A stretch of DNA of 50,522 nt, from assembly GCA_025965935.1 (NCBI GenBank), contig JAOPVZ010000106.1, forward strand, positions 1-50,522. The letters run 5' to 3'. Positions within the stretch are counted from its first letter, which is position 1. Each line of letters starts with the position of its first letter. The notes under the pieces are model-generated. The model did not search any database, was not told the DNA's origin, and saw only the letters and a program-made list of their open reading frames with translations. A program made the position numbers and the translations under genes. This DNA is from Frankiales bacterium. Its GTDB lineage: Bacteria; Actinomycetota; Actinomycetes; Mycobacteriales; SCTD01. Shown here in pieces: positions 1 through 50,522 of the stretch.

Positions 1-90
1 GTGGCAGAACACGTCGGCACCGCCGCCGTCCTGGGCGATGAACCCGAAGCCCTTCTCCGCGTTGAACCACTTCACTGTGCCTTCGGCCAT
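1..90 (-). CDS. cold-shock protein (CspA family), partial at window edge
   Basis: Reverse complement reads [29 protein letters not shown], the classic CSD N-terminus with RNP1-like KGFGFI. Confidence 0.95.
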
Positions 91-224
91 GATCTTTCCT
101 TCTCAAACGGTGTTCGCGGGACCGCGATCTACGGCCCTGCCAGCTGGAGCGACTGACTGCGCGAGTCCGAGAACGAGCGAGCGAGAAACCACAACTGCGA
201 CCACCCTACTGGCACGATGCCCGA

Positions 225-650
225 ATGACGACCAAGGAGCTCCGGCGGCTGACCGTGGCAGGTGTCGTGGCCCTGACCGTGCTGGTCGTCTACTGGGCGC
301 TGTGGTACCTGGCTCGAGACGTCGTCCGCAGCGACGACTCGCACGCCTACTACGACTTCGAGAACGCCTTCCCGCTCGCCGACGCCTGGCTCGGGCTCTG
401 CGTGCTGCTCGCCGTACGAGCCGTCCACCGGGGCAGCCCGACGGCCCTGCTCTGGTTGCTGACCGGCGGTGGTGCCGGCGTGTACCTGTTCTGCATGGAT
501 GTGCTCTACGACCTCGAGCACGGCATCTACGCCACCGGAGCCGGCGGCGTCATCGAGCTCGCCATCAACCTGCTGACGCTGGGGCTGTCCGCCTGGTTCC
601 TGCGCTGGGCCTGGTCCCGGCGCGAGGTGCTGCTCAGCTCGCCTGGCTGA
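225..650 (+). CDS. small multi-pass membrane protein, function unknown
   Basis: 141 aa ORF with about four hydrophobic segments. Confidence 0.7.
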   Translation: MTTKELRRLTVAGVVALTVLVVYWALWYLARDVVRSDDSHAYYDFENAFPLADAWLGLCVLLAVRAVHRGSPTALLWLLTGGGAGVYLFCMDVLYDLEHGIYATGAGGVIELAINLLTLGLSAWFLRWAWSRREVLLSSPG

Positions 651-1992
651 CGCTGCTCATGTTGAAGTCCGGCACCCGGACCGGCGGCATGTGCGTCCAG
701 GTGAAGTAGTCGCTCCACTCGCGCGGCAGCGTCGGCACCGAAGCGCCGACCTCCGCGCAGCGGCCGAGCAGGTCGACCGGCGACTCGTTCCACCGGTAGT
801 TCGTGACCGCGCCGGTCACCTCGCCGTCCTCGATGAGGTAGACGCCGTCCCGGGTGAGCCCGGTGAGCAGCAGCGTCTCGGGGTCGACCGGCCGGATGTA
901 CCAGAGGCAGGTCAGCAGCAGCCCGCGCTTGGTCGAGGCGACCATCTCGTCCGTGGTCGCCCCGCCGGCCCCGCTGACCAGCAGGTTGTCGACGAACGGG
1001 GTCACGGGGGAGCCGGTGCGCGCAGCCGAAGCGCGGGTCTGCGTGAGCGCCTCGAGCCGCCCGTCGCGGATCCAGTCGGTCGCGTGGACGTCGAGGCCGT
1101 TGTCGAAGACGCTGCTCGTGCTCGACGACCCGTGCGCCACGACGAACGGAGCCGCTGGCATCACGGCGGGATCGCTCCGCATCGAGAACCCTTGCGGTGC
1201 CAGGGCCTCACCAACCCGAGTGCCGCCTCCAGGGCGGGAGAACACCGTCCTGCCCTCCGCGGCGTCCCGGCCCGTCGCGGTCCAGTAGGTGTAGACGAGC
1301 AGGTCCGCGAGCGCGCTCGGCGGCAGCACCGTCTCGTACCGGCCCGCGGGCAGGTCCACCCAGCGCTGAGTCCAGGACAGCCGTCGCTGCAGCTCCGCGT
1401 CCAGGGCTGGTACGGCGACATCTGCCCAGTCCCGGGTGTGCTGGCCCACCCACGAGGAACCGCCCGGCCGATCGTTCTTGGCCGTCATCTCGACGTACCC
1501 GCGAGGTTGGACGTGCCGGCGTCGGAGTCCGGTGGAGGACCCCAGCCAGGTGGTGGTGACCTCGTGCGACGCGTAGCCGTAGTGCCGCAGGCCGAGGGAC
1601 GGTGCCTGCTCGAACGACTGGCCGAGGTCGCGTGCCAGCTGGGCGAACACCGCCGTCGTCGTCTGCTCGGCAGGATCGCCGAAGGAGACCTCGGCCGGCC
1701 CGGTGACCAGCGGTGCGTAGTCGGGTGCGGGACCGGCCTCGCGGGCTGCCCGCTCGCTGGCGCGCACCAGGTCCTCGAGGTCGTCGAGGAGCGAGGCGCT
1801 GCGGACGCCGAACGACTCGCCGACCACGCTGATGACGGTGAGGTCGCGCTCGCGGCGGGAGCCGTTGGTGGTGAGCGTGCTGTTGGCCCAGCGCAGGTTG
1901 ACGGTGCTGCTCTCGGTGAGGATGACGACGCAGCCGTCGGCCTGGGAGAGCTTCAACGCTCTTTCGATGACCTCGGCCCCGACCGCGCTCAT
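634..1992 (-). CDS. TldE/PmbA-family protein (metallopeptidase partner)
   Basis: Protein starting MSAVGAEVIERALKLSQADGCVVILTESSTVNLRW; C-terminal VDNLLVSGAGG...YIRPVDPETLLLTGLTRDGVYLIEDGEV typical of PmbA/TldE; start ATG at 1992 (longer listed ORF is an out-of-gene extension). Confidence 0.88.
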   Translation of the reverse strand: MSAVGAEVIERALKLSQADGCVVILTESSTVNLRWANSTLTTNGSRRERDLTVISVVGESFGVRSASLLDDLEDLVRASERAAREAGPAPDYAPLVTGPAEVSFGDPAEQTTTAVFAQLARDLGQSFEQAPSLGLRHYGYASHEVTTTWLGSSTGLRRRHVQPRGYVEMTAKNDRPGGSSWVGQHTRDWADVAVPALDAELQRRLSWTQRWVDLPAGRYETVLPPSALADLLVYTYWTATGRDAAEGRTVFSRPGGGTRVGEALAPQGFSMRSDPAVMPAAPFVVAHGSSSTSSVFDNGLDVHATDWIRDGRLEALTQTRASAARTGSPVTPFVDNLLVSGAGGATTDEMVASTKRGLLLTCLWYIRPVDPETLLLTGLTRDGVYLIEDGEVTGAVTNYRWNESPVDLLGRCAEVGASVPTLPREWSDYFTWTHMPPVRVPDFNMSSVSQAS

Positions 1993-3497
1993 CGGCCGGC
2001 CTCCCGCTGGGTGTTGAGGATGTTGACGCCGCGGAACAGCGCCGCGGGGCAGCCGTGGGAGACGGCGGCTGTCTGGGACGGCTGAGCCTTCCCGCAGTTG
2101 AAGGCGCCGCCGAGCACGTAGCTGGACGGACCGCCGACCGCCTCCATCGAGCCCCAGAACTCGGTGGTGACGGCCTGGTAGGCGAGGTCCCGGAGCTGCC
2201 CGACGAGCCGGCCCGCCCGGATCTCGTAGAAGCGCTGTCCAGTGAACTGGAAGTTGTAGCGCTGCATGTCGATCGACCAGCTCTTGTCGCCGACGACGTA
2301 GATGCCCTTCTCCACGCCGGCAATGAGCTGCTCGGTGGTGGGTCCGTCCGCGACGGGTTGGAGCGACACGTTGGGCATCCGCTGTACGGGTACCCGGTGC
2401 GGGCCGTCGGCGAAGGCGCAGCCGTTGGACCTCCCGAACCCGTTCTGCTTCGCCATCCGGCGGTCGAGCTGGTAGCCGACCAGGACGCCGTCGCGCACGA
2501 TGTCCCACTCCTGGGCCGCGACGCCCTCGTCGTCGAAGCCGACGGTCGACAGCCCGTGTGGCGTGTGCCGATCGCCGGTGACGTGCATGAGCTCCGTGCC
2601 GTAACGCAGCGAGCCGAGCTGGTCGAGGGTGGCGAACGACGTTCCGGCGTAGGCCGCCTCGTACCCGAGCGCCCGGTCGAGCTCGGTCGCGTGGCCGATG
2701 GACTCGTGGATGGTGAGCCACAGGTTCGAGGGGTCGATGACCAGGTCGTACCGGCCGGGCTCGACGCTGCTCGCCTTGGCCTTCTCGACGAGGTTGGCGG
2801 GCAGCTGCGCGAGCTCGGAGGCCCAGTCGTAGCTGTCGGGGTGACCGGTGGTGAGGTACTCCCAGCCGCGACCCACGGGTGCTGCGAGGGTCCGCATCGT
2901 CTCGAAGCCCCCGCCCGGGTCGAGGCGCGTGCCGGTGACCTGGGGCAGCAGTCGGATGCGCTGCTGGGTGGTCATGGTGCCGGCGGTGTCGGCGTAGAAC
3001 TTGCACTCCATCGCCTGCTGCAGCGTCACATCGACGTGGTCGACCTCGTCGTGCGCGAGCAGCGTCCGGCTCCAGTCGGTGAACAGCGCCACCTTCTCCG
3101 CGGTGGGGACGCTGAACGGGTCGATGTCGTAGTCGGACACCCAGGTCACGTCGTCGTGCACCGGCTCGTCGGCGAGCTCGATGGGTTGCGAGTTCAGCGG
3201 CCGTGCGGTGCGGGCGACGTCCACCGCCTCGCGGGCGAGGCGGCGGGCCTCGTCGGTCGTCACGTCGGCGCTGCTCGCGAACCCCCAGGTGCCGTCGACG
3301 ATCACCCGGACCGCCAGTCCGAGTGTCACGTCGTCGGAGAGGTTCTCGAGTTCGGCGTCGCGCAGTGACACGTTCTGATTGCGGTTCCGCTCGACGCGGA
3401 CGTCGGCGTGCCGGGCGCCGGCGTCCCGCGCGGACTGCAGTGCGGCGTCGGCAAGCGCCCGGAGTGGGAGGGCGAGGAAGGCGGGATCGACGGTCAC
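1989..3497 (-). CDS. tldD: TldD-family metalloprotease
   Basis: 502 aa; HESIGHATELDRALGYEAAYAGTSFA (HExxxH); overlaps tldE by 4 nt. Confidence 0.9.
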   Translation of the reverse strand: MTVDPAFLALPLRALADAALQSARDAGARHADVRVERNRNQNVSLRDAELENLSDDVTLGLAVRVIVDGTWGFASSADVTTDEARRLAREAVDVARTARPLNSQPIELADEPVHDDVTWVSDYDIDPFSVPTAEKVALFTDWSRTLLAHDEVDHVDVTLQQAMECKFYADTAGTMTTQQRIRLLPQVTGTRLDPGGGFETMRTLAAPVGRGWEYLTTGHPDSYDWASELAQLPANLVEKAKASSVEPGRYDLVIDPSNLWLTIHESIGHATELDRALGYEAAYAGTSFATLDQLGSLRYGTELMHVTGDRHTPHGLSTVGFDDEGVAAQEWDIVRDGVLVGYQLDRRMAKQNGFGRSNGCAFADGPHRVPVQRMPNVSLQPVADGPTTEQLIAGVEKGIYVVGDKSWSIDMQRYNFQFTGQRFYEIRAGRLVGQLRDLAYQAVTTEFWGSMEAVGGPSSYVLGGAFNCGKAQPSQTAAVSHGCPAALFRGVNILNTQREAGR

Positions 3498-3503
3498 ACA
3501 GTC

Positions 3504-3509
3504 ACCCTA
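3504..3509 (-). promoter_or_regulatory. candidate -10 (TAGGGT), 6 nt upstream of tldD GTG start
   Basis: Reverse strand TAGGGTgactgtGTGACC. Confidence 0.4.
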
Positions 3510-3575
3510 GAGCGCTCGGATCGGCCCGAACGGCCGCCCTTCGCCGGGGCGTCGGCACGGTGATGTCACCTTGGG

Positions 3576-5834
3576 GTGAGGCCTGATGTGACCATCTTGT
3601 CTAGTGTGGGAAATGCCGATACCCCGCCTGTGAACCTGATGGGTTTGGCGGACGGCGTGACGCGCGCTCCGCTCGACCTGGCCGAGACGCTGCAGCTCGT
3701 GGCGGACACGATCGTTGAGTCGCTCGGCTTCGAGGTCGCCGTCATCAACCTCGTCGACGACGACGACACCGCTCTGGTCGTGGCCGCGGTCTCCGGACCG
3801 GACGAGGTCCGGCAGCTGCTGCTCGGCCGTCGTCAGGGCAACGAGGGCTGGTCGAAGCTGATCGCAGCGAGCGAGCCGTGGGGGCGGTTGCGGTTCCTGG
3901 ACCACAACACGGCACCGTCCGACCCGTCGGACATCCTCACCTGGATCCCCGACCTCCCACTGTCCGACGACCCCAACGCCTGGCATCCCGAGGACGCGCT
4001 GTTCGCACCGCTGGAGTCCGCGACCGGCCGGTTGCTCGGGATGCTCTCGGTCGACGTGCCGCGCGACGGGATGCGTCCCGGACCGGAGACGCGGCACGCG
4101 CTGGAGGCGTTCGCCGTCACTGCTGCGCTGGCCCTCGAGCACGCGACGCTCGCGACGGAGAGCCGGCGCGGTGCGCAACGCTTCACGGCTGTCTTCGAGT
4201 CCAGTCCCGTGGCCATCGCGATCCTCTCGGCAGATCGCACCATCGAACGGGTCAACGACGCCTACTGCCGGTTCCTCCAGCGCGACCGCTCGGAGCTCCT
4301 CGGACGCAACCCCATGGACTTCACCCACCCCGACGACCGGAAGCTCACCGAGGCCGCCTCGAACGCGGCCCGCGCCGTACCTGCACCCAGGGAACCGACG
4401 CAGCCGGTCGAGAAGCGGTACGTGCTCCCCGACGGGTCCATCGCGTGGGGCCGGCTGCAGCTGGCGCCGCTCAACCAGGCTGACGACCGGGGGATCCTGG
4501 TGGCTCAGGTCGTCGACGTGACCGATCGCAAGCGCAGCGAGGCCCGACTCGTCCGGCAGGCCCACTTCGACGCGCTCACCTCGCTGCCGAACCGAGGTGA
4601 GTCGATGGCCCGGCTGCGGCGCGCGCTCGCCGACGACGTCGACGCGGGTGCGATGACAGCGGTGTTCTTCTGCGACCTCGACCGACTCAAGCTCGTGAAC
4701 GACGGACACGGCCACGCCGTCGGTGACGCCTACATCCGCGAGGTCAGCAAGCGGATCCGTGCCGGCGTGCGTGACGAGGACTGCGTCGGCCGGCTGAGCG
4801 GGGACGAGTTCGTCGTCGTCCTCAGCGGGCTCCGCAGCCCTACCGAGGCGATCGGGATGGCCGGCCGCATCATCGATGGCGTGCGTCAGCCGCTGCGCCT
4901 CGGCGGTGCGTCGTTCACGCCTTCCATGTCGATCGGCATCGCCTACAGCGCCGGGCCGGGGACCACCGCCGACGAGCTGCTCGCGCAGGCTGATGCGGCC
5001 ATGTACCGCGCGAAGAACGTGGAGCGCGGTGCCTGGCAGGTCTACGACCCGAGCATGAGCGGCTCGGCCGTCGCGCAGCTCGAGCTGCGGCACGACGTGG
5101 AGGCGGCGTTGCGGGAGCAGCAGTTCGTCCTGCACTACCAGCCGATCGTGCGTCTCGGGGACCGCGCGATCAGAGGCCACGAAGCACTGCTCCGCTGGCA
5201 GCACCCGACCCGCGGCCTGCTGATGCCGGGACAGTTCCTCGACGTGGTCCTCGACAGCGAGTACGAGTCTCCGGTCACCGACTGGGTGCTGCAGCAAGCA
5301 ACGTGGGATGCCGCGCACCTGAAGGACCAGACCCGCGTGTCGGTCAACGTCAGCTCGCTGCAGGTCGGCCGGCGTGATCTGCCGCGGGTCGTGGAGGCGG
5401 CGCTGGCCCGTGCCGGCCTCACGCCGGACCGCCTGGTGCTCGAGCTCACCGAGGATCGGCTGCTGTCCCGCACCGACGGCCCAGAGCTGCTCGGGCGGCT
5501 GCGCGCGGTCGGCGTCTCGCTTGCCCTCGACGACTTCGGCACCGGGTACGCCGGGCTGGGCTACCTGCAGCGCTTCCCGGCGCTCGACGTGATCAAGCTC
5601 GACCGGGCGTTCATCGCCGGCCTGGGGCGGGAGCCGGTGAGCGGGCACATCGTGCGCTCCGTCGTCGAGCTGGCCCGCAGGTGCGGGCTGCGCCTCGTCA
5701 CCGAGGGCGTCGAGACCGAGCAACAAGCAGCCGACCTCCGCGAGCTCGGCGTGCAGTTCGCCCAGGGGTACCTGTTCGGCCATCCCGTGCCGGTCGAGGA
5801 GCTCTGTCAACCCGAACGCGGGGTCAGCCGTTAG
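3576..5834 (+). CDS. GAF-PAS-GGDEF-EAL bifunctional c-di-GMP turnover protein (start uncertain; GTG near 3630 possible)
   Basis: PAS region RFTAVFESSPVAIAILSADRTIERVNDAYC; RDEDCVGRLSGDEFVVVL; EALLRW, LVLELTEDR, DDFGTGYAGLGYL, IKLDRAFI, EGVETEQQ. Confidence 0.92.
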   Translation: MRPDVTILSSVGNADTPPVNLMGLADGVTRAPLDLAETLQLVADTIVESLGFEVAVINLVDDDDTALVVAAVSGPDEVRQLLLGRRQGNEGWSKLIAASEPWGRLRFLDHNTAPSDPSDILTWIPDLPLSDDPNAWHPEDALFAPLESATGRLLGMLSVDVPRDGMRPGPETRHALEAFAVTAALALEHATLATESRRGAQRFTAVFESSPVAIAILSADRTIERVNDAYCRFLQRDRSELLGRNPMDFTHPDDRKLTEAASNAARAVPAPREPTQPVEKRYVLPDGSIAWGRLQLAPLNQADDRGILVAQVVDVTDRKRSEARLVRQAHFDALTSLPNRGESMARLRRALADDVDAGAMTAVFFCDLDRLKLVNDGHGHAVGDAYIREVSKRIRAGVRDEDCVGRLSGDEFVVVLSGLRSPTEAIGMAGRIIDGVRQPLRLGGASFTPSMSIGIAYSAGPGTTADELLAQADAAMYRAKNVERGAWQVYDPSMSGSAVAQLELRHDVEAALREQQFVLHYQPIVRLGDRAIRGHEALLRWQHPTRGLLMPGQFLDVVLDSEYESPVTDWVLQQATWDAAHLKDQTRVSVNVSSLQVGRRDLPRVVEAALARAGLTPDRLVLELTEDRLLSRTDGPELLGRLRAVGVSLALDDFGTGYAGLGYLQRFPALDVIKLDRAFIAGLGREPVSGHIVRSVVELARRCGLRLVTEGVETEQQAADLRELGVQFAQGYLFGHPVPVEELCQPERGVSR

Positions 5835-5947
5835 ACAGGAGTGCGCAACCAGCTCGATGACGGGAGGGCCAGCACCGGGGACACCCATGACGCCGAAGAG
5901 GTCCCGCTCGGTGGCACCCTCCACATCAGCTGGGGACGGGGGGAGAG

Positions 5948-6409
5948 GTGCAGAGCTTCGACGAGGCGTTCGTGACCGTCCACCACGCCGCCTACCGGGT
6001 CGCGTACAAGCTGCTCGGCGACCGGGCTGAGGCGGAGGACATCGCCCAGGAGTCGCTCGCGAGGGCGCTGGTGCGCTGGTACAAGATCGAGCCCTACGCC
6101 GTGCCGTGGGTGTCCCGCGTCGCGGCGAACCTCGCCATCGACAAGGCCCGCAAGGACCGCCGTGCGACGGGGACGACGTCGGAGCGGGGACGGCTCGACC
6201 CCGATGCCGCTGAGCGGATCGACCTGGTGCGGGCGCTGCGCTCGCTGCCGCGCAGGCAGCGGGACGTCGTGCTGCTCAGGTACCTGCTGGACCAGTCCGA
6301 GGAGCACGTCGCGGGGGCCCTCGGGCTGTCCGTCGGCACCGTGAAGACGCATGCGTCTCGCGGGCTCGCCGCGCTGCGGCTCGCTCTGGGTGAGCCGGTG
6401 GAGGCGTGA
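5948..6409 (+). CDS. ECF-type RNA polymerase sigma factor (SigE-like)
   Basis: 153 aa; LLGDRAEAEDIAQESLARAL region 2 and RSLPRRQRDVVLLRYLLDQSEEHVAGALGLSVGTVKTHASRGLAALR region 4. Confidence 0.9.
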   Translation: MQSFDEAFVTVHHAAYRVAYKLLGDRAEAEDIAQESLARALVRWYKIEPYAVPWVSRVAANLAIDKARKDRRATGTTSERGRLDPDAAERIDLVRALRSLPRRQRDVVLLRYLLDQSEEHVAGALGLSVGTVKTHASRGLAALRLALGEPVEA

Positions 6410-7323
6410 TGGGCTCCTTCGACCACCTCGACGACCCGGATGCGCCGGGTCCCGGTCCTGACGTGCGGGCTGCAGTGGGCGAGCGCGCGCGGGTGCTGCT
6501 GCTCCGTCGCCGGTTGCTCGTCGGCGGTACGAGCGCCGCGGCACTGTCGGTGGTGCTGGTCCTCGCCCTGGCCCTCGCCTCGAGCGGCGCGACCGGCGGG
6601 CACAGCTCGCTCGACTACGTGTCCGACCCGCCGGTTGCGACGAGCGACCACGAGGCGACGCCCACCTCGGCACCGTTGGCGACCCCGACGCCGACTGCCT
6701 CGAAAACCCCCGTGGCGACGGCTACCCACGGGGCGACGCCCTCTCCCGACCCCGCGGACGGAGTCGTGGGTTACGGAGGCTGCGAGGTCACCCGCGAAGC
6801 CCCGACGGGCCCGGCGACGCAGGACCTCGTCGCCGGGCTCACGGCCACGGTGGCGATCCCGAGGGCCGTCGCCGCGGGGGAGGTCGTCACAGCGGACCTG
6901 ACCTTGCACAACGACACGGACAAGACGTTCTTCCTGGAGGTCTACGAGCAGAACAGCAACCTCGTCCAGATCCGCGGCGCGGCGCACAGCTGGACAGACG
7001 CGATCGTCTCCGACGACGTGGAGGTCCCTCCCCACGGCGACGTGGTGCGCCACCCGACCGGGGCCGCCGTCACCGACTGCGGGTCGTCCTCGAGCCCGGG
7101 TCCGCCGCTGCCTGCCGGCACCTACGACGCGGGGGTGGCGCTCTCGATCTCGCAGATCGAGTCCACGGACCCGGCAGCCACGCCGACGCCTTCCGGCGCC
7201 GGCGTCCTGGGCCTGCCCAGCTCCACCCCGTCGGCCGGACCGACGCCGGAGCCCACGCCGACGCGCACCAGCGAGTCGCTCCTGGTGCAGAGATCGTTCG
7301 GGTCGACGATCACGGTCACGTGA
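6406..7323 (+). CDS. single-pass membrane protein, Pro/Thr-rich extracytoplasmic region; candidate sigma-factor-associated protein
   Basis: 305 aa; starts in 4-nt overlap with sigma factor stop; one TM segment (LLVGGTSAAALSVVLVLALALA). Confidence 0.65.
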   Translation: MMGSFDHLDDPDAPGPGPDVRAAVGERARVLLLRRRLLVGGTSAAALSVVLVLALALASSGATGGHSSLDYVSDPPVATSDHEATPTSAPLATPTPTASKTPVATATHGATPSPDPADGVVGYGGCEVTREAPTGPATQDLVAGLTATVAIPRAVAAGEVVTADLTLHNDTDKTFFLEVYEQNSNLVQIRGAAHSWTDAIVSDDVEVPPHGDVVRHPTGAAVTDCGSSSSPGPPLPAGTYDAGVALSISQIESTDPAATPTPSGAGVLGLPSSTPSAGPTPEPTPTRTSESLLVQRSFGSTITVT

Positions 7324-7327
7324 TGCG

Positions 7328-9007
7328 CTAGAACCAGCGCGCCTCCATGTCGAGGGTCGTGCGGTCGAGGCTGGCAACGAGATCGAGCTGTGGGCCGGTC
7401 TTCGGGAGCTCCCAGGCGAAGAAGTACTGAGCTGCGCGCCGCTTGCCCTCGTAGAAGTCGCCGTCCTTGCCCTCGGCAGCGAGCAGCTGCTCCAGCCACA
7501 TCCAGGCGATGACCGTGTGCCCGACGGCCTCGAGGTACGGCGTTGCGTTGGCGAGCGAGAGGACCACATCGCCTGCGTCCCAGACCTTCTGCGTCACCTC
7601 GACGATCCGTGCCACGACGTCGCGGAGCTGCGTGGCGTAGGGCTCGGGCGCCCGGACGCAGGTCGCCTCGATGGTCTCGGCGAGCTTCGTCAGCCCAGCG
7701 CCGCCGTCCATCGTCGCCTTGCGGCCGAGCAGGTCCAGGGCTTGGATGCCATGGGTGCCCTCGTGGATCGGGTTGAGCCGGTTGTCCCGGTAGAACTGCT
7801 CGACCGGGTACTCACGGGTGTAGCCGTAGCCGCCCAGCACCTGGATCGCGAGGCTGTTGGCCTCCAGGCACCACTGGCTCGGCCAGCTCTTCGCGATCGG
7901 GGTGAGCATGCCCAGAAGCAGCTCCTCTCCCTGGTCGACCAGCTTCCCGCAGTACAGGTTGAGGGCAAGCGCTCCTTCGACGTACGACTTCTGCGCGAGC
8001 AGCATCCGCCGTACGTCGGGGTGCTCGATGATCGGGACCTGCGGGGTGGTGGCGTCCTTGCCGGACCGGCCCTGCGGGCGGCTGCGGGCGTAGTCGAGCG
8101 AGTGCAGGTAGCCGGTGTAACCGAGTGCCGTGGCACCCAGGCCGACCCCGATGCGGGCCTCGTTCATCATGTGGAACATGTACGGCAGGCCACGGTTCTC
8201 CTCGCCGACGAGGTAGCCGACCGCGCCCTCGAACGACAGCACCGTGTTGACGGTGCCGCGGAAGCCCATCTTGTGGTTGATCCCGGTGAGCGTGACGCCG
8301 TTGCGGCTGCCGTCCTCGAGGTACTTCGGGACGACGAGCAGCGAGATCCCTTTGCTGCCAGGCGGTCCGCCCGGGACCTTGGCGAGGACCAGGTGCACGA
8401 TGTTCTCGCTGAGGTCGTGCTCACCCGCGCTGATCCACATCTTGTTGCCGGTCACGCGGTAGCTGCCGTCCTCCTGGCGCTCGGCCTTGGTCGTGATGTC
8501 GGCGAGGCTGCTGCCGGCCTGCGGCTCGGACAGGCACATGGTGCCGAAGTAGCGGCCCTCGACCATGGGAAGCACGAAGCGCTCGATCATCTCCGGCGAG
8601 CCGTGCGCCGCCAGGAGGTTTGCGTTGGCGACGGTCAGCAACGGGTAGGCGGCGGTGCCGACGTTCGCGGCGTGGAACCAGCCCATCAGCGCCTGGCAGA
8701 TCACCGCGGGCAGCTGCATGCCGCCCACGCTGGCGTCCATGCCGGCGCCGATGAACCCGGCGTCGCCATAGGCCTTCAGTGCCTTCCCCACCTCCTCGTG
8801 CAGGACGACCTTGCCGTCGACGAACTGCGGCTCCTCGAGGTCGTTGCGACGGTTGTGCGTCGCGAAGTCCTTCGTGGCGATCTGCTCCGCCAGGTCGAGG
8901 ACCGCGTCGTAGGTCTCCCGGGTGTGCTCGCTCGGCAGGCTCGTGACGTCGAGCCACTCGTAGAGCAGGAAGTCGAGGTCGCGACGCGAGAGCAGCAATG
9001 AGGCCAT
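7328..9007 (-). CDS. acyl-CoA dehydrogenase
   Basis: 559 aa; MCLSEPQAGSSLADI, WISAGEHDL, GYGYTREYPVEQFYRDNRLNPIHEGTHGIQALDLLGRK. Confidence 0.93.
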   Translation of the reverse strand: MASLLLSRRDLDFLLYEWLDVTSLPSEHTRETYDAVLDLAEQIATKDFATHNRRNDLEEPQFVDGKVVLHEEVGKALKAYGDAGFIGAGMDASVGGMQLPAVICQALMGWFHAANVGTAAYPLLTVANANLLAAHGSPEMIERFVLPMVEGRYFGTMCLSEPQAGSSLADITTKAERQEDGSYRVTGNKMWISAGEHDLSENIVHLVLAKVPGGPPGSKGISLLVVPKYLEDGSRNGVTLTGINHKMGFRGTVNTVLSFEGAVGYLVGEENRGLPYMFHMMNEARIGVGLGATALGYTGYLHSLDYARSRPQGRSGKDATTPQVPIIEHPDVRRMLLAQKSYVEGALALNLYCGKLVDQGEELLLGMLTPIAKSWPSQWCLEANSLAIQVLGGYGYTREYPVEQFYRDNRLNPIHEGTHGIQALDLLGRKATMDGGAGLTKLAETIEATCVRAPEPYATQLRDVVARIVEVTQKVWDAGDVVLSLANATPYLEAVGHTVIAWMWLEQLLAAEGKDGDFYEGKRRAAQYFFAWELPKTGPQLDLVASLDRTTLDMEARWF

Positions 9008-9013
9008 GACCGC

Positions 9014-9019
9014 AGGTTA
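9014..9019 (-). promoter_or_regulatory. candidate -10 (TAACCT), 6 nt upstream of acyl-CoA dehydrogenase ATG
   Basis: Reverse strand TAACCTgcggtcATGGCC. Confidence 0.4.
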
Positions 9020-9118
9020 CGGACCGACCCGGGCTCGCCCAGTCGCACTCTCCTGATCTCATGCCGTCGGGGGTGCGAGTGCCGGGCCCATGGCGCGTTA
9101 CCCGATCAGGGAAGCGGG

Positions 9119-9829
9119 TCAGAGGCGGGCGACGTAGACGCTGTTGGAGGACGTGCCGCCGGTCAGCGGGTTGGGGAACTCGACGAGGTGGCCGTCGGCG
9201 GTCGTGAAGACCTCGCGAAGGACCCCCAGGAAGGCGTCTTCGGGCGGGTCGTCGGACCAGAGCGCGAACACGCCACCCGGGTTGAGCCGGTGGGCGAGGT
9301 GGCGCAGGCCGTCGGGGGAGTAGAACGCCGAGTGGGACCCGTTCAGCACGTGTGCCGGCGTGTGGTCGATGTCGAGCAGCACCGCGTCGACGCGTGCCGG
9401 GGTGCCGCTGCCGAAGCCGGAACCGCCGGCCACCAGGGCGAAGAAGTCGCCGTGCACGAGGTGGCAGCGGGGGTCGTCGACGATCGCGGGGCTGAGGGGG
9501 AGCAGCTTCTGCTCGTGCCAGTCGATCACGGGGCTGAGCGCCTCGACGACGTGCAACGACCGGACCCGCCGATCGGCCAACGCGGCACCGGCGGTGTAGG
9601 CGAGCCCGAGCCCGCCGACGACGACGTCCAGGTCTTCGTGGTCCAGGGCGGCGAGTCCGAGGGTGGCCAGCGCCTCCTCGGCGACGGTGAACAGGCTCGA
9701 CATCAGGTACTCCTCGCCGAGCCGCACCTCGTAGACGTCGACCCTGAGCGTCGGCTCCACCCGGCGGCGCAGGCTGATCTCGCCGATCGGCGTCTCGCGC
9801 CAGTCGAGCTCCTCGAACCGCTTGCTCAT
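9119..9829 (-). CDS. spermidine synthase-like / SAM-binding protein
   Basis: 236 aa; DVVVGGLGLAYTAGAAL, VDAVLLDIDHTP, LRHLAHRLNPGGVFALWSDDPPEDAFLGVLREVF. Confidence 0.75.
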   Translation of the reverse strand: MSKRFEELDWRETPIGEISLRRRVEPTLRVDVYEVRLGEEYLMSSLFTVAEEALATLGLAALDHEDLDVVVGGLGLAYTAGAALADRRVRSLHVVEALSPVIDWHEQKLLPLSPAIVDDPRCHLVHGDFFALVAGGSGFGSGTPARVDAVLLDIDHTPAHVLNGSHSAFYSPDGLRHLAHRLNPGGVFALWSDDPPEDAFLGVLREVFTTADGHLVEFPNPLTGGTSSNSVYVARL

Positions 9830-9937
9830 CGGGTGTCCGTTCGGTCAGGTGCGATCTGCTGCCCTGCTCGGCTTCGAGCTGGGCGCGGCTGGGCGCGCTC
9901 GGGGGAGGACGGCCTGCTCATACCAGAGCAGGGAAGG

Positions 9938-10453
9938 TCAGAAGAGCACGGCTCCGACGGTCCGGGCCTCGAGGTCGAGCAGCCAGCGCTTGGCGTGTAG
10001 ACCGCCGCCGTAGCCGACGAGGGTGCCGTCGGCGCCGATGACGCGATGGCAAGGGGTGACGATCGCGTTGGGGTTGGAGCCGTTGGCGAGACCGACGGCA
10101 CGGGACGCCACCCGCGGGTCCTCACCGATGGCGAGCGCGATGTCGCCGTAGGAGCGGGTCGTGCCGTAGGGGATGTCCCGCAGCGCAGCCCAGACCCGCA
10201 GCTGGAAGCTGCTGCCCCGCTCGTCGAGGGGGAGGTCGAAGTCCTGGAGCTCGCCCGCGAAGTAGGCGTGCAGCTGCTCGCGGGCGGCCGGGAGGCACAA
10301 GGCGCCGGCGTCGTAGCGCTCGTCGGTGGTCCGCGGGACGCCCTTGCTCTCCGGCAGGTGGGTCTGCACGAGGCCCCGCTCGGAGGCGACCAGGAGCATC
10401 TCGCCGATCGGGGTGCCGACTGTGCAGCTCCGGAGCCCTGTGTCCACAGCCAC
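9938..10453 (-). CDS. ogt: methylated-DNA--[protein]-cysteine S-methyltransferase
   Basis: 171 aa; VTPCHRVIGADGTLVGYGGGLHAKRWLLDLE with active-site PCHR. Confidence 0.93.
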   Translation of the reverse strand: MAVDTGLRSCTVGTPIGEMLLVASERGLVQTHLPESKGVPRTTDERYDAGALCLPAAREQLHAYFAGELQDFDLPLDERGSSFQLRVWAALRDIPYGTTRSYGDIALAIGEDPRVASRAVGLANGSNPNAIVTPCHRVIGADGTLVGYGGGLHAKRWLLDLEARTVGAVLF

Positions 10454-10465
10454 CCCTTGACGTCA

Positions 10466-10495
10466 GACCCCTCCAAGAGGTCTACTGGAGGGGTC
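10466..10495. repeat. perfect inverted repeat GACCCCTCCA-N10-TGGAGGGGTC
   Basis: 10-bp arms read directly. Confidence 0.85.
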
Positions 10496-10497
10496 GT

Positions 10498-10513
10498 TCG
10501 AACAAATGTTCGA
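10498..10513. promoter_or_regulatory. SOS box / LexA operator TCGAACAAATGTTCGA
   Basis: Perfect palindrome of the actinobacterial/Gram-positive LexA consensus TCGAAC-N4-GTTCGA. Confidence 0.9.
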
Positions 10514-10556
10514 CACGATCCGACGAGACCTGAAGGCCCCGTCGGTGACGGTACCT

Positions 10557-10600
10557 CCGCCGTACGACAGGTGTCTCGACCCTCTCCTGCCGTACGGCGG
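10557..10600. repeat. long inverted repeat in leader upstream of the DUF6504 gene
   Basis: CCGCCGTACGACAGG ... CCTGCCGTACGGCGG; 15-bp arms, 1 mismatch, 14-nt loop. Confidence 0.85.
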
Positions 10601-10700
10601 TGGCCCCGGCCTCGCCGGAGCGTGGGGAAGCGCTTCAGCGAGGCCGGACCGTCGTCCGTGCTGCCGTCTTCCCCCGGCGTGACCTGCAGGAGGAAGACCC

Positions 10701-11045
10701 ATGAGCCGCCGCTTCACCGACCCGGTCGAGGTGCACACCCGGGTGGAGGCCTCCGGGCCGGTGCCTGACCAGTTCCTGTGGCGCGGGCGGCTCTACGTCG
10801 TGCGCGAGGTGCTTGCGCGCTGGACCGAGTCGGGTTCGTGGTGGCGCGGCACGAGCATGTCCGCGGTCGTCACCGGGGACGAGGTCGCGACCACCACGCT
10901 GGCCGTCGACGACCGCGCGACGCAGTGGTGGCGGATCGAGGCCGACTCCGGGCGGCTGGCGGCGATGAGCGCAGGACCTGGCGTCTACGACCTGTGCTTC
11001 ACCGAGTCGACCGCGCAGTGGTCGCTGAAGCGGGTGATGGACTGA
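10701..11045 (+). CDS. DUF6504-family protein
   Basis: MSRRFTDPVEVHTRVEASGPVPDQFLWRGRLYVVREVLARWTESGSWW; family found near dnaE2/Y-polymerase genes in actinobacteria. Confidence 0.8.
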   Translation: MSRRFTDPVEVHTRVEASGPVPDQFLWRGRLYVVREVLARWTESGSWWRGTSMSAVVTGDEVATTTLAVDDRATQWWRIEADSGRLAAMSAGPGVYDLCFTESTAQWSLKRVMD

Positions 11046-11428
11046 TGATGCGGGGAACGGGGCGCACTCCCGACACGCTCCTGGGACTCGCCCACGAGGG
11101 CCTCCGCGAGGCCGCCGCGACCACCTCGCCGAGCCGGCGTTACGCCCTCGCCCACCTCGCCGCCCTGCGGGCAGCGGCCGCGGTGCTGTCCTGCCGGGCG
11201 CACAGCCGGGAGCGGTCCCGTCCGACCAGCGCGTGGGTGCTGCTCGCCCGGGTCGCGCCCGAGCTCAGCGAGTGGGCGCAGTTCTTCGCCGCGGGTGCCG
11301 AGAAGCGGGCGGTCGCCGAGGCCGGGATCGCCGGTGCGGTCACGCCGCGGGAGGCCGACGACCTGCTGCGCGACGCGCAGTCCTTCCTGCAGGTCATCGA
11401 GACCACGCTGCTCGCCCGAGCCGGCTGA
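11045..11428 (+). CDS. SAV_6107-family HEPN-domain protein
   Basis: MMRGTGRTPDTLLGLAHEGLREAAATTSPSRRYALAHLAALRAAAAVL; all-alpha protein in the typical position upstream of dinB. Confidence 0.75.
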   Translation: MMRGTGRTPDTLLGLAHEGLREAAATTSPSRRYALAHLAALRAAAAVLSCRAHSRERSRPTSAWVLLARVAPELSEWAQFFAAGAEKRAVAEAGIAGAVTPREADDLLRDAQSFLQVIETTLLARAG

Positions 11429-11437
11429 CATGCCCTC

Positions 11438-14400
11438 ATGACCGACCCGTTCGTCCACCTGCACGTTGCCAGCGGGTACTCGCTCAAGCACGGCGCCTCG
11501 CACCCGAAGCAGCTCGTCGAGCGGGCCGCTGAGCACGGCATGGACGCGCTGGCGCTGACCGATCGCGACGGCGCCTACGGGATCGTGAAGTTCGCGCAGG
11601 CGTGCGAGAGCTGGGGAGTGCGGCCGATCTTCGGCGTGGACCTGGCCATGGCGCCCGTGGCGCCAGTGATCCACGGAGAGTTGGCGCACTTTCTGAGGGG
11701 TCCAGAGCGAGGCAACTCTCCGCCGATCAAGAAGTCGATCAAGAACAGGACGGTGCCGGCGCGCGGTGGGGCGTTCCGGCTCGAGCTGCGGCGGGTGACC
11801 TTCCTCGCGCGGGACGGCAAGGGTTGGGCGCAGCTGTGCCGGCTCATCAGCGCGACCCACCTCGCGGGCGAGCGCGGGCAGCCGGTGAGCTCCCTCGACC
11901 TGGTCGCGGAGCACGCGAGCGGAGGCGGCATCGCCGTGCTGCTCGGGCCGCAGTCCGAGCTGGGCCGGGCGCTGGACCGCAGGAGGCCGGACGAGGCGGC
12001 CGCCCACCTGCGGACCTGGCGCGACGTCCTCGGCCGCGACGCCGTCGTCGTCGAGGTCGTGCACCACCGCGGCCCCGGCGACGCCGCGAGGGCCGCGCGC
12101 TTCCTCGGCTTCGCCCACGAGCAGCGGGCGACGGCGGTGCTGTCCAACGTCGTCCGGTACGCGGACCGGGCCGACGCCCCTACCGCTGACGTCCTCGACG
12201 CGTCGCGCCGGCTCGTCGCCCTGGACGCCCGGCACGTCGACCGCGCCAACGCCGAGGCCGCCCTGCTGTCCGGCAAGGAGATGGCCGACGTCGCCGAGGA
12301 AGTGGCGAGGTACGCCGGCCTCCGCGACGAGGGGCGCTCGCTGCTCGCCGAGACCCGCAAGCAGGCGGACCGGTGCGCCGTCGACCCTCGATCAGACCTC
12401 GGCATCGGCGAGGTGCACTTCCCCGAGCTGGAGGTGGCGGGGGAGGCGAGCGCGCTGCTGCGGGAGCGCTGCGAGGCCGGGCTCAACCGCCGCCAGATGC
12501 CGCGGGACACCAAGACCCTGCAGCGCCTCGACGAGGAGTTCGCCGTCATCGAGGGCCTCGGCTTCCCGTCGTACTTCCTCACCGTCGCCGACGTCGTCGA
12601 CCTCATCAAGGCCGCCGGCGTCCGGGTCGCCGCCCGCGGCAGCGGGGCGGGCAGCCTGGTCAACTACCTGCTCGGCATCAGTGACGTCGACCCGATCCGC
12701 TACGGCCTGCTCATGGAGCGGTTCCTGTCACCGCTGCGCAACCAGCTCCCGGACATCGACATCGACGTCGAGTCGGCACGTCGCACTGAGCTCTACGAGC
12801 TCATCCTCGCCCGGTACGGCGGTGAGCGCTGCACCTGCGTCTCGATGATGGACACGTACCGCGCGCGGCACGGCATCCGGGACGTCGGCGCTGCTCTCGG
12901 CCTGCCGCCCGGCGACGTGGACGCGCTGGCCAAGGCGTTCCCGCACATCCGCGCCAGCCAGGTGCGGCAGGCGATGAAGGACTTGCCCGAGCTGCGGTCC
13001 AGTGGTCTCAACACCTCGCGGGTCGACCTGGTGCTGCAGCTGGTCGAACGGCTCGACGGGCTGCCGCGCCACATCGCGCTGCACCCGTGCGGGGTGCTGC
13101 TCTCAGACCGCACGCTGCTCGACCGCACGCCGGTCGAGTCGAGCTGGCTGGGCTTCCCGATGAGCCAGTTCGACAAGGACGACGTGGAGGCGCTGGGGCT
13201 GCTCAAGCTCGACGTGCTCGGCATCCGGATGCAGTCGGCGATGGCCCACGCGATGGACGAGGTCGAGCGGGTCGAGGGCACCCGTCCCGACGTCGACTCC
13301 ATCAGCAGGGAGGACCTGCGCACCTTCCACCTCGTGCAGTCGACCAAGACCCTCGGCTGCTTCCAGATCGAGTCGCCCGGGCAGCGCGAGCTGATCGGCA
13401 AGTTCGCGCCGGAGACCTTCGAAGACCTCATCACCGACATCAGCCTGTTCCGCCCGGGGCCGGTGAAGAGCGACATGGTGCGGCCGTTCCTCGAGGCCCG
13501 GAACGGCTGGAAGGAAGCGCTCTACGTCCACGACGACCTGCGTGAGGCCCTGGAGCAGACCTACGGCGTCGTCGTCTTCCACGAGCAGGTCCTCATGATC
13601 GTCGCCAAGATGACCGACTGCAGCCTTGCCGAGGCCGACGAGGTCCGGCGGGCCCTCGGCAACGACGACGGCCAGGAGGAGGTGCGGGTCTGGTTCCGGC
13701 CCACCGCGCTCGGCCGCGGCTACTCGACGGAGGTCGTCGACGAGGTCTGGGACATCCTCAAGGCCTTCGGGTCCTTCGGCTTCTGCAAGGCCCATGCGGC
13801 GGCGTTCGCCCTCCCGACGTACCAGTCGACGTGGCTCAAGGCGCACCATCCCGCAGCGTTCCTCGCCGGGGTGCTGACCCACGACCCCGGCATGTACCCG
13901 AAGCGGCTCATCCTCGACGACGCCCGGCAGTTCGGCATCGCGATCCTGTCCCTGGACGTCAACGCGAGCCAGCCGGCGTACACGGTGGAGAAGGTCGGCT
14001 TCCTCGACGAGCCGCCGCCCGCAATCCTCGGGGCGCCACCGCGGTCGAGAGCGGACGATCTCGACCTGCCGGACGGGCGTGGGCACGGCATCCGGATCGG
14101 GCTGTCGGACGTGCGCGGCATCACCGAGGCGGAGATCGCCCGGATCGTCGCGGGGCGGCCGTTCGCGTCGCTGTCGGACTTCTGGCACCGGGCGGCGGTG
14201 TCGAGGCCGATCGTCGAGCGGCTCGTGGTGGCAGGCGGTTTCGACTCCCTGTACGGGCTCGGCTCCTCGATCCCCGGGAGGCGCAGGGGGCAGGTGACCC
14301 GGCGCGACCTGCTGCTGCAGGTGGCCGAGCTCGACCGCTGGAGCCGCTCGGTCCAGAGGGGCCAGCCGAAGAAGCGGAAGGCCGACGCACCAAGGGCTTT

Positions 14401-15196
14401 CGACCTCGACATCCCCCTTGACGACGTCAAGGGACGGCAGGCAAAGCAGTCCCAGAGGGCGACCGTCGTCGAGCCGGTCGACATGCAGCTCGCGCTCGAC
14501 CTCGGGGACGCGCCGGAGCAGACCGTGCCGAGCGGGCTGCCGGAGATGACGCAGGCCGAGCGCACCCGTGCCGAGCTCGACGTGCTCGGTCTCGACGTGA
14601 GCAGCCACGTGCTCGACGGCTACCGGCAGTTCTTCGCCGAGCTCGGCGTGACGCCCGCCAAGGACCTGCTCGGCTGCCGCAGCAACCAGGGCGTCCTCGT
14701 CGCCGGTGTGAAGGTCGCGACCCAGACCCCGCCGATCCGCTCCGGTCGCCGGGTCGTCTTCGTGACCCTCGACGACAGCACCGGTCCGGTCGACGCGACG
14801 TTCTTCGAACAGGCCCAGGTCGGCTACGCCAGCACCGTCTTCCACTCTTGGCTGCTCGTGATCAGAGGAGAGGTACGACGGACCGGCCCCCGTGGTCTGT
14901 CGCTGCTGGCACTGGGCGCCTGGGAGCTGCCGGTGCTGCACGCGGTGTGGAGCCACGGCGGGATGGACGCCGTGTGGGAGCACATGGAGCTGCCGGGAGT
15001 CGTCACCGAGCAGTCGGTGCACGGGGCCGCGGAGTCGCGGTCGACCCGGCCCGTGATGACCAGGCCTCCCGCATCGGCGCCGGTGCAGGTCTACCCGACC
15101 GGCTTCAAGCTGTCGGCGTACTCCGACATCAAGCCCGCGGGAACGGGCGTGACCCGCAAGCTCTGGCACGCCAGCCCGGGAAGCAGTGGGCGGTGA
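11438..15196 (+). CDS. dnaE2: error-prone DNA polymerase III alpha subunit (DnaE2)
   Basis: 1252 aa; PHP start FVHLHVASGYSLKHGASHPKQLV, RGSGAGSLVNYLLGISDVDPI, LPDIDIDVESARR, GFCKAHAAAFALPTYQSTWLKAHHPAAF. Confidence 0.95.
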   Translation: MTDPFVHLHVASGYSLKHGASHPKQLVERAAEHGMDALALTDRDGAYGIVKFAQACESWGVRPIFGVDLAMAPVAPVIHGELAHFLRGPERGNSPPIKKSIKNRTVPARGGAFRLELRRVTFLARDGKGWAQLCRLISATHLAGERGQPVSSLDLVAEHASGGGIAVLLGPQSELGRALDRRRPDEAAAHLRTWRDVLGRDAVVVEVVHHRGPGDAARAARFLGFAHEQRATAVLSNVVRYADRADAPTADVLDASRRLVALDARHVDRANAEAALLSGKEMADVAEEVARYAGLRDEGRSLLAETRKQADRCAVDPRSDLGIGEVHFPELEVAGEASALLRERCEAGLNRRQMPRDTKTLQRLDEEFAVIEGLGFPSYFLTVADVVDLIKAAGVRVAARGSGAGSLVNYLLGISDVDPIRYGLLMERFLSPLRNQLPDIDIDVESARRTELYELILARYGGERCTCVSMMDTYRARHGIRDVGAALGLPPGDVDALAKAFPHIRASQVRQAMKDLPELRSSGLNTSRVDLVLQLVERLDGLPRHIALHPCGVLLSDRTLLDRTPVESSWLGFPMSQFDKDDVEALGLLKLDVLGIRMQSAMAHAMDEVERVEGTRPDVDSISREDLRTFHLVQSTKTLGCFQIESPGQRELIGKFAPETFEDLITDISLFRPGPVKSDMVRPFLEARNGWKEALYVHDDLREALEQTYGVVVFHEQVLMIVAKMTDCSLAEADEVRRALGNDDGQEEVRVWFRPTALGRGYSTEVVDEVWDILKAFGSFGFCKAHAAAFALPTYQSTWLKAHHPAAFLAGVLTHDPGMYPKRLILDDARQFGIAILSLDVNASQPAYTVEKVGFLDEPPPAILGAPPRSRADDLDLPDGRGHGIRIGLSDVRGITEAEIARIVAGRPFASLSDFWHRAAVSRPIVERLVVAGGFDSLYGLGSSIPGRRRGQVTRRDLLLQVAELDRWSRSVQRGQPKKRKADAPRAFDLDIPLDDVKGRQAKQSQRATVVEPVDMQLALDLGDAPEQTVPSGLPEMTQAERTRAELDVLGLDVSSHVLDGYRQFFAELGVTPAKDLLGCRSNQGVLVAGVKVATQTPPIRSGRRVVFVTLDDSTGPVDATFFEQAQVGYASTVFHSWLLVIRGEVRRTGPRGLSLLALGAWELPVLHAVWSHGGMDAVWEHMELPGVVTEQSVHGAAESRSTRPVMTRPPASAPVQVYPTGFKLSAYSDIKPAGTGVTRKLWHASPGSSGR
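11667..11729. repeat. palindromic (REP/MITE-like) element embedded in frame in dnaE2
   Basis: TGATCCACGGAGAGTTG (11667-11683) and CAACTCTCCGCCGATCA (11713-11729): 17-bp arms with 2 mismatches, 29-nt centre containing TCTG...CAGA. Confidence 0.8.
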
Positions 15197-15211
15197 TATC
15201 CCGGCCGACCC

Positions 15212-15217
15212 TAGGCT
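15212..15217 (+). promoter_or_regulatory. candidate -10 (TAGGCT), 7 nt upstream of methyltransferase ATG
   Basis: TAGGCTggcggccATG. Confidence 0.45.
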
Positions 15218-15224
15218 GGCGGCC

Positions 15225-15962
15225 ATGGAGACGAGGCGCGGCCCGGCAGCGAACGTGCGCACCGCCGTCGTCTGGGAGGTCCTGTCGACGGTCCTCGCCA
15301 CGCCGGGCCAGGTGGTCGTCGACGCCGGCGGCGGCACCGGCGGCTTCGCCGTGCCACTGGCCGAGGCCGGTCACCGGGTCACCGTCGTCGACCCCAGCCC
15401 CGACAGCCTCGCAGCGCTGCAGCGGCGGGCGGCCGAGCGATCGCTCGACGTCGCCGCGCTGCAGGGCGACCTCGGTGACCTCGCCTCGCTCGTGCCGGCA
15501 GGCAGCGCCGACCTGGTGCTGTGCCACTCGGTGCTCGAGGTGGCCAGTGAGACCGCCGACCCTGCTGACCTGCTGGCTGCCATCGCCGATGTGCTCCGGC
15601 CCGGGGGCCGGCTCAGCCTGCTGGTCGCCAACCGCGACGCCGCCGTCCTCGCCCGCGCCCTGGCCGGCCGTCCCGACGAAGCGGCTCATGCCCTCACCGA
15701 CCCGGCCGGCCGCTGGGGGAGGGCGGACGGCATCGCCCGCCGCTGGACGCCCTCGGCGATCGCCGAGCTCGTGGCGGGGACCGGCCTCGTCGTGGAGCAG
15801 GTGCACGGCGTGCGCTGCGTCTCCGACCTGGTGCCCAGCGCGGTGCTCGACACCGAGCCCGGTGCCGCCGCGGCCCTGCTGGCGCTCGAGCGGCGGCTGT
15901 CGGACCAGGCGCCGTTCCGCGACCTCGCGACCCAGGTCCACCTCCTCGCACGCAAGGGCTAG
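15225..15962 (+). CDS. SAM-dependent class I methyltransferase
   Basis: VVVDAGGGTGGFAVPLAEAGHRVTVVDPSPDSLAALQRRA; start chosen at ATG 15225 (ORF open to 15186). Confidence 0.88.
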   Translation: METRRGPAANVRTAVVWEVLSTVLATPGQVVVDAGGGTGGFAVPLAEAGHRVTVVDPSPDSLAALQRRAAERSLDVAALQGDLGDLASLVPAGSADLVLCHSVLEVASETADPADLLAAIADVLRPGGRLSLLVANRDAAVLARALAGRPDEAAHALTDPAGRWGRADGIARRWTPSAIAELVAGTGLVVEQVHGVRCVSDLVPSAVLDTEPGAAAALLALERRLSDQAPFRDLATQVHLLARKG

Positions 15963-17284
15963 TGGGTGAGCCGGTCATGAGTCGGCGCAACAACCCGGCG
16001 GGACCGCCGCAGGGACCGCCGGGCGACGACACCGGCTGCCACGTCCTGCACGTGGACATGGACGCCTTCTACGCCAGCGTCGAGCTGCGCGACCGCCCCG
16101 AGCTGCGCGGCAAGCCCGTCATCGTGGGCGGCGGCGGGTCGCGCGGCGTGGTGCTGTCGGCGACCTACGAGGCGCGGGCGTTCGGGGTCACCTCGGCCAT
16201 GCCCATGGCCCGGGCCAGGCGGCTGTGCCCGCCGGCGATCGTCATCAGCCCGCAGCACGGGCGCTACTCGCAGGCGAGCGCCGGCGTCATGGAGGTCTTC
16301 CGCTCGATCACCCCGCTGGTCGAGCCTTTGTCGCTGGACGAGGCGTTCCTCGACGTCCGCGGCGCGGCCCGGCGCTTCGGGGGAGCCCGCCTGATCGGCG
16401 AGTACGTCCGCGCGACGGTCGAGGACGAGCAGGGGATCACCTGCTCGGTCGGGGTGGCCCCGACGAAGTTCCTCGCCAAGCTGGCGAGCGCGCACTGCAA
16501 GCCCGACGGGCTGCTGGTCGTGCCCGCCTCGGACGTCGTCGGCTTCCTGCACCCGCTGCCCGTGTCGGCGCTGTGGGGGGTCGGCGAGAAGACCGAGGAG
16601 GTGCTGCTCAAGCTGGGGCTGCGAACGGTCGGCGACCTCGCCTCGACACCGGTCGCCACCCTGCAGCGGGCTCTCGGGCCGGCGATGGGGGCGCACCTGT
16701 CCGCGCTGGCCTGGGGCCGCGACGAGCGGGTCGTCACCCCCTCGGAGCCCGAGAAGAGCATCGGGGCGGAGGAGACCTTCCCGGTCGACGTCGACGACCC
16801 CTCTGTCGTACGGCGGGAGCTGCTGCGGCTGTCGGAGCGGACCGCTGCCCGGCTGCGGTCCGCCGGGCAGGTCGGCCGCACCGTGTCGATCAAGGTGCGC
16901 TTCGCCGACTTCACGACGATCACCCGGTCCAAGACGCTGCGGGAGGCCACGGACGTGGGCCGCGTCGTCTACGACACGGCCCTCGGGCTCTACGAGGCGC
17001 TCGGCCTGGAGCGGGCCCGGCTGCGGCTGGTCGGCGTGCGGGTGGAGCAGCTCGTCGCCGTCGAGCGCGCCCCTCGCCAGCTGTTGCTGGGAGACAAGGA
17101 GATCGGCTGGCGGGAGGCCGAGCAGGCCGTCGACCGGGCGGCCCACCGGTTCGGGGCCGGCGCCGTCCGCCCCGCTGCGTTGGTCGAGCCGGACGACCCG
17201 CTCCGGGGAGCTCAAGCAGGGAAAAGGCCTGAGAAACCTGTGAAGCAGCCCTATCAACGGCCGCGATCTGGGGACTCCTCATGA
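15962..17284 (+). CDS. dinB: DNA polymerase IV (Y-family); ATG at 15977 also possible
   Basis: HVLHVDMDAFYASVELRDRPELRGKPVIVGG, SLDEAFLDV, CSVGVAPTKFLAKLAS. Confidence 0.96.
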   Translation: MGEPVMSRRNNPAGPPQGPPGDDTGCHVLHVDMDAFYASVELRDRPELRGKPVIVGGGGSRGVVLSATYEARAFGVTSAMPMARARRLCPPAIVISPQHGRYSQASAGVMEVFRSITPLVEPLSLDEAFLDVRGAARRFGGARLIGEYVRATVEDEQGITCSVGVAPTKFLAKLASAHCKPDGLLVVPASDVVGFLHPLPVSALWGVGEKTEEVLLKLGLRTVGDLASTPVATLQRALGPAMGAHLSALAWGRDERVVTPSEPEKSIGAEETFPVDVDDPSVVRRELLRLSERTAARLRSAGQVGRTVSIKVRFADFTTITRSKTLREATDVGRVVYDTALGLYEALGLERARLRLVGVRVEQLVAVERAPRQLLLGDKEIGWREAEQAVDRAAHRFGAGAVRPAALVEPDDPLRGAQAGKRPEKPVKQPYQRPRSGDSS

Positions 17285-17350
17285 CGAGAACGGCTGCGGG
17301 ACCTACAGTAGAGGGGTCCGGCCCGGTACGAGGATCTGGAGGCAGCCACC

Positions 17351-17761
17351 GTGCCTCTCTCTGAGCACGAGCAGCGACTGCTCGACCAGATCGAGCGTGC
17401 CCTCTATGCCGAGGACCCGAAGTTCGCCACGACCGTTCGCAGCACCGACCTCCGCACGCACATGCGCCGCCGGATCATCCGGATGGTCGTGCTGTTCGTG
17501 ATCGGCTTCGTGATGATGCTGGTCGGCGTCATCGTGCGGGTCATCCCGGTCAGCGTGATCGGCTTCGGCGTCGCCCTGCTCGCGATGCTGCTCGGCGCCA
17601 ACGCCTACAAGCGGATGAACGGTGGCCCTGCGCTGCGGACGGTCGACGGCCCGCCGCGCACCTCCCGCAAGAAGCAGAAGAGCAAGTCCGGGGGATCCGC
17701 GAAGGACCGCCTCGAGGAGCGTTGGCGCAAGCGCTGGGAAGAGCGCGGCGGATCTCAGTAG
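17351..17761 (+). CDS. DUF3040-family membrane protein
   Basis: MPLSEHEQRLLDQIERALYAEDPKFA followed by TM segments. Confidence 0.9.
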   Translation: MPLSEHEQRLLDQIERALYAEDPKFATTVRSTDLRTHMRRRIIRMVVLFVIGFVMMLVGVIVRVIPVSVIGFGVALLAMLLGANAYKRMNGGPALRTVDGPPRTSRKKQKSKSGGSAKDRLEERWRKRWEERGGSQ

Positions 17762-17791
17762 CCCCGGCGATGTCCGCCGCGGCCGCCGCGA

Positions 17792-20170
17792 TCAGCGGAC
17801 GGCGCGCCGGCGGATCGGCCTCGTGATGGCGGCGATGCTGTCGTCGACGGCGTCCATGATCCGGCTCAGCCGGGAGCCGAGCGACGTGCCCGCCCACCGC
17901 AGGGTCGACGGCGGGAACAGCACCGCCCGCAGCCGTACGGAGCGCGGCGCCCGCGCCTGCAGCGCGGACCGCACGAGGGCGACGTCGAGCGAGAGGTCCT
18001 CACGCGCCTGCCGCTCGGGCGGTGCGTAGCGGGCCCGCTCGGTCGCGGCCGCGATCCGGGACAGCGCCTGGGTGGCTGGTTCGCCCAGCGGCACGCCGCT
18101 CGACAGCCGGGCCGCGGCGGCGCGTGGGGAGTCGGCGCCCTGCCAGGTCCAGCCGACGTCGGTGCCGTCGTCGACCAGCTGCTCCCACGGTGTGAGGGGA
18201 TCCGCGTCCGCCCAGCGGAACCGACGTCGCAGCACCGTGAGGCCGAACGGGAGCACCAGCAGGACCGCGGCGACGACCGGTGCCACGAGCCAGGGCGATG
18301 GCCCCGAGCTGCCGGATGACTGCGTCGTGCCCGCCGCGGTGCCGCCGGCGTCCCCGTTGAGGATCCTCGCGATGCCGGGCGGCAGGCTGGCCGTCGGCTT
18401 GGGGCCGGCCGTCGCGGTGGCACTGGGGCCCGGAACCGTCGGGTTCCCCTGACCGGGGACCGGCAGCGCCGAGGTGTAGCCAGGGATCGAGGCCTGGCTG
18501 GCGTCGGGGGTCGGCTCGAAGCGCACCCAGCCGGTCCCGGCGAACCACGCCTCCGGCCACGCGTGCGCCTCCTGCGACGTGACCTCGTAGAAGGTGCTGC
18601 CGTCGCTGGCGGTCTGCTTCACGCCGGGAGTGAAGCCGACGGCCACGCGGGACGGGATCCCGGCCACGCGCAGCATGACGGCCATCGCGGTGGCGTACTG
18701 CTCGCAGAAGCCGTGCTTGCCCTGCAGGAAGGCGACCAGCTTGTCCTGGCCGGGCAGCGCCTGGGTGGCCTGCAGGTCGTACTTGAAGGCGGGGTTGCGG
18801 GCGAAGTAGTCCTGGATGGCGACGGCCTCGTCGTACTCGGTGGTCTTCCCCTTCACGACCTGGTCGGTCAGCGTCTGGACGAAGTGGTCGACGGTCAGCG
18901 GCCGGTCGTACACGGCCCGGACGTCGGCGGGGACGTTGTCGAGGCTGGCGACCTGCAGCGTGGAGCGGTCCGGCAGGGCCCGGCTGGCCTGGACCTTGTA
19001 GGTCGTCACGTCCTTGGTGCTCTGCCCGGGTGAGAAGACCGTCTGGCTGCGCTTCTCCCACACCCAGGACGGGTCGACGTTGACCTTCGTCGGGCCGTAG
19101 GGAACCGGCAGCCAGTGGATGTCGAGGGCCTTGTCCCGCAGGGCGACCCGCATCGTGAAGTCGTCGTGCGCGCCCAGCTGGTCGCTCGACGGCGGGATGC
19201 CGTTGCGGACCTGGGCCTTCTTGGGGTCCGCCCGTAGCTCGGTCGCCGACCAGGTGCCGTCGGCGTAGCTGTCGAGGGTGGTCATCCTGATGTAGTCCGG
19301 CTGCGGGTCGCTGGTCACGTAGTCGAACAGCGGCACCCGCACCTTGTTGTCGAGGAAGCCCTGCAGCTTGGTGATGGGGTTGTAGGTGAGCACCCGCTGG
19401 GATCCGCCGCTGCCGCCCGAGCCGCTGCCACCACCGCCGCCGCCGACGAGGCGGTGGTCGAGGCCCGGCGTCAGCCAAGGGACGATCACCGCGGCACCCA
19501 CCGCGGCCACGCCGATGCGGCGGCCCACCCGTCCGAGGCTGCTGTCGTCCCCGCCTGGTCGGGCCCCCGGCAGTGCGGACCGCATGGGCGTGCCCCAGCG
19601 GCCGACGCGCTCGCTGCCCTCGACGAGGAGCAGCCCCAGCCAGCCGATGGCGCCGAGGACGAACGGCAGCCCACCGATGCCGCCAGGGAGTACGGCGGAG
19701 GGGACCGCCAGCAGGACGAGCAGCGGCAGACCCGAGACTGCCGCCCGGTCGAGCACGACGGCGACCAGGTCGACGGCCAGCGCCACGGCCCCGACGCCTG
19801 CGGCGGTGAGCAGCTCCAGCCCGTGCGACACCGGTACCGGGGGTCCGTAGTGCTGGATGTTGTTCTGGGCCTGGTCCCACAGCGAGCGCAGGGCATCGCC
19901 GGTGCCGCTGGTCGGGATGACGCCGGCGGACATCGTGTCGCCGACGAAGACCACCAGCAGGTAGGCGACCAGCAGCACCAGCGCGATCAGCGGCTGCAGG
20001 CTGCGCGGCACACCGAGCCGGCGGGTCAGCACCCCGCTGACCACGACGACCAGGATCGCGCCGAGCGACGAGAGCATCCAGTGGCTGCCGGCGTAGATCG
20101 GGGACAGCGCCGACATGGCGAGCGCCACCGCGACGCCGGCGGCCAGGGTGAGCTGCTCCTTGATGCTCAT
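17792..20170 (-). CDS. transglutaminase-like membrane protein (TgpA-like)
   Basis: Start MSIKEQLTLAAGVAVALAMSALSP; KHGFCEQYATAMAVMLRVAGIPSRVAVGFTPG...AHAWPEAWFAGTGWVRFEPTP (Cys-His transglutaminase core). Confidence 0.92.
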   Translation of the reverse strand: MSIKEQLTLAAGVAVALAMSALSPIYAGSHWMLSSLGAILVVVVSGVLTRRLGVPRSLQPLIALVLLVAYLLVVFVGDTMSAGVIPTSGTGDALRSLWDQAQNNIQHYGPPVPVSHGLELLTAAGVGAVALAVDLVAVVLDRAAVSGLPLLVLLAVPSAVLPGGIGGLPFVLGAIGWLGLLLVEGSERVGRWGTPMRSALPGARPGGDDSSLGRVGRRIGVAAVGAAVIVPWLTPGLDHRLVGGGGGGSGSGGSGGSQRVLTYNPITKLQGFLDNKVRVPLFDYVTSDPQPDYIRMTTLDSYADGTWSATELRADPKKAQVRNGIPPSSDQLGAHDDFTMRVALRDKALDIHWLPVPYGPTKVNVDPSWVWEKRSQTVFSPGQSTKDVTTYKVQASRALPDRSTLQVASLDNVPADVRAVYDRPLTVDHFVQTLTDQVVKGKTTEYDEAVAIQDYFARNPAFKYDLQATQALPGQDKLVAFLQGKHGFCEQYATAMAVMLRVAGIPSRVAVGFTPGVKQTASDGSTFYEVTSQEAHAWPEAWFAGTGWVRFEPTPDASQASIPGYTSALPVPGQGNPTVPGPSATATAGPKPTASLPPGIARILNGDAGGTAAGTTQSSGSSGPSPWLVAPVVAAVLLVLPFGLTVLRRRFRWADADPLTPWEQLVDDGTDVGWTWQGADSPRAAAARLSSGVPLGEPATQALSRIAAATERARYAPPERQAREDLSLDVALVRSALQARAPRSVRLRAVLFPPSTLRWAGTSLGSRLSRIMDAVDDSIAAITRPIRRRAVR

Positions 20171-21450
20171 CGGACCGCCGTCTCGGCACGGGCGGCGACC
20201 GTGGCGGCGAGGGGCCAGACCGAGGCCAGCGTCGTGCCGTGCTCGACCCGCAGCACCCGCCAGCCGGCGGCCGCGAGCAGGCTGGCCGAGGACTCGTAGG
20301 CCTGCTTGGCCTCCTCCCGTCGCCGCGGGCCGCTGGGGGCCCAGCTCTCGGCGTCGACCAGGACCGCGACGCACGCGCCTGCGCCGTGCCGGAGCCGGGC
20401 GAGCCGTTCCGCGTCGTCGGGGCGCAGGGAGCCGACCACTGCGACCAGCACGCCATCGACTCCGTTGCGACGGAGCTGGCCGGTGGCTGCCTCGAGCGAC
20501 TCGGCCCGCGACGACGCGACGCCGGCCAGCGCGTCCAGCACCGCGCCCTCGCTCGACGGCACCGAGACCGGGACCAGGTCGACGCCGTTGTCCAGCAGCA
20601 CGCGCAGCCCGTAACCCGCGCGGCCGAGGTTCACAGCGATGCTCGCGACGCCGCTGACCGCCCACTCGAAGGACGAGCCCGGACCGTCGCCGCGGTGCGC
20701 GACGACCCGGCTGTCGAGCAGCACGGTCGCCCGGCTCTGGAACGGCTGCTCCTCTCGGCGGACCATCAGCTCGCCGACCCGGGCCGTGGAGCGCCAGTGC
20801 ACCTTGCGCAGGTCGTCGCCGTGCCGGTACTCACGGGTGGCCGCGTCGTCGGAACCGGTTGCCGCGATGGAGCGGGCGGTCGCGTCGCCACCGCCGGTCC
20901 AGTCGCCACCCAGCCGGATCGTCGGCAGCGGCGACACCGTGGGGGTGACGATCAGGTCGTCGGTGGAGGAGAAGGAGCGGCTCATCTCCACGAGCCCGAA
21001 GGGATCGGTGAGGCGGACCGACAGCGGCCCGACCCGGTAGCGGCCGCGGACGTCTGCGCGGACGGGGTAGCTGACCTCGCGGACACCCTTGGGCTCCACC
21101 CGGTCGAGCACGAACCGCGGCCTGCCGCCCAGGACGTAGGGGAGCGCGTCCTCCATGAGCAGCACGCCGCTGGAGATCTTGGAGACGTTGTCGAGCCGGA
21201 GCCGCACGGTCGCCGGCCGGCCCGCCTCGACGCGCGGCGGGTCGAGCAGCCTCGCGCAGGCCAGCCGGTAGCGCGTGCGCGCGACCACGAAGACCGCCGC
21301 GAGTGGCAGGAAGATGAGGAACACGGCGGCGCGCAGCAGGTCACGCTGCCCGAGCAGGACGGCGCAGGCCGCGAGTGCCAGTCCCGCGGCGAGCAGGCAG
21401 CGCCCGCGGGTCGTGAGACCCGAGAGCGCGCGCCCGACCGCACCCGGCAC
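20167..21450 (-). CDS. DUF58 domain protein
   Basis: 427 aa; VRADVRGRYRVGPLSVRLTDPFGL ... REYRHGDDLRKVHWRSTARVGELMVRREE. Confidence 0.93.
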   Translation of the reverse strand: MPGAVGRALSGLTTRGRCLLAAGLALAACAVLLGQRDLLRAAVFLIFLPLAAVFVVARTRYRLACARLLDPPRVEAGRPATVRLRLDNVSKISSGVLLMEDALPYVLGGRPRFVLDRVEPKGVREVSYPVRADVRGRYRVGPLSVRLTDPFGLVEMSRSFSSTDDLIVTPTVSPLPTIRLGGDWTGGGDATARSIAATGSDDAATREYRHGDDLRKVHWRSTARVGELMVRREEQPFQSRATVLLDSRVVAHRGDGPGSSFEWAVSGVASIAVNLGRAGYGLRVLLDNGVDLVPVSVPSSEGAVLDALAGVASSRAESLEAATGQLRRNGVDGVLVAVVGSLRPDDAERLARLRHGAGACVAVLVDAESWAPSGPRRREEAKQAYESSASLLAAAGWRVLRVEHGTTLASVWPLAATVAARAETAVR

Positions 21451-21455
21451 GACGG

Positions 21456-22454
<999 letters not shown>

Positions 22455-22806
22455 GGGATTCCTCCTGGGCTCCGGGTCAGAAAGCGCGCTGTCGAGCAGT
22501 CGTGGGAGCGGTCGGTCGGCAGGCCGGCCTGGCGCTGGCACCAATCCTGACAGCACTCCTCCGCTGCTCTCCTCCAGCATGCGCCACGAGCCGCCGACGC
22601 GCTGCCTGAATGCCCACCACTTCCCACCACCCCGACGCTCCAGCGCGCTGAGCGGTTCCCTCCGGGACCTCCCGGGAGGCAGGAGGGTGTGCCGCAGTTC
22701 CGCGCGGTGCTCCCGGCAGCCAGCTCTCCTCCACCTGCCCTCCACGGCTCTGACCTGCGGCTTTCCCTCCGATTCACCCGCTCGTGCCGCCGTACATCGT
22801 TGACAG

Positions 22807-22850
22807 TGGGTAGTAGTGGAGTAACGTGGGGCACACGGGAGGCGAGTGGC
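22807..22850 (+). promoter_or_regulatory. MraZ-operator-like phased TGGG repeats
   Basis: agTGGGtagtagTGGAgtaacgTGGGgcacacGGGAggcgagTGGC: boxes at 22807, 22817, 22827, (22837), 22847, exact 10-bp period. Confidence 0.75.
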
Positions 22851-22874
22851 TCCTCGGGGGAGGTGGGCGAGGTC

Positions 22875-23306
22875 GTGTTCCTCGGTACCCACACCCCGAA
22901 GTTGGACGAGAAGGGCCGGCTGTTCCTGCCGGCCAGGTTTCGGGAGGAGCTGGCGGAGGGCGTGGTGATCACCAAGGGGCAGGAGCATTGCCTCTACGTG
23001 TTCCGGCGCGCTGACTTCACCGAGCAGGCCGCGAAGCTGCAGGCCGCCCCGATCACTGCCAAGGCGGCCCGCGACTTCGGCCGCATGCTGTTCGCCGGCG
23101 CGGTGGACGACGCCCCCGACAAGCAGGGCCGGGTCACCGTCCCGGCACCGCTTCGCGCGTACGCGGGCCTGACCAAGGACTGCGTCGTGATCGGCGCCAA
23201 CACCCGCCTGGAGATCTGGGACGCCGCCACCTGGGCGACCTACGAGTCCGAGCAGGACGTCGCCTTCGCCGAGCAGGCCGAGGAGGTCGTCCCGGGCCTG
23301 TTCTGA
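22875..23306 (+). CDS. mraZ: transcriptional regulator MraZ
   Basis: [26 protein letters not shown]; first gene of the dcw cluster. Confidence 0.95.
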
Positions 23307-23449
23307 CAGACGAGACAGCGAGATCCCTGCGGTCTGGCCTCCGACCGCTCCTCCTCCCTGGCACACCTTCCCCGGTGCCAGGCGGGGGAGCGGGCGGGGA
23401 CCAGGGAGCAGGGCCAAGACAGCCAGCCAGACGAAGGGGTCGAGACCAG

Positions 23450-24397
23450 ATGCAGGAGCCCGCGCACGTACCCGTGCTGCTGGATCGCTGCGTCGGCCTG
23501 CTCGCCCCTGCGCTGCTGTCCGACACCGACGTGGTCGTCGACTGCACGCTCGGGATGGGCGGGCACGCCGAGGCGCTGCTGGCCCGCACACCGGCCCGGC
23601 TGGTCGGCCTCGACCGGGACCCGGAGGCGCTGCGGCGCTCGACGGACCGCCTCGCCCCGTTCGGGGAGCGGGTCACGCTGGTCCACGCCGTCTACGACGC
23701 CCTGCCGCAAGTCCTCGCCGACCTCGGACTCGAGACGGTGCAGGGGATCCTGTTCGACCTGGGTGTCAGCTCGCTCCAGCTCGACGAGGCGGACCGCGGC
23801 TTCTCCTACGCGCAGGACGCGCCGCTCGACATGCGGATGGACCCGACCACCGGCATCAGCGCCGCCGACGTCGTCAACAGCTATGACGGCCGTGCGCTCG
23901 CCAAGCTCCTCAGGGAGTACGGCGATGAGCGGTTCGCCTCCCGGATCGCCGACGCCATCGTGCGTGAGCGGCAGAAGGCGCCGCTGACCTCGAGCGCCCG
24001 GCTCGCGGAACTGGTCCGGGACGCGATCCCGGCCGCTACCCGGCGTACCGGTGGTCACCCGGCCAAGCGCACCTTCCAGGCGCTGCGCATCGAGGTGAAC
24101 GACGAGCTCGGCGTGCTGCGCCGCGCGGTCCCCGCCGCCCTCGACGCGCTGTCCGTCGGCGGCCGGATCGTCGTGATGAGCTACCAGTCGCTCGAGGACA
24201 AGATCGTCAAGGCGGCGCTGGTCGCGCGGTCCACGAGCGACGTGCCCGTCGACCTGCCGTTCGTGCCCGAGGGCCACCAGCCCGAGCTCCGGCTCCTCGT
24301 CCGCGGCTCCGAGCAGGCCTCGGACGCCGAGGTCGCCGCGAACCCGCGGGCCCAGTCGGTGCGGCTGCGCGCCGCCGAGAAGGTGCGTGCCGCATGA
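23450..24397 (+). CDS. rsmH: 16S rRNA (cytosine(1402)-N(4))-methyltransferase
   Basis: [52 protein letters not shown]. Confidence 0.97.
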
Positions 24398-24933
24398 GTG
24401 CCGCCCCGCTCGAGCGATCCCCCCGGGTCATGCCACTGCGCTCGCCGCTGCCGAAGGAGGCGCCCAAGCGCACCTCCCCGCTGCGGGTCGTCCCGCCGCG
24501 CCGCTCGTCGGCCGCCAAGGCGCCGTTCGCGGTGATGCTCGTCGTGCTCCTGGGCGGTGGGCTGCTCGGGCTGCTGCTCCTCAACACCCTGGTCGCGCAG
24601 CAGAGCTTCTCGATCCACGACCTGAGCGCCAAGGACAAGGCGCTCCAGCAGCGCGAGCAGGACCTGTCGAGCCAGGTGCAGGCCCTCGAGGCGCCCGCAT
24701 CCCTGGCCGCGCGCGCCACGGCGCTGCACATGGTGCCGAGCGGGCCGCCCGCCTTCCTCCGGCTGTCCGACGGCAAGGTCCTCGGCGACCCGCAGGCCGG
24801 GGCGGCCCCCACGGTCGTGAAGCCGGTCGTGAAGCCCGCCGCACCCACCGGCTCCACGACCTGGACCGGTCCCAAGCCGCCCACCACCACCAGCACGACG
24901 ACCGTCGTCAAGCCCACGGGAGCGCACCGGTGA
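24394..24933 (+). CDS. ftsL: FtsL-like septum formation protein
   Basis: Single TM plus coiled-coil ([16 protein letters not shown]) between rsmH and ftsI. Confidence 0.8.
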
Positions 24934-26822
24934 CCCCTCCGCAGCCTCGTCGTCCTGCGTCCGGTCGTCCCCGCCCCACCCACCAGCCCGGTCGTCAGCA
25001 GGCCCGGCCCGTCCGCCGACCGGCTCCGCCGCGTGGCCCGGCAGCACGGCGCCGTCCCCGCCGGCGACCGCTGGGCCGTCCGGGCGTGCGACTGCGCAGC
25101 GGTCTGGTCATCCTCGGAGCGGTCGTCCTGCTGCTCGCCGGCCGCCTCGTGCAGCTGCAGGGCCTGCAGCCGCAGGCCTACGCCGACCACGGGGTCCAGC
25201 AGACGCACGTGGTGACCATCCCGGCGCTCCGCGGCAGCGTGCTCGACCGCAACGGCAACGTCCTGGCGCTGTCGGTCCTCAAGAAGAACGTCTACGCAGA
25301 GCCGCGCACGATCGCGGCCGCGACCTGCCAGGTGGGCGCCACCATCCCCTGCGACCCGCAGACCATCGCGGCGAAGATCGCCCCGATGCTGGGTCTCGAC
25401 ACCGCCTCGGTGCAGGCGAAGCTCAGCAACGGCAAGGGCTTCGTCTACCTCAAGCGTGGCGTCGACCCGGCGCTGGCGCAGCAGGTCATCGACCTGTCGC
25501 TGCCGGGCATCGGCCAGGAGAGCACCACCGTCCGCGAGCACCCGTCGAACGGCCTCGCCGCCGGTGTCCTGGGGTTCACGAACTTCGACGGCCAGGGCGT
25601 CGCCGGGATCGAGCAGACCTTCGACAGCGTGCTCGCCGGCACTCCCGGCAAGACGGTCGCGCGCTTCGACGCCCTCGGCCGCGTCATCCCGACCAGCGCC
25701 GACAGCCACGTCGACCCGGTCGCCGGCACCGACGTCCAGCTCACCCTGGACGAGGACCTGCAGTGGTACGCGCAGGACCTGCTCGCCAAGCAGGTCCAGG
25801 CCACCCAGGCGATCAACGGCACCATCGTCGTGATGGACGTGCACACCGGCGAGGTGCTCGCCTTCGCCTCGGCGCCGACCTACAACCCCGACAACGTCAA
25901 GGCGGGTGACAACCCCGCGCTGCCTGGTATCGCTGACGTCTACGAGCCCGGCTCCGTCAACAAGGTCATCACAGCGGCCGCAGCCCTGCAGCGCGGGATC
26001 GTCACCCCCAGCACCGTCATCGACGTGCCGCCCAGCTACAAGGTCAGCAACACCGTCCTGCACGACGCCGAGAAGCACGGCGACGAGCACCTCACCTTCA
26101 CCGGCGTCCTCGCGAAGTCCAGCAACATCGGCACGGTCAAGGTCGCGCAGCAGGTCGGGGTGCAGGGGCTCTACGACACCATGCGCGCCTTCGGCTTCGG
26201 GTCGAAGTCCGGCGTCCAGCTGCCGGCCGACAGCCGGGGCCTGCTGCCCAAGCCGTCCCAGTGGTCCGGCACGTCCATCGCCAACATCCCGATCGGCCAG
26301 GGCGTCTCGACCACCGTCCTGCAGGTCGCCTCGGTCTACGCGACCATCGCCAACGACGGCGTGCGGGTGCAGCCCACCATCGTCAAGGCGGAGCGGGACA
26401 GCGCCGGCCACCCGATCGCCGTACCGGCGCCACCGAGCCGCCGGGTCGTGTCCCCGCAGGTCGCCACGACCATCCGCCAGATGCTTGAGTCGGCCGTCTC
26501 GCTGCAGGGCACCGCGCCGCTGGCGGCGGTGCCCGGTTACCGGGTGTCCGGCAAGACCGGGACCGCCCAGCGGGTCGCCACCAGCGGGCCGAACCAGGGC
26601 CACTACGACGGCACCTACACCTCTTCCTTCGTCGGGATGGCGCCCGCGGACGCCCCCAAGTTCGTCGTGGCCGTGGTGCTGCAGGGCACCGGCAAGAAGG
26701 GGTACTTCGGCGGCACGGTGTCCGCGCCGCTGTTCAGCAAGGTGATGGGCTTCGCGCTCCGCTCCTACGACGTCCCGCCGACCGGCACGGTCCCTCCGCG
26801 GTTCCAGCTCGTCGCGCCCTAG
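24930..26822 (+). CDS. ftsI: peptidoglycan transpeptidase (PBP2/FtsI)
   Basis: SVNK (SxxK), SSN (SxN), GKTGTAQ (KTG); GTG start overlaps ftsL stop. Confidence 0.95.
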   Translation: MTPPQPRRPASGRPRPTHQPGRQQARPVRRPAPPRGPAARRRPRRRPLGRPGVRLRSGLVILGAVVLLLAGRLVQLQGLQPQAYADHGVQQTHVVTIPALRGSVLDRNGNVLALSVLKKNVYAEPRTIAAATCQVGATIPCDPQTIAAKIAPMLGLDTASVQAKLSNGKGFVYLKRGVDPALAQQVIDLSLPGIGQESTTVREHPSNGLAAGVLGFTNFDGQGVAGIEQTFDSVLAGTPGKTVARFDALGRVIPTSADSHVDPVAGTDVQLTLDEDLQWYAQDLLAKQVQATQAINGTIVVMDVHTGEVLAFASAPTYNPDNVKAGDNPALPGIADVYEPGSVNKVITAAAALQRGIVTPSTVIDVPPSYKVSNTVLHDAEKHGDEHLTFTGVLAKSSNIGTVKVAQQVGVQGLYDTMRAFGFGSKSGVQLPADSRGLLPKPSQWSGTSIANIPIGQGVSTTVLQVASVYATIANDGVRVQPTIVKAERDSAGHPIAVPAPPSRRVVSPQVATTIRQMLESAVSLQGTAPLAAVPGYRVSGKTGTAQRVATSGPNQGHYDGTYTSSFVGMAPADAPKFVVAVVLQGTGKKGYFGGTVSAPLFSKVMGFALRSYDVPPTGTVPPRFQLVAP

Positions 26823-26832
26823 TCTCGAACCC

Positions 26833-28290
26833 GTGCTGCGGCCGTCCCACCCGTTGCCGCGCCCTCTCGCAGAGGTGCTCGGCGAGGTCGCCGGGCTCCA
26901 GGTGCGGGGCGACCTCGCAGGCGTGCTCGTGACCGGCTGCACCCACGACTCCCGAGCGGTCCGGCCAGGGGACCTGTACGCCGGGCTGCCGGGCGCCCAC
27001 GCCCACGGCGCCGACTTCGCCGCCCAGGCCGTCGCGGCCGGAGCGGTCGCAGTCCTCACGGACCAGGCGGGCGCAGAGCGGGTCGACGGCGTTCCGGTGC
27101 TCGTCGCGGACGCGCCGCGATCGGTGCTGGGCGAGGTGGCGTCCTGGGTGCACGGCCACCCGTCGCAGGCGCTGCTCGTGCTCGGCGTCACAGGCACCAA
27201 CGGCAAGACGACCACGGCGTTCCTGCTGGAAGCGGGGCTGCGGGCCGCCGGTCACCGCACCGGCCTGCTCGGCACCGTCGTCACGCGCATCGGCGACGAG
27301 GCCGTGCCGAGCACCCGCACCACGCCGGAGGCCACCGACCTGCACGCCCTGTTCGCCACGATGGTGGAGCAGGACGTGTCGGCCGTCGCGATGGAGGTCA
27401 GCTCGCACGCACTCGCGCTGGGACGGGTCGACGGGGTGCGGTTCGACGTCGCGGCTTTCACGAACCTGTCGCAGGACCACCTGGACTTCCACGCCGACAT
27501 GGAGGACTACTTCCGGGCGAAGGCGTCGCTGTTCACACCTGCCCGCACCGACCGGGGAGTCGTCAACGGCGACGACCCCTTCGGGCAGCGGCTGCTCGCC
27601 GACCCGCTGGTGCCGCTGGTGTCGTTCGGCGCCAAGGGCGACTGGGCTGTGAGTGACGTGGAGCTGCGCACCGACGGCAGTGCCTTCCGGCTCGTCGGGC
27701 CGGACGTCGACGTCACCGCTGGCGTCCGGCTGCCGGGAGAGTTCAACGTCAGCAACGCCGCGGCAGCGATCGTCTCGCTCGTGCAGGCGGGGGTGCCCGT
27801 GGCTGCGGCGGTCGACGGCGTGGCCGGCCTTCCCGGCGTACCGGGCCGGATGGAGAGGGTCGACGAGGGACAGCCCTTCACCGCGCTCGTCGACTACGCG
27901 CACACACCTGAGGCCGTCCAGACGCTGCTGCGCTCGGTGCGCGAGGTGACGCCCGGACGCGTCATCGTGGTGCTGGGCTGCGGCGGCGACCGCGACCGGG
28001 GCAAGCGGCCGCTGATGGGGCGAGCCGCCGTCGAGGGCGCCGACGTCGCGGTGCTCACCAGCGACAACCCGCGCAGCGAGGACCCGCTCGCGATCCTCGC
28101 CGAGATGGGCCAGCCCGAGGCCGTGCACGAGGTTGACCGTCGCAAGGCGATCGCCCTGGCGGTCGCGATGGCACGACCAGGCGACGCCGTCGTGGTCGCC
28201 GGCAAGGGGCACGAGAGCGGCCAGGAGGTCGACGGGATCGTGACCCCGTTCGACGACCGCGAGGTCCTTCGCGAGGTGCTGTCCTCGTGA
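26833..28290 (+). CDS. murE: UDP-MurNAc-tripeptide synthetase (diaminopimelate-adding)
   Basis: [25 protein letters not shown] motif typical of Dap-adding MurE. Confidence 0.96.
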   Translation: MLRPSHPLPRPLAEVLGEVAGLQVRGDLAGVLVTGCTHDSRAVRPGDLYAGLPGAHAHGADFAAQAVAAGAVAVLTDQAGAERVDGVPVLVADAPRSVLGEVASWVHGHPSQALLVLGVTGTNGKTTTAFLLEAGLRAAGHRTGLLGTVVTRIGDEAVPSTRTTPEATDLHALFATMVEQDVSAVAMEVSSHALALGRVDGVRFDVAAFTNLSQDHLDFHADMEDYFRAKASLFTPARTDRGVVNGDDPFGQRLLADPLVPLVSFGAKGDWAVSDVELRTDGSAFRLVGPDVDVTAGVRLPGEFNVSNAAAAIVSLVQAGVPVAAAVDGVAGLPGVPGRMERVDEGQPFTALVDYAHTPEAVQTLLRSVREVTPGRVIVVLGCGGDRDRGKRPLMGRAAVEGADVAVLTSDNPRSEDPLAILAEMGQPEAVHEVDRRKAIALAVAMARPGDAVVVAGKGHESGQEVDGIVTPFDDREVLREVLSS

Positions 28291-28667
28291 CGGCCCGGGT
28301 GGTCGCCCCCCAGCTGGACCAGCTGCGCGAGGGGCTGCGGGACCTCGCCATCGCCAGCGACGGCAAGACGCGCCGCACCTTCGCGGTGCTCGGCACCCTG
28401 CCCGGCAGCCGGGAGGCGCTGATGGAGCTGGGTCGCCTGGTCGTCCGGCTCGACATCACGTCGCTGGTCGTGGTCGGCGAGGCGGGACCGGTCCATGCGG
28501 GCGCTGTCCTGGAGGGCTCGTGGGGCCAGGAGTCGCGACACGTCGAGACCGAAGGCGACGCCCTCACACTGTTGACGGCCGAGCTTCGGGACGATGACGT
28601 CGTGCTCGTCTCCGGTCTGCCCGCAGTCGCCCGTGCCCTCGGCGCTGCCCCCGAGGCCGCGCTGTGA
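28287..28667 (+). CDS. stand-alone MurF C-terminal (Mur ligase C) domain protein; lacks N-terminal and ATPase domains
   Basis: 126 aa: LREGLRDLA...[82 protein letters not shown] collinear with MurF C-terminus; occupies the murF position. Confidence 0.85.
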
Positions 28668-29749
28668 TCTCGGTCCTCACCGCGGCGATCAGCGCGCTGA
28701 TCATCAGCCTGCTCGGGACACCCGCCGTCGTGCGCTTCTTCCGGCGGAAGGGGTACGGCCAGGAGATCCGCGAGGACGGTCCGGCCAGCCACGCCACCAA
28801 GCGCGGCACCCCGACGATGGGCGGCACGGTCATCCTGCTCGCGACCTTCGTCGGGTACCTCGTGGCGCACCTCATCGCGCTGCGGAACCCCGGTCGTGGC
28901 CCGACGGCGAGCGGCCTGCTCGTCCTCGGCCTGATGGGCTCGCTCGGCCTCGTCGGCTTCCTCGACGACTTCATCAAGATCCGCAAGCAGCGGTCGCTGG
29001 GGCTCACGGCCATCGCGAAGTTCGGCGGGCAGCTCGTGACCGGCGTGGGCTTCGCCCTGCTCTGCATGCAGTTCAAGAACCACAACACGCACCTCACCCC
29101 CGCGTCGACGCACCTGTCCTTCGTCCGGGACTACAAGGCCTGGTCGCTGGGAACGATCGGCTTCGTCGTGTTCGCCTACCTCGTGATCACCGCGATGTCG
29201 AACGCCGTCAACCTCACCGACGGGCTGGACGGCCTGGCCTCCGGCTCGATGGTGATGGTCCTGGCGTCGTACGTGATCATCGCCTTCTGGCAGTTCGGGA
29301 ACGCCTGCACGACGAAGGCGACGGCCGGTTGCTACCAGGCGCGCGACCCGCTCGACCTCGCACTGGTGGCCGCGGCAGCGATGGGCGCCTGCTTCGGCTT
29401 CCTGTGGTGGAACGCCTCACCGGCGAAGATCTTCATGGGCGACACCGGCTCGCTGTCGCTCGGCGGCCTGCTCGCCGGGTTGGCGATCACCACCCGCACC
29501 GAACTGCTGCTCGTGGTCATCGGCGGGCTGTTCGTCATCGAGACGCTGTCCGTGGTCATCCAGGTCGGCTTCTTCAAGCTCACCAGGAAACGGGTCTTCA
29601 ACATGGCCCCGATCCACCACCACTTCGAGCTGGCGGGCTGGGTGGAGAACACGGTGATCGTGCGCTTCTGGATCATCTGCGGGCTCGCCGTCGCGTTCGG
29701 GCTCGGCCTGTTCTACGCCGAGTTCCTGTCCAACGGGCCGCTCGGTTGA
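28664..29749 (+). CDS. mraY: phospho-MurNAc-pentapeptide transferase
   Basis: [50 protein letters not shown]. Confidence 0.96.
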
Positions 29750-31071
29750 CCGACTGGCACGGCCTTCCGGTCACTGTCGCGGGTGCGGGAGTGTCGGGTA
29801 CGGCGGCAGCGCGGGTGCTCCGGGACCTGGGCGCCCGGGTCACGGTGGTCGACGACAGGGCCGAGGACCTCGACGACTTCCCGGTGCAGCGGACCCTGCC
29901 TGACGAGCTCGCGCTGGTCGTCACGTCACCAGGCTTCCGGCCGACCGTCCCGATGCTGGTCGAGGCAGCCTCGCGAGGAGTCGAGGTCATCGGTGAGGTC
30001 GAGCTGGCCTGGAGGCTGAGAGGCCCGGCGGCCGCTCCCTGGCTGGCGCTGACCGGCACCAACGGCAAGACCACGACGGTGAAGATGCTCGAGGCGATGC
30101 TCTCTGCCGCCGGCCATCGCACGGTCGCCGCAGGCAACGTCGGGCTGCCGTTGCTCGAGGCCGTCCTGGACGACTACGACGTGCTGGCCGTCGAGCTCTC
30201 GAGCTTCCAGCTGCACTGGTCGTCGACGGTCCGGCCGCACACCGGGGCGATCCTGAACGTGGCGGACGACCACACCGACTGGCACGGCTCCTTCCAGCAG
30301 TACGCCCTGGCCAAGGCCCGCATCTTCGACGCCGACGTGTCCCTCGGGAACGCTGACGACGAGGTGGTGCGGACGCTGCTCAACCGGGCGCGCGGCCGGC
30401 GGGTCACGTTCACCCTTCAGTCACCCCGGCCGGGCGAGGTGGGCGTCGTGGAGGAACTGCTCATCGATCGCGCCTTCCCCGACGTGCCAGGCGAAGCGAC
30501 GGAGCTCGCCACGCTCGGCGACATCCCGGTGCCGGGCGATCACAACGTCGCCAACGCGCTCGCCGCCGCAGCGATGGCGAGGTCGTTCGGGGTGCCGGCC
30601 GACGCCGTCCGCACCGGCCTGCAGGCCTTCGTCCCCGAGGCGCACCGCAACGCCCTCGTCGCGGACGTCGACGGCATCGCGTGGGTCGACGACAGCAAGG
30701 CGACCAACCCGCACGCCGCGGCCGCGTCCCTGGCGGCCTACGCCTCCGTGGTGTGGATCGCCGGGGGACTGCTCAAGGGCGCCGACGTCGACGACCTGGT
30801 CCGCCAGGCAGCGCCGCGGTTGCGCGCGGCAGTGCTGCTCGGGACAGACCGGGCTGTCCTGCGGGAGGCGCTCGAGCGACACGCGCCGGATGTCCCCGTC
30901 GTCGAGGTGTCGCGCCTCGACACTGGAGCCATGCAGGAGGCCGTCGCGGCGGCCCGGTCGCTGGCGCGCCCGGGCGATACCGTCCTGCTCGCCCCGGCGG
31001 CGGCCTCGATGGACTGCTTCACGGACTACAAGCAGCGCGGCGACCTGTTCGCGGAGGCGGTGCGGTCTTGA
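29746..31071 (+). CDS. murD: UDP-MurNAc-L-alanine--D-glutamate ligase (TTG start)
   Basis: [60 protein letters not shown]. Confidence 0.95.
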
Positions 31072-32327
31072 AGGAGCAGCCGCGCACCTCGGTGCTGCAG
31101 GGTCCTCTCGCGTCGTACTACCTGGTGCTCGTCAGCACGGGGCTGCTGCTCGCCATCGGCTTCATCATGGTGCTGTCCGCGTCGAGCGTCCGGGCCTACT
31201 CGACCTACGGCTCGGTCTTCGCGATCGCCGTCAAGCAGGGCGTCTTCATCGCCATCGGACTGCCCGCGATGTGGCTCGGCTCGCGCATCCCCGTACGGGT
31301 CTACCGCCGCTGCGGACTGCCGGTGCTGCTGGCGGCACTGGTCCTGCTCGTCGCGGTCCTCGTGCCGGGTATCGGGCGCAACGTGGACGGGGCACGGCGG
31401 TGGATCCCGCTGCCGATGGGCTTCAACCTGCAGCCGTCGGAGCTGGCCAAGCTGGGACTCGCGCTGTGGGGCGCCGACCTGCTGGTGCGCAAGCGCAAGC
31501 TGCTGGGGGAGTGGAAGCACCTGCTCGTACCCCTCGTGCCCGTCGTGGGTCTCGTCGCGGTGCTCGTCATGCTCGAGCCCGACATGGGCACGACGATCGT
31601 CGTCTCCGCCGTCCTCATGGCGCTGCTGTGGGTGGTGGGGGCACCGGGTCGGGTCTTCGGCGCCCTGCTGACTGTCGCCCTCACGCTCGGCGCACTGCTC
31701 GCGGTCGCCGAGCCCTACCGGCTGCGCCGCCTCACCTCGTTCAGCGACCCGTGCTCCGCCACGCACCGCCTCGACCAGGGCTTCCAGGCCTGTCAGGGGC
31801 TGCAGGCCCTCAACACCGGCGGGCTGTTCGGCCTCGGCCTCGGGGCGTCCCGTGAGAAGTGGGCGGGCGGCCTGCCGAACCCCTACACCGACTACGTCTT
31901 CGCCATCATCGGCGAGGAGCTCGGCCTGCTCGGCACCCTCACCGTGCTCCTGCTCTTCGCCATCCTGACCTACGCCGGCGTGCGCATCGCGAAGCGCACC
32001 AACGAGCCGTTCGCCCGGCTCGCCGCGACCGGCATCACGGTCTGGATCGCCGTGCAGGCGCTGGTGAACATGGCGACCGTCGTCGGCCTGGTGCCGATCA
32101 CCGGCATCCCGCTGCCGCTCATCTCCTTCGGCGGATCGGCCCTCATCCTCACGCTGTTCGGCCTCGGCATGCTGCTGTCGTTCGCCCGCACCGAGCCGGG
32201 TGCGCAGAAGGCGCTCGCCGCACGCAGGGGGATCGTCCGCTCCCGCGTGCTCAGGCGATCGGCCGCCGTCCCGCGGCAGCGCCGTCCCGCACCGGCCGCC
32301 CGCCGGCCGGCCACCCGCACGAGGTGA
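31068..32327 (+). CDS. ftsW: FtsW peptidoglycan glycosyltransferase (TTG start)
   Basis: [64 protein letters not shown]. Confidence 0.95.
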
Positions 32328-32329
32328 GC

Positions 32330-33409
32330 ATGCACGTCGTCCTCGCCGGCGGCGGAACGGCCGGGCACGTCGAGCCCCTCCTCAACACGGCCGACGCGCT
32401 GAAGCGCCGTGACCCCGCGATCGGTGCCACCGTGCTCGGTACGGCGGAAGGGCTCGAGTCCCGCCTGGTGCCGCTGCGTGGGTACGAGCTCTCAGTGGTC
32501 CCGAAGGTGCCGTTGCCGCGTCGCCCGACCCCCGACCTGCTGCGCGTGCCGGGCCGGCTGAGGGCGGCCGTCAAGGCCGCCGGCCGGCACCTCGACGAGG
32601 TCGACGCGACCGTCGTGGTCGGCTTCGGCGGTTACGTCTCCGTGCCCGCCTACCTGGCGGCCCGTCGGCGCCGCATCCCGGTCGTCGTGCACGAGGCCAA
32701 CGCGCGGGCCGGCATCGCCAACCGGCTCGGGGCCCGCTGGGCGGTGGCAGTCGCTGCGGCCGTCGAGGGCACTGGACTGCCTGGTGCGCAGGTGATCGGG
32801 ATGCCGCTGCGTCAGTCGATCGCGCAGCTGGACCGCAGCGCACGCAGGACCGAGTCGCGGGCCGCCTTCGGCCTCGGTGACGGGCCCGTGCTGCTGGTCA
32901 CCGGCGGTTCGCAAGGAGCGCGCCGCATCAACACGGCGGTCGTCGACGCCGCGCCAGCCCTCGCGCAGGCCGGCGTGCAGGTGCTGCAGGTCACCGGCCC
33001 GCGCAACGTCGACGAGGTGCGCCGCGCGCTGGGGGATGCGCCGCCCACGCACCACGTGCTCGACTACGTCGACGGGATGGACTCCGCCTACGCAGCCTGC
33101 GATCTGGTGCTCTGCCGCGCCGGCGCGATGACCTGCGCCGAGCTGGCCGCTGTCGGCCTGCCCGCCGTCTATGCGCCGCTGCCGATCGGCAACGGGGAGC
33201 AGGCCCTCAACGCCCGCCCGACGGTCGACGCCGGTGGTGGGCTCCTCGTGGACGACGCCGACCTCGACGGGCACTGGATCAGCGAACACGTACTGCCGCT
33301 GCTGCTCGACAGCAGCAAGCTGTCGGACATGTCGCTGGCCGCCCGCCGTCTCGGTCATCCAAGGGCCGACGAGGACCTGGCCGACCTCGTGCTGGCGGCG
33401 AGCCGATGA
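32330..33409 (+). CDS. murG: UDP-GlcNAc transferase MurG
   Basis: [89 protein letters not shown]. Confidence 0.95.
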
Positions 33410-34776
33410 CCCGGGTGCACTTCGTCGGCATCGGTGGCGCCGGCATGAGCGGCATCGCCCGGGTGCTCCTGGCGCGCGGCACCGCCGTGTCCGGCAGTGA
33501 TGCCAAGGACTCCGTGGCGCTCGCCTCGCTGCGCGCCCTCGGCGCGGACGTCCACGTCGGACACGACCCGGCGCACGTCCAGGGCGCCGACGTGGTCGTC
33601 GTCTCCACTGCCATCCGCGAGACCAACCCTGAGCTGGTCGCCGCCCGGGCCGCCGGCATCCGGGTGCAGCGCCGGGCGGAGGCGCTGGCCGAGCTGCTGG
33701 TCGGCTACCGCGCCGTGGCGGTGGCCGGCACCCACGGCAAGACGTCGACGACGTCGATGCTGACTGTTGCCGCGCAGCACTGCGGCGTCGACCCGTCCTT
33801 CGCCATCGGAGGCGACCTCAACGAGGCCGGCAGCAACGCCCACCACGGCAGCGGTGACCTGTTCGTCGTGGAGGCGGACGAGAGCGACGGCAGCTTCCTC
33901 GTGTACGCGCCGCACGCCGCGATCGTCACCAACGTCGAGCCCGACCACCTCGACCACCACGGCACTGCCGAGGCCTACGAGCAGGTGTTCCGCGACTTCG
34001 TCGACACCGTCACGGGGTTCGTCGTGATGTCCGCCGACGACCCGGGTGCGCGGGCGCTGGCGTCCTACGCCCGCGGCCGTGGGCTCGACGTGCACACCTA
34101 CGGAACCGCCGCCGACGCCGACCTCCGGATGCACGAGCTGGTCGCGAGCGGCGGCTCTTCGTCGTACGAAGCAGTGCTGCGCGGACGTCGACTGGGGACG
34201 GTGCTGCTCCCGGTGGCGGGACAGCACATGGCCCGCAACAGCGCGGCTGCGCTGCTCACCGGGGTGCAGCTCGGACTGCCCCACAGTCAGCTGATCGAGG
34301 GCCTCGCGGGCTTCAGCGGCGTGCGGCGTCGGATGGAGCTCAAGGGGTCCGCCGCGGGCATCCGCGTCTACGACGACTACGCGCACCACCCCACGGAGGT
34401 ACGCGCCCAGCTCGAGGCCGCGCGCGGCATGACCGGCGGCGGGCGACTCATCGCCGTCTTCCAACCGCACATGTACTCGCGCACCGCGACCTTCGCGGAT
34501 GCCTTCGGCTCGGCACTGGCGTTGGCCGACGAGGTCGTCGTGATGGACGTCTACGGCGCGCGTGAGGACCCGGTGCCCGGCGTCACCGGTGGGCTGGTCG
34601 CCGCGGCAGTCCGGCTGCCGGCCGAGCACGTCCTGTTCGAGCCGTCCTGGACTGCGGTGCCCGATGCCGTCGTGTCGCGCGCCGTCGCGGGCGATCTCGT
34701 GCTCACACTCGGAGCAGGGGACGTCACGCAGATCGGCCCTGAGGTGCTGCGACTGCTCGAGGGGGGTGCGGAGTGA
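33406..34776 (+). CDS. murC: UDP-MurNAc--L-alanine ligase
   Basis: [52 protein letters not shown]. Confidence 0.96.
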
Positions 34777-35507
34777 GCAAGATGCCGCGCGTCGTCTCCG
34801 CGACGCCGCGCCTCAAGGCACGCGCGGAGGCAGCGCGTCGCGAGCGCCGTGGTGCCTGGTTGCGCCGGATCGGCTGGGCCGCAGCGGGTCTGGTGCCGCT
34901 CGGTCTGCTCGCATGGGTGCTGCTCGGGTCGTCGCTGCTCGGCGTGCACCGCGTCGTCGTCCTGGGCGAGCACCGGCTGACGGCGGCCGAGGTGCAGCGG
35001 GCCGTCGACGTCGCGCAAGGCACGCCGCTCGCCCGGGTCGACACGGCAGCCGTCGCACGGCGGGTGCGCGCCCTCGACGCCGTCGCGTCGGTCTCGGTGA
35101 CCCGGTCATGGCCGAACAGCCTGCGGGTGGCCGTGGTCGAGCGAACAGCGGCAGTCGCGGTACCTGACGGGAAGCGGTTCGACCTCCTCGACGACTCCGG
35201 CGTGCACTTCGACACGGTGTCGGTGCCGCCGCGGGGTGTCGTGCGCCTGCAGGGCACCTCCGACGCGGACGCGCGCCAGGCGGCGCTGCAGGTGGTGCGC
35301 AGCCTGCCACTCGCGCTGCGGAGGGTCGTGTGGGTGGTGCGCGCGTCGTCGCCGCAGCAGGTGTCACTGGTGCTGCGTGGCAACCGGGTGGTGATCTGGG
35401 GAAGCGCTGACCAGTCGTCGCAGAAGGCCGCCGCCGCTCTGGCCCTGCTGAAGCTGCCGGGCCGCACCTACGACGTGAGCAGCCCCTCGGTGGTCACCCG
35501 GAGGTGA
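34773..35507 (+). CDS. ftsQ: cell division protein FtsQ
   Basis: TM plus POTRA: VHRVVVLGEHRLTAAEVQRAVDVAQGTPLARVDTAAVARRVRALDAVASVSVTRSWPNSLRVAVVER. Confidence 0.9.
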   Translation: MSKMPRVVSATPRLKARAEAARRERRGAWLRRIGWAAAGLVPLGLLAWVLLGSSLLGVHRVVVLGEHRLTAAEVQRAVDVAQGTPLARVDTAAVARRVRALDAVASVSVTRSWPNSLRVAVVERTAAVAVPDGKRFDLLDDSGVHFDTVSVPPRGVVRLQGTSDADARQAALQVVRSLPLALRRVVWVVRASSPQQVSLVLRGNRVVIWGSADQSSQKAAAALALLKLPGRTYDVSSPSVVTRR

Positions 35508-35665
35508 GCTGTGCGCCGATCGGGTGACACGGCGTCCAGCAGAGCGGTCGGGGCACGACCATGGGTCCAGGCGCGTTGTCTGAGTGCACGGGTGGGAGGG
35601 TGCCCGCAGCACGGTTGCGCGTGCAGGCAGCACGGTAGGGAAGGGGGGTCAAGGAAGGAGGCTGT

Positions 35666-36622
35666 GTGACCGGCCAGTCCGACGAGCGGGCCCAGCGCGC
35701 CAGGCAGAGCATGCAGGTGCTCGCGACGAGCGCCGACGTGTTCGAGACGTTCTTCGACCACGCGCGCATCGGCCTCGCCCTGGCCGACCTGTCCACCGGC
35801 TACGTGCGCGTCAACCACACCTACGCCGAGCTGCTCGGCCGGCCACCGGAGGACCTCGTCGGAGTGTCCTTCACCGAGGTGCTGCATCCCGAGGACCAGC
35901 TCGAGGCGCTCGACCGGGTCGAGGAGCTGCTCACCGGTCGAGAGACGAGCCTCACGGCGGAGCAGCGGTACCTCGGTCCCGACGGCCAGGTGCTGTGGGT
36001 GCTCCACGGCGTCTCGGTCGTCCGCGATGCTGACGGCACGCCGGCCTGGTTCGCTGTGAGCGCGCAGGACATCAGCGAGCGGCGCCGGGTCGAGACCGAC
36101 CTGCGCGCCCTCACCGCCACCCTCACCGAGCGCGCCGTCCGTGACCCTCTGACCGGGCTCGCCAACCGCACTCTGCTGCTCGAACGGCTGCGCGCGGTGC
36201 TTGCCCGCGACGCCCGCACGGGCCAGAGCACGGCCGTGCTGTTCCTCGACCTCGACGGCTTCAAAGCGGTCAACGACAGGTACGGGCACGCAGTCGGCGA
36301 CGAGGTCCTGGTGACCGTCGCCAAGCGGCTGGCGGCGGCGGTCCGGCCGTCGGACACGGTGGCCAGGATCGGCGGCGACGAGTTCGTCGTCCTCGTCGAG
36401 GGCGCCTCCGACGCAGTCGTCCACACCGTGGTCGAGCGTCTCCGGCAGGCCGTCTCAGAACCGCTGCCCACCCTCGACCTCGAGGTGGGGGTGAGCGTTG
36501 GCGTAGCCCTGTCCGCACGCGGGGATGCCGAGCCCCGCACGCTCCTCAACGCCGCAGACCGGGCGATGTACAGCGAGAAGAAGAGCGAGAAGTCGGTCAC
36601 ACGACGCGCACGCGGAGGTTGA
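35666..36622 (+). CDS. PAS-GGDEF diguanylate cyclase
   Basis: PAS VFETFFDHARIGLALADLSTGYVRVNHTYAELLG; RPSDTVARIGGDEFVVLV (GGDEF plus RxxD I-site). Confidence 0.93.
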   Translation: MTGQSDERAQRARQSMQVLATSADVFETFFDHARIGLALADLSTGYVRVNHTYAELLGRPPEDLVGVSFTEVLHPEDQLEALDRVEELLTGRETSLTAEQRYLGPDGQVLWVLHGVSVVRDADGTPAWFAVSAQDISERRRVETDLRALTATLTERAVRDPLTGLANRTLLLERLRAVLARDARTGQSTAVLFLDLDGFKAVNDRYGHAVGDEVLVTVAKRLAAAVRPSDTVARIGGDEFVVLVEGASDAVVHTVVERLRQAVSEPLPTLDLEVGVSVGVALSARGDAEPRTLLNAADRAMYSEKKSEKSVTRRARGG

Positions 36623-36664
36623 CCTGCCCGGGCGTCGCCCCCTACCGTCACGCGGCACGACAGG

Positions 36665-36680
36665 TTGACATAACTATAAG
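36665..36680 (+). promoter_or_regulatory. AT-rich TTGACATAACTATAAG segment upstream of ftsZ, candidate promoter element
   Basis: A/T island in very GC-rich context 5' of ftsZ; TTGACA -35-like. Confidence 0.4.
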
Positions 36681-36815
36681 GGTCTACCTGAGGGTGAGGG
36701 TCGGGGAACCGGCCGGCACGTGACGTCTTCCCTGCATCACGAGCCCATCCGACCGAGAAGAGAACGGCGTGCGGGACAGCCCTGCACGCCCGCGAATGAA
36801 GGGCTCCCCTGCACC

Positions 36816-37964
36816 GTGGCTGCACCGCAGAACTACCTCGCCGTGATCAAGGTGGTCGGGATCGGTGGTGGCGGTGTCAACGCCGTCAACCGGATGATCG
36901 AGGTCGGCCTCAAGGGCGTCGAGTTCATCGCCATCAACACCGACGCGCAGGCGCTGCTGATGTCGGACGCCGACGTGAAGCTCGACATCGGCCGTGAGCT
37001 CACCCGCGGCCTCGGTGCCGGTGCGGCACCCGAGGTCGGCCGGCAGGCATCCGAGGACCACCGGGACGAGATCGAGGAGGTGCTCAAGGGCGCCGACATG
37101 GTCTTCGTCACGGCCGGCGAGGGCGGTGGCACCGGCACGGGCGGCGCCCCGGTCGTCGCGGCCGTCGCACGTTCGCTGGGTGCGCTCACCATCGGCGTCG
37201 TGACCCGACCGTTCTCGTTCGAGGGTCGTCGTCGCGCCAGCCAGGCCGAGGAGGGCATCGAGGCGCTGCGGTCCGAGGTCGACACCCTCATCGTCATCCC
37301 CAACGACCGGCTGCTGTCCATCAGCGACAAGCAGGTCTCGGTCATGGACGCCTTCAAGAGCGCCGACCAGGTGCTGCTCTCCGGTGTCCAGGGGATCACC
37401 GACCTCATCACGACGCCGGGCCTCATCAACCTCGACTTCGCAGACGTGAAGTCGGTGATGCGCGGTGCCGGCTCGGCGCTCATGGGCATCGGCTCGGCAC
37501 GTGGTGACGACCGGTCGATCGTGGCGGCGGAGATGGCCATCGCCAGCCCGCTGCTCGAGGCCAGCATGGACGGTGCGCACGGCGTGCTGCTGTCCATCTC
37601 CGGTGGCAGTGACCTCGGCCTGTTCGAGATCAACGAAGCGGCCCAGCTGGTCGCGGATGCGGCGCACCCCGACGCCAACATCATCTTCGGGGCGGTCATC
37701 GACGATGCCCTCGGCGACGAGGTGCGGGTCACCGTGATCGCCGCCGGCTTCGACGGCGGTGCACCGGCCTACAAGAAGGTCGAGCCGCGCCGCCAGCCGG
37801 TGGTAGAGCCCGAGCCGGTCGTCGCCGAGCCGCAGCTGGAGGAGCCGGTCGTGCGTCGTCCCGAGCCGACCTACACCCCGGCCCCCGCGGCCGCGGCTCC
37901 CGAGCGCCCGCGTCGCACGGTCGTCTTCGAGGACGACCTCGACGTGCCCGACTTCCTGAAGTAG
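36816..37964 (+). CDS. ftsZ: cell division protein FtsZ
   Basis: [34 protein letters not shown]-terminal peptide [10 protein letters not shown]; start GTG 36816. Confidence 0.98.
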
Positions 37965-37973
37965 CGGGCGGGC

Positions 37974-38711
37974 GTGCACGACGCGGGTCTGCCCCTCCCC
38001 GCACGCGGCGTCTTCACCACCCGGGCCGGTGGCGTCAGCCTCCCGCCGTGGGACAGCCTCAACCTCGCGGTCCATGTCGACGACGCCTTCGCGAAGGTCC
38101 AGCGCAACCGCGACCTCGTCGTCGAGCAGCTCGGTCTCGACGGGCTCGCCTTCGGCAAGCAGGTGCACGGCAACGGCGTGCGCGTCGTCCGCGGCCTGTC
38201 GAAGAAGACCAGCCGCGGCCTCGACGACACCGACGGCCTCGTCACGACCGTCCCGGGCATCGGGCTCGCCATGCTCGGCGCTGACTGCCTGCCGGTGCTG
38301 CTCGCGGCCGATGGCGTCGTGGGTGCGGCGCACGTCGGCAGACCGGGACTCGCCAAGGGCGTGCTGCCCGAGGTCGTCCGGGTGATGCGCGCCGAGGGCG
38401 CCGGTGAGATCAGCGCCGTCATCGGTCCGGGCATCTGCGGCCTCTGCTACGAGGTGCCGCCGTCGATGGCGGGCGAGGTGGAGAAGGCCGCGCCCGGCAG
38501 TCGCGCGACCACGCGCCAGGGCACCACGTCGGTCGACCTGACGGCCGGCGCGACCCGGCAGCTCACCGGTCTCGGCGTCGCCGTGAGGACGGTCGGCGGC
38601 TGCACCCTGGAGCAGCCCGACCTCTTCTTCTCCTACCGGCGCGACGGCCTGACCGGCAGGCACGGCGGCATCGTGTGGCTGCCGCCGCAGAGCGGGGCAC
38701 CGGCGCCGTGA
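37974..38711 (+). CDS. pgeF: peptidoglycan editing factor / multicopper polyphenol oxidase family (YfiH/PgeF)
   Basis: QVHGNGVRVV, MLGADCLPVLLAADGVVGAAHVGRPGLAKGV, GPGICGLCYEVP. Confidence 0.93.
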   Translation: MHDAGLPLPARGVFTTRAGGVSLPPWDSLNLAVHVDDAFAKVQRNRDLVVEQLGLDGLAFGKQVHGNGVRVVRGLSKKTSRGLDDTDGLVTTVPGIGLAMLGADCLPVLLAADGVVGAAHVGRPGLAKGVLPEVVRVMRAEGAGEISAVIGPGICGLCYEVPPSMAGEVEKAAPGSRATTRQGTTSVDLTAGATRQLTGLGVAVRTVGGCTLEQPDLFFSYRRDGLTGRHGGIVWLPPQSGAPAP

Positions 38712-39397
38712 GCCGCAGGGACGACCTGGCAGCGAACCTCGCCGAGCTCGAGGCACGCATCACGCGGGCCTGTACGGCGGCAGGGCGTGCCCGCGACGAG
38801 CTGACCCTCATCGCGGTGACCAAGACCTGGCCGGTCAGCGACTGCCTCCTGCTCCGCGACCTCGGCGTCACCGAGCTCGGCGAGAACCGCGACCAGGAGG
38901 CCGCGCAGAAGGCCGCGGCAGTGACCGGGGTGCGGTGGCACTTCGTGGGGTCGGTGCAGACGAACAAGGCGCGCAACGTGGCGTCCTACGCCGACGTCGT
39001 GCACAGCGTGGACCGCCCCTCACTGGTCTCGGTCCTGGGTGACGGCGCGGTGCGGACCGGCCGCACCGTCGACGTGCTGCTGCAGATCAGCCTCGACGGC
39101 GACCCCGACCGTGGAGGCGCCGAGCCGTCCGCCGTACCCGGCCTGGGGGAGCAGGTCGCGCAGACGGCCGGTCTGCGACTGGCGGGCGTCATGGCGGTCG
39201 CGCCCCTCGGCGCCGACCCGGCCGACGCCTTCGCCCGGCTCGCCGAGGTCTCGCACCGGTTGCGGGCCGACCATCCTGCGGCGACGGCCATCAGCGCCGG
39301 GATGACGGGCGACCTGGAGCAGGCCGTCGTTGCCGGCGCCACGCACCTGCGTGTCGGGACCGCCGTGTTGGGCGCCCGACCGGCCCCCCTCCGGTAG
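38708..39397 (+). CDS. YggS-family PLP-dependent protein
   Basis: [51 protein letters not shown]. Confidence 0.93.
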
Positions 39398-39446
39398 TCT
39401 GCGAGCAGTCACGAGCAGTCAGTCACACCAGGCGGAGGAGCGGGAC

Positions 39447-39980
39447 ATGCCGGGCACCATGCGCAAGCTGGGGCTGTACCTCGGCCTGGTCGAGGACGAC
39501 GAGAACGAGCACTACGGGTACGACGACGAGGATGGCGACGCCTACGAGGAGCCGTCGGTCCGGCGCTACCCGCCGACCGCCTCCACGAGCACCGCCGCCA
39601 CCCGCCGGTCCTTCGACACCCGAAGCACTGCCGGCGCGGTCGCGCTGGACGCGGCGCCGCGCCCGCAGGCCGTGCCGTCCCACGAAGGCGTGCACGACAC
39701 CGGCTACCGGATCACCACCCTGCACCCGCACAGCTACAACGACGCGCGCGCGATCGGGGAGCACTTCCGCGGCGGAACGCCCGTCATCATGAACCTCTCG
39801 GAGATGGACGACGCCGACGCCAAGCGCCTCGTCGACTTCGCCGCCGGCCTCATCTTCGGGCTGCACGGCCGCATCGAGCGGGTGACCAACAAGGTGTTCC
39901 TGCTGTCGCCGGAGCACGTCGAGGTCACGGCAGAGGACAAGGCCCGGATCGCCGAGGCCGGGTTCTTCAACCAGTCCTGA
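39447..39980 (+). CDS. sepF: cell division protein SepF
   Basis: [87 protein letters not shown]. Confidence 0.95.
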
Positions 39981-40027
39981 CCTGGGTCCTGGCCAACGCC
40001 CCGCCTACTGCTGGAAGACTGTTACCC

Positions 40028-40312
40028 GTGTCCGTCGTCGGTCAGGTCCTGCACACCGTGCTGCTGGTGTTCCTCGTGCTCCTGATCTTCCGGCTCGTCA
40101 TGGACTACGTGTTCATGCTGGCCCGCGGCTTCCGGCCCCAAGGCCCCTTCGCCATCGCGTGCGAGCTGACCTACTCGGCCACCGACCCGCCGATCAAGGC
40201 CGTCCGCCGGGTGCTCCCGCCGCTGCGCGTCGGCAACGTGTCCTTGGACCTGGCGTTCATGGTCGTGTTCTTCGTGACGGTCGTTCTCATGAGCGTGGTG
40301 TCCGGACTGTGA
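40028..40312 (+). CDS. YggT-family membrane protein
   Basis: 94 aa; TM segments, SATDPPIKAVRRVLPPLRVGNVSLDLAFMVVF. Confidence 0.92.
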   Translation: MSVVGQVLHTVLLVFLVLLIFRLVMDYVFMLARGFRPQGPFAIACELTYSATDPPIKAVRRVLPPLRVGNVSLDLAFMVVFFVTVVLMSVVSGL

Positions 40313-40337
40313 CGCCCTTCCCCTTCATCAGGACGGT

Positions 40338-41345
40338 GTGACTCCCATGCCTCTGACCCCTCAAGACGTGGTCAACAAGAAGTTCGCCACGAAGCTGCGC
40401 GGCTACGACCAGGACGAGGTCGACGTCTTCCTCGACGAGGTCGAGCAGGAGCTCGTGCGTCTCCTCACGGAGAACGCCAACTTGCAGCAGCGGCTGTCCG
40501 TCGCACCACAGGCCGCCCCGCAGGCTGCCGCGCCGGCCGGTGTGGCCGAGCCGCCGCCCACGACGGCGCCCATCGCGCCCGGCGAGCCTCAGGAGGCCGC
40601 GCTGCGCACCCTGCTCATGGCGCAGCGCACCGCCGACCAGGCCATCGCTGAGGCCCGTGCCGAGGCCGACGCCCTGCTCGCGCAGGCGAAGTCCCGGCAG
40701 GCCCAGATCGACACCGAGCTCAACGCCCGCACCGCGAAGGCGATGTCCGAGCTGGAAGCGCGCCGCGCCGAGCTCGAGACCCGCATCGAGGACCTCCGCG
40801 CCTTCGAGCGGGAGTACCGGCTGCGGCTCAAGGCCTACCTCGAAGGTCAGCTCAAGGACCTCGAGGGTCGCAGCGTGAACGAGGGCCCCGGGACCGGCGT
40901 ACCCGCAGCCGCGCGCAGCGCCGCCATCGGTGCAGCACCTGCCGCAGCACCCACCGCACCTTCCGCTGCGCCGGCCCTCCACCGGCCACCCGCACCGGCG
41001 GCACCGGCGGCACCCGCGTCACCTGGTAGTCCCACGCCACCAACCACGCCACCCACCGCGCCGGTGGCACCTCCGTCGCCCTCGGCGGCGATCGCGCTGC
41101 CGGCCGAGTGGGCCGAGCTGCACGAGGGCGCCGAGACCCGGGCGGAGCTGTCCACGGAGCCGTCCACGGGGTCGTCGGCCAGCACAGCGGCGCCGGCGGG
41201 TCCGCCCCGGGAGGCGGCGCCCGGGCTGCGCGCCGTCCCGCCGCTCAGCGCCGACCCCGAGCGGGTGGGTCCGTTCACCGCGGCGCCTCCGCCCGTGACG
41301 GTGGAGCAGGTCGACGACGGTCCCGAACCGCCTTCCGAGCCCTGA
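40338..41345 (+). CDS. DivIVA-domain protein (Wag31-like) with Ala/Pro-rich tail
   Basis: LTPQDVVNKKFATKLRGYDQDEVDVFLDEVEQELVRLLTEN. Confidence 0.93.
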   Translation: MTPMPLTPQDVVNKKFATKLRGYDQDEVDVFLDEVEQELVRLLTENANLQQRLSVAPQAAPQAAAPAGVAEPPPTTAPIAPGEPQEAALRTLLMAQRTADQAIAEARAEADALLAQAKSRQAQIDTELNARTAKAMSELEARRAELETRIEDLRAFEREYRLRLKAYLEGQLKDLEGRSVNEGPGTGVPAAARSAAIGAAPAAAPTAPSAAPALHRPPAPAAPAAPASPGSPTPPTTPPTAPVAPPSPSAAIALPAEWAELHEGAETRAELSTEPSTGSSASTAAPAGPPREAAPGLRAVPPLSADPERVGPFTAAPPPVTVEQVDDGPEPPSEP

Positions 41346-41434
41346 TCGCGTCGCCCAGCCCGTGTTCGAGACCCATTGAGCCTCGGCATCAGTAGGATGC
41401 CCAGGCTCGTTCGCCCTCCCGGAGGACTCTCCCT

Positions 41435-42346
41435 GTGATCGTCATCAGCGGTGCGCTCGTCGTCGTCGCCCTCGTCCTGCTCGTCATCGGGCTCGTCATC
41501 GCCGGCCTGGGCTGGGTGTACGGCTCCATCGCGGTGAGCCTGCTGTCCTTCGTCTTCCTGGTGATCGGCATCCTGCAGCGCCGCAAGGAGGTGCCTGGTG
41601 CCGAGGCGCCGGCGCTGGCCGGTGCTGGCACCGGAGCGGTAGCCGCCGGAGTCGGCGCGCTGGTCCGCGCAGGTGACCGGCTGGTCGGCGACAAGGATGG
41701 CAAGGTTGACGACGCCACCGTCACGACGCTGCCCAGCGACTTCACGCCGCCGGCCGCTCCGACCGTCGCCGTCACCGGCGTTGCCGGCGAGGTGCTCGTC
41801 GTGGCGGGGCGCCCCCGCTACCACGTGGCGGGCTGCCGCTACCTGACGGGCAAGGACGCCGAGTCCGTCGCCGTGGCCGACGCCCGTGCGCAGGGCTTCA
41901 CGGCCTGCGGGGTCTGCAAGCCCGACGACGCGCTCGCGTCGGCTGCCCCTGCCGGGGCCACCGGGGCCATTGCAGCCGCCGAGCCGGTCGACGCCATCGA
42001 GGTCACCGAGCTCGTCGCGGCCGAGCCGGTGGTCGCGGCACCGGTCCGCACGGCCGCCCGCGCGCGCACCGCCACCAAGGCCCCGGCCAAGAAGGCTGCG
42101 CCGGCGAAGACCGCCGCCAAGCCAGCCACCACGACCACCGCCAGGGCCGCGTCCGCGGCGGGCACGGCCGCCAAGAAGGCTCCGGCGAAGACCGCCGCCA
42201 AGGCCGCGCCCGCCAAGACCGCCGCCAAGGCAGCGCCTGCGAAGAAGGCCACGCCCGCCAAGACCGCTGCGAAGGCAGCGCCCGCCAAGAAGGCCGGCCC
42301 CGCGAAGAAGGCACTGGCCAAGAAGGCCCCCGCCAAGCGCAGCTAG
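41435..42346 (+). CDS. membrane protein with Ada-like Zn motif and histone H1-like Ala/Lys/Pro tail
   Basis: Two TM segments; RYHVAGCRYLTGKDAESVAVADARAQGFTACGVCKP; tail of PAKKA/PAKTAAKA repeats. Confidence 0.75.
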   Translation: MIVISGALVVVALVLLVIGLVIAGLGWVYGSIAVSLLSFVFLVIGILQRRKEVPGAEAPALAGAGTGAVAAGVGALVRAGDRLVGDKDGKVDDATVTTLPSDFTPPAAPTVAVTGVAGEVLVVAGRPRYHVAGCRYLTGKDAESVAVADARAQGFTACGVCKPDDALASAAPAGATGAIAAAEPVDAIEVTELVAAEPVVAAPVRTAARARTATKAPAKKAAPAKTAAKPATTTTARAASAAGTAAKKAPAKTAAKAAPAKTAAKAAPAKKATPAKTAAKAAPAKKAGPAKKALAKKAPAKRS

Positions 42347-42369
42347 CCAGCCGGCCTCGACAGCCGAGT

Positions 42370-42416
42370 ACACGACAAGGGCCGCTTCCCGATCGGGGAA
42401 GCGGCCCTCGTCGTGT
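42370..42416. terminator. strong hairpin between convergent genes
   Basis: ACACGACAAGGGCCGCTTCCC-GATCGGGGAAGCGGCCCTCGTCGTGT, about 21-bp stem with one mismatch. Confidence 0.85.
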
Positions 42417-42524
42417 GGGGGCGGAGGGTGCCCGGAGCACAGGGGGGCGGCCCCGGGCACCCGCCGTTCCGCGAGCCAGCCCTGCCCGCGGGTCTTCGGC
42501 CACCGCGTCGCGGCGGCGGCGCGG

Positions 42525-43013
42525 CTACAGGCGGCCGCGCAGCGCGCTGCTCCGGAACGGGTCGCGGGAAGGCGGAGCAGGCAGGGAGAGGATCTCGCCG
42601 TTGGCGTCCAGGCCGCTCAGGCCGAGCACCCGCGAGAGCAGCGTGTGCGTCGTCTCACCGGCCTTGAGGCCCTCGGCCGTGAGGAAGACCCGGTAGATCG
42701 TGATGTAGTGCCGCACCGGGGTGTCGTAGCTCCAGTCGACGGAGCCGTAGTGCAGGGACTCCCCGCGGCTGCCGCCCACGCCCTCCCAGGGGGCGCTCCA
42801 GATCTGCACGCCGGCAGGGCCGGCGCTGAAGAGCCCGCCGGCCGAGACATCCTGCGCCTGCGCGGCGGCGAGCAGGGCTCGCCCTTCGCGCTCGGGCAGC
42901 ACCAGGGCGGGACGGACCTGCGACTGCAGGGCGACATCGGAGCCGGGCCGCGTCAGTCGGAACGACTTGTGGACCGGCTTCGCCTGCTCGAGCTCAACGG
43001 TGTGCACAGTCAC
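42525..43013 (-). CDS. conserved-looking protein of unknown function
   Basis: 162 aa ORF, MTVHTVELEQAKPVHKSFRLTRPGSDVALQSQVRPALVLPEREGRALLAAAQAQDVS; preceded by palindrome and followed by terminator. Confidence 0.65.
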   Translation of the reverse strand: MTVHTVELEQAKPVHKSFRLTRPGSDVALQSQVRPALVLPEREGRALLAAAQAQDVSAGGLFSAGPAGVQIWSAPWEGVGGSRGESLHYGSVDWSYDTPVRHYITIYRVFLTAEGLKAGETTHTLLSRVLGLSGLDANGEILSLPAPPSRDPFRSSALRGRL

Positions 43014-43034
43014 CGGGGCCTCCTGCTGCCTTGG

Positions 43035-43050
43035 TGCTCCAGATGGAGCA
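43035..43050. promoter_or_regulatory. perfect palindrome TGCTCCA-GA-TGGAGCA upstream of 42525-43013 gene
   Basis: 7-bp arms, 22 bp upstream of the start. Confidence 0.45.
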
Positions 43051-43170
43051 GTGCTGGGTGTTCACCAGCAGCATCGGCAGGCAGGTGGCCCGTTCTGACT
43101 GCGCCGTTCGGGTGGTTCTTGTCCCTGTCGGGCCATGTCCGAACTGGCACTGGGAGGGCGGCGCGTGGGC

Positions 43171-46100
43171 TCAGCGGCCGGCGAGGCGCAGCCAGAACCG
43201 CAGTCCGAGGTCCTCGTCGTCGTGGTGGGCGACGTCGGCCGTGGGCCTGCCCTCGGTGACGCTGACGGCGAGCACCTCCTCGGCCAGCTTCAGCGAGCCC
43301 TCGTGCAGGGCCTCGGCCAGCTCGTCCTGGGCGGCCCACCAGAGCTCGATGCGGTCGCTGACGTCGAGACCGCTGCTCTTGCGGGCATCCTGCACCAGCC
43401 GCACCACGTCGCGGACCAGACCGGCGCGGCGCAGCTCCGGGGTGATCTCGAGGTCCAGTGCCACCGTGTCGCCGCCGAACGTCGCGACCGCCCAGCCCTC
43501 ACGCGGCGTCTCGGTGACGAACACGTCGTCGGGTCCGAGGACGACGGGCGCACCGTCGACCTCGACCGTGGCGGTGCCGTCGCGCAGTGCCGCGGCAAGC
43601 GCGGCCGCATCGGCCTCGGCGATCGCCTTCGCCACCGCCTGCACGCCCTTCCCGAAGCGCTTGCCCAGCTCGCGGAAGTTGGCCTTGGCCGTGACGTCGA
43701 CGAGGTCGCCGGACAGCCGTTCGAGCGCCACGACGTTGAGCTCCAGGGCGACCAGCTCCTGCAGCTCGAACGGCAGGCCCTCCCAGCGCTGGGCCGACAC
43801 CAGTGCCCGCGACAACGGCTGCCGGGTCTTGGTCTTCGACTCGGCCCGCGCGGTACGACCGAGGTCCACCAGTCGACGTACCAGGGCCATCTGCTCGCCG
43901 AGCTCGACGTCGACCAGCGGGGTGTCTGTGACGGGCCAGGACTGCAGGTGCACGCTGTCACCGCCGACCAGCGCCTCGTGCAGCACCTCGGCCAGGAAGG
44001 GCGTGAACGGCGCCATCAGCGTGCCGAGCACGGTGAGGCACTCGTGCAGCGTCGTCAGCGCAGCCGGGTCGCCGTCCCAGAACCGGCGGCGAGAGACCCG
44101 CACGTACCAGTTGGACAGGTCGTCGATGAGTCGCTCCAGCCGCTTGCCGGCGCGCAGCGAGTCGAAGCCCTCGAGGGCCTCGGTGACCTCCGCGACGGTG
44201 GCATGCAGCTCGGACAGCGCCCACCTGTCGAGCAGGGTCAGCTCACCCGTCGTACCGGGGTTCCAGGCGTTCGCATCGGCGTAGAGGGTCAGGAACGAGG
44301 CGGTGTTCCACCAGGTCAGGAGGACCTTGCGCGTGACCTCCTCGAGCTGCGCATCGCCGATCCGGCGGGCGGACCACGGGTTGCCGCCGCAGAGCATGTA
44401 CCAGCGCAGCGCGTCGGCGCTGTGCCGGTCCATGAGCTCGTGCGGGTCGAGGACGTTGCCGAGGTGCTTGCTCATCTTGCGACCGTCGGCGTCGAGGATG
44501 TGGCCGAGGCAGAGCACCGTCTCGTACGCGCCGCGGTCGAAGACCAGCGTCCCGATCGCCATGAGCGTGTAGAACCAGCCGCGGGTCTGGTCGATCGCCT
44601 CGCAGATGAAGTTGGCCGGGTAGGCCGGCTCGATGCCGGTGTGCGGGTAGCCGACCTGGGCGAACGGCATCGAGCCGGCGTCGTACCAGCAGTCGATGAC
44701 CTCGGGGACGCGCCGGGCTTCCGCGCCGCAGTGGCAGGTGAGGGTCACGTCGTCGACGAAGGGCCGGTGCGGGTCCAGGGCGCTGACGTCCTGGCCGCTG
44801 AGCTCGGACAGCTCCCGCAGCGACCCGACGACGGTGAGGTGGGCCTCGTCGGCGGCGCACCGCCACATCGGCAGGGGAGTGCCCCAGTAGCGGTTCCTGG
44901 ACAGCGCCCAGTCGACGTTGTTGTCGAGCCAGTCGCCGTACCGGCCGGTCCGGATGGTCTCCGGGTGCCAGTCGGTGGCTGCGTTGACCTCGAGCAGCCG
45001 GTCCTTCACCGCCGTCGTGCGGATGTACCAGGACGGCAGCGCGTAGTAGAGCAGTGCGGTGTCGCAGCGCCAGCAGTGCGGGTACGGGTGCTCGTACGGC
45101 TGGTGCTTGAACAGCAGGCCGCGGCTCTTGAGGTCCTGCACCAGGGCCGGGTCCGCAGCCTTGAAGAACAGCCCACCGACCAGCGGGATGTCGTCGCGGA
45201 ACTTACCGTCGGGGCGCACCGGGTTGACCACCGGCAGGCCGTACTTTCGCGCGACCTGCAGGTCCTCTGCGCCGAACGCCGGTGCCTGGTGGACCAGGCC
45301 GGTGCCGCTGTCGGTCGTGACGTAGTCCGCCGTGCCGACGAAGTGCGCGCCCGGGATGTCGACCCAGTCGAAGGGCCGCTGGTAGGCCGTGTGCTCGAGC
45401 GCCGACCCCGGGAAGCTCGCCAGCACCTCCACGTCGTCGCCGAGGATGTGCTTGAGCGGCTCCGCGACGACCAGCACCTCGGTCGGCGTCTTGGCGACCA
45501 GGTAGGTCACGGTCGGGTGCACCGCCACGGCCGTGTTGGACACCAGCGTCCACGGCGTGGTCGTCCAGACCAGCAGGCTGGCCTTGCCCGCCCACTCCCC
45601 GCTGGTGATGGGGAAGCGCACGTAGACCGACGGGTCGACGACGGTCTGGTAGCCCTGCGCCACCTCGTGATCGGACAGGCCGGTGCCGCAGCGGGGGCAG
45701 TACGGCGCCACCCGGTAGTCCTCGACCAGCAGGCCCTTGTCGTAGATCTGCTTGAGCGACCACCACACCGACTCGATGTAGCTCGGCTGCATCGTCCAGT
45801 AGGCGTCGCTCAGGTCGCACCAGTACGCCATCCGCCGCGTGAGCTTCTCGAACTCGTCGACGTGCCGCGTCACGGACTCCCGGCACTTGGCGTTGAACTC
45901 GGCGATGCCGTAGGCCTCGATGTCCTGCTTGCCGGAGAAGCCCAACTCCTTCTCGACGGCGAGCTCGACCGGCAGCCCGTGGCAGTCCCAGCCGGCCTTC
46001 CGCGGCACGTACCGCCCCTGCATCGTCTTGAAGCGCGGGAACAGGTCCTTGAAGACCCGTGCCTCGACGTGGTGGGTGCCCGGCTTGCCGTTGGCCGTCG

Positions 46101-46239
46101 GCGGCCCCTCGTAGAACACCCACGGCTCGCCGTCGGCTGTCTGCTCCAGGCTGCGCTCGAAGACCTTCTCGCGCTCCCAGCGCTGCAGGACCTCGTGCTC
46201 CAGGGCAGGCAGGTCGACCTGGGGCGGGAGCTTGAGCAT
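43171..46239 (-). CDS. ileS: isoleucyl-tRNA synthetase (type 2-like)
   Basis: 1022 aa; GWDCHGLPVELAVEKELGF, RKMSKHLGN (KMSKS); signature GTHH at the HIGH position. Confidence 0.97.
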   Translation of the reverse strand: MLKLPPQVDLPALEHEVLQRWEREKVFERSLEQTADGEPWVFYEGPPTANGKPGTHHVEARVFKDLFPRFKTMQGRYVPRKAGWDCHGLPVELAVEKELGFSGKQDIEAYGIAEFNAKCRESVTRHVDEFEKLTRRMAYWCDLSDAYWTMQPSYIESVWWSLKQIYDKGLLVEDYRVAPYCPRCGTGLSDHEVAQGYQTVVDPSVYVRFPITSGEWAGKASLLVWTTTPWTLVSNTAVAVHPTVTYLVAKTPTEVLVVAEPLKHILGDDVEVLASFPGSALEHTAYQRPFDWVDIPGAHFVGTADYVTTDSGTGLVHQAPAFGAEDLQVARKYGLPVVNPVRPDGKFRDDIPLVGGLFFKAADPALVQDLKSRGLLFKHQPYEHPYPHCWRCDTALLYYALPSWYIRTTAVKDRLLEVNAATDWHPETIRTGRYGDWLDNNVDWALSRNRYWGTPLPMWRCAADEAHLTVVGSLRELSELSGQDVSALDPHRPFVDDVTLTCHCGAEARRVPEVIDCWYDAGSMPFAQVGYPHTGIEPAYPANFICEAIDQTRGWFYTLMAIGTLVFDRGAYETVLCLGHILDADGRKMSKHLGNVLDPHELMDRHSADALRWYMLCGGNPWSARRIGDAQLEEVTRKVLLTWWNTASFLTLYADANAWNPGTTGELTLLDRWALSELHATVAEVTEALEGFDSLRAGKRLERLIDDLSNWYVRVSRRRFWDGDPAALTTLHECLTVLGTLMAPFTPFLAEVLHEALVGGDSVHLQSWPVTDTPLVDVELGEQMALVRRLVDLGRTARAESKTKTRQPLSRALVSAQRWEGLPFELQELVALELNVVALERLSGDLVDVTAKANFRELGKRFGKGVQAVAKAIAEADAAALAAALRDGTATVEVDGAPVVLGPDDVFVTETPREGWAVATFGGDTVALDLEITPELRRAGLVRDVVRLVQDARKSSGLDVSDRIELWWAAQDELAEALHEGSLKLAEEVLAVSVTEGRPTADVAHHDDEDLGLRFWLRLAGR

Positions 46240-46245
46240 CGTGGT

Positions 46246-46385
46246 CCTCCGTCGTCTGTGCTCCGACGGAGGGACGATCCCCGGGCGGGGACCGCGGTAC
46301 CACCCTCCTTGTCAGCCACAGGGAACCTGTGCCCGACCGCTCTGGCCGTGCGGGTCGCTCAGGGGGTGATCTTCACCCCGGCCAG
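46246..46385 (-). ncRNA. T-box leader of ileS (translational type, short stem I, AUC specifier)
   Basis: T-box AGGGTGGTACCGCGG (46292-46306); GGGGTGAAGATCACCCC specifier hairpin (46363-46379); SD-sequestering CCTCCGTCG/CGACGGAGG (46246-46272). Confidence 0.93.
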
Positions 46386-46758
46386 GCCCCTGGGCTCACA
46401 CCGTCCCCAGGTCGCTCTCGGCTGCGTCCGGACCTACTCGTCCCCGTCACCGCGACAGCAGGCAGCCTAGTCGGCGGGGTCGGCCGAGGGCCACGGACTT
46501 CGGGGTACGGCGGGACGGCGGCCGTTCCGGTCAGTGTCAGGTCTGTCGTCGGCCGGCGCCGGTCGAGCTCGGAGCCCCGCGCAGGCCTACGATGTGTCGC
46601 GCCCGGGAGACCCCCTCTGACCAGGGACGATGGACGGCAACCGCTAGTCTGTCCAGTTCGCGGTCGGGATCGTGCGGCGTGGCTCTTTGTGGCTGGATCA
46701 GGTGACACGTAGCATCGCCGCCCGTCCGATCATGTCTGGGCCCAAGCAGGGAGTCGTC

Positions 46759-48228
46759 ATGGCCACCGGCAAGCGCTTGCGCCTCTTCTCGCGCAAGGAG
46801 AAGGCGACCGGCACCGCCGTGCCCGCGTCTGCGCCGGCGAAGTCTGCCGCTGCTCCCGCACCCGCGCCCACTCCCGAGCGGGCTCCCATCCAGACCGCAC
46901 CCGCGAGCACCCCTGCCAAGGCTGCCCCTGCGAAGCCGGCTCCCACGCCGGCTCCCACACAGGCAACCAAGCCGGCAACCAAGAGCGCTGCCAAGGTGGC
47001 GCCCAAGCCCCTTCCGCGGGCTCGGCCCACGGCCGCGCCGGTGAAACCAGCAGTCAAGTCAGCCGCCAAGCCACCGGCCAAGCCGGCAGCGAAGGCAGCA
47101 GCAAAGCCGGCAGCGAAGGCGCCGGCGAGGCCAGCAGCCAAGGCACCGGTCAAGAGCCCGGCGAGAGCCGCCAGCAAGACCGCTGCGAAAGCTCCAGCGA
47201 AGTCCCCAGCTCAGGCGTCCGCCACCTCCCCGGCGAAGGCGTCCGTGAAGAAAGCTGCACCCGTGACCAAGAAGGCGGCCCCGGCCGCGAAGACCGCAAG
47301 CAAGCCGACCAGCAAGCCGACCAGCAAGGCTTCCCCGAAGAACACGCCCAAGGCCGCCGCCAAGGCCCCTGCCAAAGCCCCTGCCAAAGCGACGAGCAAG
47401 GCGCCGGCCAAGGCCGCGAAAGCACCTACGAAGGCACCTACCAAGGCACCTGCGAAGGCGGCTGCCAAGAAGGCCGCCCCGACCAAGAAGGCCGTTCCCG
47501 CAAAGGCAGCTGCTGCTGCGAAGAAGGCGGCACCTGCCAGGAAGGCGGCACCTGCCAAGAAGGCAACACCTGCGAAGGCCCCAGCGAAGATCGCCGCTGC
47601 CAAGAAGGCAGCGCCCGCCAAGAATGCAGCGGCCGCCAACAAGACCGCGCCCGCCAAGCAGGCCGCACCGACCAAGGCGACTCCCACCAAGGCTGCTCCC
47701 GTCAAGGTGACGCCCGCGAAGGCAGCACCTGCTCCGAAGCCTGCGGCCGCCGCCGTACCCGCTCCTGCTCCGGCGCCCCAGCCTGCTCCTGCTCCTGCAA
47801 AGAAGGCCGCGGCCGCGAAGGCACCCGGCAGGCCGCTGCCCGACACGCCGCTGACCGGGGCGGACGCCTGGACCAAGAAGGAGCTGGCCGACGTCCGCAA
47901 GGCGCTGGAGGCAGAGGCCCGGGACCTGCGCGGGGAGATCGACGACGCCGAGCACCAGAACGCAGACCTGCGCCGCGACGCCGGCTCGGAGGGCACCGGG
48001 GACGAGGCCGACGCGGGCTCGAAGACCTTCGAGCGCGAGCACGAGATGTCGATCGCCAACAACAGCCGTGACCTGTTGCTGCAGGTCGAGCGCGCCCTGG
48101 CGCGGCTCGACGCCGGCACCTACGGCCGGTGCGAGAACTGCGGCGATCCGATCCCCAAGGCCCGGCTGCAGGCGTTCCCCCGCGCCACGCTGGACGTGAA
48201 GTGCAAGCAGCGCGAGGAGCGGCGCTGA
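46759..48228 (+). CDS. TraR/DksA-type zinc-finger protein with long H1-like Ala/Lys/Pro N-terminal region
   Basis: About 370 aa AKKAAPAK-type repeats then LTGADAWTKKELADVRKALEAEARDLRGEIDDAEHQNADLRRD...[43 protein letters not shown]. Confidence 0.88.
   Translation: MATGKRLRLFSRKEKATGTAVPASAPAKSAAAPAPAPTPERAPIQTAPASTPAKAAPAKPAPTPAPTQATKPATKSAAKVAPKPLPRARPTAAPVKPAVKSAAKPPAKPAAKAAAKPAAKAPARPAAKAPVKSPARAASKTAAKAPAKSPAQASATSPAKASVKKAAPVTKKAAPAAKTASKPTSKPTSKASPKNTPKAAAKAPAKAPAKATSKAPAKAAKAPTKAPTKAPAKAAAKKAAPTKKAVPAKAAAAAKKAAPARKAAPAKKATPAKAPAKIAAAKKAAPAKNAAAANKTAPAKQAAPTKATPTKAAPVKVTPAKAAPAPKPAAAAVPAPAPAPQPAPAPAKKAAAAKAPGRPLPDTPLTGADAWTKKELADVRKALEAEARDLRGEIDDAEHQNADLRRDAGSEGTGDEADAGSKTFEREHEMSIANNSRDLLLQVERALARLDAGTYGRCENCGDPIPKARLQAFPRATLDVKCKQREERR
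46845..47830 (+). repeat. low-complexity region encoding AKxAxPAK repeats
   Basis: Repeated (A/C)AAG/GCC/CCT codons, e.g. GCACCTACGAAGGCACCTACCAAGGCACCT. Confidence 0.85.
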
Positions 48229-48734
48229 GGCCCCCCCGGGCCCTCCTCGTCCTGGTCGCGCTCCTCACGGTCGCACTCGACGTCGCCACGAAGGCCCTCG
48301 TCGTGGCGCACCTCGAGGGCAAGGACTCGGTCCGGCTGCTCGGGGGAGCCGTGACGCTTGTCGTCTCGCGCAACAGCGGAGCGGCCTTCTCCTTCGCACA
48401 GGGAATGACGATCGTCTTCACCGCGGTGGCGGCGGGGGTGATCGTCTACATCGCGCGGATCATGCCGAGGCTTCGGTCCCGCGGCTGGGCAGTCACTCTC
48501 GGGCTGCTGCTCGGCGGGGCGCTCGGCAACCTGCTCGACCGGCTGACCCGGTCACCTGGCTTCGGTCGTGGCTGGGTCGTCGACTTCATCTCGGTGCCGC
48601 ACTTCGCGAGCTTCAACGTCGCCGACAGCGGCATCACGGTCGGCGCGGCCCTGGCGATCCTGCTCTCGTTCCGCGGGATCGAGGTCGACGGCACGCGCAG
48701 AGCGCCGGCCGGAGAGCAGAACCAGGCAGACTAG
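48225..48734 (+). CDS. lspA: lipoprotein signal peptidase; CTG start at 48225 inferred (GTG 48129 is the alternative)
   Basis: [65 protein letters not shown]. Confidence 0.93.
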
Positions 48735-48738
48735 AGAG

Positions 48739-49671
48739 GTGAGCAGCGACCGACGGAGCCTTCCCGTCCCCGAGGGCCTCGACGGGCTTCGCCTCGACGC
48801 CGCGCTCTCGCGGCTGTTCGGTCTGTCCCGTACGGCGGCAGCGACCGTCATCGAGAACGGCGGCGCCAGCCTGGACGGCCGGGTCCGCAGCAAGTCGGAC
48901 CGGGTCGTGGCCGGGTCGGTGCTCGAGGTGGAGCTGCCGAACGCGGCGCCCACCACGTTCGCGCCGCCGGAGGTCGTCGAGGGCCTGCGCGTCGTACACG
49001 AGGACGACAGCATCATCGTGGTGGACAAGCCTGTTGGGGTGGCCGCGCACCCGTCCGGCAGCTGGGAGGGCCCGACCGTGATCGGCGGCCTGTCCGCGGC
49101 CGGTCACCGGGTGTCGACCAGCGGGGCCGAGGAGCGGCAGGGCGTCGTCCACCGGCTGGACGTCGGCACCAGCGGGCTCATGGTCGTGGCCAAGAGCGAG
49201 CACGCCTACTCGGTGCTGAAGGACGCCTTCCGCGAGCGGAAGGTCGACAAGCGCTACCACGCACTGGTTCAGGGGCACCCGGATCCCATGACGGGCACCG
49301 TGGACGCACCGATCGACCGGCACCCGACCTCGGCGTACAAGTTCGCGGTCGTCGCCGGGGGCCGCGACAGCGTCACCCACTACGAGACGATCGAGGCGTT
49401 CCGGCACGCCACGCTGCTCGAGATCCACCTGGAGACCGGCCGGACCCACCAGATCCGCGTGCACATGAGCGCCATGAAGCACCCGTGCGTGGGTGACATC
49501 ACCTACGGCGCCGACCCGACGCTGTCGAAGAAGCTGCACCTCGAGCGGCAGTGGCTGCACGCCGTCAAGCTGTCCTTCGCGCACCCGGACGACGGCCGCT
49601 GGGTGGAGTTCGAGAGCCCCTACGCACCCGACCTGCAGGGGGCCCTCGACACCATCGCGGCGCTCTCGTGA
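48739..49671 (+). CDS. RluA-family pseudouridine synthase
   Basis: S4-like N-terminus; [57 protein letters not shown]. Confidence 0.95.
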
Positions 49672-50522
49672 AGGACGAGCTCCGGCAGCTCGACGACCAC
49701 GCGGACGACCGGCTCAGGTCCCTCGACGAGCGCTTCGTCGCCGCGGCCGCACCCCGGATCGCGAAGGTCGTGGACGGGATCGGCGCCGCCTCGCGGAGGA
49801 GCCGTGACACCGCCGCGGGACTCATCCGGGACGTCGACCTGCGGAACCTCAACGCTCTCGATGACCGGTACGCGACCAGGGGGCCGCTCGCGCTGTTCCG
49901 CGAGATCCCTCAGCTGCTCGCCGTCGTCGTCGGGATCGTGTTCATCGTGGGCACGCTGGCGGCGGCACACGACCTGCAGTCCCGGCAGACGGCGGGCGAG
50001 CAGGCCGTGCAGTCCCCGGACGGCACATCGACGTCCGCGGCGCCGCTGTCCCTCGTGCTCGGCCCGACGATCGGGAAGACGGCGACGTCGTATCTGACGC
50101 TCGCGGCGAACAGCCTCGACGCGGCCGCGTCGCAGGCCCCTGACGAGCAGCGGCTCGCGCTGGTGACGCTGTCCGCGTACTACCGGCCGGCGCAGGCTGC
50201 GACCATCCTCTCCGGCTACGTGGTGCAGCGCGCCTGGGTGCGGGACAGCGCCGCCGGGCGGCAGGCCCCGCCGATGCCGGTGGAGGTGACCGGCAGCCTC
50301 AGCTCGTCCCTGGCGGCCTTCTACAGCCGCACGGCGAAGGGACAGAGCGACGCGGCGGCCCAGTACCAGCAGCTCGCCGACACGACCGTGAACGACAAGC
50401 AGTACAAGGACTTCTACGAGCAGTTCGCGAGGCTGTCGCGGGCACAGGCCAAGGCGTTCGGCAGCGACTGCGCCTGCGTCTTCTCGTTCGTGGTGTCAGC
50501 CACCCCGAGCCAGCTGCAGTCC
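49668..50522 (+). CDS. membrane protein of unknown function, partial at window end
   Basis: GTG start overlapping preceding stop; [23 protein letters not shown], one TM ([18 protein letters not shown]), open to window end. Confidence 0.7.

Follow-up and report, generated by a model that had tools for sequence, protein, structure and literature searches.

A palindrome within the dnaE2 reading frame

Can a mobile palindrome be carried inside the coding sequence of a polymerase? The question is raised by a 63-bp palindromic element at 11667..11729 (+ strand) of the window, by which we mean the whole 50,522-nt stretch of DNA analysed. The element lies in dnaE2 (11438..15196, + strand), which encodes an error-prone DNA polymerase III alpha of 1252 aa, within the part of the gene specifying the PHP domain (residues 7-209). 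The original prediction, made from this sequence alone, read it as a REP/MITE-type mobile palindrome tolerated as a coding insert.

The anatomy given in that prediction is present in the sequence. A left 17-bp arm TGATCCACGGAGAGTTG (11667..11683, + strand), whose motif is conserved in 44 copies of the genome of the window (G000; 3.07 Mb, about 85 % complete) and its sister genome (G004), is mirrored by a right 17-bp arm CAACTCTCCGCCGATCA (11713..11729, + strand) with 2 mismatches relative to the left. Between them lies a 29-nt centre (11684..11712, + strand) that includes TCTG (11692-11695) and CAGA (11703-11706) and differs from copy to copy. The direct repeat GATCAAGAA-GTC-GATCAAGAA (11725..11745, + strand) overlaps the right end of the element in part and may have arisen by a linker duplication unconnected with the insertion. 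The element is also less GC-rich than its surroundings, as had been noted (G+C 0.60, against 0.71 for the dnaE2 ORF and 0.72 for the window).

It is the sole inverted repeat reported in 11550-11850, and the window holds a single gapped palindrome of the form GGAGAGTTG-N5..30-CAACTCTCC, whereas 100 shuffles gave none. The RNA folding energy of the element is unremarkable (z = -1.25); the element stands out from chance by its palindrome pattern and chiefly by the repeat family described below, rather than by folding energy. Elsewhere in the window, a strong hairpin between convergent genes (42370-42416) is unrelated to the element and is probably an ordinary terminator.

The dnaE2 frame is uninterrupted across the element, since the length of the element is divisible by three and no stop codon falls in this frame. 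The 21 codon-equivalents correspond to dnaE2 codons 77-97, and the product contains VIHGELAHFLRGPERGNSPPIKKSIK in addition to the PHP, NTPase, finger, HHH and OB domains found in polymerase III alpha. Orthologues within the genus are 77-85 % identical. The insert is absent from 13/13 DnaE2 orthologues with a readable linker (12 genomes, genus and family), in which the same place varies in both length and sequence; all genomes compared are draft MAG-like assemblies, and the dnaE2 insert rests on one assembly. Measured from FGVDLA through GGAF, this stretch spans 26-59 aa in the relatives and 49 aa in the window DnaE2, or 28 aa once the 21 residues of the insert are subtracted, in agreement with the proposed location in a variable linker; the matching stretch in solved DnaE1 chains is about 10 residues. 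The element thus lengthens a PHP-domain loop of widely variable length by 21 residues, and the polymerase probably works.

A dispersed and lineage-specific repeat family

G000 contains 14 full copies of the element, the window copy included, with a best E value of 2e-12 among the 13 others. The aligned G000 copies yield the consensus TGATCSACGGAGAGTTG..29 nt..CAACTCTCCGTSGATCA (family A), in which the arms are conserved, the centre is variable and the total length is near-constant at 62-63 bp. A covariance model of the family matched about 30-31 places in G004, about 35 or more in G006, a congener carrying another subfamily, and few in G003 and G002, and it returned no family A places in the congeners G001 and G005. 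Matches were obtained in 15 of the 24 genomes of the GTDB family. Outside this family there were almost none when 250 genomes from the order and 395 from the class were searched, with three single weak matches in the class-wide search; one order-wide match, in G234, lies close to a helicase C-terminus and may be a coincidence. Searches of plasmid and phage collections and of Rfam gave no match to the element.

Versions of the arms are genome-specific (CCGG|TGATCCACGGAACCGGCGCC in G006; TGATCAACG.. and others in other genera). The G006 copies (L108-L127, L183-L192) are flanked by C-rich sequence on the left and G-rich sequence on the right (CCCCTCCCCGG|element|CCGGGGAGGGG), such that the hairpin could extend outward. 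This flank pairing is not copy-specific, the C-rich/G-rich flanks being a trait of the G006 subfamily.

The possibility that the palindrome arose by chance, or is native coding sequence of a fast-evolving linker, can appeal to the variability of the linker in all relatives; however, it is refuted by the 13 further copies in the same genome and by the zero matches returned by both the reversed control pattern and the shuffles, and we regard it as practically negligible. An element present in all orthologues and without other copies is not what the comparison returned. Rather, the dispersed copies in G000 and its relatives and the absence of the insert from the orthologues lend support to a REP/MITE-type palindrome tolerated as a coding insert. 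In the broad sense of that term, we found many copies that are dispersed, share conserved inverted ends and lack coding capacity, as well as filled and empty sites in relatives (the dnaE2 orthologues and locus L010).

Copies lie mostly near gene ends

Genes in G000, G004 and G006 were called with a home-made codon-usage caller that had been trained on the window, and individual placements may therefore be in error. Of 79 copies, 76 (~96 %) are intergenic; L109 and L110, counted separately here, probably represent a single copy present on two contigs that overlap. By neighbourhood, 28 copies are flanked by convergent genes, 36 by co-directional genes and 7 by divergent genes, the last in G006 without exception; the other 5 are at the edge of a contig and have a neighbour on one side only. 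The 3′ ends of neighbouring genes are a median of 14 nt away, as against 87 nt for 5′ ends, and in 23 instances the terminal TGA of the element is the stop codon of the neighbouring gene. Only three copies lie within ORFs, and only the window copy is inside a conserved domain; the two in G006 (L127 and L186) are outside any domain, one occupying a C-terminal tail and the other being close to a start that is itself uncertain.

At L010, the element lies between two consecutive genes in both G000 and G004. The site is empty in G003, G005, G002 and G006, where the start of the second gene overlaps the stop codon of the first. The copies at L009/L093 and L012/L174 lie next to stretches in which G000 and G004 are unlike (e.g. 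about 1.2 kb beside L009). Elements may serve as borders of deletions or rearrangements, as at dnaE2.

The marked preference for gene 3′ ends and convergent pairs, with few copies between divergent genes, would suit a functional RNA hairpin at gene ends (a bidirectional terminator or a stabiliser of mRNA ends), of which the dnaE2 copy would be a stray or attenuating example. The consensus stem of 15 bp points the same way. The pattern of variation within the arms, however, does not: in both genome sets, pairing at the variable outer-arm positions is no more frequent than expected of independent columns, position 6 is mismatched in 17/44 copies, and no U-run follows the element. Interior positions 19, 21 and 24 do exceed the pairing expectation in G000/G004, and some structural role may exist there. 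Overall, we consider an RNA hairpin function unlikely.

Arms appear to be held to a motif

Where the outer arms vary, the variants on the left and on the right occur independently of each other (44 copies in G000/G004; 35 copies in G006), and compensatory stem changes were not detected in the outer arms of either set. Because the variants of the two sides are independent, pairing itself is not what the outer arms keep. Across nine sites that G000 and G004 have in common, arm identity is 0.88, compared with 0.53 for the interior and 0.72 for third codon positions of the neighbouring genes, while the adjoining flanks are nearly random. Randomly matched copies give almost the same values (arms 0.86, interior 0.53). 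Purifying selection alone as the cause of arm identity at shared sites is weakened by this result, copies at the same site being no more alike than random ones; for the same reason, vertical inheritance and reinsertion are indistinguishable at these sites, which counts against the explanation we favour below. The arms appear to be held to the motif, by selection or by renewed insertion, instead of drifting as inert DNA would. That the arms and not the interior are so held, with no covariation in the outer arms, fits recognition of the arms as DNA, most likely by a putative protein that could be a transposase or a host factor.

The copies might also be DNA-protein binding sites maintained by the host (e.g. 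nucleoid or chromosome-organising sites) composed of two inverted motifs at a fixed spacing, in which case the dnaE2 copy would be accidental. Both arms draw independently from one position-specific motif, the length is near-constant, and the arms at the nine shared sites stand out from interior and flanks, all of which accord with binding sites. On the other hand, the equal similarity of arms in random copies is expected of a mobile family as well, a copy number ranging from 0 to about 35 among congeners is odd for an essential site, and the motif itself differs between congeners. We therefore view host-maintained binding sites as a possible but doubtful alternative to a mobile family.

The dispersal, the per-genome subfamilies and the empty site indicate copying, as judged from sequence comparison, and to this extent the predicted mobility holds. 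The machinery implied by the word 'mobile' did not emerge, as no transposase was found. RAYT (Y1) transposase genes were absent from 7/7 genus genomes (75-92 % complete) in a search that was positive in controls such as E. coli. Flanking direct repeats were not in excess across 60 copies, giving no sign of a target-site duplication. Lone arms of a longer parent element were lacking in G000 and G004, both incomplete assemblies, save for one match with 1 mismatch.

A probable scar in the sister genome

In the window, dnaE2 lies between genes for a SAV_6107-like HEPN protein (10778..11428, + strand) and a methyltransferase (15186..15962, + strand), and the order HEPN - dnaE2 - methyltransferase - Pol IV is kept in G005, G002, G008 and G010. 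The G004 locus lacks dnaE2. Instead, one element copy in the same orientation joins the two flanking genes: the HEPN gene ends directly in the copy, which supplies its stop codon, and the methyltransferase gene directly follows. Of all copies, this one has the interior closest to that of the window copy (score 36, next 26), with 25/30 identical positions in the centre and 28/34 in the arms; unlike at the intergenic shared sites, the arms are not better conserved here. For comparison, interior identity between random copy pairs has a mean of 0.53 (sd 0.07). The right junction shows CGA microhomology, and the left may retain about 12 bp of dnaE2.

Since the copy found between the dnaE2-flanking genes of G004 has the same interior, the insertion into dnaE2 is probably older than the split between G000 and G004, with the gene later lost in G004. 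The G004 copy might instead be an independent 3′-end insertion that followed the loss of dnaE2, in which case the window insertion may postdate the species split. Copies at 3′ ends are indeed common, this one gives the HEPN gene its stop codon, and a shared left flank of 12 bp is weak evidence of common origin. Against this stand the best-matching interior, far above that of random pairs, and the shared orientation, and we judge an independent insertion to be improbable.

Our preferred explanation, which we hold with good confidence, is that the element belongs to a lineage-specific, REP/MITE-like family of palindromes of about 63 bp, and that the dnaE2 copy stems from the common ancestor of G000 and G004 and persists in G004 as a scar. 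Copies would normally settle just downstream of genes, new ones arising by transposition-like copying in which the arms are presumably recognised as DNA by a putative transposase or host factor. One copy would have landed in dnaE2 in that ancestor, where it reads through as 21 residues in a DnaE2 that is predicted to be functional; flanking deletions would then have removed dnaE2 from G004 and left the element in place. The account draws on the dispersed copies, the orthologues without the insert, the open frame, the variable linker, the empty site of another copy and the scar. It would place the dnaE2 insertion before a species split, with a scar following gene loss. G004 encodes another DnaE-like protein (C39:63797-64906; L035, L044), 33-49 % identical to that of the window, besides DnaE1.

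Relation to known palindromic repeats

REP/REPIN sequences associated with RAYT (Y1) are short palindromes located outside genes, mainly near gene 3′ ends, and fall into genome-specific sequence classes. Family A resembles them in its short palindromes near gene 3′ ends and its genome-specific classes but differs in that no Y1_Tnp gene accompanies it in the 7 genus genomes and one copy sits inside an ORF; on present evidence, it is not a RAYT-type REP. The bacterial MITEs Correia/NEMIS, ERIC, RUP and YPAL are non-coding inverted-repeat elements of roughly 100-200 bp, mostly intergenic and sometimes fused in frame (PMC2229807). Family A shares the inverted repeats, the mostly intergenic placement and the occasional in-frame position with ORFs, yet is shorter and without target-site duplication, and no parent sharing its ends was seen in the incomplete assemblies of G000 and G004.

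The Rickettsia palindromic elements (RPEs) are short dispersed palindromes of 105-150 bp that occur in intergenic regions and in frame in conserved protein genes, with several families per genome; nearly half lie within ORFs, and target-site duplication is not established (PMC2229807, PMC10969869). Dispersal of short palindromes, intergenic and in-frame positions and several families per genome are common to RPEs and family A, whereas RPEs belong to Rickettsiales and family A is actinobacterial, 62-63 bp long and ~96 % intergenic. Family A resembles the RPEs in its behaviour but is not assigned to them, the two being set apart by host, length and intergenic bias as described. No description of family A was found in the open-licence literature, which omits most subscription journals.

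In-frame palindromes in ctaA and two further families

The dnaE2 insert is not a single oddity, as judged from the sequences of ctaA (heme A synthase), which also has in-frame palindromes. In G002, a family A palindrome (L057 1501-1563) contributes DPRNANGSVEGSRNRSGSVDH in frame to a protein loop, making ctaA the second conserved protein gene, with dnaE2, to show this RPE-like feature; G005 (L206) has an apparently degenerate version. The same loop in G000 and G003 contains a palindrome of another family, termed B (TGAAGGGATACCGCGC.. and GAATGGACACTGCGC..), and there is no palindrome in this loop in G004, G006, G001 and other genera. Hit by two palindrome families in different species, the CtaA loop provides a natural test of the positions at which a protein tolerates random inserts of about 20 residues.

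Protein-coding palindromic repeats are hereby documented in an actinobacterial lineage, whereas reviews cover Rickettsia, enterobacteria, Yersinia and Neisseria. Tentatively, families A (TGATCSACGG..), B (TGAAGGGATAC..) and C (TGATCAACAGG..) might together represent an Actinomycetota counterpart of the Rickettsia protein-coding palindromes, with repeated in-frame entry, provision of host stop codons and a putative non-RAYT factor that binds or mobilises the arms.

Family B copies (TGAAGGGATACYGCGC.. / GAATGGACACTGCGC..) lie at L207 1920-1976 (G000:C157), L240 7347-7404 (G000:C15) and L211 1901-1957 (G003). Their arms differ between the G000 and G003 copies by both-sided changes, and the TGA of the second G000 copy (L240) is the stop codon of a gene. 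This copy and several family C copies in G000 come from a sample of about 300 kb. Family C (TGATCAACAGG..CCTGTTGATCA) is represented at L240 153-216, L242 18482-18545, L246 3389-3452 and L229 6190-6256 in G000 and at L052 483-546 in G004; the three copies whose context was examined sit 19-45 nt past gene ends.
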